The position numbers and the translations under genes are program-made. Under the pieces are notes generated by a model. That model saw nothing but the letters and a program-made list of their open reading frames with translations, did no database searches and was not told the DNA's origin. A stretch of 43,230 bases of DNA from Caldisericia bacterium. GTDB taxonomy: Bacteria; Caldisericota; Caldisericia; JAAYUI01. Shown here piece after piece: positions 1 to 43,230 of this stretch (its first letter is position 1; each line of letters starts with the position of its first letter). The stretch is taken from NCBI GenBank assembly GCA_017999835.1, contig JAGNLA010000014.1, positions 1-43,230 on the forward strand, written 5' to 3'.

Positions 1-126
1 GGCGACAACGTTACCATGGAAGCCGACCTCATCGTCCCAGTAGCCATGGAAAAAGGCGACCGCTTCGCTATCCGTGAAGGTGGAAGAACCATCGGCGCAG
101 GCGTCGTAACAGAGATTTTGGAGTAA
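1..126 (+). CDS. tuf: Elongation factor Tu, C-terminal fragment
   Basis: This is the last 41 codons of EF-Tu, the GTPase that delivers aminoacyl-tRNA to the ribosome; the gene enters from outside the window. The reading frame is open from base 1 and ends in TAA. The residues visible are the end of beta-barrel domain 3, including the family-typical [18 protein letters not shown] stretch and the terminal TEILE. It lies 3 bases upstream of rpsJ, the usual junction between the str and S10 clusters, so the ribosomal genes are probably co-transcribed with it. The GTP-binding domain cannot be judged because it is not in the window. Confidence 0.97.
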
Positions 127-129
127 AGA

Positions 130-438
130 ATGAATCAGCAGAAGATGCGCATCAAGCTAAGAGCCTATGACCACGTCATCCTTGACCAGTCAGCGGCAAA
201 AATCGTGGAAACAGCAAGAAGAGCTGGAGCCAGCATTGCCGGCCCAGTACCACTTCCAACCTCACGCCAGGTTTTCACGGTGCTTCGCGCCCCAAATACT
301 GACAAAGACTCGCGCGAACAGTTTGAGATGAGAGTCCACAAGAGATTGCTCGACATTTTCGAGCCTTCAGCAGAAATCACAAAAGCCCTGATGAATATCG
401 ATCTGCCAGCAGGCGTTGATATCGAGATTAAGCTCTAG
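130..438 (+). CDS. rpsJ: 30S ribosomal protein S10
   Basis: S10 is a small-subunit head protein that also acts as NusE with NusB in antitermination. The 102-residue product has the normal family length and the N-terminal [11 protein letters not shown] signature, followed by the GPVPLPT and HKRLLDI segments. The ATG at 130 follows GGAGTAAAGA, which overlaps the tuf stop. It opens the S10 cluster, and rplC starts 17 bases downstream behind its own GGAG sites. Nothing is unusual. Confidence 0.98.
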
Positions 439-455
439 GAGATAAGGAGATTACC

Positions 456-1064
456 ATGGCCAAGGGTTTGATTGGCAAAAAGATTGGATGCACGCAGCTT
501 TGGGATGCAGACCAATATATGATGGTGACCGTCATTGAACGTGTACAGAATGTTATCATCGAACAAAAAGACAAGGCAAAGCACGGTTATGCCTCCATTA
601 AAGTTGGATACGAACCGGTATCTGCTGACAGGCTCACAAGACCGCTTTCTGGTATCTACGCAAAGAACAATGTTGCAACCCATCGTTATATGATGGAGTT
701 CCGCGACATGTCAGGCGATGTCGGATCAAGCCTCGAAGTGACTCAGTTTGCAGCAGGCGAAAAGGTTGACGTTGTCGGCACATCCAGAGGACTTGGATTT
801 GCTGGTGTTATGAAGAGACACCACTTCCACGGTGACTGGGATACACACGGTGCCATGTCACACAGAAGATCAGGTTCAATCGGTTGCCGTTTGACACCTG
901 GACACGTCATTAAAGGTATGAGAATGCCAGGACGCATGGGTGGAGACAGAGTAACCCAAAAGGGTCTCCAGGTTGTAAAAATTATCGAAGACAAAAACCT
1001 CATCCTCGTCAAGGGAACAATCCCTGGACCAAAGGGTGCGTATGTCGTTGTCAACGGGAAGTAG
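456..1064 (+). CDS. rplC: 50S ribosomal protein L3
   Basis: L3 is an early-assembly protein of the large subunit whose long loop reaches the peptidyl-transferase centre. The 202-residue product carries the conserved GTSRGLGFAG segment at about residues 108-117 and the loop region ending in MPGRMGG at about 157-163. Its N-terminus (MAKGLIGKKIGCTQ) is typical for the family. Two GGAG motifs just upstream support the ATG at 456. It lies between rpsJ and rplD as in most bacteria. Confidence 0.98.
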   Translation: MAKGLIGKKIGCTQLWDADQYMMVTVIERVQNVIIEQKDKAKHGYASIKVGYEPVSADRLTRPLSGIYAKNNVATHRYMMEFRDMSGDVGSSLEVTQFAAGEKVDVVGTSRGLGFAGVMKRHHFHGDWDTHGAMSHRRSGSIGCRLTPGHVIKGMRMPGRMGGDRVTQKGLQVVKIIEDKNLILVKGTIPGPKGAYVVVNGK

Positions 1065-1075
1065 GTCAGGAAGAA

Positions 1076-1726
1076 ATGAATATCCCGGTATACAACAATA
1101 AAGGCGAACAGGTCAAGACAGTCGAAGCCCCAGATGGAATCTGGTCAGTCGAACGTCATGGACAGTCAGAGTTCCTCTCAGTTCTCCAGAGACTTGCAGG
1201 TTCAAGAAGAGGCACAGCCTCAACAAAAGTTCGCGATGAAGTTCGCGGCGGCGGCAAGAAACCGTGGAGACAAAAAGGAACAGGACGTGCACGTCATGGT
1301 TCAACCACTTCACCACTCTGGCCAGGCGGCGGCGTAGTATTTGGTCCAAAACCAAGATCGTACGATTTCAAGATCAACAGGAAAGAAAGAAGACTTGCTC
1401 TCTTCTCAGCGCTGTCAAGCGTAGCAAAAGACAACAGAGTTAGAGTCATCGAAGGCATGCTCGTTGAAATTCCTGCAATTGAAAAGGGAAAGAGACCACA
1501 CATCACAAAGTCAGCACTCGAAAAGCTCGGAACAAACATCAACGCAAAGACTCTTCTTGTTTATCACCCGGAAAAGAACGGCGAAGTCGGACTTGCCCTC
1601 AACAATACAAAGCAAGTCTATGCTCTCTCCTATACAGCTCTCAATGTCTATGACATCCTAAACTGCAACCTTCTGGTTGTCACATCTGAGGCAATGGATG
1701 GAATCAGGGAGGTCTGGAATGATTGA
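1076..1726 (+). CDS. rplD: 50S ribosomal protein L4
   Basis: L4 lines the polypeptide exit tunnel and, in some bacteria, represses the S10 operon. The 216-residue product contains the arginine- and glycine-rich tunnel loop (GGGKKPWRQKGTGRARHG at about 59-76, then PLWPGGGVVFGP), which identifies the family. The ATG at 1076 follows AGGTCAGGAAGAA. The last 8 bases overlap the start of rplW, which suggests translational coupling. No L4-binding leader can be assessed because the operon promoter is outside the window. Confidence 0.98.
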   Translation: MNIPVYNNKGEQVKTVEAPDGIWSVERHGQSEFLSVLQRLAGSRRGTASTKVRDEVRGGGKKPWRQKGTGRARHGSTTSPLWPGGGVVFGPKPRSYDFKINRKERRLALFSALSSVAKDNRVRVIEGMLVEIPAIEKGKRPHITKSALEKLGTNINAKTLLVYHPEKNGEVGLALNNTKQVYALSYTALNVYDILNCNLLVVTSEAMDGIREVWND

Positions 1727-2015
1727 AGAAAGAAAGAACACACTCATTCACCCAGTGATCTCGGAAAAGAACACTGATCAGGAAGCGCTCCACAAGTACA
1801 CATTCACTGTTGCTTCAAAATCAACAAAAGCCCAGATCAAGCAAGACGTCGAAAAGATGTTCAAGGGTATCAAGGTCGAACACGTCAACGTGCTCAGACT
1901 CCCAGGAAAACCAAAAAGAACAAAGACTGGTTACAAGACAACATCAGCGGTCAAGAGAGCCATCGTGACAATAAAGAAGGGCCAGAAGATAGACATTCTG
2001 GAACAGCAAAGGTAG
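1719..2015 (+). CDS. rplW: 50S ribosomal protein L23
   Basis: L23 sits at the tunnel exit and docks trigger factor and the signal recognition particle. The 98-residue product has the LIHPVISEKN N-terminal motif and the basic GKPKRTKTGYKTT loop. An upstream in-frame ATG at 1677 would add 14 residues from inside rplD; the ATG at 1719 is preferred because it follows GGGAGG at 1707-1712 and gives the family-typical N-terminus. It overlaps rplD by 8 bases. Confidence 0.97.
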   Translation: MIEERKNTLIHPVISEKNTDQEALHKYTFTVASKSTKAQIKQDVEKMFKGIKVEHVNVLRLPGKPKRTKTGYKTTSAVKRAIVTIKKGQKIDILEQQR

Positions 2016-2024
2016 GTGTAGAGG

Positions 2025-2852
2025 ATGCCAATTAAGAAATTTAAGTCATTGACAGCTGGCACGAGACACCGAGAATCAATAATCTACAGCCAGATTACAA
2101 CAAACCAGCCGGAGAAGTCCCTTGTTCTTGGTCTCTCAAAGACAGCAGGGCGCTCAAACGGCAAAATCGCCATCCGTCATCGTGGCGGCGGCAACAAGAG
2201 GCTCTACAGAATCATCGACTTCAAGAGAGACAAGGATCTCCCGGGAACAGTCAAGACGATTGAATACGATCCAAACAGATCAGCATTCATAGCCCTTGTA
2301 AACTATCGTGACGGCGAAAAGCGCTACATCCTTGCTCCAGAGGGAATCAAGGTTGGAGACGTAGTCATCGCCTCAGAAACTGCAGACATCAAGCCAGGCA
2401 ACACCCTGCCATTGATCAAAATGCCACTTGGAACCATGGTTCATAATATCGAACTGGTACCAGGAAGAGGCGGAGTCATGGTCAGGTCAGCCGGCTCATC
2501 AGCACAGCTTCTTGCAAAAGAAGACGATTTCTGCCACATCAAGCTCCCATCCAACGAAGTCAGACTGGTACCGTCCCAGTGCAGGGCAACCGTTGGTCAG
2601 GTTTCCAATTCAGATCATGAAAAGGAAAAACTCGGCAAGGCCGGTATAACCAGGCATCGTGGCTGGAGACCCACCGTTCGTGGTGCCGTCCAGAACCCAA
2701 TCGACCACCCACACGGTGGCGGTTCAGGAAAATGCCCGGTTGGCCATCCTGGTCCTCTGACTCCATGGGGCAAACCAACACGTGGATACAAGACACGCAA
2801 TCCAAAGAAGGCTTCAGGCAAGCTCATTGTCAGAAGATCCAAGGGCAGGTAA
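2025..2852 (+). CDS. rplB: 50S ribosomal protein L2
   Basis: L2 supports subunit association and the peptidyl-transferase centre. The 275-residue protein has the usual length and ends with the hallmark [10 protein letters not shown] segment, which contains the conserved histidine near the active site, followed by [12 protein letters not shown]. The ATG at 2025 is preceded by GGTGTAGAGG. Its order between rplW and rpsS is canonical. Confidence 0.98.
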
Positions 2853-2855
2853 TTC

Positions 2856-3140
2856 ATGGGCAGATCATCAAAGAAACCAGCAGTTATCGATGAAAGACTC
2901 CAGGAACGCATCAAAAAGATGATCGAAACCGGAGACAAGAGAGTACTTAAGGTCTGGTGCAGAAGAGCACTCGTAACCGATGAGATGGTTGGATTTACAA
3001 TCGGCGTGCATAATGGAAAAAATCATGTTCCAGTATACATCACAAAACCGATGGTTGGCCACAGACTCGGTGAATACGCAATCACCAGAAACTTCAAGGG
3101 TCACAGGCGTCCAACTGAGCGCTCCACGGCTTTGACATAG
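2856..3140 (+). CDS. rpsS: 30S ribosomal protein S19
   Basis: S19 forms a head complex with S13 and contacts tRNA. The 94-residue product has the MGRSSKKPAVID N-terminus, the VYITKPMVGHRLGEYA motif and the FKGH box typical of bacterial S19. It starts 3 bases after the rplB stop, with the purine-rich end of rplB (AAGGGCAGG) as the probable ribosome binding site. Nothing is unusual. Confidence 0.97.
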   Translation: MGRSSKKPAVIDERLQERIKKMIETGDKRVLKVWCRRALVTDEMVGFTIGVHNGKNHVPVYITKPMVGHRLGEYAITRNFKGHRRPTERSTALT

Positions 3141-3149
3141 AGGTGAACG

Positions 3150-3500
3150 ATGGAAGTTACTAAAACACAAAAAGCAGTTCTCCGCCATGTACAGATCTCG
3201 CCACGTAAGGCAAGACTTGTCATAGGCATGATCAGGGGCAAGCAGGTTGACGAAGCGGAAGCCATTCTTCATGCACTTCCACACAAAGCTGCAAAGTTGA
3301 TCCTCAAGGTTGTTAAGTCAGCAGCTGCAAACGCAGTACACAATGACCACCAGGATCGCCAGACCCTCAAGGTTACAAAAGCATATATCAACATGGGAAC
3401 ACCATGGAGACGCATCCAGCCACGCGGCATGGGCAGAGGCGACATAATCAAGAAGCGCACCAGCCATATCTGCGTCGAAGTGACCCCGGAGGTGGAGTGA
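3150..3500 (+). CDS. rplV: 50S ribosomal protein L22
   Basis: L22 lines the exit tunnel beside L4. The 116-residue product shows the ISPRKARLVIGMIRGK helix region and the C-terminal beta-hairpin with PWRRIQPRGMGRGDIIKKRTSH, the part that reaches into the tunnel and is often altered in macrolide resistance. I see no insertion or deletion there. The start follows GAGGTGAACG. Confidence 0.97.
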   Translation: MEVTKTQKAVLRHVQISPRKARLVIGMIRGKQVDEAEAILHALPHKAAKLILKVVKSAAANAVHNDHQDRQTLKVTKAYINMGTPWRRIQPRGMGRGDIIKKRTSHICVEVTPEVE

Positions 3501-3501
3501 T

Positions 3502-4164
3502 ATGGGACAGAAGGTACATCCATACGGGTTCAGGCTCGGAGTCATCCAGCCATGGAAATCCAACTGGTTCTGCGCAAAAGACGCTGATTTTAAAAAATTC
3601 ATCGGCGAAGACACAGCAATCAGGAAAGTAGTTGAAGAGCTTGGCATGGAAGCTGGCGTTGCCGATGTTATCATCGAAAGACGCGCAGCTGAAGTCAGAG
3701 TCATCATCATGACTGCAAAGCCAGGCATCGTCATCGGTAGAAAAGGTGCATCAGCCGATAAGCTCAAAGCAAGACTTCAGGGATTGATTTCTGCAAAAAA
3801 CCTCAAGCTTGACATTGTCGAGATGAGAAGCCCGGATCTCAACGCAAAGCTCCTTGGTGAGTGGATTGCTGACCAGGTCCTTAAGAGAATCCCGTACAAG
3901 AGAGCCATGAAACAGGCTCTTGCCAGAGCGGTGAAGTCAGGTGCAAAAGGCGTGAAGATTATGGCATCAGGTCGTCTTGCTGGTGCAGAAATTGCCCGCG
4001 AAGAGTGGTTCAGAGAAGGACGCGTTCCTCTCCACACCCTCAAAGCAGACATTGATTTCCATATCACGCATTGCACAACAAAATTCGGTGTCATTGGCAT
4101 CAAGGTTTGGGTCTACAAATCAGATAAACCAACCAATGGCCCATATTCGCAGAGAAGAAGCTAG
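3502..4164 (+). CDS. rpsC: 30S ribosomal protein S3
   Basis: S3 is a head protein with RNA-unwinding function at the mRNA entry channel. The 220-residue product begins MGQKVHPYGFRLG, has the type-2 KH domain GXXG loop in PGIVIGRKGAS at about residues 73-83, and ends with a C-terminal domain containing GRLAGAEIAR. The start sits 1 base after the rplV stop behind GGAGGTGGAG. Length and motifs are normal. Confidence 0.98.
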   Translation: MGQKVHPYGFRLGVIQPWKSNWFCAKDADFKKFIGEDTAIRKVVEELGMEAGVADVIIERRAAEVRVIIMTAKPGIVIGRKGASADKLKARLQGLISAKNLKLDIVEMRSPDLNAKLLGEWIADQVLKRIPYKRAMKQALARAVKSGAKGVKIMASGRLAGAEIAREEWFREGRVPLHTLKADIDFHITHCTTKFGVIGIKVWVYKSDKPTNGPYSQRRS

Positions 4165-4171
4165 GTGAAAC

Positions 4172-4600
4172 ATGTTACAGCCAGAGAGAACCAAATATAG
4201 AAAACAACAGCGTGGTAGAATGCGCGGAATTTCCAAGGGCGGAACCGAGCTGGCGTTTGGTGAGTATGGCATCCAGGCAATGGAATGTTCATGGATCACA
4301 GCACGCCAGATTGAAGCAGTCCGTCTTGCGGTTACATCAAGAATTCCGAAGACCGGAAGACTTTGGATTCGCATTTTCCCGGACAAGCCAATCTCAAAAA
4401 AACCGCTTGAATCAAGAATGGGTAAGGGTAAAGCCGACACAGAACAGTGGGTTGCCGTCGTAAAACCAGGACGCATCATGGTCGAATTTAACGGCTGCGA
4501 TGAAGAAACAGCCAGAAGAACCATCCGTATTGCCGGCTCCAAACTCCCAATCTTCACAAGGTTTGTATCAAGACAGACCGAGCAGGAGGCAGCACTATGA
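4172..4600 (+). CDS. rplP: 50S ribosomal protein L16
   Basis: L16 is essential for the tRNA A-site region of the large subunit. The 142-residue product starts with [17 protein letters not shown] and contains the [10 protein letters not shown] and RIFPDKPI motifs. The ATG follows AGGTGAAAC. It overlaps rpmC by 4 bases (ATGA), which indicates coupled translation. Confidence 0.98.
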
Positions 4601-4797
4601 AAAAAGAAAAAATTAAAGCCATGAGCCTCCCCGAAATGGAAACAGAGCTCAAAAAGCTGGAAATGGAAAGAGTTAGACTCGTGTTCAAGCACAAGAACCG
4701 TCAACTTGACAAGGTTATGAAGCTTCGCGAAGTGAAACTTGACATCGTAAGACTGAAAACCTTTATCCAGCAGAAAGAAGAGGGAACCCTGGTATGA
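4597..4797 (+). CDS. rpmC: 50S ribosomal protein L29
   Basis: L29 is a small two-helix protein at the tunnel exit next to L23. The 66-residue product has the expected charged coiled structure, with [14 protein letters not shown] in helix 1 and the [13 protein letters not shown] segment near the C-terminus. It overlaps both neighbours by 4 bases, and GGAGG inside the rplP 3' end gives its ribosome binding site. Confidence 0.95.
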
Positions 4798-5072
4798 GCG
4801 ACACCGATAAGACTATTATTCGAAGAACCGGCAGGGTTGTCTCAGACAAAATGGAAAAGACCATTGTCGTGGCCGTTGAAAGAATGTTTGAGCATCCGGT
4901 CTACAAAAAAAGAATCAGAAGAACAACAAAATATTTCGTTCATGATGAAAACAATGAAGCAAGAATGGGCGATCTCGTCGAATTCGTCGACTGCAGACCA
5001 ATCTCAAAGAACTGCCACTGGCGTCTCATACAGATCGTTGAAAAAGCTCCAGAATCTGAGGTGAGGAAATGA
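4794..5072 (+). CDS. rpsQ: 30S ribosomal protein S17
   Basis: S17 is a primary 16S rRNA-binding protein with an OB fold. The 92-residue product shows the diagnostic [18 protein letters not shown] segment and the [11 protein letters not shown] motif. A short N-terminal lead ([10 protein letters not shown]) and a C-terminal acidic tail fit the bacterial family. Start and stop both overlap the adjoining genes by 4 bases. Confidence 0.97.
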
Positions 5073-5437
5073 TACTCCCATACTCCAGACTCAAAGTGGC
5101 TGACAACTCGGGTGCCCGTATTGTCAGAGTCATTCGTGTTATGGGTGGTGGCAACAAGGAATATGGCCATGTCGGAGACCAGATTAAGGTTTCAGTCAAG
5201 GATGCCATTCCAAATTCAGCCATCAGAAAAGGAACAATTGAAACAGCAGTTATCGTCAGAACAAGTCATCCAGTCGTTCGCAGGGATGGCTCAAGAGTAA
5301 GGTTCGACGACAATGCTGCCGTCATTATTGATAAAGACGGAAACCCAAAAGGCACACGCATCTTCGGGCCTGTCTGCAGGGAACTGCGTGACAAGGGCTA
5401 CATGAAGATCGTTTCGCTTGCGCCGGAGGTGGTGTGA
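5069..5437 (+). CDS. rplN: 50S ribosomal protein L14
   Basis: L14 sits at the subunit interface near L19 and the translational GTPase site. The 122-residue product is the canonical length and includes [17 protein letters not shown] near the N-terminus and [24 protein letters not shown] at the C-terminus. The ATG at 5069 overlaps the rpsQ stop. Nothing is unusual. Confidence 0.98.
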
Positions 5438-5778
5438 TGCGTACAGAGCCAAAAAGATATCTCTCGATTAAAAAAGGCGACATGGTAAAAATTGTTGCCG
5501 GCAAATCAAGAGGCAGGACCGGCAGAGTCAAGGAAGTTATTTCCGAAGACGACAGAGTCATTGTCGAGAATGCAAACATGATGACCAAAGTTACTCGCCC
5601 GACTCAAAAAAACCCAAGGCGCGACTTTATTAAGTTGGAAGCCCCACTTCATCGCTCAAACGTGATGCTTGTGTGCCCCAACTGCAAAAAAGTCACCAGA
5701 GTGGCGCACGAGATCCTTCCAGATGGAAAAAAAGTCAGGAAGTGCACTCATTGTCATTCTGCGATTGACAAGGCATGA
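5437..5778 (+). CDS. rplX: 50S ribosomal protein L24
   Basis: L24 starts large-subunit assembly. The product has the KOW motif region IKKGDMVKIVAGKSRGRTG near the N-terminus and RPTQKNPRRDFI in the middle. A GTG at 5434 is possible, but the ATG at 5437 is 7 bases from GGAGG (5425-5429), a better spacing, and gives 113 residues. The C-terminal part carries two CxxC pairs (CPNC and CTHC), a small zinc-ribbon seen in many but not all bacterial L24 proteins. Confidence 0.96.
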   Translation: MRTEPKRYLSIKKGDMVKIVAGKSRGRTGRVKEVISEDDRVIVENANMMTKVTRPTQKNPRRDFIKLEAPLHRSNVMLVCPNCKKVTRVAHEILPDGKKVRKCTHCHSAIDKA

Positions 5779-5789
5779 GGTAGAGAAAG

Positions 5790-6440
5790 ATGGCAGAAGC
5801 AAAAGGTGCGAAGCCGGCAGCAAAACCGGCAAAGAAGGGAACCGCAACGGCAGTAAAAGGTGGAGTAGCCGAGTCCATGAAGACAAAAACCATGGGCAAC
5901 CAGGCCTACACCGACAAATACCGCTCACAGGTAGTGCCGGCGCTCATGAAGCGTTTCAAGTATGACAACGTCATGATGGTTCCAAAACTCATTAAGATCA
6001 CGTTTAATCGTGGTGTCGGCGAATATGTCGTCAACCCAAAGGCAATGGATTCGACAGTCGACGAAATGTTCCTTATTACAAGTCAGAGACCGAGCATAAG
6101 GAAAGCAAAAAAATCCATTGCAAACTTTAAAATCAGGATCGGCAACCCAATCGGCTGCATGGTTACTCTTCGTGGAAACAGAATGTACGCCTTCTCCCAG
6201 AAGCTTTGTGAAGTCGCACTTCCACGTATCAGGGACTTCAAGGGTCTCTCACCACACGCATTTGATGGCAGAGGCAACTACACGTTCGGCATCAAAGAAC
6301 AGCTCATATTCCCGGAAATTGACTACGATAAAGTAGACAAAACCAGGGGATTCAACGTGAGTATCTGCACATCGGCTAAAACTGACGAGGAATGCAAAGC
6401 TCTGCTTGAGCTCATTGGTTTCCCGTTCAGGGAGAGATAA
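5790..6440 (+). CDS. rplE: 50S ribosomal protein L5 with basic N-terminal extension
   Basis: L5 binds 5S rRNA and bridges to the small-subunit head. The core from about residue 39 ([14 protein letters not shown]) to the end (LIGFPFRER) is a normal L5, with [22 protein letters not shown] as the signature. The 216-residue length exceeds the usual 180 or so because of a lysine/alanine-rich N-terminal extension. The start at 5790 is supported by GAGGTAGAG 8 bases upstream. An internal ATG at 5877 would remove most of the extension but lacks a well-spaced binding site. Confidence 0.95.
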
Positions 6441-6450
6441 GGAGTAGGCT

Positions 6451-6636
6451 ATGGCAAGATTGGCAATGATAAACAAATCGAACAGGAAGCCAAAATTTTC
6501 AACCAGGCATAAAAACCGCTGCCAGATCTGCGGTAGACCGAGAGCATACTATGGTAAATTCGGTCTTTGCAGGCTCTGCCTTCGCAAACTTGCCAATGAA
6601 GGCAAGATCCCTGGACTAACCAAGGCTTCGTGGTAG
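6451..6636 (+). CDS. rpsN: 30S ribosomal protein S14, zinc-binding type Z
   Basis: S14 is a head protein. The 61-residue product is the short zinc-binding form: CQICGRPR and CRLCLRK provide the four cysteine ligands, and the sequence ends in GLTKASW. This form is typical of Firmicutes, Thermotogae, Actinobacteria and other lineages, unlike the longer zinc-free proteobacterial S14. The ATG follows AAGGAGTAGGCT. Its stop lies 8 bases before the rpsH start. Confidence 0.97.
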
Positions 6637-6644
6637 GAGGAATC

Positions 6645-7043
6645 ATGATAACAGATCCAATTGCAGACATGATTATCCGCATTAAGAACGCAAACCTGAC
6701 AAAAGAGAATTTTGTAATGATACCGCATTCCAACGTCAAGGAAGAGATCGCAAGAATTCTTCACCAGACTGGTTTTATTGCTGAGTATCAGGTTCAGGAA
6801 ATTGAGAACCATAAAAACATGAGGGTTTTCCTTAAGTATAATGGTTCAACAAGGGAAAGGGTCATCACCGATTTCAAGCGTGTCAGCAAATGTGGTAGAA
6901 GACATTATGTTGGCAGTGACTCCATTCCAAAAGTGCTTCGCGGCATGGGTGTCGTGATCATGAGCACATCAAAAGGCATCATGACCGGACACGAAGCCGT
7001 CAAGCTTCACCAGGGCGGCGAAGTGATCGCCTACGTCTGGTAG
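6645..7043 (+). CDS. rpsH: 30S ribosomal protein S8
   Basis: S8 binds the central domain of 16S rRNA and in some bacteria represses the spc operon. The 132-residue product begins ITDPIADMIIRIKNA and ends with GVVIMSTSKGIMTGHEA and EVIAYVW, both family hallmarks. An in-frame GTG at 6633 and TTG at 6630 lie upstream, but the ATG at 6645 follows TAGGAGGAATC and gives the conserved N-terminus. Confidence 0.97.
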   Translation: MITDPIADMIIRIKNANLTKENFVMIPHSNVKEEIARILHQTGFIAEYQVQEIENHKNMRVFLKYNGSTRERVITDFKRVSKCGRRHYVGSDSIPKVLRGMGVVIMSTSKGIMTGHEAVKLHQGGEVIAYVW

Positions 7044-7053
7044 GAGGCAAGGC

Positions 7054-7617
7054 ATGTCACGAGTAGGTAAAAAACCAATTACAATCACAAAGGGTGTCGA
7101 TGTAACAATCGACAAACTCGTTGGACCAGGATACAGGGTCTCAGTAAAGGGACCAAAAGGTCAGCTGGTCAGAGAGTTTCCACATGACAAAATCAAATTG
7201 ACAATGGAAGCCGGAATAATAACGGTTGAGAGGCTTTCAAACCTCAAATCCGCGCAACAACTTCACGGAACCGTTCGTGCTCATATCAATAATATGGTTA
7301 CGGGTGTGTCAGTCGGTTTCAAGAAGACCCTGCTTCTCACTGGTGTCGGTTACAAAGCTGCTGCAGCCGGTTCCAAAATCACCTTCAACCTTGGTTACTC
7401 TCATCCCATTGAAGTCCAGGTTCCTGCAGACCTTAAGGCTGTTACGCCAAAGGATAACAAGGTCGAAGTTGAAGGGTTCGACAAGGAACTCCTCGGCGCA
7501 TTCTGCCACAAGCTCAGATATCTTCGCGACCCAAACCCGTACTCGGCAAAGGGTGTCAGCTATGAAGGCGAAGTTATCAGACGCAAGCCTGGCAAGACAA
7601 TGACCAAAGGAGCGTAG
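7054..7617 (+). CDS. rplF: 50S ribosomal protein L6
   Basis: L6 contacts the sarcin-ricin loop region of 23S rRNA. The 187-residue product has MSRVGKKPI at the start, the LLLTGVGYKAA segment at the domain junction, and the C-terminal LRDPNPYSAKGVSYEGEVIRRKPGK signature. TAGGAGGCAAGGC precedes the ATG. The length is slightly above average owing to a short C-terminal tail. Confidence 0.98.
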   Translation: MSRVGKKPITITKGVDVTIDKLVGPGYRVSVKGPKGQLVREFPHDKIKLTMEAGIITVERLSNLKSAQQLHGTVRAHINNMVTGVSVGFKKTLLLTGVGYKAAAAGSKITFNLGYSHPIEVQVPADLKAVTPKDNKVEVEGFDKELLGAFCHKLRYLRDPNPYSAKGVSYEGEVIRRKPGKTMTKGA

Positions 7618-7622
7618 TAACC

Positions 7623-7982
7623 ATGTTTGAACAATACAATAGAAACGCCGAACGTCTGAGAAGGAAGGCTGCAATCAGAAGAAAAGTCGCTGGCACACCG
7701 CAGAGGCCAAGGCTTACAGTTTTCCGCAGTCTCAAGCACATCAGCGTTCAGGTCATTGACGACACAACCGGCAACACACTCTTGAGCGTGCACTCGGGTT
7801 CGAAAGAAATGGGACTTAAAGGTAAGAACATCGAAGTCTGCAAGAAAGTCGGACAGACAGCGGCAAAAAAAGCCATCGAAATGGGCATCAATGAGGTAGT
7901 GTTTGACCGCTCGGGTTATCTTTATCATGGCAGGATTAAAGCCCTTGCCGACGCGGCAAGAGAAGCCGGTCTCAAGTTCTAG
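7623..7982 (+). CDS. rplR: 50S ribosomal protein L18
   Basis: L18 binds 5S rRNA with L5. The 119-residue product shows RRKVAGTPQRPRLTVFRSLKHI and the C-terminal VVFDRSGYLYHGRIKALADAAREAGLKF signature. AAAGGAGCG upstream of the ATG gives the ribosome binding site. It lies in the canonical place between rplF and rpsE. Confidence 0.97.
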   Translation: MFEQYNRNAERLRRKAAIRRKVAGTPQRPRLTVFRSLKHISVQVIDDTTGNTLLSVHSGSKEMGLKGKNIEVCKKVGQTAAKKAIEMGINEVVFDRSGYLYHGRIKALADAAREAGLKF

Positions 7983-7991
7983 GAGGACAGT

Positions 7992-8528
7992 ATGGCAGAT
8001 AGAGAAAGAAGACCGGGAAGAGATAGGGAACCAGTCGATGAAAGATACGTCGAACAGATTGTCCAGATTTCCCGTGTCAGCAAGACAGTAAAAGGTGGTA
8101 AGAGAATGAGATTCAGGGTTTTGGTCGTCGTTGGCGACAAAACCCAGCCAGCAGTCGGCATTGGAATTGGTAAAGCAAAAGAAATTCCAGTAGCCGTCAA
8201 AAAGGCTGTTACCAGAGCAAAAAGAGAAATGGTCTCAGTCCCACTCTCAGGAACCACAATTCCACACGATTTGGTTTCAACAATTGGTTCAACAAGAGTA
8301 TATCTTGCACCAGCCGTTCCAGGCACTGGCTTAATCGCCGGCGGCGCAGTCCGTACAGTCCTTGAGAAGGCAGGCATAAAAGATGTCATCTCAAAGGCAC
8401 ACGGACCAACAAGTGCAGTCAACCTTGCAAAAGCAACCCTTAAAGCTCTGGGCGACCTTCGTGAGCCGAAGAAATATGCTGCTTCCAGAGGCATCTCAGT
8501 AGCCCAGTTGTTTGGAAGGCAGGCGTAA
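7992..8528 (+). CDS. rpsE: 30S ribosomal protein S5
   Basis: S5 supports translational accuracy at the mRNA entry site. The 178-residue product has a basic N-terminus, then the double-stranded RNA-binding fold with VSKTVKGGKRMRFRVLVVVGD and GIGKAKEIPVAVKKA, and the C-terminal PVPGTGLIAGG-like segment (here AVPGTGLIAGGAVR). The start follows AGGAGGACAGT. The next gene, 2 bases downstream, is rplO: the rpmD gene that usually lies between them is absent. Confidence 0.98.
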   Translation: MADRERRPGRDREPVDERYVEQIVQISRVSKTVKGGKRMRFRVLVVVGDKTQPAVGIGIGKAKEIPVAVKKAVTRAKREMVSVPLSGTTIPHDLVSTIGSTRVYLAPAVPGTGLIAGGAVRTVLEKAGIKDVISKAHGPTSAVNLAKATLKALGDLREPKKYAASRGISVAQLFGRQA

Positions 8529-8530
8529 AT

Positions 8531-9034
8531 ATGGGTCTTGACAAACTTACCCCAAACGAAGGTTCCAGAAAAGCAAAATGGATCATCGGTAGAGGCAATG
8601 GTTCAGGTTCAGGCAAGAACAGTGGCTATGGTGACAAAGGCGCCAAGAGGCGTGAAGGTCGCGGCAAAGGCTACGGTTCAGGCTATGAAGGTGGACAGAC
8701 AAGAGCCTACATGAGACTCCCAAAGATCAGAGGCTGGAGAAATGAACTTGCGGATCCGATGGTTGTTGCCGAAGTAAAACTTGGCGAACTCAACATCATC
8801 CCAGCTGGAACCGAAGTTGATATGGATGTTCTCAGAACATACGATTTGGCAAGAAAAACTGACGGTTTCTATAAGATTCTCGGTTCAGGAACAATCGGCC
8901 ACGCACTCAACTTCAAGAGGGCAATGGCAACCAAGTCGGCAATCGACGCAATCAAGGCAGCCGGTGGATCAATTGAGATCTACAAGAAGCCAAAACTTGT
9001 GCGTAACAAAAGAACAGCCAAACAAGGAGCCTAG
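8531..9034 (+). CDS. rplO: 50S ribosomal protein L15
   Basis: L15 is a late-assembly large-subunit protein with a long glycine-rich N-terminal arm. The 167-residue product begins GLDKLTPNEGSRKAKW, has the GRGNGSGSGKNSGYGDKGAK arm and the KRREGRGKG stretch, and ends with a globular domain containing AIDAIKAAGGSIEI. GGAAGGCAGGCG precedes the ATG, partly inside rpsE. Confidence 0.97.
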   Translation: MGLDKLTPNEGSRKAKWIIGRGNGSGSGKNSGYGDKGAKRREGRGKGYGSGYEGGQTRAYMRLPKIRGWRNELADPMVVAEVKLGELNIIPAGTEVDMDVLRTYDLARKTDGFYKILGSGTIGHALNFKRAMATKSAIDAIKAAGGSIEIYKKPKLVRNKRTAKQGA

Positions 9035-9036
9035 GC

Positions 9037-10344
9037 ATGTGGAAGACCATAAAAACCGCATGGAGCATCATTGAACTGCGCAAGAAAATTCTTGTCACGT
9101 TAGGATTGTTCCTTTTGTTCCGCCTTGGAACACACCTCACTCTTCCAGGCATCGAAAGGGCAGTGCTTCATCTTTGGACAGGACAGGCCAGCTTCATGGG
9201 TCTCCTCGACCTGTTCTCGGGCGGAGCAACGTTCAACATTTCATTGCTGGCTTTGTCAGTTGGACCGTACATCACAGGATCGATCATCATTCAGCTGCTC
9301 GGTGGAGTCATTCCGGCCCTCGAAAAGCTTGTGAAAGAAGGCGGTCTTGAAGGTCAGAGAAAAATCGCCCAGATAACAAAGTGGGTCACCGTTGGTCTTG
9401 CTGCCCTCCAGGGAGCTGGCTTCATCTGGGGTATCTATCCACAGATGATCGCAAGATCAAAGATCATGATCCCGCTTTTCATCAACGATTCAGTATGGCT
9501 CAAGATTTACATGCTTTTCCTGCTTGTAGTTGGATCCTACTTGATCGTCTGGCTTGGCGAAGTCATGACGGAGTACGGAATTGGTAACGGCGTATCGCTT
9601 ATCATCTTTGCCGGTATCATCTCGAGAATCGTTCCAGGCTTCATTGAACTTGGTCAAAACGTAATGGGTGGATCAATCTCATGGCTTGGTGCATTGCTCG
9701 GATTAGCTATAGTCATCCTAGTAATAGCAGGCATCACCTGGGCGTACGAGGCTGAGCGGCGGATACCTATACAATACGCAAAGAGGATCGTCGGCCGCAA
9801 AATGGTTGGCGGACAGGCTACGTACATGCCTCTTCGTATGATTCAATCAGGCGTACTCCCAATCATTTTTGCAAGCTCGTTCATTCAGTTCCCTGTTGTC
9901 CTTGGTGTGTTCTTCTCGGCAAACAGCTGGTGGCACACAACCCTTATTCCTCTGCTCACCGACTACTCCTCTTGGGTTTATAACCTTGTGTTCTTCCTTC
10001 TGATCGTTGCTTTCACATATTTCTGGACAGCATTCCAGTATGATCCAAAAAAGATCAGCGAAGACCTTAAGGAATCCGGTGGGTTCATTCCTGGCGTAAG
10101 ACCAGGTGAAGCAACCGAGAACTACTTCAAGCATGTTCTCTCAAAGATCACCTTTCCTGCATCCATCTTCATTGCATGCCTTGCAATCGTTCCAAACCTC
10201 GTTCTTCGTGGTAACACAACATTGCAGAACATGTTTATTGGTGGTACAGGTATCCTCATCGTTATCGGTGTTGCAATCGAAACTGTCAATCAGATCGAAA
10301 GCTTCATGACAATGAGAAACTACGAGGGGTTCCTTAGAAAATGA
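9037..10344 (+). CDS. secY: Protein translocase subunit SecY
   Basis: SecY forms the channel of the Sec translocon in the cytoplasmic membrane. The 435-residue protein has the expected ten hydrophobic segments. Family motifs include GLLDLFSGGATFNISLLALS near residues 53-70, PYITGSIIIQLL, the cytoplasmic loop ERRIPIQYAKR, and PGVRPGEATENYF. The last is the loop before TM9 that contacts SecA and the ribosome. It lies at the end of the spc cluster, starts 2 bases after rplO behind AAGGAGCC, and overlaps adk by 4 bases. Confidence 0.98.
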   Translation: MWKTIKTAWSIIELRKKILVTLGLFLLFRLGTHLTLPGIERAVLHLWTGQASFMGLLDLFSGGATFNISLLALSVGPYITGSIIIQLLGGVIPALEKLVKEGGLEGQRKIAQITKWVTVGLAALQGAGFIWGIYPQMIARSKIMIPLFINDSVWLKIYMLFLLVVGSYLIVWLGEVMTEYGIGNGVSLIIFAGIISRIVPGFIELGQNVMGGSISWLGALLGLAIVILVIAGITWAYEAERRIPIQYAKRIVGRKMVGGQATYMPLRMIQSGVLPIIFASSFIQFPVVLGVFFSANSWWHTTLIPLLTDYSSWVYNLVFFLLIVAFTYFWTAFQYDPKKISEDLKESGGFIPGVRPGEATENYFKHVLSKITFPASIFIACLAIVPNLVLRGNTTLQNMFIGGTGILIVIGVAIETVNQIESFMTMRNYEGFLRK

Positions 10345-10961
10345 AATTGATACTGCTTGGACCTCCTGGATCGGGCAAAGGTACAGTGGCCAGCGACCTT
10401 GTGGAATCACTCCACACGCAGGTACTTACAACCTCAGAGATTCTGAAAGAGGAAATCAGGCAGGGAACAAAGACTGGTTTGACCATAAAGCAATTCATGG
10501 ACGCAGGCCGTCTTGCACCCGATGAGCTGGTTATCCAGGCAGTATTAGCAAAACTTGACAATCTGGAAGGTTACATTCTGGACGGTTTTCCAAGAACTAT
10601 CGTGCAGGCGAAAGCTTTGAACGATAGGCTTGATGAAACCGGCAAAAAAGTCGATCATGTGATTTATCTGGATTTACCTTTGGAAGTCGCAAAACAACGA
10701 AATATGCTACGGAAGACATGCAAGATTTGCGGTTTTTCTCCAACATTGGACAATACCGTCTGCCCCAAATGTGGTGGAGAATTGATTAAAAGAGTTGACG
10801 ATGAAGAAGCCACTATCCTCAAGCGGCTTACTACGTATGTTGACGAAACCGCTCCTCTTGTTGACTTCTATAGTACCAAGGGTAAACTATTAAAGATTGA
10901 TGCCAATGCTTCCCGTGACGTCGTAAAAATGCGCATCTTATCCGCTTTGGGCATTGCATGA
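10341..10961 (+). CDS. adk: Adenylate kinase with shortened zinc-type LID
   Basis: Adenylate kinase interconverts ATP plus AMP with two ADP in the cytoplasm. The 206-residue product has the P-loop GPPGSGKGT at residues 7-15, the DGFPRT AMP-binding motif and the RVDDEEATILKRL motif after the LID. The LID holds two cysteine pairs (CKIC and CPKC), so it is the zinc-binding kind, but only 10 residues separate the pairs instead of about 16 in the Bacillus enzyme. The usual GRR before the first pair reads LRK. It overlaps secY and map by 4 bases each, as in Firmicutes-type gene order. Confidence 0.95.
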   Translation: MKLILLGPPGSGKGTVASDLVESLHTQVLTTSEILKEEIRQGTKTGLTIKQFMDAGRLAPDELVIQAVLAKLDNLEGYILDGFPRTIVQAKALNDRLDETGKKVDHVIYLDLPLEVAKQRNMLRKTCKICGFSPTLDNTVCPKCGGELIKRVDDEEATILKRLTTYVDETAPLVDFYSTKGKLLKIDANASRDVVKMRILSALGIA

Positions 10962-11704
10962 TCGTAATCAAATCAGAACAAGAGATCAGTGCAATGAAAG
11001 TGCTGGGAGAAATTTGCTCCCGGATGCTAGGAACCTTGAAAGAATATGCAAAACCCGGTGTCAAGACCATCGATATCGACAGGCTCTGCCAGTCGGAGTG
11101 CCAAAGACTTGGCGTTAAGGCGTCAAGCTTCGGTTATCATGGTTATCCAGGTCATTTGTGCATCTCGCTCAATCAGACGGTCATTCATGGCATACCATCA
11201 GAGAGGGTTTTAAAACCCACCGATATGGTGAGCCTCGACCTCGTCATTGAGCGTGACGGATTGTTTGTCGACTCCACAATCTCATTTGTGGTTGGCGGCA
11301 ATCCAAGTCCTATCCAGCATAAACTTATGGATGTATGCTGTAAGGCGTTAGATGTTGGCATTCAAACAGCCAGACCTGGAAAAAGAATTGGCGATGTGGG
11401 ATTTGCGATCCAGCAAATCGTTGAGTCTGCCGGATTCTCCGTTATAAGAGAATTTGTTGGACACGGTGTCGGAAGGGCAATGCATGAGGATCCTCAGATC
11501 CCGAACTTTGGCAAGCCTGGTACCGGTCACCTGATTAAACCCGGAATGACTCTGGCAATCGAACCGATGATTGCACAGGGAGACTGGGATGTTGTTGTTG
11601 AAGACGATGGCTGGACAGCCAATATGCGTGACGGCAAGCTTTCTTGTCACTGTGAACATACAGTGGCAGTGCTTGAAACCGAAACCATAATAATAACTAA
11701 ATAA
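10958..11704 (+). CDS. map: Type I methionine aminopeptidase
   Basis: This enzyme removes the N-terminal methionine from nascent proteins. The 248-residue product is a class-I pita-bread metalloprotease, and all five metal ligands can be placed: Asp94, Asp105, His169, Glu202 and Glu233. His77 matches the conserved substrate-contacting histidine. There is no N-terminal SH3-binding or zinc-finger extension. The region around the second aspartate reads GLFVDSTISF, slightly different from the common GDTSRMF. The gene overlaps adk by 4 bases and precedes infA. Confidence 0.96.
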   Translation: MIVIKSEQEISAMKVLGEICSRMLGTLKEYAKPGVKTIDIDRLCQSECQRLGVKASSFGYHGYPGHLCISLNQTVIHGIPSERVLKPTDMVSLDLVIERDGLFVDSTISFVVGGNPSPIQHKLMDVCCKALDVGIQTARPGKRIGDVGFAIQQIVESAGFSVIREFVGHGVGRAMHEDPQIPNFGKPGTGHLIKPGMTLAIEPMIAQGDWDVVVEDDGWTANMRDGKLSCHCEHTVAVLETETIIITK

Positions 11705-11722
11705 ATAGGAATTGGAGGTTGT

Positions 11723-11941
11723 GTGCCTGAATCAAAGGACGTAGTTGAAACAGAAGCGGTAGTGCTCGAAACACTGCCATCTGCCATGTTCAAGGTAAAA
11801 CTTGCAAATGGTAGAGTGATCCTCGCTCACATAAGCGGTAGGATGAGAATGAACTTCATCAGGATCCTGCCTGGCGACAAAGTGAGGCTCGAACTGTCAC
11901 CCTACGACCTCTCAAGAGGACGCATAATCTACAGGCTTTAA
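11723..11941 (+). CDS. infA: Translation initiation factor IF-1
   Basis: IF-1 occupies the A site during initiation. The 72-residue OB-fold protein has [41 protein letters not shown] and [16 protein letters not shown], close to the family consensus. The start is GTG at 11723, 4 bases after GGAGG at 11714-11718. No ATG gives a full-length product. It is followed 9 bases later by rpmJ. Confidence 0.96.
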
Positions 11942-11950
11942 GGAGGAAGT

Positions 11951-12064
11951 ATGAAAATTAGGGCATCAGTAAAGCCTATTTGTGAAAAATGCAAGATCAT
12001 CCGCCGCAAGGGCAGGGTGATGGTTATATGCGAAAACCCAAAACACAAGCAAAGGCAAAAGTAG
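11951..12064 (+). CDS. rpmJ: 50S ribosomal protein L36
   Basis: L36 is the smallest large-subunit protein and stabilises 23S rRNA near the GTPase centre. The 37-residue product reads [15 protein letters not shown], then a basic stretch, and ends [10 protein letters not shown]. The CxxC, the later cysteine and the histidine form the zinc site of the zinc-binding (C+) form. AAGGAGGAAGT is directly upstream. The gene is short but unambiguous. Confidence 0.96.
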
Positions 12065-12077
12065 GAGGATATTTTCA

Positions 12078-12458
12078 ATGCCACGAATTTCAGGAGTTGA
12101 CCTGCCAGCCGACAAGCGAATCGATATTTCGCTCCGCTACCTTTACGGCATCGGCCCAAAAAATGCCCTTGAGATAGTCAAGAAGTGCGGATTCGACCAG
12201 AATACAAAGATGAAGGATCTGACCGAAGCACAACTTGAGAAGATCAAGGAAGTCTTGGCCAAGGATTATCTTGTAGAGGGTGACCTTAGAAAAGTAGTCA
12301 CCATGAACATTAAAAAACTTATTGACACAGGCTCTTATCGTGGTTCAAGACACAAAAGAGGAATGCCTGTCAGAGGCCAGAGAACAAGAACAAACGCAAG
12401 AACTCGTAAGGGTCCAGCAAAAACAGTCGGTGTCGGCAAAGCCGCCCCAGCCAAATAA
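12078..12458 (+). CDS. rpsM: 30S ribosomal protein S13
   Basis: S13 sits in the head and contacts P-site tRNA and S19. The 126-residue product has MPRISGVDLP, the helix-hairpin-helix YGIGPKNALEIVKKCG and the basic C-terminus with SYRGSRHKRGMPVRGQRTRTNARTRKG. TAGGAGGATATTTTCA precedes the start. It begins the alpha cluster. Confidence 0.98.
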   Translation: MPRISGVDLPADKRIDISLRYLYGIGPKNALEIVKKCGFDQNTKMKDLTEAQLEKIKEVLAKDYLVEGDLRKVVTMNIKKLIDTGSYRGSRHKRGMPVRGQRTRTNARTRKGPAKTVGVGKAAPAK

Positions 12459-12468
12459 GAGGTGAATG

Positions 12469-12879
12469 ATGGCAACTCCACAACCAAAAGCATCACAATC
12501 AGGAAAGCAGAAAAAGAAAAAAATCAAAACAATGGTCTCAGAGGGCCGTGTTTATATTCATTCCAGCTATAACAACACAATCGTCTCTGTCACTGACAAA
12601 AATGGCGATGTGATCAGCTGGTCGTCAGGCGGATCCTGCGGATTCAAGGGCACAAGAAAAGGCACAGCCTTTGCCGCCCAGGTTGCAGCGCAGACAGCAT
12701 GCAAAAAAGCCCAGGATATGGGTATGAGATTAGCCAGACTTTTTGTAAAAGGACCAGGTTCAGGCAGAGAAACAGCCATAAGGTCCATCGGCAACTCAGG
12801 AATCGATATTGTTGGAATCAAAGATATTACACCCATACCGCACAACGGCTGCAGGCCGCCAAAGCAGAGAAGGGTATAA
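12469..12879 (+). CDS. rpsK: 30S ribosomal protein S11
   Basis: S11 forms part of the platform near the E site. The product shows [28 protein letters not shown] and the conserved C-terminus [21 protein letters not shown]. Two adjacent ATG codons at 12466 and 12469 are possible. The second is preferred because it lies 6 bases from GAGG (12459-12462), against 3 for the first. The protein is 136 residues from this start. Confidence 0.96.
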
Positions 12880-12891
12880 AGGCAGGAACAC

Positions 12892-13524
12892 ATGGGCAGA
12901 TATATTGGACCAGTCTGCAGACTCTGCAGAAGAGAAAGATGCAAACTTTATCTCAAAGGAGCCCGTTGCTACAGCTCCAAGTGTCCGGTTGACCGCAAGC
13001 TTATCCTTCCGGGACAGCATGGACCAAAACAGGGTCTTCGTGGTAAAATGACAGACTACAACACACACCTTCGTGAAAAACAGAAAGTAAAGAGAATGTA
13101 TGGTGTGTTTGAAAATGCATTTGAAAAGTACTTCGACAAGGCAAAAGCCCAGAGGGAAATCCCAACCGGCGAAAAACTCATGGAACTCCTTGAGCGCAGA
13201 CTCGACAATGTGGTTTACCGTGCATCAATGTCCACATCAAGAACCCTTGCAAGACAGTTCGTTAACCACGGTCACATTGTTGTAAACGGCAAGAGACTCG
13301 ATGTTGCGTCATACCAGGTTCGCCCAGGCGACGTAATTGAAGTTAAGGAAAGTGCTCGCAACATAGGCATGATAGCAGACAGCATCAAATCACCACTGAC
13401 ACCACCATCTTGGCTCTCTCTCGACTCCAAGAACTTCAAAGTTGAGGTGCTAAGAGTTCCGACAATGTCAGACATTGACATCAACGCCAATGTCCAGCTC
13501 ATTGTCGAGTTCTACTCCAGATAA
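12892..13524 (+). CDS. rpsD: 30S ribosomal protein S4, zinc-binding form
   Basis: S4 nucleates 30S assembly and lies at the mRNA entry tunnel. The 210-residue product has an N-terminal zinc motif (CRLCRRERCK with later ARC and SKC cysteines within the first 35 residues) and the S4 RNA-binding domain with RLDNVVYR and ARQFVNHGHIVVNGK. Its place before rpoA is typical of Firmicutes-like order. GGCAGGAACAC precedes the ATG. Confidence 0.98.
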   Translation: MGRYIGPVCRLCRRERCKLYLKGARCYSSKCPVDRKLILPGQHGPKQGLRGKMTDYNTHLREKQKVKRMYGVFENAFEKYFDKAKAQREIPTGEKLMELLERRLDNVVYRASMSTSRTLARQFVNHGHIVVNGKRLDVASYQVRPGDVIEVKESARNIGMIADSIKSPLTPPSWLSLDSKNFKVEVLRVPTMSDIDINANVQLIVEFYSR

Positions 13525-13533
13525 GGAGGGAAA

Positions 13534-15135
13534 GTGTTCCCATTACCTTCTCTCGAGCTCAAGACAGTTGAAGAAGATGCCTTCCTGGGCAGATATACAA
13601 TTGAACCTTTGCACCCAGGCTATGGCATTATGATCGGCAACAGCCTTCGTAGGGTTCTGCTCTCATCAATCATGGGAGCAGCACCGGTTGCTGTAAGGAT
13701 TGAGGGTGTACCTCATGAATTCAGTGTTATCGAAGGTGTCGTCGAAGACGTTGTTCAGATTATACTGAACCTGAAAAAACTTGTTGTTGGTATGGATAGC
13801 GATGAAGTCAGAACGCTTACACTTGACGTTTCAGGCGAAAGAGTAGTGACTGCCGCTGATATCATTCCGGACGCAGGCGTAACAATCGTCAACCCTGAAC
13901 TTCATATTGCTGAGCTCTCAAGCCCAAACTCTCAGCTTCGCATGGATATCCTTGTTGCAAAAAACAGAGGCTATGTTCCTACAGAAAAAAACAAGAGAGG
14001 CGACTATCCAATCGGAACGATCTGGATGGACGCAATGTTTACCCCTGTTAAGAATGTGAAGTTCACTGTTGAACAGACACTTATTGAACAGTACCTTGAT
14101 TTCGAGCGCCTCAACATCGACATTCTCTGCAACGGAGCCATTCAACCAAAAGACTCACTCAACCAGGCTTTGCAGATTCTTTCTGAGTACTTCTCGGCAA
14201 TTGCCCAGCCTGACATCCTTCGAGATTCTGAGGGTGAACTTGAGTCATCAATTGATGACAAGCTCGATATGAGTCTGGACATCGTTGTTCCGAACATCTC
14301 GCCAAAGACTCACCATCTGCTCATCTATGCCGGCATCAAAACGCTTCGCGACCTGCTGATGAAAGAACAAAACGACATCACAGCCATCAAAGGCATCACC
14401 ACAAAGATGCTCAAGGAGCTTGTGAAAGCCGTTGAATCGACTTCTGATTATCAGGTCATCTCCCAGTATGCCTTCCCGTTTATTACGGTTTCCGAAGAGG
14501 AAGAGGCGGAAGCGGAAGTTGAAGAAGTTGACATAGAGGCAGCGGTTGAGGATGAAGAGCCGGAAGTTGTCGAACAACCGCCAGCACCAAAAGCCGAAGC
14601 CAAACCAGTCAAGGAAGATCACAGGGAATTTGTTGTCACCAAGAAAGAACAGAGAGAGGAGCCTCCTCAGGTTTCACTTAAGGTTTCCGACCTCAACTTC
14701 ACACTTGATGACCTTGCTCTGTCAAAGTCCACAAGACAGTTCCTTACCTCAGTCAAAATAAACACCCTCGACCAACTGCTCGGTAAAACCAGAAAAGACC
14801 TCATGCAGCTCTCAAGCTCAAAGGACAAGGTTGTAAACGAGATTGAAAAGAGACTCGACCAGCTCGACCTCAAGCTCGTACCAGACCAGGTTGACGCAGC
14901 ATCCGAAGAAGAACGTACAAACAAACTTCTTTCAATGGACATTGAAGAATTCAAGGAAGAAGTCGTTATTCCGAAGACTAACCTCAAACATATGGAACAG
15001 GCAAATATTGCCACTCTGGGTGATCTTGTCGAGCTTGGAAAATCAGGCATGAAGGGTCAGCTCAAGATGACCGCAAAAACAATAGAAGAAATTGAAAAGA
15101 GACTCGAGAAGATGGGTCTCCAGATCAAGGAGTAA
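13534..15135 (+). CDS. rpoA: RNA polymerase alpha subunit with three CTD-like modules
   Basis: The alpha dimer scaffolds RNA polymerase assembly and its C-terminal domain binds upstream promoter DNA and activators. Residues 1-235 are a normal alpha N-terminal domain (YGIMIGNSLRRVLLSS, then the VEQTLIEQYLDFERL region). The protein continues to 533 residues, about 200 longer than usual. I see three helix-hairpin-helix CTD-like modules at about 245-302, 385-448 and 466-532. An acidic linker (about 320-347) and a proline/lysine stretch separate the first two. Each module keeps the I-x-T/K-L-x-x-L pattern, but the canonical DNA-contacting Arg265 and Asn268 (E. coli numbering) are not clearly conserved. 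The start is GTG at 13534 behind AAGGAGGG. Confidence 0.96.
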   Translation: MFPLPSLELKTVEEDAFLGRYTIEPLHPGYGIMIGNSLRRVLLSSIMGAAPVAVRIEGVPHEFSVIEGVVEDVVQIILNLKKLVVGMDSDEVRTLTLDVSGERVVTAADIIPDAGVTIVNPELHIAELSSPNSQLRMDILVAKNRGYVPTEKNKRGDYPIGTIWMDAMFTPVKNVKFTVEQTLIEQYLDFERLNIDILCNGAIQPKDSLNQALQILSEYFSAIAQPDILRDSEGELESSIDDKLDMSLDIVVPNISPKTHHLLIYAGIKTLRDLLMKEQNDITAIKGITTKMLKELVKAVESTSDYQVISQYAFPFITVSEEEEAEAEVEEVDIEAAVEDEEPEVVEQPPAPKAEAKPVKEDHREFVVTKKEQREEPPQVSLKVSDLNFTLDDLALSKSTRQFLTSVKINTLDQLLGKTRKDLMQLSSSKDKVVNEIEKRLDQLDLKLVPDQVDAASEEERTNKLLSMDIEEFKEEVVIPKTNLKHMEQANIATLGDLVELGKSGMKGQLKMTAKTIEEIEKRLEKMGLQIKE

Positions 15136-15137
15136 AC

Positions 15138-15542
15138 ATGAGACATACAAGATCGCAACGCAAACTCGGAGTGTGGAGCAGTTACAGGAAGATGATGCTT
15201 CGCAATCTTGCGACCTCACTTGTCAAATACGGCAAGGTCACAACGACAGAAGCAAGGTCAAAAGAACTTCGCCGCCAGATTGACTGGATAATGAACGTGG
15301 CAAGCAAAGTCGGACTTCCAGGTGAAAAGGAAGACCCGAAAGAAAGCGTAGCAAAACTCCCAGGAAGAAGAGAAGTCTACTCATTCTTCACAACCAAAGA
15401 AGTCGCCAAAAAAGCCCTTGAAGAAGCACCAAACAAGTTCAAAGGTAAAATTGGTGGAGGATACACAAGGCAGTTCAAGCTTGGACAGCGCAGAGGCGAC
15501 AGCACTGAGCTTGTTCTTGTCAAGCTTGATTATGAAGCCTGA
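15138..15542 (+). CDS. rplQ: 50S ribosomal protein L17
   Basis: L17 lies near the tunnel exit. The product has the MRHTRSQRKLGVWSSYRKMMLRNLATSLVK-type N-terminus (in short RNLATSL), followed by EARSKELRRQID, and ends with GYTRQFKLGQRRGDSTELVLVKL, matching the family. At 134 residues it has a modest insertion in the middle (around 60-75). The last 11 bases overlap the start of the first ECF ATPase, tying the transporter to the ribosomal transcript. Confidence 0.97.
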   Translation: MRHTRSQRKLGVWSSYRKMMLRNLATSLVKYGKVTTTEARSKELRRQIDWIMNVASKVGLPGEKEDPKESVAKLPGRREVYSFFTTKEVAKKALEEAPNKFKGKIGGGYTRQFKLGQRRGDSTELVLVKLDYEA

Positions 15543-16371
15543 AGCTCTGCTTGAGTTTTCGCAAGTAACCTTTATTTACGGAAAGACAGGTGCACCAGCA
15601 ATTAGCGGGTGCACCTTTAATATTTTTCAGGGGGAGTTTGTGGCTCTGGTTGGGCACAACTCATCTGGAAAATCAACAATTGCCAAGCTTTCAAACGGTC
15701 TTTTGCAGCCAGACGAAGGTAGGGTTTCGGTGTTTGGGCTGGAAACCTCTGACCAGAAAAATCTTCAAGATATCAGAAAAAATATTGGACTGGTCTTTCA
15801 AAACCCAGATAACCAAACTGTTGCAACGTTGGTTGAAGAGGATGTTGCATTTGGTCCTGAAAACCTGTGCCTTCCGCAGGAAGATATAAGAAAAAGAGTT
15901 GACGAATCACTTGCAACAGTGGGTATGTCCGCATATGTAAAACATCCTGTCCCAAACCTCTCAGGTGGCCAGAAGCAGCTTGTTGCAATTGCTGGCATCC
16001 TGGCTTTGAGACCAAAGTTGCTCATTCTCGATGAAGCCACATCATTGCTCGACCCCAAAGGTCGCCAGCAGGTTCTGGCCAAAATCATACAGCTAAACAA
16101 AGAAGGTTACGCTGTGATGATGATCACCCATAAGATGGAAGAAGTCCTGCTTGCATCAAGGGTTCTGGTGCTTGAAAAAGGTAACTTGATTTTTGATGGC
16201 AAACCAGACGTTCTTTTCCATAATAATGACTTGATGATTCGCTCTGGACTCCAACCACCTGAAATTTTCGAACTTCACAGCAAACTCGAAGAGCTTGGCG
16301 TTAACGTTCCGGTTCCACAGACAAGCTCTGATATGGTCGAAAGTATATGTCAATTGAAATCAGCCATCTGA
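15532..16371 (+). CDS. ecfA1: ECF transporter ATPase EcfA1
   Basis: This is one of two ATPases that power energy-coupling-factor uptake of vitamins or metal ions. The 279-residue ABC protein has Walker A GHNSSGKST (41-49), Q-loop FQNPDNQ, signature LSGGQKQ, Walker B LLILDEATSLLDP and a switch histidine in MMITHKMEE. The ATG at 15532 overlaps the rplQ 3' end by 11 bases; the frame is open further upstream only inside rplQ. It overlaps ecfA2 by 25 bases. This order after rplQ is the same as in Firmicutes. Confidence 0.94.
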   Translation: MKPEALLEFSQVTFIYGKTGAPAISGCTFNIFQGEFVALVGHNSSGKSTIAKLSNGLLQPDEGRVSVFGLETSDQKNLQDIRKNIGLVFQNPDNQTVATLVEEDVAFGPENLCLPQEDIRKRVDESLATVGMSAYVKHPVPNLSGGQKQLVAIAGILALRPKLLILDEATSLLDPKGRQQVLAKIIQLNKEGYAVMMITHKMEEVLLASRVLVLEKGNLIFDGKPDVLFHNNDLMIRSGLQPPEIFELHSKLEELGVNVPVPQTSSDMVESICQLKSAI

Positions 16372-17198
16372 CCTACATTTATGACCAAGGCCTGCCTTTT
16401 GCCCATAAAGCTTTGGACGATGTATCGTTTATTATAGAGGACAATATCACAACCGGCATCATCGGTTCGACCGGTTCTGGCAAAAGTACTCTTATCCAAC
16501 ATTTTAATGCTTTACTCACGCCAACATCCGGAACTGTAACAGTTGACGGGCAAGACATCGCTGCAAAAACAACAAACAAAAAACTCCTGCGAAGAGAAGT
16601 TGGTTTGGTTTTCCAATATCCAGAAACCCAACTCTTTGGTGAAACAGTTTTCCAGGACGTTGCCTTTGGGCCTACAAAAATGGATCTTCCAAAGGAAGAG
16701 GTAAAAGAACGTGTTTACAGATCGCTCCAGATGGTTGGCATTGACCCTGACTTGTACGTCGAAAGATCACCGTTCCAACTTTCAGGTGGAGAGAAGAGAA
16801 AAGTAGCCATCGCTGGCATCCTTGCCATTGACCCCAAAATTCTTGTTCTTGACGAACCATCGGCAGGACTTGATCCAGTCTCACGTTCTTTGCTGCTTGA
16901 CCTGATTTCAAGCTTTGCCCAAACCGGCAAGACCATCATCATGGTCAGCCATGACATGGACGAGATAGCAAAAGTCTGCAAGAACGTAATTATCATGAAA
17001 AAATCAAAAGCCATTTTTGTCGGGCCAACCGACGAAGCCTTCTCCAACCCTGACTTGATAGCCGAGGCTGGTTTGGACGTGCCTGCCCTGTCATTTATCG
17101 GTGACAGACTGAGAGCAAAAGGGTTTGACTTGCCAAGAAAAATATTTACAGCAGGCGAGCTTGCCAAACTGGTGGCAGCACAGGTGGGTGGTAGATAA
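16347..17198 (+). CDS. ecfA2: ECF transporter ATPase EcfA2
   Basis: This is the second ATPase of the ECF module and pairs with EcfA1 to drive substrate-binding S components. The 283-residue protein has Walker A GSTGSGKST, Q-loop FQYPETQ, signature LSGGEKRKVAIAG, Walker B ILVLDEPSAGLDP and a switch histidine in MVSHDMDE. The C-terminal tail with FDLPRKIFTAGELA is typical of EcfA proteins. The ATG at 16347 gives the usual MSIEISHLTYIY start. It abuts ecfT, sharing one base. Confidence 0.94.
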   Translation: MSIEISHLTYIYDQGLPFAHKALDDVSFIIEDNITTGIIGSTGSGKSTLIQHFNALLTPTSGTVTVDGQDIAAKTTNKKLLRREVGLVFQYPETQLFGETVFQDVAFGPTKMDLPKEEVKERVYRSLQMVGIDPDLYVERSPFQLSGGEKRKVAIAGILAIDPKILVLDEPSAGLDPVSRSLLLDLISSFAQTGKTIIMVSHDMDEIAKVCKNVIIMKKSKAIFVGPTDEAFSNPDLIAEAGLDVPALSFIGDRLRAKGFDLPRKIFTAGELAKLVAAQVGGR

Positions 17199-18007
17199 TG
17201 GCTCTATCAAACATGCTTGTGCTTGGCCAGTACGTGCCGCTTGACACATTCATCCACAGGATGGATGCAAGGATAAAGATGGGTCTGGCGGTTATCCTTC
17301 TCATTTACATCTTTATTTTGCCAAGCATCTATGCCCAGCTTGCCATGTTTGCCCTCACATGCGCACTCGTGTTTGCTGTCAAAGTTCCGCCGATTCAGGT
17401 CATCAGAGGTTTGAAACCGATCCTCATCCTCATAACCCTGACAGTTCTCATTCAGATTTTCACAACCAAAGGTGATCCATTGCTCACCTGGCAGTTCATC
17501 ACCGTCACAAAACAAGGATTGCTGCTGGCCTCGACGATGGTTCTCAGGCTGATCTCGGTTGTCGTAGTCTCCGTGGTGCTGACTTTTTCAACATCTCCGC
17601 TTGACCTTACCTTTGCCATGGAACGATTCATGATGCCATTTTCAAAAATCGGTTTGCCAGCAAGCGAGATAGCCCTGATGATGAGCATCGCTTTGAGGTT
17701 TGTACCGACGCTTCTTTCCGAAACTGACAAAATCATAAAGGCTCAAAGTTCCAGAGGAGCCGATTTTTCTTCAGGTGGACTGATTGCAAGAGCCAAGTCA
17801 TTCATCCCGGTTCTGATTCCTTTGTTCGTGTCAGCATTCCGTAGGGCTGACGAGCTGGCAAATGCCATGGAATCAAGGTGTTTTGTCACAGGCGCAAAGA
17901 GAACCAGGTTGCATGTCATGTCCATGAAAACCTCCGATGTGCTGGCTTTCTTTGCGTGTATTGCCATTATGGCAGGATTGTTTGTCTATGCCAAGATTGC
18001 CTTATAA
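17198..18007 (+). CDS. ecfT: ECF transporter transmembrane subunit EcfT
   Basis: EcfT couples ATP hydrolysis to movement of the S component in the membrane. The 269-residue protein has several hydrophobic segments (about 30-75, 90-150 and at the C-terminus), and its two coupling helices carry the Ser/Ala-Arg-Gly motifs: QSSRGAD and MESRCF. No S component is encoded nearby, so this is probably a shared (group II) module used by S components elsewhere. It overlaps truA by 20 bases. Confidence 0.93.
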   Translation: MALSNMLVLGQYVPLDTFIHRMDARIKMGLAVILLIYIFILPSIYAQLAMFALTCALVFAVKVPPIQVIRGLKPILILITLTVLIQIFTTKGDPLLTWQFITVTKQGLLLASTMVLRLISVVVVSVVLTFSTSPLDLTFAMERFMMPFSKIGLPASEIALMMSIALRFVPTLLSETDKIIKAQSSRGADFSSGGLIARAKSFIPVLIPLFVSAFRRADELANAMESRCFVTGAKRTRLHVMSMKTSDVLAFFACIAIMAGLFVYAKIAL

Positions 18008-18755
18008 CTACAAAGCGGTCATCGCCTACGACGGTTGCGACTACTTCGGCTACCAGCGTCAGGAAGGTCTGCCCACCATACAGCAGACCCTGGAAGAATC
18101 AATTTTTGAAGCTGTTGGTGACTGGACAAATGTTTTTGCCTCTTCAAGAACCGACCGTGGCGTTCACGCTCTTGGTCAGGTCATCTCGTTTCGACTCAGC
18201 CAGGACATAAGTCCGATAGGCCTTGCCTACCAAATCCAAACATTTTTGCCACAATCGATTACCATCAAGGATTGCCAAAAAGCCCCGGGCGACTTTTTTG
18301 CCAGGTTTGCCTCCAGGGAAAAAACCTACGCTTACATGATTTATAACGCAAAATCCCAGTCACCTATCATTCCAAGGTATGCCTGGACACTTTGGCAGCC
18401 AAAGTTTGACGTTGACTATGCAAACACAATCTGCAAAAGATTCCTTGGCACACACAACTTCACTTGTTTTGGCAAGGTCAGCAAGGAATCCGAAAACAAG
18501 AGCCCGATTTGTACAATCTCACATTTTGAAGCTCAAAGACAAGGCGATTATGTCATCTTCACCCTTACTGGCGACCATTTCCTGCACAACATGGTTCGTC
18601 GAATCATTGGATTTATGTATTTTTGTTGTAGAGGAGCAGAAAATCCTGAAAGACTTGACAGGATATTTGAAGGGGAAATGTCCATAGCGTCAACGTTTCT
18701 TACGCCTGCGGCTGGGTTGTATCTTGTGAAGGTCGATTATAAGGATATAATCTAG
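17988..18755 (+). CDS. truA: tRNA pseudouridine(38-40) synthase TruA
   Basis: TruA converts uridines 38-40 of the tRNA anticodon stem to pseudouridine. From the ATG at 17988 the product has 255 residues and begins with the family pattern YKAVIAYDGCDYFGYQRQ. The catalytic aspartate is Asp56 in SRTDRGVHALGQ; the motif is normally GRTD-AGVHA, so both the leading glycine and the alanine differ here. Later motifs ASREKTYAYMI and DHFLHNMVRRIIG fit the family. An upstream in-frame ATG at 17937 lies inside ecfT and is unlikely. Confidence 0.93.
   Translation: MPRLPYNYKAVIAYDGCDYFGYQRQEGLPTIQQTLEESIFEAVGDWTNVFASSRTDRGVHALGQVISFRLSQDISPIGLAYQIQTFLPQSITIKDCQKAPGDFFARFASREKTYAYMIYNAKSQSPIIPRYAWTLWQPKFDVDYANTICKRFLGTHNFTCFGKVSKESENKSPICTISHFEAQRQGDYVIFTLTGDHFLHNMVRRIIGFMYFCCRGAENPERLDRIFEGEMSIASTFLTPAAGLYLVKVDYKDII
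18724..18751 (+). promoter_or_regulatory. Candidate promoter inside truA 3' end
   Basis: TTGTGA (18724-18729) and TATAAT (18746-18751) are 16 bases apart. The -10 box ends 8 bases before the ATG at 18760 and no ribosome binding site lies between. The predicted transcript would start at or next to the ATG. The -10 hexamer is a perfect match to consensus, but this is a by-eye call. Confidence 0.5.
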
Positions 18756-18759
18756 CAAC

Positions 18760-19413
18760 ATGGCAGACATAACGTTATTGGATTTGATAAGGTTTGTTCT
18801 GGAGATACTGGGTGCAGTCCTTATGTTGGTTGTGAGCATTATCTCCTTCTACCATGCAGCCAAGGGCAAAGACATTGCAGGCCTGACTTTCGGCATGGCA
18901 TTCCTGGTTTTCTTTGTTTCGAGAGCCGTGCTTGTTGTTTTACAGTTGACAACTGGTTTAAAAAACATTGCTGGAAGTCATGTTAATGAGTATGTCTGGT
19001 GGTATGTCTCGCTTTCCATGATTCCGTTTGCCGTCGGATGTTTTGCTTCGGTTTTTTCCTCAGGAAAAACTTCTTCTGCCATTGTGGCCCCATTGATTCT
19101 TATTGCAGGCATCGGTTGCGCGGTGCCATTTATTGAGAAAATCGTTCCGGTGATAATGCCATTCTCTTCGTATGGCGCCTTTGTTTGGTTTGTGGCAGCA
19201 ATATTCCTGTTTGCCACTGCGTTGATGTATTACTTCTACAACTTCAAGGCAAAAGATAGGTTCAGATTATGGATGGGTCACGGGTTTTCGTTAATGGCCG
19301 TTTCCTGTACTCTGTCGATATTCTCCGGGTCTAACAATGTTTTACTTTTTATGTCAATTTTAGCGCAGTTTTTGGGGCTGTTCATAGTCTTCTATGAAAT
19401 CCAGTTTGCTTAA
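18760..19413 (+). CDS. Multi-pass membrane protein of unknown function
   Basis: I do not recognise this 217-residue protein. It has about seven hydrophobic segments, the first at roughly 8-30 and the second at 41-63, with short polar loops. Basic residues after the first segment (HAAKGKD) and before the sixth (KAKDRFR) suggest loops facing the cytoplasm. No catalytic motif is evident. A candidate leaderless promoter precedes it. The next gene, encoding a secreted protein, overlaps it by 20 bases, so the two may work together. Confidence 0.75.
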   Translation: MADITLLDLIRFVLEILGAVLMLVVSIISFYHAAKGKDIAGLTFGMAFLVFFVSRAVLVVLQLTTGLKNIAGSHVNEYVWWYVSLSMIPFAVGCFASVFSSGKTSSAIVAPLILIAGIGCAVPFIEKIVPVIMPFSSYGAFVWFVAAIFLFATALMYYFYNFKAKDRFRLWMGHGFSLMAVSCTLSIFSGSNNVLLFMSILAQFLGLFIVFYEIQFA

Positions 19414-20125
19414 AGTTTTTCTTTGTATTGTCATCATCTCGGTCTCGGGCCAAACTGTTGTGACGCAGTCGCCGAAGCCTGAATCGGTAAAAGCCGTCAA
19501 TCTGGAAGCCAAAGCTACCAGACTTGAAGCCATCAGGGCAATCAACAGCACAATATCCTGGTGGGAGGATTATCGTATTGAGATCAACCACTCTTTTTGG
19601 GGGAAGCTTTGGCTGCGAATCAAACGTTTCTTCATATACCTGACACTGGACATGCAGTATCTTGCCGATGTTTCAAAATCAAAATACAGCGATGATATCT
19701 TTCTTGCCAACAAGTGGGGGATGGAACTGTCTGATTTGACGGCAGGCCAAAACATTACCGGATGGCAGCTGCTGGAGTTGGAAAGTCAGGCGTTATCAAA
19801 AGCACTCAACTATTGCGGGATAAACCGAACCTTGACAGACGAAGCGGTAAACATTCGCCTGGAATTGGAAAAAATTTCTAAAAATCTGGACACCAGCTAT
19901 AAGGAAATAATCAACGCAAAACTCATTGAAAAACCCATGAGAGCGTTTAAACCTGACAATGCCTGGGTTTACTATATCTTTGGAATACAGCATGACTTGC
20001 TCCCGGAAAATCCAGAATCATCCCCACAGGAAATGCTAAACGCACAGCTGACACAAAAACAGGTTGATGCTTATATCGCTAAGCTTAAAGAACTTCTTGC
20101 TCAGATGGCTCAGGATTTAAACTGA
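19394..20125 (+). CDS. Secreted protein of unknown function
   Basis: The 243-residue product begins with a Sec-type signal peptide (KSSLLKVFLCIVIISVSG, cleavage probably near residues 20-26). The rest is polar and looks mainly helical, with charged stretches near LEKISKNLDTSYKEI and the C-terminal AYIAKLKELLAQMAQDLN. There is no lipobox. I recognise no domain. Its start overlaps the preceding membrane-protein gene by 20 bases. A TM-like stretch (residues about 70-90, LRIKRFFIYLTL) may be amphipathic rather than membrane-spanning. Confidence 0.7.
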   Translation: MKSSLLKVFLCIVIISVSGQTVVTQSPKPESVKAVNLEAKATRLEAIRAINSTISWWEDYRIEINHSFWGKLWLRIKRFFIYLTLDMQYLADVSKSKYSDDIFLANKWGMELSDLTAGQNITGWQLLELESQALSKALNYCGINRTLTDEAVNIRLELEKISKNLDTSYKEIINAKLIEKPMRAFKPDNAWVYYIFGIQHDLLPENPESSPQEMLNAQLTQKQVDAYIAKLKELLAQMAQDLN

Positions 20126-20152
20126 CAAAACTCCTTTTTGGAGGTGAGAAAG

Positions 20153-20713
20153 ATGAACGTCAATGAAGCAATTGTGGCTAGACGAGCCTACAGATCTCTT
20201 GCTCCTGCCAATATTTCCAAAGAACTGATAGAAGACCTGGCTTTCCACGCAAGCCTGTCACCGTCGTGTTTTAACAACCAACCGTGGAGGTTTGTCTTTG
20301 TTTGGGACAAAGATGTTTTGGAACAGATGAAGGCAGCATTCTCAAAAGGTAATGAATGGTGCTATTCCGATTCGATGATTGTGGCTGTGTGTTCAAAGAA
20401 AGAGGACGATTGTCTCATCCACGACAGGGAGTACTATCTGTTTGACACAGGCATGGCAACGGCTTTTCTCATCCTTCGGGCAACAGAGCTCGGGTTTGTC
20501 GCTCATCCCATTGCCGGATACTCTCCGAGGAAGACCAGGGAAGTGCTGGGAATTCCGGAAGAGTTTCAGGTAATTACGCTGGTCAACGTCGGCTTGAAAT
20601 CGGCTACACTCAACCCCGTGCTGTCAGAAAAACAGGTCCATGATGAGACCGAAAGACCACCTCGAAAAAAAATCGAGGAATTTTCCTGCCACAATAGGTG
20701 GACTTTAGGCTGA
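20153..20713 (+). CDS. Nitroreductase-family protein
   Basis: This is a probable FMN-dependent NAD(P)H oxidoreductase. The 186-residue product starts with VNEAIVARRAYRSLAP, the FMN-phosphate-binding region of the family, followed by ASLSPSCFNNQPWRFV (normally A-P-S-xx-N-x-Q-PW). Later it has TGMATAFLILRATELGFVAHPIAGY. It resembles short single-domain nitroreductases whose substrates are unknown. The ATG at 20153 follows GGAGG at 20140-20144; a TTG at 20138 is in frame but unlikely. Its 3' end overlaps the convergent minus-strand gene by 9 bases. Confidence 0.88.
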   Translation: MNVNEAIVARRAYRSLAPANISKELIEDLAFHASLSPSCFNNQPWRFVFVWDKDVLEQMKAAFSKGNEWCYSDSMIVAVCSKKEDDCLIHDREYYLFDTGMATAFLILRATELGFVAHPIAGYSPRKTREVLGIPEEFQVITLVNVGLKSATLNPVLSEKQVHDETERPPRKKIEEFSCHNRWTLG

Positions 20714-21076
20714 CAAAAACTCCGCTTTTTCAAACCTTAGCTCGATAATGGCTGATGGTTGTTTTATTGGTTTTGGAATTGTGCCATCGAATAGAATGAT
20801 TGTGCCTGATTTTCCCTTGATCACAACAGGTATCTCTATCTTTTGAGGCCTGAATGTGTCAGGATTTTTTGAGGATTTCACAAGGTATTCGATTATTGGG
20901 TCGTCTGGTTTTTCAAACTCAAAAGTAACCCAGAATGGCGGTTTGTGCGTAGAAACCTTCTCGATGTTTTTTTCAGAAAGGTTTGTGTAGGTTCCATCCT
21001 GAATGTTAAAATCAACAAGTGTCGTGTCAAACGATCCTTCGTCAGAAGTAAATTTTGCAACGTAGTTTTCTGTCAT
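20705..21076 (-). CDS. Hypothetical protein
   Basis: I do not recognise this 123-residue protein. It has no signal peptide, no membrane segment and no cysteine; the predicted make-up is mostly beta (VTFEFEKPDDP, PVVIKGKSGTIILFDG, AIIELRFEKAEF). It stands between the nitroreductase (convergent) and the arsenic operon (divergent), and a -10-like GATAAT lies 9 bases before its ATG on the minus strand. Codon use resembles its neighbours. It may be real because it occupies the whole gap without overlapping another strong gene. Confidence 0.65.
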   Translation of the reverse strand: MTENYVAKFTSDEGSFDTTLVDFNIQDGTYTNLSEKNIEKVSTHKPPFWVTFEFEKPDDPIIEYLVKSSKNPDTFRPQKIEIPVVIKGKSGTIILFDGTIPKPIKQPSAIIELRFEKAEFLSA

Positions 21077-21085
21077 GCTGAATAA

Positions 21086-21112
21086 ATTATCACTTGTTTG
21101 TGTGATTGTAAA
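21086..21112 (-). promoter_or_regulatory. Candidate promoter of the minus-strand hypothetical gene
   Basis: Reading the minus strand, TTTACA (21112-21107) and GATAAT (21091-21086) are 15 bases apart, and the -10 box ends 9 bases before the ATG at 21076. The short spacer weakens the call. Confidence 0.35.
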
Positions 21113-21121
21113 GCAGCGTCC

Positions 21122-21149
21122 TTGTATTTAATTAAAACATTCATAAATT
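21122..21149 (+). promoter_or_regulatory. Candidate promoter of the arsenic operon
   Basis: TTGTAT (21122-21127) and TAAATT (21144-21149) are 16 bases apart, and the -10 box ends 7 bases before the ATG at 21157. Each hexamer matches consensus at only four positions. The spacing to the start codon fits the leaderless pattern seen at other genes in this window, and no ribosome binding site is visible. Confidence 0.4.
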
Positions 21150-21163
21150 AGAATATATGAATG
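21138..21163. promoter_or_regulatory. Inverted repeat, probable ArsR operator
   Basis: CATTCATA (21138-21145) and TATGAATG (21156-21163) are perfect 8-base inverted arms around a 10-base A+T-rich centre. The element covers the probable -10 box and the start codon of the repressor gene, so a bound dimer would block both polymerase and ribosome. Autoregulation by the downstream ArsR-type protein is inferred from position. Confidence 0.6.
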
Positions 21164-21456
21164 GAATGTTGATTGACGAACAAGAATTAGAATCGGCTGT
21201 GGCAGTGTTTTCTGCGTTGGGATCGGCAAAGAGGCTTCAAATAGTTTTTTGCCTCGAAAAAGGTGAAAAATCTGTATCGGAGCTATCAGAACTCATATCA
21301 TGCAGGCAATCGTGCACATCACAACAGCTTGCCATCCTAAAAAACAGTGGGATTGTGACTGCAAGACGCGAAGGACATGAAATGTTTTACAGAATCACAA
21401 GACCGTGTGTGTTGTCATTCCTGTCATGCCTAATCAACAAGGAGTGTGGTTCATGA
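21157..21456 (+). CDS. arsR: ArsR-family transcriptional repressor
   Basis: This is a winged-helix metalloid-responsive repressor that probably controls the arsenic operon. The 99-residue product has the family layout: ALGSAKRLQIVFCLEKGEKSVSEL, then the recognition helix SCTSQQLAILKNSGIV, then the wing GHEMFYRI. Cys49 and Cys53 (CRQSC) lie in the recognition helix at the place of the arsenite-binding cysteines of classic ArsR; Cys84, Cys91 and Cys97 are further candidates. A second in-frame ATG at 21166 is possible. The gene overlaps the permease gene by 4 bases. Confidence 0.9.
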   Translation: MNGMLIDEQELESAVAVFSALGSAKRLQIVFCLEKGEKSVSELSELISCRQSCTSQQLAILKNSGIVTARREGHEMFYRITRPCVLSFLSCLINKECGS

Positions 21457-22601
21457 GAAAATGGATTGAAGACAACAAACGCGATTTGATTCTTGGATTA
21501 ACTATTCTTGCAGTTTTTCTGATAGTCTACTTTGTCAATTTGGGTACTCAATCAGTCCTGGATGCAACAAAGAATGGTCTGGACATGCTTAACGAATATG
21601 CCAGACTACATGTTCTTACTTGCCTTATACCTGCGTTTTTCATTGCCGGTGGTATCGCAGCCCTTGTTTCATCGGGATCGGTTATAAAGATTCTATCCGG
21701 TAAAGTCGGAAAAGTATGGGCATATGTTGTTGGCTCTGTTTCCGGATCGATTCTTGCCGTTTGTTCATGCACAGTGCTTCCGCTTTTTATGGGCATATAT
21801 CGCATGGGTGCAGGCATCGGCCCAGCCATTTCGTTCCTTTACGCTGGCCCAGCCATTAATGTACTCGCAATATTTCTGACCGGACGTGTTCTTGGCGCTC
21901 ACATGGGCATTGCCAGAGCCGTTCTCTCAATCATCATCGCCCTGATAACCGGAATAACCATGGGAATCATCTTTGGCAAGGAAGACAAGAAAAGATTGGA
22001 AGGACTTGCTCCGGTTGAGGGCACAAGCCTACCGGCAGTAAAATCAAGCTTGATATTGGGTTCGCTGGTGTTGCTATTAATTTTCGCTACATGGCAAAAA
22101 GATGCTTGGGAACTAATTTATCAATACAAGTGGTGGCTTGCAGGCGCAATGCTTGTTTTGGCGATAATACTTACAATAGTGTGGTTAAAAAAAGCCGATT
22201 TTTCGAATTGGATGAAAGAAACCTGGGATTTGTCAAAGAAAGTCGTCCCATATTTATTCTTTGGAGTGTTCATCGCTGCGTTTGTCATCAGACTCATACC
22301 ACAGCAGTGGGTTCAGGCATTGGTTGGCGGAAACTCTCTTTCGGCCAATTTCTTTTCAGCGGTGTTCAGCGCTGTTATGTACGAAGCAACGCTGACCGAA
22401 GTTCCAATTGTTCAAGGATTGATGAACTCTGGCATGGGCCAGGGGCCAGCACTTACATACCTGCTTGCCGGACCTGCCCTTTCGCTGCCATCGATGATTG
22501 TTATCTGGAAACTGATTGGCGCAAAAAAGTCGATGGTTTATTTTTCACTTGTCGTTGTTTTGTCAACCGTTTTTGGTTGGCTATATGGAATAATATTCTA
22601 A
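21453..22601 (+). CDS. arsP: ArsP-like permease (DUF318 family)
   Basis: This is a predicted efflux permease; characterised ArsP proteins export trivalent organoarsenicals such as methylarsenite. The 382-residue product has about ten hydrophobic segments. The diagnostic cysteine motif is CSCTVLPLF (about residues 107-115), and the second half carries the repeat SAVMYEATLTEVPI. The ATG at 21453 follows AAGGAGTGTGG and overlaps arsR by 4 bases; an in-frame ATG at 21405 lies inside arsR. The substrate is inferred from family and from the acr3 and arsC genes downstream. Confidence 0.85.
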   Translation: MRKWIEDNKRDLILGLTILAVFLIVYFVNLGTQSVLDATKNGLDMLNEYARLHVLTCLIPAFFIAGGIAALVSSGSVIKILSGKVGKVWAYVVGSVSGSILAVCSCTVLPLFMGIYRMGAGIGPAISFLYAGPAINVLAIFLTGRVLGAHMGIARAVLSIIIALITGITMGIIFGKEDKKRLEGLAPVEGTSLPAVKSSLILGSLVLLLIFATWQKDAWELIYQYKWWLAGAMLVLAIILTIVWLKKADFSNWMKETWDLSKKVVPYLFFGVFIAAFVIRLIPQQWVQALVGGNSLSANFFSAVFSAVMYEATLTEVPIVQGLMNSGMGQGPALTYLLAGPALSLPSMIVIWKLIGAKKSMVYFSLVVVLSTVFGWLYGIIF

Positions 22602-22613
22602 GGAGGAAGCGAA

Positions 22614-22856
22614 ATGACAATTCAAGTTTATGGACCAGGATGTTCAAAGTGTTTTTCAACCGGCAGGAATGCAAGAGAAGCCGTAGCAAAACTGGGTCTG
22701 GATATCGAGATTGAAGAGATTCACGACCTCAATGCCATGATGGCAAAAGGGATTATGATGACACCAGCTTTCGGAATTGATGGTAAGGTTCTTTCCTCAG
22801 GCAAAGCTCTCACCACCGAAGAGATTATGGAATACATCAAAAAGGCGATGCAGTGA
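22614..22856 (+). CDS. Small thioredoxin-like redox protein
   Basis: This is an 80-residue cytoplasmic mini-thioredoxin of the redox-active-disulfide family. It has the CxxC motif GCSKC (residues 9-13), the MTPAFGIDGKV segment with the cis-proline, and a C-terminal helix EIMEYIKKAM. Proteins of this size are often encoded next to ArsP/DUF318 permeases, as here. A likely job is thiol transfer to the permease, a metalloid or ArsC. AAGGAGGAAGCGAA precedes the ATG. Confidence 0.9.
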   Translation: MTIQVYGPGCSKCFSTGRNAREAVAKLGLDIEIEEIHDLNAMMAKGIMMTPAFGIDGKVLSSGKALTTEEIMEYIKKAMQ

Positions 22857-24334
22857 GAAGAATTACCCTTGTGATGCTGGCAGTGGCAATGGTTGGCATT
22901 CTCCCAACGCTTGCCATTAATTCATCAAACAATCTCCTGTTGACGGATAGCTGCAACCTGACAACCGGAAAGCTGACATCGCTTTGGAAAATCAACCTGA
23001 TTGGAAACGTCATGTTTGCTCCAGTTGCTGCAAACGATGGTTCGCTTATTGTTGCAACTGACAAAGAGATTGGCGTGGTCAATTCCAATTCTGGTCAACT
23101 GACCTGGTTTTCAAAATTAGAGGGTGGCTGTAAGTGGAATGCCGTCCTGTCATCAAACAGCTCCGTTTGTGCCTTTAAAACCAATGAAATTGTCTGTTTA
23201 TCATTGCACGATGGCAAGTCGATTTGGTCAAAAAAACTGAATGACAACATTACAGCCCAGCCGATATCGGATGGCGAAAAGGTATATGTTGTGACAGGTA
23301 AAATAGTTTCTGCCATCGACAGCTCAAAAGGAAATCTGGTTTGGGATAAAACAGTCAGAGGTGTGGTTAATATCCCTCCCTGCCTGTCAAACGGCAACGT
23401 AGTCCATGCCTCTCTTGAGGGTTATTGTATAGCGTTGGATGCAAGAGATGGCGCCATCGAATGGGAGAGCAAGCCAGGCGAACAGCCAACCGATGCCTTG
23501 GTAGCTTACGACAAAAACATCTACATGGTTTGCGAAAAATCCCTCTTTGCGCTGGACAACACTACAGGAAAACCAATATGGAAGTTTGTTGCCAAGAGCA
23601 AGGGGTTCAGCCCGACGGTCACCGACGATGCCTTGTTATACCCAACATCTGACAAAACCCTTTACTGCCTTGACCCAAAAACTTGTGGAAAAGGCTGCTG
23701 CCTTGCAACACCCAAACAGCTGTGGCAGCTAAACAAGAGTTCAATGTTGCCACGCAAAATTGCCGCTTCAAGCAAAAACTCCTACCTTGTGACAGAAGAC
23801 GGTTGGGTGCAGACAATTGACACTCAGAAAGGTGATGTTGTTTCAAAGCATGAAGTTGGAGTAGACTTGGCAAATGCCGTTTTCCTTTCAACGCAGATTG
23901 CAGTTTCTTCAGGGAAAAAACTTGTAAGTTATGCGAGCATTCCTAACCAGGTTGAGGTTTTCCTCAATAAACCATATATCAACCGAGACAAGTTCCAGAT
24001 TTCGGTTGGCGTTGGTGCGGTAATAATCAATGGTAAGTCGATGATTCCAGCCTCGTATATTCTGGAACCTTTTGGCGGATACTCAACATGGAGCGGAAAC
24101 ACAAAGACCATGGTTTGTGTGTTTGAAGGCAAGAAACTTGAGGCAAAAATTGGTTCAAACGTTGTCACAATTGACGGTAGGCAGATAAAACTTGATTCAA
24201 ATCCAAAAATCACACCAGTAATTGTTTCAGGAAGAGTCATGCTACCGGCGCGTTTTTTGGCCGAGACGTACATGGGATTCAAAGTTGATTGGGACGCAGC
24301 TAAAAAGTCATTTTTGATAAAGAAGGTGAAATAG
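22853..24334 (+). CDS. Secreted PQQ-like beta-propeller with copper-amine-oxidase-N domain
   Basis: The 493-residue protein has an N-terminal signal peptide or anchor (residues 1-22), then PQQ-type propeller repeats from about 40 to 360. These repeats show the usual G-x-x-x-W spacing, for example TGKLTSLWK, SGQLTWF, DGKSIWSKK and TGKPIWKF. The C-terminal part (about 367-493, VFLNKPYINRDKF to FLIKKVK) is a copper amine oxidase N-terminal-like domain, an extracellular module of unclear role. An odd cysteine cluster CGKGCC lies at 278-283, inside a propeller insertion. The start is GTG at 22853, overlapping the preceding stop. Its role in arsenic handling is unknown. Confidence 0.82.
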   Translation: MRRITLVMLAVAMVGILPTLAINSSNNLLLTDSCNLTTGKLTSLWKINLIGNVMFAPVAANDGSLIVATDKEIGVVNSNSGQLTWFSKLEGGCKWNAVLSSNSSVCAFKTNEIVCLSLHDGKSIWSKKLNDNITAQPISDGEKVYVVTGKIVSAIDSSKGNLVWDKTVRGVVNIPPCLSNGNVVHASLEGYCIALDARDGAIEWESKPGEQPTDALVAYDKNIYMVCEKSLFALDNTTGKPIWKFVAKSKGFSPTVTDDALLYPTSDKTLYCLDPKTCGKGCCLATPKQLWQLNKSSMLPRKIAASSKNSYLVTEDGWVQTIDTQKGDVVSKHEVGVDLANAVFLSTQIAVSSGKKLVSYASIPNQVEVFLNKPYINRDKFQISVGVGAVIINGKSMIPASYILEPFGGYSTWSGNTKTMVCVFEGKKLEAKIGSNVVTIDGRQIKLDSNPKITPVIVSGRVMLPARFLAETYMGFKVDWDAAKKSFLIKKVK

Positions 24335-24873
24335 TGGGACATTTAAAAAGATTTCTAAGTGTTGTTTGCCTTGTGGTCATGGTTGTTTCTTTTGCGTCTT
24401 GTGGTTCTAACGTTATAAATGAAGAAACCGTATCAATCCCCTGTCTGACAGAGGATCCTGCAAAAGCAGCACAACCGAGCGCAAATGTAGAAACCAAAGA
24501 AAATCCGGCTGTAACGACAGAACAGGATGACAAGAGCATTGAAACCGCCGAAGAAAAAAATGAAGTCAAAACAGTAGTCGAAGATGCAACTCCAAAAATG
24601 CTCCCCAAGGTAAGAAAAGTTGGCAGGGAAACATGCATCCCATGTGCCACAATGACAAAAAGATTCAAGAGCATGAGCCCAGGACTTGCTGGCAAGGCTG
24701 AGTTTGAACTTATTGACATAGATGAAGACCCTAGCGCAATCCAGACATACCAGCTTCAATCCATCCCGTTGATCATTTTTTATGACACACAAGGAAACGA
24801 GATATACAGGCAGGTTGGCGTGATGGAAGAGAATGAAATCATGGAATGGCTTAGAATTTGTGGGATGGAATGA
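24334..24873 (+). CDS. Thioredoxin-fold lipoprotein 1
   Basis: The 179-residue protein has a lipoprotein signal ending SFASC (lipidated Cys23), a low-complexity acidic linker (about 30-85) and a thioredoxin domain. The redox motif is CIPC at residues 101-104 and the conserved cis-proline is Pro145 in IPLII. The protein would face outward, tethered by lipid. The start is GTG at 24334, sharing one base with the previous stop. The next gene is a clear paralogue: compare GRETCIPC with GRTTCVPC, and similar C-termini. Reduction by the CcdA protein downstream is inferred. Confidence 0.9.
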   Translation: MGHLKRFLSVVCLVVMVVSFASCGSNVINEETVSIPCLTEDPAKAAQPSANVETKENPAVTTEQDDKSIETAEEKNEVKTVVEDATPKMLPKVRKVGRETCIPCATMTKRFKSMSPGLAGKAEFELIDIDEDPSAIQTYQLQSIPLIIFYDTQGNEIYRQVGVMEENEIMEWLRICGME

Positions 24874-25313
24874 TGAACAATAATAGAAGACTATTTGTAT
24901 ATCTCATGCTTTCACTGGTTTTGTTAATCTCAATATCAGTTGTTGCGTGCGGAGGAAACAGTAACGACCTTCCGTGTGTCAGCCAGGATGACGGTTTGTC
25001 AAAAACCGAAGGCGTCAAGATTGAGAACACTTCAGGCTTGCCGATTGTCATGAAAGTTGGAAGGACAACGTGTGTTCCGTGCAGGAAGATGTCCCAGCTT
25101 CTAGGCGAGATGAAGCCAAAACTTTCCGGCAAGGCTAACGTTGAAATTGTTGATATTGACGAGGATCCAGACGCCGTGAAACGTTACAACGTCACCGGCA
25201 TACCTGTGACCATATTCTTTGACGTATCAGGCAACGAAGTCTACAGGCAGATTGGTCTGCTCGAAGAGAGTGAAATTATTTCATGGCTAGAGAAGGCAGG
25301 GATGAAACAATGA
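24870..25313 (+). CDS. Thioredoxin-fold lipoprotein 2
   Basis: The 147-residue protein repeats the design of its neighbour with a shorter linker: lipobox VVAC (Cys27), CVPC at 68-71, DIDEDPDAV and cis-proline Pro112. The ATG at 24870 overlaps the previous stop as ATGA; an adjacent ATG at 24873 is also possible. The two tandem lipoproteins share the C-terminal pattern E-x-x-x-WL-x-x-x-GM, so they probably arose by duplication. Different residues between the cysteines suggest different redox potentials or partners. Confidence 0.9.
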   Translation: MMNNNRRLFVYLMLSLVLLISISVVACGGNSNDLPCVSQDDGLSKTEGVKIENTSGLPIVMKVGRTTCVPCRKMSQLLGEMKPKLSGKANVEIVDIDEDPDAVKRYNVTGIPVTIFFDVSGNEVYRQIGLLEESEIISWLEKAGMKQ

Positions 25314-25711
25314 AGAAAAACGCTTTTAGCATCGTAATTCTTTCTGTAGTTGCATTAGCAGTTGTCGCAATCGTGCTCCTAAAGACAATAAACCCAAAAG
25401 AAGAAGTTGTGATGCCCAAGAAGGGTGAATATACGGTTGTCTATGTTGGTGGCACGCTTTGTAAACCATGTGAATTGCTCAAGCCGGTTTTCAACCAGAT
25501 GAAAACTGATTTTGCTGGCAGGGCAACATTTGTGGATATGTTGTTAAACAACGACAACAAATCTGCGTACAAGATTGACCTTATCCCGACAATAATGGTG
25601 TTTGACAAGGAAACGAACGAAGTCACAAGACGAATCCTGTCTGAAGAAGAAGTGCCTGGCGTTCCTGAATGGATTGACAGTGAATTGAGCAAACTGGAGA
25701 ATGGCCAATGA
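25310..25711 (+). CDS. Membrane-anchored thioredoxin-like protein
   Basis: The 133-residue protein has an uncleaved-looking N-terminal membrane segment (residues 6-25) and an extracytoplasmic thioredoxin domain with CKPC at 51-54 and the cis-proline in LIPTIMVF. The ATG at 25310 overlaps the previous stop by 4 bases. It is the third exported thioredoxin in a row and overlaps the start of the CcdA gene by 4 bases, so it is the best candidate for the direct CcdA partner. No heme-handling genes are near, which argues against a cytochrome-maturation role. Confidence 0.88.
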   Translation: MKKNAFSIVILSVVALAVVAIVLLKTINPKEEVVMPKKGEYTVVYVGGTLCKPCELLKPVFNQMKTDFAGRATFVDMLLNNDNKSAYKIDLIPTIMVFDKETNEVTRRILSEEEVPGVPEWIDSELSKLENGQ

Positions 25712-26391
25712 TTGAAACCCTGACTCAGGCAATCGGCCAAAACCCTTGGATAGCGCCGTTTATTGCCTTGTTCGCAGGTATCCTGACAGCATCAAACCCT
25801 TGTGTGCTTGTGGTGATACCTTTAATGGTTGGCGCTGCTGGTGCGTATCAGGGTGACGACAAGTCCTATTGGAAATCAATCAAGTTCTCACTGTGTTTTG
25901 TTGCGGGAATCTCACTATCGTTTACAGCTCTTGGATTGATTGCTGGTTCGCTTGGCAATTCAATAAGTCTTACTGGTCCTGTCTGGACGTATATCGTTGC
26001 CGTCATTTGCATCCTTATGGGTTTGATGTTTGCCGATGTTATTTCGTTCAACATAAAAATGCCACAAGCGTTGACAAAACCAAAAACAGGTCTTTGGGGG
26101 GCGTTCATTCTGGGTTTGATGTTCGGAGTTATATCCACCCCGTGTGCAGTGCCAATACTTGCCGTGCTCCTTACGCTCATTGCGTCTGGCGGAAACCCTG
26201 CTTATGGAGGGTTGCTGCTGTTTTGCTACAGCCTTGGACATTCTTTACTCATTCTTGTGGCCGGTGGCTCCATTGGGGTTATCCAGGCTTATATCAACAA
26301 CAAGGGACTCACAACGACCTCTTCAGTAATCAGGAAAATTGCTGGTCTGATAATCACTGGTTTCGGATTATACCTGCTTTATACTGCGTGA
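25708..26391 (+). CDS. CcdA/DsbD-type thiol electron transporter
   Basis: CcdA proteins carry electrons from cytoplasmic thioredoxin across the membrane to exported thioredoxin-like proteins. The 227-residue product has six hydrophobic segments and the two essential cysteines in the expected places, Cys32 in SNPCVLVVIP and Cys146 in STPCAVP. GILTASNPC is the family signature at the first pair. Preceded by three exported thioredoxins and followed by acr3 and arsC, it probably supplies reducing power to the envelope part of this operon. Confidence 0.93.
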   Translation: MIETLTQAIGQNPWIAPFIALFAGILTASNPCVLVVIPLMVGAAGAYQGDDKSYWKSIKFSLCFVAGISLSFTALGLIAGSLGNSISLTGPVWTYIVAVICILMGLMFADVISFNIKMPQALTKPKTGLWGAFILGLMFGVISTPCAVPILAVLLTLIASGGNPAYGGLLLFCYSLGHSLLILVAGGSIGVIQAYINNKGLTTTSSVIRKIAGLIITGFGLYLLYTA

Positions 26392-26401
26392 GATCACCAC
26401 A

Positions 26402-27466
26402 ATGAGCAATGATAAGACATTGAGGCTGCCGATTCTTGACAGGCTGCTTCCGTTATGGATTTTTCTTGCAATGGCAGTTGGCGTTGCCATTGGATTCATT
26501 TTCCCAAACATAGGAAACGTTCTGGGTTCGGTGAAAATTGCCGACGTATCGTTACCAATCGCAATCGGTCTTTTGTGGATGATGTACCCGGTGTTGGCTA
26601 AGGTTAAGTATGAGGAACTTGGCCACCTTGCCGGCAAAGGCAAGGTTTTTGGCATAACCCTTGCCATCAGCTGGATTGTCGGACCGATTGTGATGTTTAT
26701 CCTTTCCTGGCTGCTTCTTCCCGACCTGCCAGAGTACAGGACTGGAATGATCCTTGTCAGTCTTGCGCCTTGCATTGCTATGGTGCTCATCTGGAACATG
26801 CTGGCAAAAGGTTCAAATGAAATAGCCGCTGTTCTTGTCGCTATAAACTCGATTTTGCAGGTTTTGCTTTATGCTTTCATGGGCTACTTTTATCTGACCA
26901 TTGTGCCTGGATGGTTAGGTGCAAAAGGCGCTGTCGTTGCAATATCCATGTGGGACATCGCAAAATCGGTGCTGATATTTCTTGGCATACCGCTTCTGGC
27001 AGGATACCTGACCAGGACAATCCTGATTGCAAGAAAAGGCAAGCAATGGTATGAAGGGGTATTCATCAAAAAGCTGTCACCAACAGCGCTTATTGGATTG
27101 CTCTACACAATCATCCTCATGTTCGCCATGCAGGGTGAAAAGATTATCACGTTCCCTCTTGATGTAGTCAGGATCTCAATCCCGTTGCTACTTTTCTTTG
27201 CCGTGATGTGGACTTTTACGTTCATAGTGGCAAAGAAATCTGGATTGAGTTATTCGGATTCAGCAACAGCAGCTTTCACAGCTTCAAGCAACAATTTTGA
27301 GCTGGCAATCGCGGTTGCTATCGGAGTGTTTGGCATACAGTCAAAGGAAGCGCTGGCTGCTGTGGTTGGGCCACTCATCGAAGTGCCAGCCTTGATAGGT
27401 TTGGTCTATGTGTCTTTGTGGGCAAGGAAATTCTTCAAGTCCGAAGCTAGAACTGCCAGGAAATGA
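26402..27466 (+). CDS. acr3: Arsenite efflux transporter Acr3
   Basis: Acr3 exports arsenite (and in some cases antimonite) using the membrane potential. The 354-residue product has ten hydrophobic segments. The essential cysteine is Cys124 in APCIAMVLIW, and the conserved glutamate of the ninth segment lies in SNNFELAIAVAIGVFG. Family length is normal. It starts 10 bases after ccdA and overlaps arsC by 4 bases, so reduction and export are made together. Confidence 0.94.
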   Translation: MSNDKTLRLPILDRLLPLWIFLAMAVGVAIGFIFPNIGNVLGSVKIADVSLPIAIGLLWMMYPVLAKVKYEELGHLAGKGKVFGITLAISWIVGPIVMFILSWLLLPDLPEYRTGMILVSLAPCIAMVLIWNMLAKGSNEIAAVLVAINSILQVLLYAFMGYFYLTIVPGWLGAKGAVVAISMWDIAKSVLIFLGIPLLAGYLTRTILIARKGKQWYEGVFIKKLSPTALIGLLYTIILMFAMQGEKIITFPLDVVRISIPLLLFFAVMWTFTFIVAKKSGLSYSDSATAAFTASSNNFELAIAVAIGVFGIQSKEALAAVVGPLIEVPALIGLVYVSLWARKFFKSEARTARK

Positions 27467-27891
27467 AGAAAATACTGTTTCTCTGTACGGGCAACTCATG
27501 CCGAAGCCAGATGGCTGAAGGTTTCTGCCGACATTTTCATTCTGACAAATACGAGTGTTTTTCTGCAGGGATTGAAGCACACGGGATAAACCCTTATGCC
27601 ATTGAGGTCATGCGAGAGATCGGAATCGACATTTCCAGTCAAAAAAGCAAGACCGTATCAGAACTATCATTCTCAGATTTCGATTTTGTGATTACTCTTT
27701 GTGGACATGCAGATGAGAATTGCCCATATTTTCCATCTTGTGTGAAAAAAATTCACATCGGGTTTGAAGACCCTGCAAAACTTGCCCAAAATGTCCCAGA
27801 AAACGATAAATTGGCAGTTTTTATCCAAGTAAGGGATGAGATCAAGCAGATGATAGAGAAACTGCCAGAAATTATATCGAACAAAATGTGA
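27463..27891 (+). CDS. arsC: Thioredoxin-coupled arsenate reductase
   Basis: This enzyme reduces arsenate to arsenite for export by Acr3. The 142-residue product has the low-molecular-weight phosphatase P-loop Cys8-TGNSC-Arg14. Cys80 and Cys87 lie exactly 72 and 79 residues after Cys8, the same spacing as Cys10, Cys82 and Cys89 of the Staphylococcus pI258 enzyme. The catalytic aspartate is Asp103 in EDPAK. This triad marks the thioredoxin-dependent class, which fits the many thioredoxins upstream. It is the last gene of the operon. Confidence 0.96.
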   Translation: MKKILFLCTGNSCRSQMAEGFCRHFHSDKYECFSAGIEAHGINPYAIEVMREIGIDISSQKSKTVSELSFSDFDFVITLCGHADENCPYFPSCVKKIHIGFEDPAKLAQNVPENDKLAVFIQVRDEIKQMIEKLPEIISNKM

Positions 27892-28110
27892 TTCGATTTT
27901 TTAACTGATAAGTTTAGTTTTTTTGTAAAATATCAATGTTGGTTAAGCGATCAACGTTTCTGTAATATTCGCCTCGATGAATATACCTTTTTCTCCATCG
28001 AAAAAGGTAAACAAAAATGTAAACATTGGAAACGAATAATCGTAACAACTGATATGCCTATTGAGGAATTAAATCATCTTAAAATCGAAACTTCTTAGTT
28101 TTTGAGTCAG

Positions 28111-28127
28111 CAATATACAGTATATTG
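28111..28127. promoter_or_regulatory. Perfect 17-base palindrome
   Basis: CAATATAC and GTATATTG are perfect inverted arms around a single A. The element is about 75 bases upstream of the -35 box of the surface-protein gene. Size and symmetry fit a binding site for a dimeric regulator; no regulator is identified. Confidence 0.4.
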
Positions 28128-28202
28128 ATTTTTGTTAATATTTTCATGAAATTAAGATTATTCAACAATACAAAACGATGATTTTTTCTATATCGAATGC
28201 TA

Positions 28203-28230
28203 TTGAATTTAATAAATCACATGATACACT
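28203..28230 (+). promoter_or_regulatory. Candidate promoter of the surface-protein gene
   Basis: TTGAAT (28203-28208) and TACACT (28225-28230) are 16 bases apart. Transcription would begin near 28237, giving a leader of about 27 bases that contains GGAG (28253-28256) at good distance from the ATG at 28264. Unlike several other genes here, this one would have a normal leader. Confidence 0.4.
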
Positions 28231-28263
28231 TCACCTACTGATTATAAAAAATGGAGTTGACTG

Positions 28264-31200
28264 ATGAAGAAACTATTGGTTTGCATGGCATTTGCAATTG
28301 CTTTGGCATACATCCCTGTCGGTGGATACCCATCCATCAAGACTGTCAAAGCCGACGGCACCTTGACTCAGTTCACAAAAGGTGTTGATATTGCAGCACC
28401 CGTTGACTATCTCGACGAAGGCCAGACAGTTTTTCTTGGTACAACGTTATCATATCAAATCAATTGGGCGTTTACTCCTGGAGCCCAAGATTTTACCGGT
28501 GGATACATCTACGACGTCGTCCCGGCTGGAACTTCCTATATCAATCCGAGCGCTTCACCAACTTCGTCGGTTACAAATCCGGACGCAATACAGTATTACA
28601 ATGGTGCGGTCTGGACAAACGGTGAACCACCAAATATGTCTCCTTCAGGCACTCAGATTCGTTGGAAACTCCCAACCGTCATGACCGGATGGACAGGAGC
28701 CGGAACGTCAAATTGGAACAGGGTTCAAAACTACAGTGGTCAGCCCATAGACATCGATGTTTCAAGAACAAACCAACCACCAGACATGCCGGCAGCCATC
28801 AGTGAAGTCTGGTTTGACATGAAGTATGACAGCAACGGCTATCCATGCATTGTCTGGCAGGATAACGGTGATCCGAGATCAGGCACACCAACCGAGCCAA
28901 ACATGTATTTTGTAAGATGGAACGGGACAAACTGGATGTGCCAGAACAACACCGTTTACAACCCAACTGCACCTTACCCAAATACAAATGCAAAGGTGCC
29001 AACCCCAAACAACATAACACAAACAAGACATCCAAGGCTTGCGCTCGACTCCGTTGGTGATCCACAAATCGTTTTCGATGCCTGGAGAACCTCTTTTGGC
29101 GGTCAGTATGACATCCATTTTGTGCACTGGGAACCATCATCAAACGACTGGATCAATAACACCGGTGGCTCTCCGTCCTCTCAGTCTTTTGTCTACTCTA
29201 GAAGAGAATGGTCGCTATACCCCCAGATTGAGATTGATTCAACAAACGCAGCAATCATATCCTGGTTTGAGGAAACTGGACCTAGTACTGGCCAATACAG
29301 TATCTTTACCTGCAGAATAGCTCATACTGGTGGAGGCGAGACCGACCTTTTGGGTGGCAACAGCATAGCCACATATGCAATTCAAAGGACAAACGGATCG
29401 GCTATTGGTACATCGTTTAACATGACACTTGATTCAAACGGAAGACCGCACATAGCGTTTGAAAATGGCGCAATTGCAGAAATCTATTACGTCAGATGGT
29501 CGGCTGCTAATGACTGGAGAACGATAAGCAACAGCGTGTATTCGCTTGCTATGGGCAACCTTGCCAATGTTTCGGTCACTGTGGCCGACGACTCAGCAAC
29601 CCCATGGATTAAACTCTCCTCAACAGGGCAACCGAGAATCACATGGTGTGAGACAAGAATTTCTCCAGCAGAAACGGTGATTTGTTATATTGCTTGGAAC
29701 TCAGCGCTTGTCAGATGGGAAAATGCAAATGGCACCATCTATAACTCAGGTTCATTAACGTCCAGGATTTGTACAGGCGACAGACCATCGATGGATCTTG
29801 ACAGAAATGGTTTCCCGTGCATCGCTTTCAATGGCGGCTTTGTGCGCTGGGATGGCGGGCAATGGATTAATGGCAACAATAACCCAATTTCAACCAATAC
29901 AACCGACGGCACCGGCAGCCTCAATCCTTATGCTGTACCGTTCAATCCGATTGACGTGATTCTTGTCAACAACTTGGACAAAATTGGCATTTCAACATCC
30001 CTTGTTGGCAATCCTGCCTCAACCTATGATGTCGCATTTATCCAGAAAAGCATAACAGCTCCTCTTTCAGGTGTTTTTAGATTCAGCGTTCTTGCGACTG
30101 CCACGGTTCCATCAATTTGTAACACGGCAACATTCAACCATGATAATGGGCCGATCGTTGTGCCAACAACAAACACTGTCTGCAACCCAATGACCGAAGT
30201 CAGCATCTCCAAGACTGCAGTCAAATATGACTGCATGAAAGACGACATCATCGAATTTGACATTCTTGTCAACAATCCAACTGGTGGAATGGTTAATAAT
30301 GTTGTTATAACAGATACGATTCCGGCTAATCTTGTCTATTACGCTTCCTCTGTGGCGCCAACAACCATTACAGCAACTACAATCACTTTCATTTACCCAA
30401 ATCTTGGCCCAGGACTGCTCAACATTCATCTTGAATTCACTCTTGACCCCAACTACCAATTCAACAACGAACCGCTCATCACAACAAACACAGCATCTGT
30501 TGTCTGTACACAGTTCCCGCAGCCAAGAGCAGACTCTGCGTCTGTAAGAATCAATGAAACATCCTTCCTCTTTGTCAAAACTGCTGGAAAATCAAAATAC
30601 AAGCCAAATGAAATCGTATCATTTGATCTTGAGATCGAAAACTTGGGTACAACGCCATTCTACAACGTGTCCATCGTTGACCAGATACCGGTTGAGCTGA
30701 TTTTTGACTCCATCTCTCCTGAGGTTGGCACACTTGTTAACGACGAATACAGAATCTGGATTGGCGACCTTCTTCCTGGTGAATCAAGACTCTATACGCT
30801 TTATTTCAAAATTAACAAAGATTATGTAAGGCAAGGAGTAAATGACGGGCTCTCATACTTTGACGTGACAAACAATGCCACGGCAATGCGTGATGGTTTT
30901 GAAGATTCATATGCAAAAGACACAATTAGAGTTCTGCTTCCAAAACTTGTGGTCTCAAAAACTGCCAGAAAATTCCAGATGACTCCTCAGGAAACAGTAA
31001 CATTTACAATTTACGCCAAAAACGTCAGCGAAGTTGAAACAACAAACACCGTGCTTTATGACATCTTCCCGGAAGAGCTCATCTACAACTCAGCTCTCCC
31101 GACAGGCGTTGTCAAACCAGGAAAGATAGTTTACGACCTCGGAACGTTCATGCCTGGCGAAGTGCAGAAGTTTGACATAACTTTCAGTGTAAAAAACCTC

Positions 31201-31599
31201 GAGACATGGCCGGAAAATGGTATATCAGTCATCAACACCGCAATCCTGACATGTGATGAACTGGACAACGTGATAGACCATGCAATGCTGCTTATCAGCC
31301 CAAAGAGAACATCCGATCCTCTTCAGCTTGTCTGCAAGTGGGGCAACCTGGACATAAAGACAGGCATTGTTGCAAACGGAGACCTTAAGCTCGAGCTCAA
31401 CGCAGTCGGTGGAACCTCACCATACGAATTCTTCATTGACTGGGGTGATGGCGAGAAATCGATGGATGTTTCGACCGGTGAATCAGAAATTGTAAAAATG
31501 GATCACAAGTACGAAAAAGGCGAATACGATATCGTAATCAAATGCATCGACAGAGGTACAAGAACAAAATTCCTCAGGAGAAAGATAAAAGTAGAGTAG
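28264..31599 (+). CDS. Large secreted DUF11/propeller/PKD surface protein
   Basis: The 1111-residue protein has a signal peptide (residues 1-30). Residues 38-135 look like the first half of a DUF11 module and about 596-640 (FRFSVLATATVPSICNTATF) like its second half. Between them (about 185-595) lie seven propeller-like repeats of 60-70 residues. Six of these have a D-S-x-G-x-P-x-I-x-W/F element, starting near 188, 260, 323, 388, 451 and 511. Three further DUF11 modules follow (about 648-762, 772-892 and 898-1012), and a PKD-like domain ends the protein (FFIDWGDGEKS, about 1056-1066). There is no sortase motif or C-terminal anchor. The function is probably envelope or adhesion; the ligand is unknown. 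Confidence 0.9.
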   Translation: MKKLLVCMAFAIALAYIPVGGYPSIKTVKADGTLTQFTKGVDIAAPVDYLDEGQTVFLGTTLSYQINWAFTPGAQDFTGGYIYDVVPAGTSYINPSASPTSSVTNPDAIQYYNGAVWTNGEPPNMSPSGTQIRWKLPTVMTGWTGAGTSNWNRVQNYSGQPIDIDVSRTNQPPDMPAAISEVWFDMKYDSNGYPCIVWQDNGDPRSGTPTEPNMYFVRWNGTNWMCQNNTVYNPTAPYPNTNAKVPTPNNITQTRHPRLALDSVGDPQIVFDAWRTSFGGQYDIHFVHWEPSSNDWINNTGGSPSSQSFVYSRREWSLYPQIEIDSTNAAIISWFEETGPSTGQYSIFTCRIAHTGGGETDLLGGNSIATYAIQRTNGSAIGTSFNMTLDSNGRPHIAFENGAIAEIYYVRWSAANDWRTISNSVYSLAMGNLANVSVTVADDSATPWIKLSSTGQPRITWCETRISPAETVICYIAWNSALVRWENANGTIYNSGSLTSRICTGDRPSMDLDRNGFPCIAFNGGFVRWDGGQWINGNNNPISTNTTDGTGSLNPYAVPFNPIDVILVNNLDKIGISTSLVGNPASTYDVAFIQKSITAPLSGVFRFSVLATATVPSICNTATFNHDNGPIVVPTTNTVCNPMTEVSISKTAVKYDCMKDDIIEFDILVNNPTGGMVNNVVITDTIPANLVYYASSVAPTTITATTITFIYPNLGPGLLNIHLEFTLDPNYQFNNEPLITTNTASVVCTQFPQPRADSASVRINETSFLFVKTAGKSKYKPNEIVSFDLEIENLGTTPFYNVSIVDQIPVELIFDSISPEVGTLVNDEYRIWIGDLLPGESRLYTLYFKINKDYVRQGVNDGLSYFDVTNNATAMRDGFEDSYAKDTIRVLLPKLVVSKTARKFQMTPQETVTFTIYAKNVSEVETTNTVLYDIFPEELIYNSALPTGVVKPGKIVYDLGTFMPGEVQKFDITFSVKNLETWPENGISVINTAILTCDELDNVIDHAMLLISPKRTSDPLQLVCKWGNLDIKTGIVANGDLKLELNAVGGTSPYEFFIDWGDGEKSMDVSTGESEIVKMDHKYEKGEYDIVIKCIDRGTRTKFLRRKIKVE

Positions 31600-31614
31600 A
31601 TTCGGAGAACACAA

Positions 31615-31651
31615 AATACAGCCGGATTAATATCCGGCTGTATTATTTTCT
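31615..31651 (+). terminator. Rho-independent terminator
   Basis: AATACAGCCGGAT and ATCCGGCTGTATT form a perfect 13-base stem (31615-31644) with a TAAT loop, followed by ATTTTC. It sits 16 bases after the surface-protein stop and should end that transcript. Confidence 0.85.
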
Positions 31652-31893
31652 AGTCCAATTGCCCCTAAATGGCGGAATCTGGGATTAATAGCCTTTTGTT
31701 GTCGTGCCGACGAAAATAGTCATTCTTGTGGGCTTGCACACAACAAAGTTTGTTTGGTAATGGCAGTTCTTACAAAAGACAATAACAAAATATGAGAGTT
31801 TGTTGTGAATTTGCCAACAATTCATAACTGACAGCTTGCCGAGTCTTTTTTAAAAAAACTTGTACAGGTTTTGTTTCAACCAAGTTTGCTTTA
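31652..31893. other. Non-coding stretch before the lipoate operon
   Basis: I see no gene here. Interlaced short inverted repeats occur at 31800-31824: TTGTTG pairs with CAACAA, and TGAATT with AATTCA. They could be a regulator site, but the arms are only six bases. No tRNA-like fold or riboswitch was recognised. Confidence 0.4.
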
Positions 31894-31922
31894 TTGACAA
31901 GCTTCAGGGCAGAACCGATAAT
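31894..31922 (+). promoter_or_regulatory. Strong leaderless promoter of the lipoate operon
   Basis: TTGACA (31894-31899, perfect) and GATAAT (31917-31922) are separated by 17 bases. Only 6 bases (TCAACT) lie between the -10 box and the ATG at 31929, so the expected transcription start falls on the start codon. There is no ribosome binding site. This is the best promoter seen in the window. Confidence 0.75.
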
Positions 31923-31928
31923 TCAACT

Positions 31929-32963
31929 ATGGAAAAAAATCAGGAAAGTCCGGATTATATCAGATTAAGCCAGGCTGCGGCCATGACCTTGGATTTACTC
32001 GACGGCAGCTTTTATAGAGATGCAAAACTTCACTGTATCAACATTCTCTTGACATATACCCAGGGATGCAGTGCAAACTGTGCCTATTGTGGACTTTCAA
32101 AGGTTCGTCCTGGCGAATACGAAGAAAAATCATTCATCAGGGTTTCATGGCCAATTCACTCAACCGATGACGTTGCCCAGAGAATTGCAAAAAGACCTGA
32201 CGTGGTAAAGCGTGTGTGCATTTCGATGATCACTCAGCGCAAAGCGGTTGATGATGCTGTAGTTGTAGCCAACAGAATCAGGGCAAATAGCAACGTTCCA
32301 ATCTCAAGCCTGGTTTCACCTACAGTCATGGTAGAATCCGATTATGTTGCCCTAAAGCAAGCTGGCGTAGACAAGGTTGGCATTGCAATCGATTGTGCTA
32401 CCGAGGAACTGTTTGACCTTCACAGGGGCATCCACGCCAATGGCCCGCACAAGTGGGAAAAATACTGGTCTTCTTTTGAGTCCGCACTGAAAGTCTTTGG
32501 CAAAGGTCAGGTCGGAAGCCATTTTGTGGTTGGTTTGGGTGAAACTGAAAAGCAGATGATTGAATCCATTCAAAAAATCAGGGACATGGGCGGAGAGACG
32601 CATCTTTTCTCGTTCTTCCCTGAGGCAAACTCAAGGCTGGCAAAGCATGCCAGACCATCAATCCCACACTACAGAAGAGTCCAACTTGCCAGATATATGA
32701 TTGACAACGACATCACGAACCTTGGCAAAATGAAATTTGATGATACTGGCAGGGTCGTTGATTTTGGTGCTGATACTGTCGCCGTTGCAAAGCTCGGGAA
32801 ACCGTTCATGACCTCAGGTTGTGTCGGTGAAGATGGTCAAGTTGCCTGCAACAGGCCGTTTGCAAACGAACGACCGTCTGAAGAATTTAGAAACTTCCCT
32901 TTTATGCCAACAAGCGAAGAGATCGAAACAGCAATTAAAGAAATAAACGACTATAGCCAATGA
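31929..32963 (+). CDS. LipS-like radical SAM protein, probable lipoyl synthase component
   Basis: The 344-residue protein is a BioB-like radical SAM enzyme. The cluster-binding motif is Cys47-x3-Cys51-x2-Cys54 in TQGCSANCAYCGLS. Near the C-terminus Cys298 and Cys307 (TSGCVGEDGQVACNRPF) may hold a second iron-sulfur cluster. Two such proteins, LipS1 and LipS2, jointly insert sulfur into octanoyl groups in the alternative lipoate pathway; only one is encoded here. The downstream LipT-like and ligase genes support this role. I cannot say whether it is LipS1 or LipS2. The ATG at 31929 is set by the promoter; the frame is open upstream to 31860, but that would lie over the promoter. Confidence 0.82.
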   Translation: MEKNQESPDYIRLSQAAAMTLDLLDGSFYRDAKLHCINILLTYTQGCSANCAYCGLSKVRPGEYEEKSFIRVSWPIHSTDDVAQRIAKRPDVVKRVCISMITQRKAVDDAVVVANRIRANSNVPISSLVSPTVMVESDYVALKQAGVDKVGIAIDCATEELFDLHRGIHANGPHKWEKYWSSFESALKVFGKGQVGSHFVVGLGETEKQMIESIQKIRDMGGETHLFSFFPEANSRLAKHARPSIPHYRRVQLARYMIDNDITNLGKMKFDDTGRVVDFGADTVAVAKLGKPFMTSGCVGEDGQVACNRPFANERPSEEFRNFPFMPTSEEIETAIKEINDYSQ

Positions 32964-33922
32964 CTCAAAAATTCGATGTAGCAATAATAGGCGCTGGCCC
33001 TGCGGGTTTGACGCTTGCCCTTGAGCTTGAACGTAAGTTCAAGGTTTTGCTCATCGATAAAAAACAAGAGCCGCACAAGCTTATTGCCTGCGCAGAGTGG
33101 GTTCCTCCAAACATGCCTGTTGCTGCTATAACCGACACAGTTGCCATGGAAACTTATTACGGCGATAAAATCAAGATCAGAGATTTTGGCGGGAAAATCA
33201 TAGACCGTCAATCCTGGCAAAAAGGCATGCTGGAAAGCCTGACTGAAACGACTGTTAATCTTGGTTTGCCTGTTGAAAAAATAGATGAAAACAAAGTAAT
33301 CACTCCAAAAGGAATGTTTGAGGCTGAAATTGTGGTTGGAGCTGATGGACCTTTGTCGGTTGTCAGGAAAAGCCTTGGTTTGACGGTCGCTCCAGTAATG
33401 CCGGCAATAAACGTTAAAATGAAGCTGGTAAAAAAACTAGACCGAACTCTCATCCATTTCTCAGACAATATTGAGAAAGGCTACGGCTGGGTTTTTCCAA
33501 AAGGTGAATTTGCAAATGTTGGTGTCGGCGCAACTTCAAAAATCTCTGACGCTTTGGAATCTTATAAGGCATTTCTTGTCCAAAACCGCATTGTTTTGCC
33601 TGGTGAAACGCAAAGAACAGCAGGAATGATACCGCTTTATGGTTTCAGCCCGGTGGCCTCTGACAATTGTGTGATGATAGGCGATGCTGCCGGATTGACA
33701 GATCCGCTGACAGGTGCGGGAATTTTTCAAGCCTGGGATAGCGCGAAGATCTTTGCAGGTGTTTTGCTAGAGAATAAACTTCTGTCAGAGTATTTCAAAA
33801 AGATTAAAATAGCATATGGATCATTTCTAGCAAGAAGAATGACTAAAAGAAAAATATTGGAAGATAACTGGGGAAATCTCGAAAAGGCAGTAGAGGAATC
33901 ATGGGTTTCGTTTGGCAAATGA
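32960..33922 (+). CDS. LipT-like FAD-dependent oxidoreductase (geranylgeranyl reductase family)
   Basis: The 320-residue flavoprotein has the Rossmann FAD motif IIGAGPAGLTLA (residues 9-20), the ADGPLSVVR segment and the GDAAGLTDPLTGAGI motif that marks the geranylgeranyl reductase family. In lipoate clusters with LipS and sLpl(AB), a related flavoprotein called LipT is thought to supply electrons. The gene overlaps both neighbours by 4 bases, so it belongs to this operon. A role in lipid reduction is the main alternative, but no isoprenoid gene is nearby. Confidence 0.85.
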   Translation: MTQKFDVAIIGAGPAGLTLALELERKFKVLLIDKKQEPHKLIACAEWVPPNMPVAAITDTVAMETYYGDKIKIRDFGGKIIDRQSWQKGMLESLTETTVNLGLPVEKIDENKVITPKGMFEAEIVVGADGPLSVVRKSLGLTVAPVMPAINVKMKLVKKLDRTLIHFSDNIEKGYGWVFPKGEFANVGVGATSKISDALESYKAFLVQNRIVLPGETQRTAGMIPLYGFSPVASDNCVMIGDAAGLTDPLTGAGIFQAWDSAKIFAGVLLENKLLSEYFKKIKIAYGSFLARRMTKRKILEDNWGNLEKAVEESWVSFGK

Positions 33923-35457
33923 GCGATTTCCCGGTATTCAGGGAAATTGATACCGAAGTAAAATCAGCTGTTTGGAATATGGCTTCAGATGATATTCTCT
34001 TGAAAGAACAAGCAAAAACAAGTTTGCCAACATTGCGTTTTTTATCCTTCGAACGTTGCGCCCTCGTTGGTTATTTTCAATCCATTTCTCAAGAAATCAG
34101 AGTAGATTACTGCAAACAAAAAGATATAAAAATCAACAGAAGAATTACCGGTGGTGGCTCACTTTATTTCGATCCATCGCAAGTCGGCTGGGAGATCATT
34201 GCTCCGTTATCGCTTTTTAATGCGTCTCCTGAACAATATTACGAGATATTTGGCGCTTCTGTGGCAATTGGGCTACAAAAACTGGGCATTCAGGCAGTAT
34301 TCAAGAAACGAAACGATATAGAGATTAACGGGAAAAAAGTGTCAGGCATGGGCGGAATAACCTATGGCAACTCGTTTCTTTTCCAAGGGACGCTTCTTGT
34401 TGAGGATAGAATCGAAGAAATGCTCTACTCGTTGCGAGTGCCAATTGAAAAACTCAAACCCAAAGAGATAAACTCAGTCAGAGAGCGTGTCACCTGCGTT
34501 CAGCACGAACTCGGACGAATTCCATCAAGGGAAGAGCTGAAGGATGCAATTAGGTTTGGCTTCAACCAGGCGCTTGGAATCACGACAAAACCTGGGCAAC
34601 TAACCAAAGATGAAGAAGAAAACATCGAAAAATCGTTAGATATTTTTAGCTCACAAAAATGGATCGACAGGATAAAAATGCCTGACGACACCCAAGGGCT
34701 TTTATCCGGCGCATATAGGTCAAACATTGGCACAATCAAGATTAGCATGTTGGTTAATGCATCACAGAAAATGATCAGGTCAACGCACATCACAGGCGAC
34801 TTTTTGCTTGAATGCGACACGATCCTCAACGATTTGGAAAGGTTGCTGCGCAACATCCATTTTGATGAAAGCAAAATAATAGAAATTGTAGAAAAATTTT
34901 TTGAAAACATCCCATATATCAGCTCAAGCGAATTTGTAATGGCTTTTGCTGAGGTCCTCAAAAAATGGGACTGGGTAAAGCAGGGGTTTACGCCTTCCGA
35001 GGCAAACTCGCTATTTGCCGTTAACTTCTCACCGGGTGAAAAGATTGAACCAAGGGTGTTTTTGTTCCCATATTGCGCAAAAGATTCAAACTGCCAGTTC
35101 CGTTATCGGGATGAGTGCACGAGCTGCAGTGTTTGCGAAACCGGAGATGGTTACAAAATGGCCATCGATGCAGGTTTGATTCCGGTCACCATCACGAGCT
35201 TTGAAGACCTTGAGGAAAAATTCGTCTGGATGAAAAACCAGGGAATAAACGCATACATCGGCAGCTGCTGCGAAGCCTTTTACGTCAAGCACCAGGAGGA
35301 GTTCATCGGCTGCGGACTCAAAGGTCTGCTCATCGACGTTCAGGACTCCACCTGCTACGACCTGGACAAAGCGCACCAGGCATACGCAGGAACCTTTGAG
35401 AACAAAACCAGTCTGGATATGGGGTTGATTGGGAAAGTGCTAAATATTAAGGAATAA
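33919..35457 (+). CDS. Lipoate-protein ligase (LplA-LplB) fused to DUF116
   Basis: The 512-residue protein joins three parts. Residues 1-230 are an LplA/LipM-type ligase with RRITGGGSLYFD (74-85) and the catalytic lysine in KKVSGMGG (Lys140). Residues about 255-335 resemble the LplB accessory domain (GLLSGAYRSNIGTIKIS). Residues about 378-505 match DUF116, a cysteine-rich domain of unknown function, with cysteines at 386, 392, 400, 403, 406, 450, 451, 465 and 479. The ligase should attach octanoate or lipoate to proteins such as GcvH. The ATG at 33919 overlaps the LipT gene by 4 bases. It overlaps the convergent Nmad3 gene by 18 bases. Confidence 0.88.
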   Translation: MSDFPVFREIDTEVKSAVWNMASDDILLKEQAKTSLPTLRFLSFERCALVGYFQSISQEIRVDYCKQKDIKINRRITGGGSLYFDPSQVGWEIIAPLSLFNASPEQYYEIFGASVAIGLQKLGIQAVFKKRNDIEINGKKVSGMGGITYGNSFLFQGTLLVEDRIEEMLYSLRVPIEKLKPKEINSVRERVTCVQHELGRIPSREELKDAIRFGFNQALGITTKPGQLTKDEEENIEKSLDIFSSQKWIDRIKMPDDTQGLLSGAYRSNIGTIKISMLVNASQKMIRSTHITGDFLLECDTILNDLERLLRNIHFDESKIIEIVEKFFENIPYISSSEFVMAFAEVLKKWDWVKQGFTPSEANSLFAVNFSPGEKIEPRVFLFPYCAKDSNCQFRYRDECTSCSVCETGDGYKMAIDAGLIPVTITSFEDLEEKFVWMKNQGINAYIGSCCEAFYVKHQEEFIGCGLKGLLIDVQDSTCYDLDKAHQAYAGTFENKTSLDMGLIGKVLNIKE

Positions 35458-36303
35458 CTCATTCAACCATTTATTGGCTTCAGGATATTCAGAGCAATCA
35501 AACACAAACTCCTGACCCCTACCTACAGTTTGTAATAGAGTATAATTATCAAACAATTTCCATTTTTTGATATCTTTATGGTATGATAATGGTTTTCTAT
35601 CTTTAGGATAAAACCACTTAGGTAATTTCCATATGCTAGTACTCATTCCTTCGGCTGATAATTCTAATTTTTGATTTTGGTGTTTAAAGACACCTCCTCC
35701 ATCAATATTTGTTTCCATTGAACATAAGTTAAGTTTCTCTTTAGCAACAAAAATGGCATTGTTTGGAACAAGTTCAATTTTATCATTGTCAATTATATGA
35801 GGTTCAAGATGTGGATGATTAATAGCCCATTGAGGAATATCAAATTGATAGTTTTCGTCTATTATATAATCTATCTGCAACCATCCCCAAATGATATGTT
35901 TTGGTCTAGACTTAGAGTAGTGATATTCCCCGTTTACTAGAATTATATCTTGAAATAAGCCAAAGAAGAGAAAAATATCACCTAAAGTTACGCCTTGATT
36001 TCTAAGATGAGATAATGAAGAGGAAGATTGACCAAACATCGGTCTCCAGCCTTCTAATCTTGGCTTGTTTGAATAATACAAATCTGGATCTAAGTGTATC
36101 GGTGTATTGTGAATGATCCTGCCCTTTGATAAACAATTAACTAATGAACCAATATTAATATTATCAATAACGAGTTGATTCATCCTGTCTGATTCATTCA
36201 ACTGAGGAATTGGCAGTGAAATCATTCTGCCATTGGGAAAGATTGGGCTTGGGAAACCGCCTGAAGTATTGTCAAATCCCTTTCGACTAAGAATTATCTT
36301 CAT
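35440..36303 (-). CDS. Nmad3-family putative nucleotide modification protein
   Basis: The 287-residue product starts MKIILSRKGFDNTSGGFPSP and contains HLDPDLYY, MFGQSSSS, NQGVTLGDIFLFFGLF and YHYSKSRPKHIIWGWLQID. This is the pattern I know as Nucleotide modification associated domain 3 (Nmad3), a family found by computational analysis of DNA-base-modification gene neighbourhoods and not characterised biochemically as far as I know. The gene is visibly richer in A+T than its neighbours, uses many ATA, TTA and AAT codons, and has no modification partner nearby. Recent transfer is likely. A promoter lies 8 bases before its ATG. Confidence 0.82.
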   Translation of the reverse strand: MKIILSRKGFDNTSGGFPSPIFPNGRMISLPIPQLNESDRMNQLVIDNINIGSLVNCLSKGRIIHNTPIHLDPDLYYSNKPRLEGWRPMFGQSSSSLSHLRNQGVTLGDIFLFFGLFQDIILVNGEYHYSKSRPKHIIWGWLQIDYIIDENYQFDIPQWAINHPHLEPHIIDNDKIELVPNNAIFVAKEKLNLCSMETNIDGGGVFKHQNQKLELSAEGMSTSIWKLPKWFYPKDRKPLSYHKDIKKWKLFDNYTLLQTVGRGQEFVFDCSEYPEANKWLNELFLNI

Positions 36304-36311
36304 TTTTAATG

Positions 36312-36339
36312 ATTATAATAATCTTTCCGTAAATATCAA
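36312..36339 (-). promoter_or_regulatory. Promoter of the Nmad3-family gene
   Basis: On the minus strand TTGATA (36339-36334) and TATAAT (36317-36312) are 16 bases apart, and the -10 box ends 8 bases before the ATG at 36303. There is no ribosome binding site. The -35 box lies directly behind the hairpin that ends the upstream dehydrogenase gene. Confidence 0.6.
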
Positions 36340-36366
36340 AACCGGCTGAATTTTTCTCCAGCCGGT
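36336..36366 (-). terminator. Terminator of the dehydrogenase gene
   Basis: ACCGGCTG (36341-36348) pairs with CAGCCGGT (36359-36366). Read on the minus strand the stem is followed by TTTTGATATTT. It is 31 bases past the stop of the dehydrogenase gene and just before the promoter of the next gene. Confidence 0.75.
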
Positions 36367-36397
36367 CGGTTTTTACAAAATATAAATTAACTTACAA

Positions 36398-37984
36398 TCA
36401 CATCATCCCAAGGAACTTGGCAAATGCGACGCCGTCGAGTCTTTCGGATGTGGTCTTCCTCTGCATGAACAGGGAGACGTATTCGTTGCCGCCGGCTTTT
36501 GAGTCGGTTCCGGACATGTTGAATCCGCCGAATGGCTGGCCGCCGACGAGGGCGCCTGTGCATTTCCTGTTGAGGTAGAGGTTGCCGACGTGGAACTCGT
36601 GTCTGGCGCGGATGAGGTTGTGGTGGCTGTCAGAGAGGACTGCACCGGTGAGGCCGAACTCGGTGTTGTTTGCAATCTTGAGGGCTTCGTCATAGTCTTT
36701 TGCCCTGAACACTGCAAGAACCGGTCCAAAAATCTCTTCTAGCGAGATTCTTGCCTGTGGGTCGACGTTGTCGATGATTGTTGGGGCGATGAAATAGCCC
36801 TTTGAATTGTCTGATGTTCCGCCACAGACGAGCTTTCCTTCCTTCTTGCCAACTTCGATGTAGTTTGTTATCGAGGAGAAGGCTGAGTCGGAGGAGACTG
36901 GCCCCATGGTGTTCTTTCCGTCGACTGCGTCACCCTGCTTGAGCGCTTTTGCTTTTTCAACGAGCTTGGCTACGAATTCGTCACCCTGCTTGCCGACTAC
37001 GATGACTCTTGAGCAGGCTGAGCATTTCTGACCCTGGAAGCCGAAAGCGGCTGCGATGGTTTCTGAAGCTGCAAAATCGAGCTTTGAGTAGTTGTCGTCG
37101 ATGATCATAGTGTCTTTTCCACCCATTTCGGCAACGACTCTCTTGAGCCAGATCTGACCCTTGTTTACTTTTGCTGCTCTCTCGTTGATACGCATGCCGA
37201 CTTCTTTTGAGCCGGTGAAGCTGATGAAGCGGGTGAGTGGATGGTCAACAATGTAGTCGCCAACTTCTCCGCCTGGTCCTGGAACGAAGTTGATGACGCC
37301 TGGTGGCAGTCCGGCTTCTTCCATGACTTCCATGAACTTTGCGCCGATGATCGGGGTTATCGATGCTGGCTTGAGCACAACTGTGTTGCCTGCAACAACG
37401 GCTGCTGTTGTCATGCCGGCAAGGATTGCAAGTGGGAAGTTCCACGGCGGGATGACAACGCCAACGCCTAGTGGAATCCACCAGTAATTGTTTTCTTCAC
37501 CAGGTATCTGGGTGATTGGGGTTGGAAGAGCCATTTCTTCCATCTGTCTTCCGTAGTATTCGAGGAAGTCGATTGCCTCGGCTGTGTCGGCGATGGCTTC
37601 AATCCAGCTCTTGCCGATTTCATAAACCATCCATGCTGAGAGCTCAAGTTTCCTTCTTCTCATGATGCCGGCTGCCCTGTAAAGGAGCCTTGCTCTTTCG
37701 CGTGGGTCTACGAATTTCCAGGTTTCGAAGGCTTTGGCTGCTGTCTGGATTGCTTGTTCTGCAAGCTCCTGGGTGCATTTTCCTACTGTACCGACAACCT
37801 GTGCGTGGTTTGATGGGTTGACCGATGTGATCTTGCCGGCTGTTGGGACTTTCTTCCCTCCGATGATCAAGTCGTAGTGTCCACCTAAGTTTTTGCCAAC
37901 AAAATCGATGGCATCCTGCATCAATTTGTACTGATCAGGATTGTTCAGGTTAAGATACGGTTCGTTTGTATATTCCTGTCTCAT
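36398..37984 (-). CDS. pruA: 1-Pyrroline-5-carboxylate (glutamate semialdehyde) dehydrogenase
   Basis: This enzyme oxidises glutamate semialdehyde to glutamate with NAD+, the second step of proline degradation. The 528-residue aldehyde dehydrogenase has the PPWNFPLAI oxyanion motif (Asn182), the catalytic Glu286 in AEMGGKD and the nucleophile Cys321 in GQKCSACSR. The long N-terminal part (about 50 residues before SVNPSNHAQVVG) is typical of the RocA/PruA type. No proline dehydrogenase gene is in the window. AAAGGAG precedes the ATG, so unlike several neighbours it has a normal leader. Confidence 0.93.
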   Translation of the reverse strand: MRQEYTNEPYLNLNNPDQYKLMQDAIDFVGKNLGGHYDLIIGGKKVPTAGKITSVNPSNHAQVVGTVGKCTQELAEQAIQTAAKAFETWKFVDPRERARLLYRAAGIMRRRKLELSAWMVYEIGKSWIEAIADTAEAIDFLEYYGRQMEEMALPTPITQIPGEENNYWWIPLGVGVVIPPWNFPLAILAGMTTAAVVAGNTVVLKPASITPIIGAKFMEVMEEAGLPPGVINFVPGPGGEVGDYIVDHPLTRFISFTGSKEVGMRINERAAKVNKGQIWLKRVVAEMGGKDTMIIDDNYSKLDFAASETIAAAFGFQGQKCSACSRVIVVGKQGDEFVAKLVEKAKALKQGDAVDGKNTMGPVSSDSAFSSITNYIEVGKKEGKLVCGGTSDNSKGYFIAPTIIDNVDPQARISLEEIFGPVLAVFRAKDYDEALKIANNTEFGLTGAVLSDSHHNLIRARHEFHVGNLYLNRKCTGALVGGQPFGGFNMSGTDSKAGGNEYVSLFMQRKTTSERLDGVAFAKFLGMM

Positions 37985-38015
37985 TTTTCTCCTTTCACGC
38001 TTTGCAACGCCAAAG

Positions 38016-38043
38016 ATTATATTAAACTGGCAAGTTAAGTTAA
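38016..38043 (-). promoter_or_regulatory. Candidate promoter of the dehydrogenase gene
   Basis: On the minus strand TTAACT (38043-38038) and a perfect TATAAT (38021-38016) are 16 bases apart. The predicted start is about 25 bases upstream of the ATG, leaving room for the AAAGGAG binding site. Confidence 0.5.
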
Positions 38044-38070
38044 ACTATTGACATCGAAAAAACTTGTTAC

Positions 38071-38099
38071 TTGAACAGAGCCGTCACAACTTTTAGAAT
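38071..38099 (+). promoter_or_regulatory. Leaderless promoter of the lipoprotein gene
   Basis: TTGAAC (38071-38076), a 17-base spacer and TAGAAT (38094-38099) are followed by exactly 6 bases (CAAACC) and then the ATG at 38106. No ribosome binding site is present. A TTGACA at 38048-38053 has no good -10 partner. Confidence 0.65.
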
Positions 38100-38105
38100 C
38101 AAACC

Positions 38106-38996
38106 ATGAAAAGATATTTGGCATTGATTTTTTTGGTTATGATGGCAGGTTGCGGGTCTGTCACAGAAGATATGAGTTTTACATTTGATGACTCCATTGA
38201 GGATTCAAAACAGTTCACAAACTTCCATGGCGCCATCGTTTGGGAGCAGTCTTCAGAATTTAAACCATGGGGATTGGAAAATGGCAAGTTTTTCAGGCTT
38301 GTGTGGGATAAGCCGGCTCCAGAAATATCTTTTCAGCCACCAGCAAATTTGGTTCTTAACAAAAAAGTTGTTTGCCCTGATGTGTTTAAAAGCATTTACG
38401 CAATTGGCAATGACAAAGGGATGTATCTCAAGCTCGATAATAATCAGTTCTATCTCATGTTTTTTGATGGGAAAACTTCGAAAAAGGTTTTCAATGAACC
38501 TATAAATGGCACAATTGTCAACATTGATGACACGACAAAACCAGCTTGCAGAATTGTCTGGGACGAGTGGAGCAAGAAATTTGTTTTCACAGCTGCCATC
38601 GGCAAAGATTATACAATCACAAGGTATTCCTTTGATCCGACAAACGGTAAGATCATAAAAGGCGCCCAAGGCGTAGATTCATTCGTGCCTGTACCTGACG
38701 ATGGGCTAGTTATTGAGAATACTAATTCTTACGAGCTCGGTGGGAATCTGGTCACTTTTGATGGAAAGAAGCTTGTTTTGCAGAGTTGTCTGCTAAGATA
38801 TGATCCGATATCGAAGCTGTCCTTCTACCTTTCGGATGGTAAGCTTTTCAAACTTGTGGATGGAAAGCCTGTGATGATGGGGGGACTCTCTCAATACGCC
38901 AAACCCGGATTCTTTGGTGTTTTGAATGGTGAACCATTCGTGCTTGCCCAGACGGGTGGCCTCAAAATGGTCAAAATCGAATATTTCAAACAATAA
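38106..38996 (+). CDS. Lipoprotein of unknown function
   Basis: The 296-residue product has a lipoprotein signal peptide (KRYLALIFLVMMAGC, lipidated Cys16). The mature part is rich in short beta-like repeats such as GKFFRLVWDK, GMYLKLDNNQFYLMFFDGK and GKLFKLVDGKPVMM. These suggest a beta-propeller or similar fold, but I recognise no family. It is transcribed alone from a leaderless promoter. The next gene, tatA, has its own promoter, whose -35 box begins 3 bases after the stop. Confidence 0.8.
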   Translation: MKRYLALIFLVMMAGCGSVTEDMSFTFDDSIEDSKQFTNFHGAIVWEQSSEFKPWGLENGKFFRLVWDKPAPEISFQPPANLVLNKKVVCPDVFKSIYAIGNDKGMYLKLDNNQFYLMFFDGKTSKKVFNEPINGTIVNIDDTTKPACRIVWDEWSKKFVFTAAIGKDYTITRYSFDPTNGKIIKGAQGVDSFVPVPDDGLVIENTNSYELGGNLVTFDGKKLVLQSCLLRYDPISKLSFYLSDGKLFKLVDGKPVMMGGLSQYAKPGFFGVLNGEPFVLAQTGGLKMVKIEYFKQ

Positions 38997-38999
38997 GGC

Positions 39000-39028
39000 T
39001 TGAAGCTTTAGAAATAGGATTTTATAAT
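39000..39028 (+). promoter_or_regulatory. Leaderless promoter of tatAC
   Basis: TTGAAG (39000-39005), a 17-base spacer and a perfect TATAAT (39023-39028) are followed by 6 bases (CCACTC) and the ATG at 39035. There is no ribosome binding site. Spacer and gap are identical to the promoters at 31894 and 38071. Confidence 0.7.
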
Positions 39029-39034
39029 CCACTC

Positions 39035-39244
39035 ATGTTTGGAATTAGAGAGATAGTAGTCATTTTGATTGTTGCGTTGGTCATCTTCGTGTTCTTCGGT
39101 TCTCAAAAGATCCCTGAGTTTGCCAAGGCCTTGCGCAAAGGCGTTGACGAGTTCAAAAAAGGGACTGATGATCTGAAGAAGACAGTTGACACAACAGCAA
39201 AAGATGCTGTCGAAGCAGCTGAAACAACCGAAACAAAAAAATAA
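39035..39244 (+). CDS. tatA: Twin-arginine translocase subunit TatA
   Basis: TatA subunits assemble the pore for export of folded proteins. The 69-residue product has one N-terminal membrane segment (residues about 4-20), the FGSQKIPEFAKALRKG hinge and amphipathic helix (usually FGxxKLPELA), and a charged tail. No tatB is present, so this is probably a minimal TatA-TatC system. The start is leaderless and set by the promoter spacing. tatC follows without a gap. Confidence 0.92.
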   Translation: MFGIREIVVILIVALVIFVFFGSQKIPEFAKALRKGVDEFKKGTDDLKKTVDTTAKDAVEAAETTETKK

Positions 39245-39979
39245 GTGCTTACTGACAAGCCAAAGCCCTTATCCGAGCACCTCGAAGAACTCAGGTGGAG
39301 GATAATTAAATCAGGTATTGTGTATATAATTTGTGCTTGTGTTGCCTGGTGGCAGGTTGACAACATCATAGGATTTCTTACTGCAGCTTACCCGAATTTG
39401 GGTGTTACACAGCTGAAGCTGGTTTTTACTGGTGTCACCGACGCCTTCTCGTCAAAGTTCTTTATTTGCCTAATTGGTGGTCTCATAATCGCTTTCCCCG
39501 TGATCCTCTACCAGTTTGTTCGTTTCATGGCTCCTGGCTTGCTCTCAAAAGAGAGGAAATTGCTCTATTCGTATCTCCCGTTGGCAATCATCCTTTTTCT
39601 GACAGGTTCTGGGTTTGCCACGTGGCCTCTGGTTCCTCTGGCAAGGCAGTTTTTTATCGAATTTGGCCAGGGAATGACACCAATGATAACCTTGTCATCT
39701 TTTATCAGTTTTTCTTTGTTTCTTATTTTGGGCATGGGTTTGATCTTTTTGTTGCCAATTGTTGTTCTGGTCATTACTTCTTTAGGGCTTGTTTCACCTG
39801 AATGGCTGGCCAAAGCCAGAAAAGTTATCTGGTTGGCAATCTTTATTGCTGCAGCCGCCATTGCGCCAAACGATGGTTTGTCCATGATCATCATCGCCGT
39901 TCCGGTTGTACTCCTTTTCGAGATAAGCCTGGCGATTTCGAAATCAAAATGGCGCAAAAAACATCCCCCTGTTGCCTGA
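39245..39979 (+). CDS. tatC: Twin-arginine translocase subunit TatC
   Basis: TatC recognises twin-arginine signal peptides. The 244-residue protein has six hydrophobic segments, and its cytoplasmic N-terminus contains LSEHLEELRWRIIKS, which fits the conserved H-L-x-E-L-R-x-R motif. Another family region is FIEFGQGMTPMITLSSFISF, in the loop and fourth segment. The GTG at 39245 directly follows the tatA stop and no ATG fits better. The 3' end contains the promoter of the next genes. Confidence 0.95.
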   Translation: MLTDKPKPLSEHLEELRWRIIKSGIVYIICACVAWWQVDNIIGFLTAAYPNLGVTQLKLVFTGVTDAFSSKFFICLIGGLIIAFPVILYQFVRFMAPGLLSKERKLLYSYLPLAIILFLTGSGFATWPLVPLARQFFIEFGQGMTPMITLSSFISFSLFLILGMGLIFLLPIVVLVITSLGLVSPEWLAKARKVIWLAIFIAAAAIAPNDGLSMIIIAVPVVLLFEISLAISKSKWRKKHPPVA

Positions 39980-40000
39980 ACGAACAAAATCCCGTATCAT
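39972..40000 (+). promoter_or_regulatory. Candidate promoter of the symporter operon
   Basis: TTGCCT (39972-39977), a 17-base spacer and TATCAT (39995-40000) would start transcription near 40007. The leader of about 36 bases ends with ACGGAGG, a good ribosome binding site for the ATG at 40043. Confidence 0.5.
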
Positions 40001-40042
40001 AGCCCCCGTATTTTTTACGAAAAAAACCCAACGGAGGTTTTT

Positions 40043-40150
40043 ATGCTCGGATTTTCTGATTTTGCCACGTTTGCTGGCTATGTGTTGCTGATTCTGTCGG
40101 CGTTGTTTGGCGCTGTGTGGGGTTTGATTTTCTGGAATAAGGAGGAATAG
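40043..40150 (+). CDS. Symporter small accessory protein
   Basis: This 35-residue single-pass membrane peptide reads MLGFSDFATFAGYVLL at its start and ends FWNKEE. One hydrophobic helix covers about residues 10-30. GGAGG (40033-40037) is well placed before the ATG, and its stop codon directly abuts the symporter ATG, with GGAGG for the symporter inside its last codons. Small proteins of this kind are known next to sodium:solute symporters and are thought to assist them. Confidence 0.88.
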   Translation: MLGFSDFATFAGYVLLILSALFGAVWGLIFWNKEE

Positions 40151-41746
40151 ATGGAAGTATCAGTCAATCTGCCTCTGTTGATCTCCCTCTCGTTTGTCTT
40201 TGTAGCCATTCTTGGTGTATTGGCCTGGATGGGTTTCAAGCAAACAAAATCCTCGGCTGACTACTTGCTTGCTGGCCAAAACGTCCATCCATATTTGATG
40301 GCAATCAGTTATGGCGCAGCCTTCATCTCATCATCAGCCATCATCGGCTTTGGTGGGCTTGCCGGCAAGTTCGGTATGCAGATGATGTGGGTTGTTTTCC
40401 TTAATATTGCTCTGGGAATAATTTTTGCATTCCTTGTCTTTGGCAAGAGGATGAGAAAAATTGGTTCAAACCTTGGCGCCCAGACATTCCCTGACTTCAT
40501 GGCCAAAAGGTATGACTCAAACTTTGCCAGATGGTTCTCGGCTTTGTTTATCTTTGTGTTTATGCCGTTCTATGCTGCAGCCGTGCTTATCGGTGCTGCC
40601 AGGTTCATGGAAATCACGTTCAACATGGGCTTTGTTATTGCAGTTGTGATCTACACGGCTATTGTTGCCGTTTATGTCATTACCGGTGGACTCAAAGGCG
40701 TCGTTTATGCTGATGCTTTCCTTGGTACGATCATGATTGGAGCTGGTGTGTTCCTGGTCTTTTCAGTGTATACACAACTCGGTGGTGTTTCTGCTGCCCA
40801 TGCAGAGCTTGCAAAACTCAATAGCATGATCCCACCTGAGCTTGTTAAAGCTGGTCATCAAGGGCTTGCCGCATTCCCAGCGTTCAATTCCGACATTTGG
40901 TGGACTTCGATTTCATCGTTTATGATGGCAATTGGTCTTGGTGTTCTTGCCCAACCTCAGCTTTTGGTTCGTTTCATGACAGTCAAGTCAGGCAAGGAAC
41001 TCAACAGGGCTGTCGGCATTGGTTCGCTGTTCATCTTCATCGTTGTCGGCTCAGCTTATCTAACCGGTGCTCTCTCGAATGTTTTCTTTGTCAAAGATGT
41101 GGGAAAGCTTGCCATCCAGGTTGCCAACAACAATCCTGATCACATCATGGCTATTTTCCTTAACAATACAAAATTCATGCCTCAGTGGTTTGTTTACGTG
41201 TTCCTTCTCTCGCTCCTCTCTGCAGCCATATCTACATCTGCTGCTCAGTTTCACACACTCGGGTCGTCGCTTGGCAAGGATATCGTTGAAGATTGCTTGA
41301 TGAAAAAGCCAAACACCGGCACAATGCTGCTTTGGAAGAGAGTTGGCACCTTTATTTCGATTATGATAGTCTTCCTTTTGTCGGTCTGGCTTGCCAGCGT
41401 TGACAAAAGTGGCAACGGATTGGTTGGCGTTCTGACTTCGTTCTTCTTCTCATTATGTTCAGCAACGTTCCTGCCAACCATCATCGGTTCGCTGTTTTGG
41501 AGAGGTACAACCAAAGCCGGCGTTGTTGCCTCAATAATAGTGGGACTTCTTGTTTCCCTGGTGTACGCACTGTTTTTCAATGGGAAAATTGCAGCAGGTT
41601 TTGGCATAACGCCAATCCTTGGGAAACCATGGGTTTACATCGATGCTGGCGCTGTCGGGTTGCCATTCTCATTGATAACTTTATTTGTTGTCTCGTCATT
41701 TACCAAGAAACTTCCAAAAGAAGTTGTCGAAAAGTGTTTCAAATAA
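40151..41746 (+). CDS. Sodium:solute symporter family protein
   Basis: This membrane protein imports a solute with sodium ions. The 531-residue product has about 13 hydrophobic segments. SSS-family motifs are visible: DYLLAGQNVHPYLMAISYGAAFISSSAIIGFGG near residues 36-68 (in short, AGQNVHP), VYVITGGLKGVVYAD and SAAISTSAAQFHTLGSS. The substrate cannot be read from the sequence. Proline or a carboxylate are possible, and the proline-catabolic dehydrogenase 2 kb upstream is only weak support. It is followed by a strong terminator. Confidence 0.92.
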   Translation: MEVSVNLPLLISLSFVFVAILGVLAWMGFKQTKSSADYLLAGQNVHPYLMAISYGAAFISSSAIIGFGGLAGKFGMQMMWVVFLNIALGIIFAFLVFGKRMRKIGSNLGAQTFPDFMAKRYDSNFARWFSALFIFVFMPFYAAAVLIGAARFMEITFNMGFVIAVVIYTAIVAVYVITGGLKGVVYADAFLGTIMIGAGVFLVFSVYTQLGGVSAAHAELAKLNSMIPPELVKAGHQGLAAFPAFNSDIWWTSISSFMMAIGLGVLAQPQLLVRFMTVKSGKELNRAVGIGSLFIFIVVGSAYLTGALSNVFFVKDVGKLAIQVANNNPDHIMAIFLNNTKFMPQWFVYVFLLSLLSAAISTSAAQFHTLGSSLGKDIVEDCLMKKPNTGTMLLWKRVGTFISIMIVFLLSVWLASVDKSGNGLVGVLTSFFFSLCSATFLPTIIGSLFWRGTTKAGVVASIIVGLLVSLVYALFFNGKIAAGFGITPILGKPWVYIDAGAVGLPFSLITLFVVSSFTKKLPKEVVEKCFK

Positions 41747-41759
41747 TAGCCTGATCTTG

Positions 41760-41796
41760 ATAAAAGCCTGCCTTAAATGGCAGGCTTTTATATTTC
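41760..41796 (+). terminator. Rho-independent terminator
   Basis: ATAAAAGCCTGCC and GGCAGGCTTTTAT form a perfect 13-base stem (41760-41791) with a TTAAAT loop, and the right arm itself supplies the T-run. It lies 13 bases after the symporter stop. Confidence 0.85.
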
Positions 41797-41806
41797 TATT
41801 CGCGTG

Positions 41807-41834
41807 TTGACTTATTTGTCGTGATAGCTAACAT
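41807..41834 (+). promoter_or_regulatory. Leaderless promoter of the aldolase gene
   Basis: TTGACT (41807-41812), a 16-base spacer and TAACAT (41829-41834) are followed by 6 bases (CAAGAC) and the ATG at 41841. No ribosome binding site is present. Confidence 0.55.
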
Positions 41835-41840
41835 CAAGAC

Positions 41841-42488
41841 ATGAAGACAGATATTGTTGATGCTGCGAGATATTTGTGGAGCAGGGGATGGGCAGAAGCA
41901 GGCGCAGGGAACATTTCAATTAGAACTGCTGGAAGAATTAAAAATGCGCACAATCATCTTTCTGAAAAGATAACGCCTGGCCTGTCGGTTTTTATCACCA
42001 CTACAGGGTCAAGGTTTAGAGGCATAAACGCTGACGACGTTGGTTACCTTTGGGTGGGTGCAGACGGTGAAACCTACGGTTTTGAACTCGAGGACGCTAA
42101 ACCTACATCAGAGTTGATGGCTCATCTGATGATCCATGACTGCCTTGGCAAATCTGATGAGAAGGTGATTGTTCATATTCATGCTACCAACTCCATTGCA
42201 CTTGGCATGCTTGTCCAAGACGAAAAAGAGTTGAATGAGTTGCTCTCAAGACTTATTGAGATACCGATATTTGTCCCAAGTGGTTTCGCTTTGATCCCAG
42301 ACCATCCTTCCGGATCAATCGAGCTTGCCGGTGAGAGTGCAAAAAGAGTTGCTCAAGGAGTTAGGGTTTTGCTTTGGAAGCGTCATGGATTAGTCGTTGT
42401 TGCAAAAGATTTAGATTCGGCTATTGATATTATCGAAGCAACAGAAAAATCTGCTGAGATAGCACTAAAAATTATGGCATGCAAGTAA
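41841..42488 (+). CDS. Class II aldolase/adducin family protein, RhaD-like
   Basis: The 215-residue protein is a zinc-dependent aldolase of the fuculose/rhamnulose-phosphate type. Glu91 in KPTSEL, His112 and His114 in VHIHATNS and His182 in KRHGLVV correspond to the catalytic glutamate and the zinc ligands. The match is closest to rhamnulose-1-phosphate aldolase in my reading, but no rhamnose isomerase or kinase is nearby. A role in methylthioribose or another sugar pathway cannot be excluded. It ends 2 bases before the convergent DinB-like gene. Confidence 0.85.
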   Translation: MKTDIVDAARYLWSRGWAEAGAGNISIRTAGRIKNAHNHLSEKITPGLSVFITTTGSRFRGINADDVGYLWVGADGETYGFELEDAKPTSELMAHLMIHDCLGKSDEKVIVHIHATNSIALGMLVQDEKELNELLSRLIEIPIFVPSGFALIPDHPSGSIELAGESAKRVAQGVRVLLWKRHGLVVVAKDLDSAIDIIEATEKSAEIALKIMACK

Positions 42489-42490
42489 GC

Positions 42491-42973
42491 TTACGGTTCA
42501 ATACCGTAGGGAAGCTTGTGTCCTTCGATATTTATTCCAGCAAGATCTGCCATCATGAACAGCTGGCCCATGTGATATGATTTGTGTTCGCTGACATGGT
42601 TTATTGCTATTCCCAAAGAAATCCAATGTTGTTCTTCTTTGAGGATGATGTCATAAAAGTTGGTGTCAGTAAACTTTTCAAGTCCAGCGATCTCAAGTTC
42701 TCTGATTTTGTCGAGCGTTTCAAGAATTTGAACCGGTTTTTTTCTTGTAAAATCAAGACTGATGTCTTTTTGTTTGAGGAAGTATCCAAAAAACAGATGG
42801 AAAATAAAAAAATCATCCGCTGACGCGATCATGTGGGATAAAATTTTATGCACACAAGGAAGGTTCTCGTTAATCCTAAATTCCATGAAACTTTCTGGCA
42901 CCTGATTGAGCAGGCATCTGATGTAATAGTCATACTCCCAATTGATCTGCCTTTTTGCGTCATCAAATGTCAT
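42491..42973 (-). CDS. DinB-like metal-binding protein
   Basis: The 160-residue protein fits the DinB/YfiT four-helix family, a group of metal-dependent proteins that includes thiol transferases and proteins of unknown function. The likely metal ligands are His47 (LSHMIASADD) and the C-terminal pair in NHVSEHKSYHMGQL (among His126, His130 and His134). GGAGG lies before the ATG at 42973 on the minus strand. No thiol-pathway gene is adjacent, so the function is open. Confidence 0.82.
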   Translation of the reverse strand: MTFDDAKRQINWEYDYYIRCLLNQVPESFMEFRINENLPCVHKILSHMIASADDFFIFHLFFGYFLKQKDISLDFTRKKPVQILETLDKIRELEIAGLEKFTDTNFYDIILKEEQHWISLGIAINHVSEHKSYHMGQLFMMADLAGINIEGHKLPYGIEP

Positions 42974-43091
42974 TTTGCCTCCATGTTTGTTTACATGTCC
43001 TCGGTTGATATCTTCTTTTCATTTGTGCTTTTTGAATCGATGGCGTTGTTAGCAATGGATGAATGAATTATTTTTGAGTGTTCTTTGATAA

Positions 43092-43121
43092 CAATAAAAA
43101 AGATAGGGTAATTCTCACCCT
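43092..43121 (-). terminator. Probable terminator of the right-edge gene
   Basis: On the minus strand AGGGT and ACCCT (43121-43105) form a short stem followed by ATCTTTTTTATTG. It is 12 bases past the stop of the partial minus-strand ORF and supports the idea that a gene ends here. Confidence 0.5.
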
Positions 43122-43132
43122 CAGCCACCAAC

Positions 43133-43228
43133 TTAGACCATATTACTCCTGTTAATCAACATTTTCAACAACAATCTCACTTGATACGATGTAGGTTCTT
43201 TTCTGTGATTGTACTTCCAGACATAATC
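43133..43228 (-). CDS. Partial minus-strand ORF at the window edge
   Basis: Reading leftward from the window edge, a frame of 31 codons ends in TAA at 43135-43133. The peptide (DYVWKYNHRKEPTSYQ, then VRLLLKMLINRSN) looks like a protein C-terminus. The YVWKYNHR pattern recalls the end of some IS1595-type transposases, but this is too short to rely on. The terminator hairpin downstream on the same strand supports a real gene. The rest lies outside the window. Confidence 0.4.
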   Translation of the reverse strand, partial: DYVWKYNHRKEPTSYQVRLLLKMLINRSNMV

Positions 43229-43230
43229 AG

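Follow-up and report, generated by a model that had tools for sequence, protein, structure and literature searches.

The window, i.e., the whole stretch of 43,230 nucleotides analysed here (contig JAGNLA010000014.1 of the Caldisericia bacterium assembly GCA_017999835.1), contains an operon for a radical SAM protein, a flavoprotein and a lipoate-protein ligase. It has the following features:

31929-35457, + strand: operon of the lipS2-type, lipT-like and ligase genes, three translationally coupled, overlapping genes
31929..32963, + strand: lipS2-type radical SAM gene, 344 amino acids, match to NCBIfam LipS2
about 32067-32090, + strand: radical SAM motif C47-X3-C51-X2-C54 (residues 47, 51 and 54 of the LipS2-type protein)
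32960..33922, + strand: lipT-like gene for an FAD-dependent oxidoreductase, 320 amino acids, ATGA overlap with the lipS2-type gene
33919..35457, + strand: gene for the lipoate-protein ligase LplA-LplB-DUF116, 512 amino acids from ATG 33919, ATGA overlap with the lipT-like gene
33937..34668, + strand: LplA catalytic domain (Pfam LplA-B_cat)
34714..34965, + strand: LplB accessory domain (Pfam Lip_prot_lig_C)
34999..35442, + strand: DUF116 domain (Pfam PF01976), the third, C-terminal domain of the ligase
35116..35136, + strand: C-x2-C-x2-C motif of DUF116, read from the sequence
within 34999..35442, + strand: invariant DUF116 cysteines 386, 392, 400, 403, 406, 450, 451 and 479, numbered from ATG 33919

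Inspection of the sequence confirmed the three overlapping genes that a sequence-only reading of this DNA had described; both gene junctions are ATGA overlaps. The start of the lipS2-type gene was placed at ATG 31929 and not at the first TTG (31860), because M1 is invariant in the homologue alignment; the ligase gene has its earliest in-frame ATG at 33901, and ATG 33919 was chosen as its start. A prophage location of the window was rejected, as its left part is a ribosomal-protein/secY/rpoA region.

Gene products and pathway

Of the NCBIfam models, LipS2 fits the radical SAM protein best by a wide margin (3.6e-65, 220 bits, full-length). Because 220 bits lie below the curated 270 of NF053743, the protein is named LipS2-type and not an equivalog of that family; proteins of the same type in G064, G212, G094, G371 and G351 likewise stay below 270 (200-237 bits). 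The CX3CX2C motif and the C-terminal cysteine pair of the sequence-only reading were both recovered, as C47/51/54 and C298/C307. Further conserved cysteines are at positions 36, 97, 298 and 307, and C47/51/54, C97, C298 and C307 are invariant in an alignment of 11 relatives, so that the protein has the radical SAM motif and three further cysteines predicted to hold an auxiliary cluster. This set is of the same kind as in Thermococcus kodakarensis LipS2, where the clusters are bound by C39/43/46 and C85/276/279; however, the C-terminal pair is CX2C in that protein and CX8C in the type linked to the ligase fusion (PMC9585515).

The LipT-like product matches the geranylgeranyl-reductase superfamily (6.7e-41, under the cut-off of that model). 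Its predicted nature is borne out by the FAD-binding fold together with the genomic context, namely, its encoding with lipS1 and lipS2 in homologous loci. In the ligase, LplA and LplB are both present (139 bits for LplA-B_cat, 30.9 bits for Lip_prot_lig_C) and the catalytic motif is intact; RRxTGGG and the catalytic-site lysine (GKKVSG) are invariant in all 56 homologues. DUF116 scores 23.1 bits in the window protein, just below the 25-bit cut-off, and 25.9 bits, above it, in a genome-level search, while all 56 aligned homologues match PF01976 (best E 2.9e-13). The 512-residue ligase thus carries LplA, LplB and DUF116 in one chain, as had been proposed.

The operon very probably belongs to the sLpl(AB)/LipS1/LipS2/LipT route of lipoate assembly, and the earlier preference for this route over LipA/LipB agrees with the LipS2 match, the failure to detect LipA and the homologous loci with LipS1, LipS2, LipT and GcvH/LbpA. 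The chemistry of the ligase and of LipS1/S2 has been established for homologues (PMC6067878, PMC9585515, PMC10332631). Sulfur-oxidising bacteria have the LplA plus LplB ligase, LipS-type proteins and LipT in one cluster, as found here, but their clusters include lipS1, which lies outside the operon in this genome, and their ligases were described as two-domain proteins with no mention of DUF116 (Cao et al., 2018, PMC6067878; Tanabe et al., 2023, PMC10332631). In T. kodakarensis, which also uses a two-enzyme lipoyl synthase, lipS1 and lipS2 are likewise far apart on the chromosome, whereas the ligase consists of two separate subunits, Lpl-N and Lpl-C, instead of one chain (PMC9585515). The LipA/LipB pathway leads to the same final product.

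Lipoate genes elsewhere in the genome

Two further LipS genes lie on other contigs:

G000:C26:104927-105724: LipS1 gene, on a contig other than that of the window
C10:88905-89753: second, canonical LipS2 gene, on a third contig

The genome therefore encodes a protein assigned to LipS1 and a canonical LipS2 besides the LipS2-type protein of the window, and the notion that only one LipS protein is present had to be given up. LipS1 scores 215 bits against the curated 230 of NF053742. Because the HMM scores of LipS1 were seeded partly with this gene, its placement rests on the tree and not on the score. Its residues C33/37/40, H166, C238, C285 and C286 correspond to C27/31/34, H159, C230, C276 and C277 of T. 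kodakarensis LipS1, with similar spacing of the auxiliary-cluster residues (PMC9585515). LipS1 as a partner of the canonical LipS2 was considered and rejected, since a split with full support in the tree separates the two sides, and this gene falls, together with LipS1 of G001 and G002, on the one linked to the fusion.

The genome search thus yielded a second LipS and also H proteins, while neither LipA nor E2 was detected in the assembly, which is 92.75% complete. The best LipA match reaches 31 bits against a cut-off of 310 and falls inside the canonical LipS2 gene on C10. Three H proteins are encoded on C21 beside gcvPA/gcvPB, two of them with the lipoyl lysine; they are the likely acceptors. 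The acceptors of the sulfur oxidisers are GcvH-like as well (PMC6067878, PMC10332631), but a place beside gcvPA/gcvPB sets the H proteins of this genome apart from them.

These additional genes allow a different reading, i.e., that lipoyl groups are made mainly by LipS1 (C26) and the canonical LipS2 (C10), and that the operon came in by horizontal transfer as an extra set, redundant in part, for one special acceptor. It would fit that G001 and G002, of the same family, have a related LipS1, a canonical LipS2 and a 375-residue Lpl(AB) without DUF116, that LipS2 and ligase of the window group with other phyla (support 99 and 96-99), and that the operons of those phyla carry their own lipS1, absent from the window operon. 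However, the G+C content of the operon (44%) differs little from the 45-46% of other genome parts, and no 375-residue Lpl(AB) was seen in the own genome, only the window ligase and a 267-residue LplA/LipM-like protein, so that this organism probably relies on the window ligase. We regard a redundant set as possible, but rather doubtful.

Distribution and conserved features of the DUF116 fusion

A scan of the genome collection with the whole fusion as a single sequence gave no match, probably because the patterns lay in variable stretches; a four-row DUF116 alignment as query retrieved 100 relatives. All three domains are in one chain in 75 of the 80 bacterial and archaeal loci recovered, and the ligases with DUF116 fall into a single clade (SH-aLRT 95). 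The fusion is therefore not the oddity it had been taken for. The ligase belongs to this widespread clade, whose Lpl(AB) gained DUF116 at its C-terminus, apparently once, and the three-domain ligase represents a frequent variant, not remarked on before in the literature searched, of a pathway already known. That it might be an assembly or frameshift artefact, for which nothing but its apparent oddity spoke, is practically negligible, in view of 75 loci of other genomes that have the same domain order within a single open frame and of independent finds in G024, G064, G084, G212 and G351; an assembly error, named beforehand as a possible refutation, is thereby ruled out.

The suggested survey of DUF116 neighbourhoods was performed with the 44 well-flanked loci, i.e., those flanked on each side by at least 3.5 kb of sequence. 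LipS2 is encoded near the fusion in 38, LipS1 in 34, both in 33 and GcvH/LbpA in 30 of them, and LipT homologues adjoin it in 30. In the L112-L121 loci no convincing LipT match was found near DUF116, so an electron path from LipT to DUF116 is not universal. In addition, Lpl(AB) without DUF116 sits in the LipS1/S2 clusters of G094 and G371, and DUF116 is thus accessory and not needed for the chemistry. The idea that genomes have either the fused or the stand-alone DUF116 was rejected, because G064, G212 and G351 have both.

Nine cysteines had been counted in the domain; the window protein does have nine, of which eight are conserved, whereas the remaining one was seen in just 1 of 56 homologues. 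Seven are common to the fusions (54/54) and to stand-alone DUF116 proteins (30/30), while the eighth, C450, is specific for the fusions (54/54 versus 0/30), in which the vicinal CC and CxxCxxC are invariant. This invariance is partly selected, because four of the eight cysteines helped to find the loci (C386 and C392 in one search pattern, C450 and C451 in the other). The eight cysteines are compatible with the suggested handling of sulfur, an Fe-S cluster or a metal.

When modelled with AlphaFold, the domain (pLDDT 88) shows a predicted Rossmann/flavodoxin-like fold. Among the structural matches of the model, N-terminal domains of HdrA come up repeatedly (VIA-align, Z 5.6-6.4, noise range for Rossmann-like folds), but dehydroquinases and designed proteins score higher. 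Foldseek with the domain alone gave no match below E 0.02, and a search with the whole ligase model listed the ligase family only. Because of the Foldseek result and the middling Z values, no closer fold family is claimed. The N-terminal domain of HdrA binds an Fe-S cluster (PMC9012536). For DUF116 (COG1852/arCOG02078) a metal-binding, flavodoxin-like protein with an electron-transfer role has been predicted from other contexts (Makarova et al., 2015, PMC5898192). The seven conserved cysteines and the fold are as in the fusions, but the stand-alone proteins often have N-terminal membrane segments, and lack the ligase and the eighth cysteine. In the literature searched we found no link between DUF116 and lipoate.

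A proposed role of DUF116 in lipoyl synthesis

We propose that the ligase would octanoylate a glycine-cleavage-type H protein, that the LipS2-type protein of the window would insert the first sulfur and the LipS1 protein from contig C26 the second, and that the LipT-like protein would probably supply electrons. DUF116 would be a Rossmann/flavodoxin-like module with an Fe-S cluster held by its conserved cysteines. Through its attachment to the ligase, the module would keep a redox or Fe-S source beside the freshly octanoylated acceptor, and would either feed electrons to LipS1/S2 or rebuild the auxiliary cluster that these may consume. Taken as a whole, pathway roles and tethered Fe-S domain together, this is the best explanation and seems reasonably probable to us; for the binding of an Fe-S cluster itself, the balance tips slightly in favour, whereas the choice of either specific role, electron supply or cluster renewal, is tentative.

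DUF116 might instead bind zinc or be stabilised by disulfides, and serve as a docking domain that brings LipS1, LipS2 and the H protein together at the ligase, with no redox or sulfur chemistry of its own. A CxxC-type cysteine-rich motif fits zinc as well, and the fusion partner is the ligase and not a LipS protein, which suits a scaffold. No relative of DUF116 turned up when its profile was compared with those of solved structures, and the sub-significant matches (E 1.4 and weaker) include the ribosomal protein eL43/L37a, a zinc-ribbon protein. However, seven to eight cysteines exceed the needs of one zinc site, and seven are kept in ligase-free stand-alone proteins, for which the published context is redox (PMC5898192). 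We consider a pure docking function improbable.

Cluster renewal could also be the specific function, with DUF116 as an Fe-S/sulfur donor that restores the auxiliary clusters in LipS1/LipS2, in the manner of NfuA with LipA. LipS1 and LipS2 insert sulfur and carry auxiliary [4Fe-4S] clusters (PMC9585515), the vicinal CC and CxxCxxC do not vary, and the extra cysteine occurs only in lipoate fusions. But no homology of DUF116 to Nfu was found, systems without DUF116 exist (G094, G371), and electron transfer accounts equally well for the family-wide conservation, so a dedicated donor is rather unlikely. Similarly speculative is the broader idea that DUF116 is a dedicated Fe-S/sulfur module that hands electrons or a cluster to LipS1/LipS2, and that ligase and lipoyl synthase form one assembly line across many bacterial and archaeal phyla.

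The LipS1/S2 pathway was described recently (2018-2023), and its ligase has so far been described as a two-domain enzyme. If a large multi-phylum clade of ligases has a third domain with eight invariant cysteines, earlier work may have missed a step of the pathway, be it the supply of electrons, the renewal of clusters or the assembly of a complex. The fusion makes sulfur renewal by LipS1/S2 testable with one purified protein, and for DUF116, long a domain of unknown function, there is now a defined partner reaction that can be assayed.

The operon and its products

The operon consists of three genes on the forward strand that overlap, as the sequence-only reading had proposed; the overlaps are ATGA junctions:

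31929-32963, forward strand, lipS2-type gene, ATGA overlap with the lipT-like gene
32960-33922, forward strand, lipT-like gene, ATGA overlaps on both sides
33919-35457, forward strand, ligase gene (LplA-LplB-DUF116), ATGA overlap with the lipT-like gene

ATG 31929 was chosen as the start of the lipS2-type gene instead of TTG 31860, because the initial methionine is invariant among relatives. The first product is a radical SAM protein with LipS2 as its top NCBIfam match (3.6e-65, 220 bits; curated cut-off 270). Domain and family searches identified the second as an FAD oxidoreductase of the geranylgeranyl-reductase superfamily, which by sequence is consistent with LipT. The third contains the Pfam domains LplA-B_cat, Lip_prot_lig_C and DUF116. 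In 56 full-length homologues of the ligase, the RRxTGGG and ND...K..G ligase signature and eight DUF116 cysteines are invariant, and all 56 have the DUF116 Pfam match. A convergent Nmad3 gene (35440-36303, reverse strand; Pfam, nucleotide-modification-associated; 1.7e-67) overlaps the 3' end of the ligase gene.

The window also encodes an RNA polymerase alpha subunit (13534-15135, forward strand) of 533 aa, compared to the usual length of about 315 aa. Pfam matches a CTD twice in it, and by eye it has three CTD-like segments of helix-hairpin type with acidic linkers between them. Same-family genomes contain 554-aa frames that align with it over the full length, and elsewhere in the class the subunit has about 305-316 aa in many genomes and 430-467 aa in others.

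Lipoate genes elsewhere in the genome

The window is the complete contig C9 (43,230 bases) of an assembly that has 1.89 Mb in 28 contigs and is 92.75% complete. Only one LipS protein had been supposed to be encoded; this was incorrect, since two further genes are present on other contigs:

C26, 104927-105724, LipS1 (profile match, 8.7e-64)
C10, 88905-89753, second LipS2 (279 bits, over the curated cut-off)

The C26 protein has residues spaced as C230, C276 and C277, the Thermococcus LipS1 ligands found by experiment (PMC9585515), plus H159. A LipS1 phylogeny makes it the sister of LipS1 from two same-family genomes, and of the two sides of a split with a support of 100 it belongs to the fusion-linked one. 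The C10 protein clusters with LipS2 of same-family genomes, and the C-terminal cysteine pair is CX8C in the window LipS2 type versus CX2C in the canonical type. LipA was not found by a profile search of the assembly, and together with the presence of LipS1, LipS2 and the ligase this bears out the assignment to the LipS/LipT rather than the LipA/LipB pathway.

Three H-protein genes are present on contig C21, adjoining gcvPA and gcvPB (both recognized by eye), and no 2-oxoacid dehydrogenase E2 was seen in the genome, because the biotin/lipoyl domain matches outside C21 are in short frames of 175 and 140 aa. The 139-aa C21 H protein is nearest to fusion-neighboring H proteins of Thermoplasmata and Desulfovibrio, on long branches. 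One of the three, a 133-aa GcvH-like protein adjoining gcvH and gcvPA (G000:C21:4054-4377; locus L036 3982-4383) has no lysine at the lipoyl position and is, from its sequence, a possible non-lipoylated H paralog.

Distribution and ancestry of the three-domain ligase

The fusion had been regarded as unusual, a view that does not hold. When 84,980 species genomes were scanned with the DUF116 part and the best 80 of 100 relatives retained, 75 of the 80 loci proved to have all three domains in a single open frame. Four of the others are interrupted by a contig end, and the frame of L069 comprises the DUF116 part only. Among the names in the record titles are WOR-3, Mcinerneyibacteriota, Bacillota, Chloroflexi, Nitrospirae, Nitrospinota, Actinomycetes, Thermoleophilia, Desulfobacterales and Desulfovibrio, Thermoplasmatota, Thorarchaeota, Hydrothermarchaeota and Terraquivivens. 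Separate whole-genome searches detected the fusion also in G064, G084, G212, G351 and G024, the last of which is assigned to the class of the window genome.

The suggested survey of DUF116 neighborhoods for LipS and LipT covered the 44 loci flanked on either side by at least 3.5 kb. LipS2 is nearby in 38, LipS1 in 34, both in 33, LipT in 30, and a GcvH/LbpA gene in 30; these counts are unselected, because the loci were found via DUF116. Seven loci (L052, L057, L097, L102, L078, L064, L098) contain a second, DUF116-less ligase gene a few kb from the fusion, and GcvH and LipS2 often separate the two; in the Thermoplasmatota cases and L078 this second ligase has no LplB match. In one bacterial clade (L112-L121, L041, L130, L132), LipS1, the fusion and LipS2 occur without LipT and with two LbpA-like proteins, which have two conserved cysteines and look like the LbpA type of sulfur oxidation. 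Three unrelated lineages have OsmC-like genes, recognized by eye, close to the lipoate cluster (L112 11708-12172, L066 7831-8271, L072 13850-14305).

A tree built from the LplA-LplB part separates the 56 DUF116-bearing ligases from the remainder by a single branch (SH-aLRT 95), a sequence pattern that fits one fusion event and broad transfer thereafter. The window ligase clusters with WOR-3, Mcinerneyibacteriota and other bacterial sequences (support 96-99). Most of its close relatives have lipS2, lipT, lipS1 and the ligase gene side by side, and compared to their operons the window operon lacks lipS1. Same-family genomes contain a 375-aa Lpl(AB) without DUF116, which was not found in a search of the 92.75% complete assembly. 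We read the window operon as acquired and now supplying the ligase, and LipS1 as resident.

A possible role of DUF116

Of the 367 genomes searched, 80 contain DUF116, for the most part as a stand-alone protein. By alignment, seven cysteines are common to fused (54/54) and stand-alone (30/30) proteins. The first cysteine of the CC pair occurs in 54/54 fusions versus 0/30 stand-alone proteins, the pair having belonged to one search pattern used to find fusion loci. AlphaFold2 modeled the fusion with a mean pLDDT of 90.9 and the DUF116 domain with 88.2, and the predicted topology of the latter is Rossmann/flavodoxin-like. Its structural matches are middling, with de novo Rossmann proteins and type II dehydroquinases at Z 6-8 and HdrA N-terminal domains at Z 5.6-6.4. 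The HdrA N-terminal domain binds an Fe-S cluster (PMC9012536), and the likeness of the model is suggestive, not more, of Fe-S binding by DUF116. The family has been predicted to be flavodoxin-like, metal-binding and involved in electron transfer (Makarova et al., 2015; PMC5898192). The radical SAM proteins LipS1 and LipS2 contain auxiliary [4Fe-4S] clusters comparable to the sulfur-supplying ones of LipA (PMC9585515), and a cluster-binding domain tethered to the ligase could help to deliver electrons or to renew clusters. DUF116 is unlikely to be necessary, because in two genomes (G094, G371) LipS1 and LipS2 are clustered with a DUF116-less two-domain Lpl(AB), which is 352 aa long.

The pathway, its enzymes and the DUF116 family are already known. 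Among the papers listed in the literature searched, no DUF116-naming one is on lipoate, judged by title, and no LipS1/LipT one names DUF116; the domain is absent from the main pathway paper as well. That one large clade of the pathway has its ligase in three-domain form appears to be previously unremarked. The curated cut-offs NF053743 (270 bits) and NF053742 (230 bits) exclude the sampled fusion-linked LipS2 proteins and some LipS1 proteins of the class. Automatic annotation may therefore miss the DUF116-fusion variant of the pathway. The finding is not startling, but it leads from a domain of unknown function to a short biochemical experiment.
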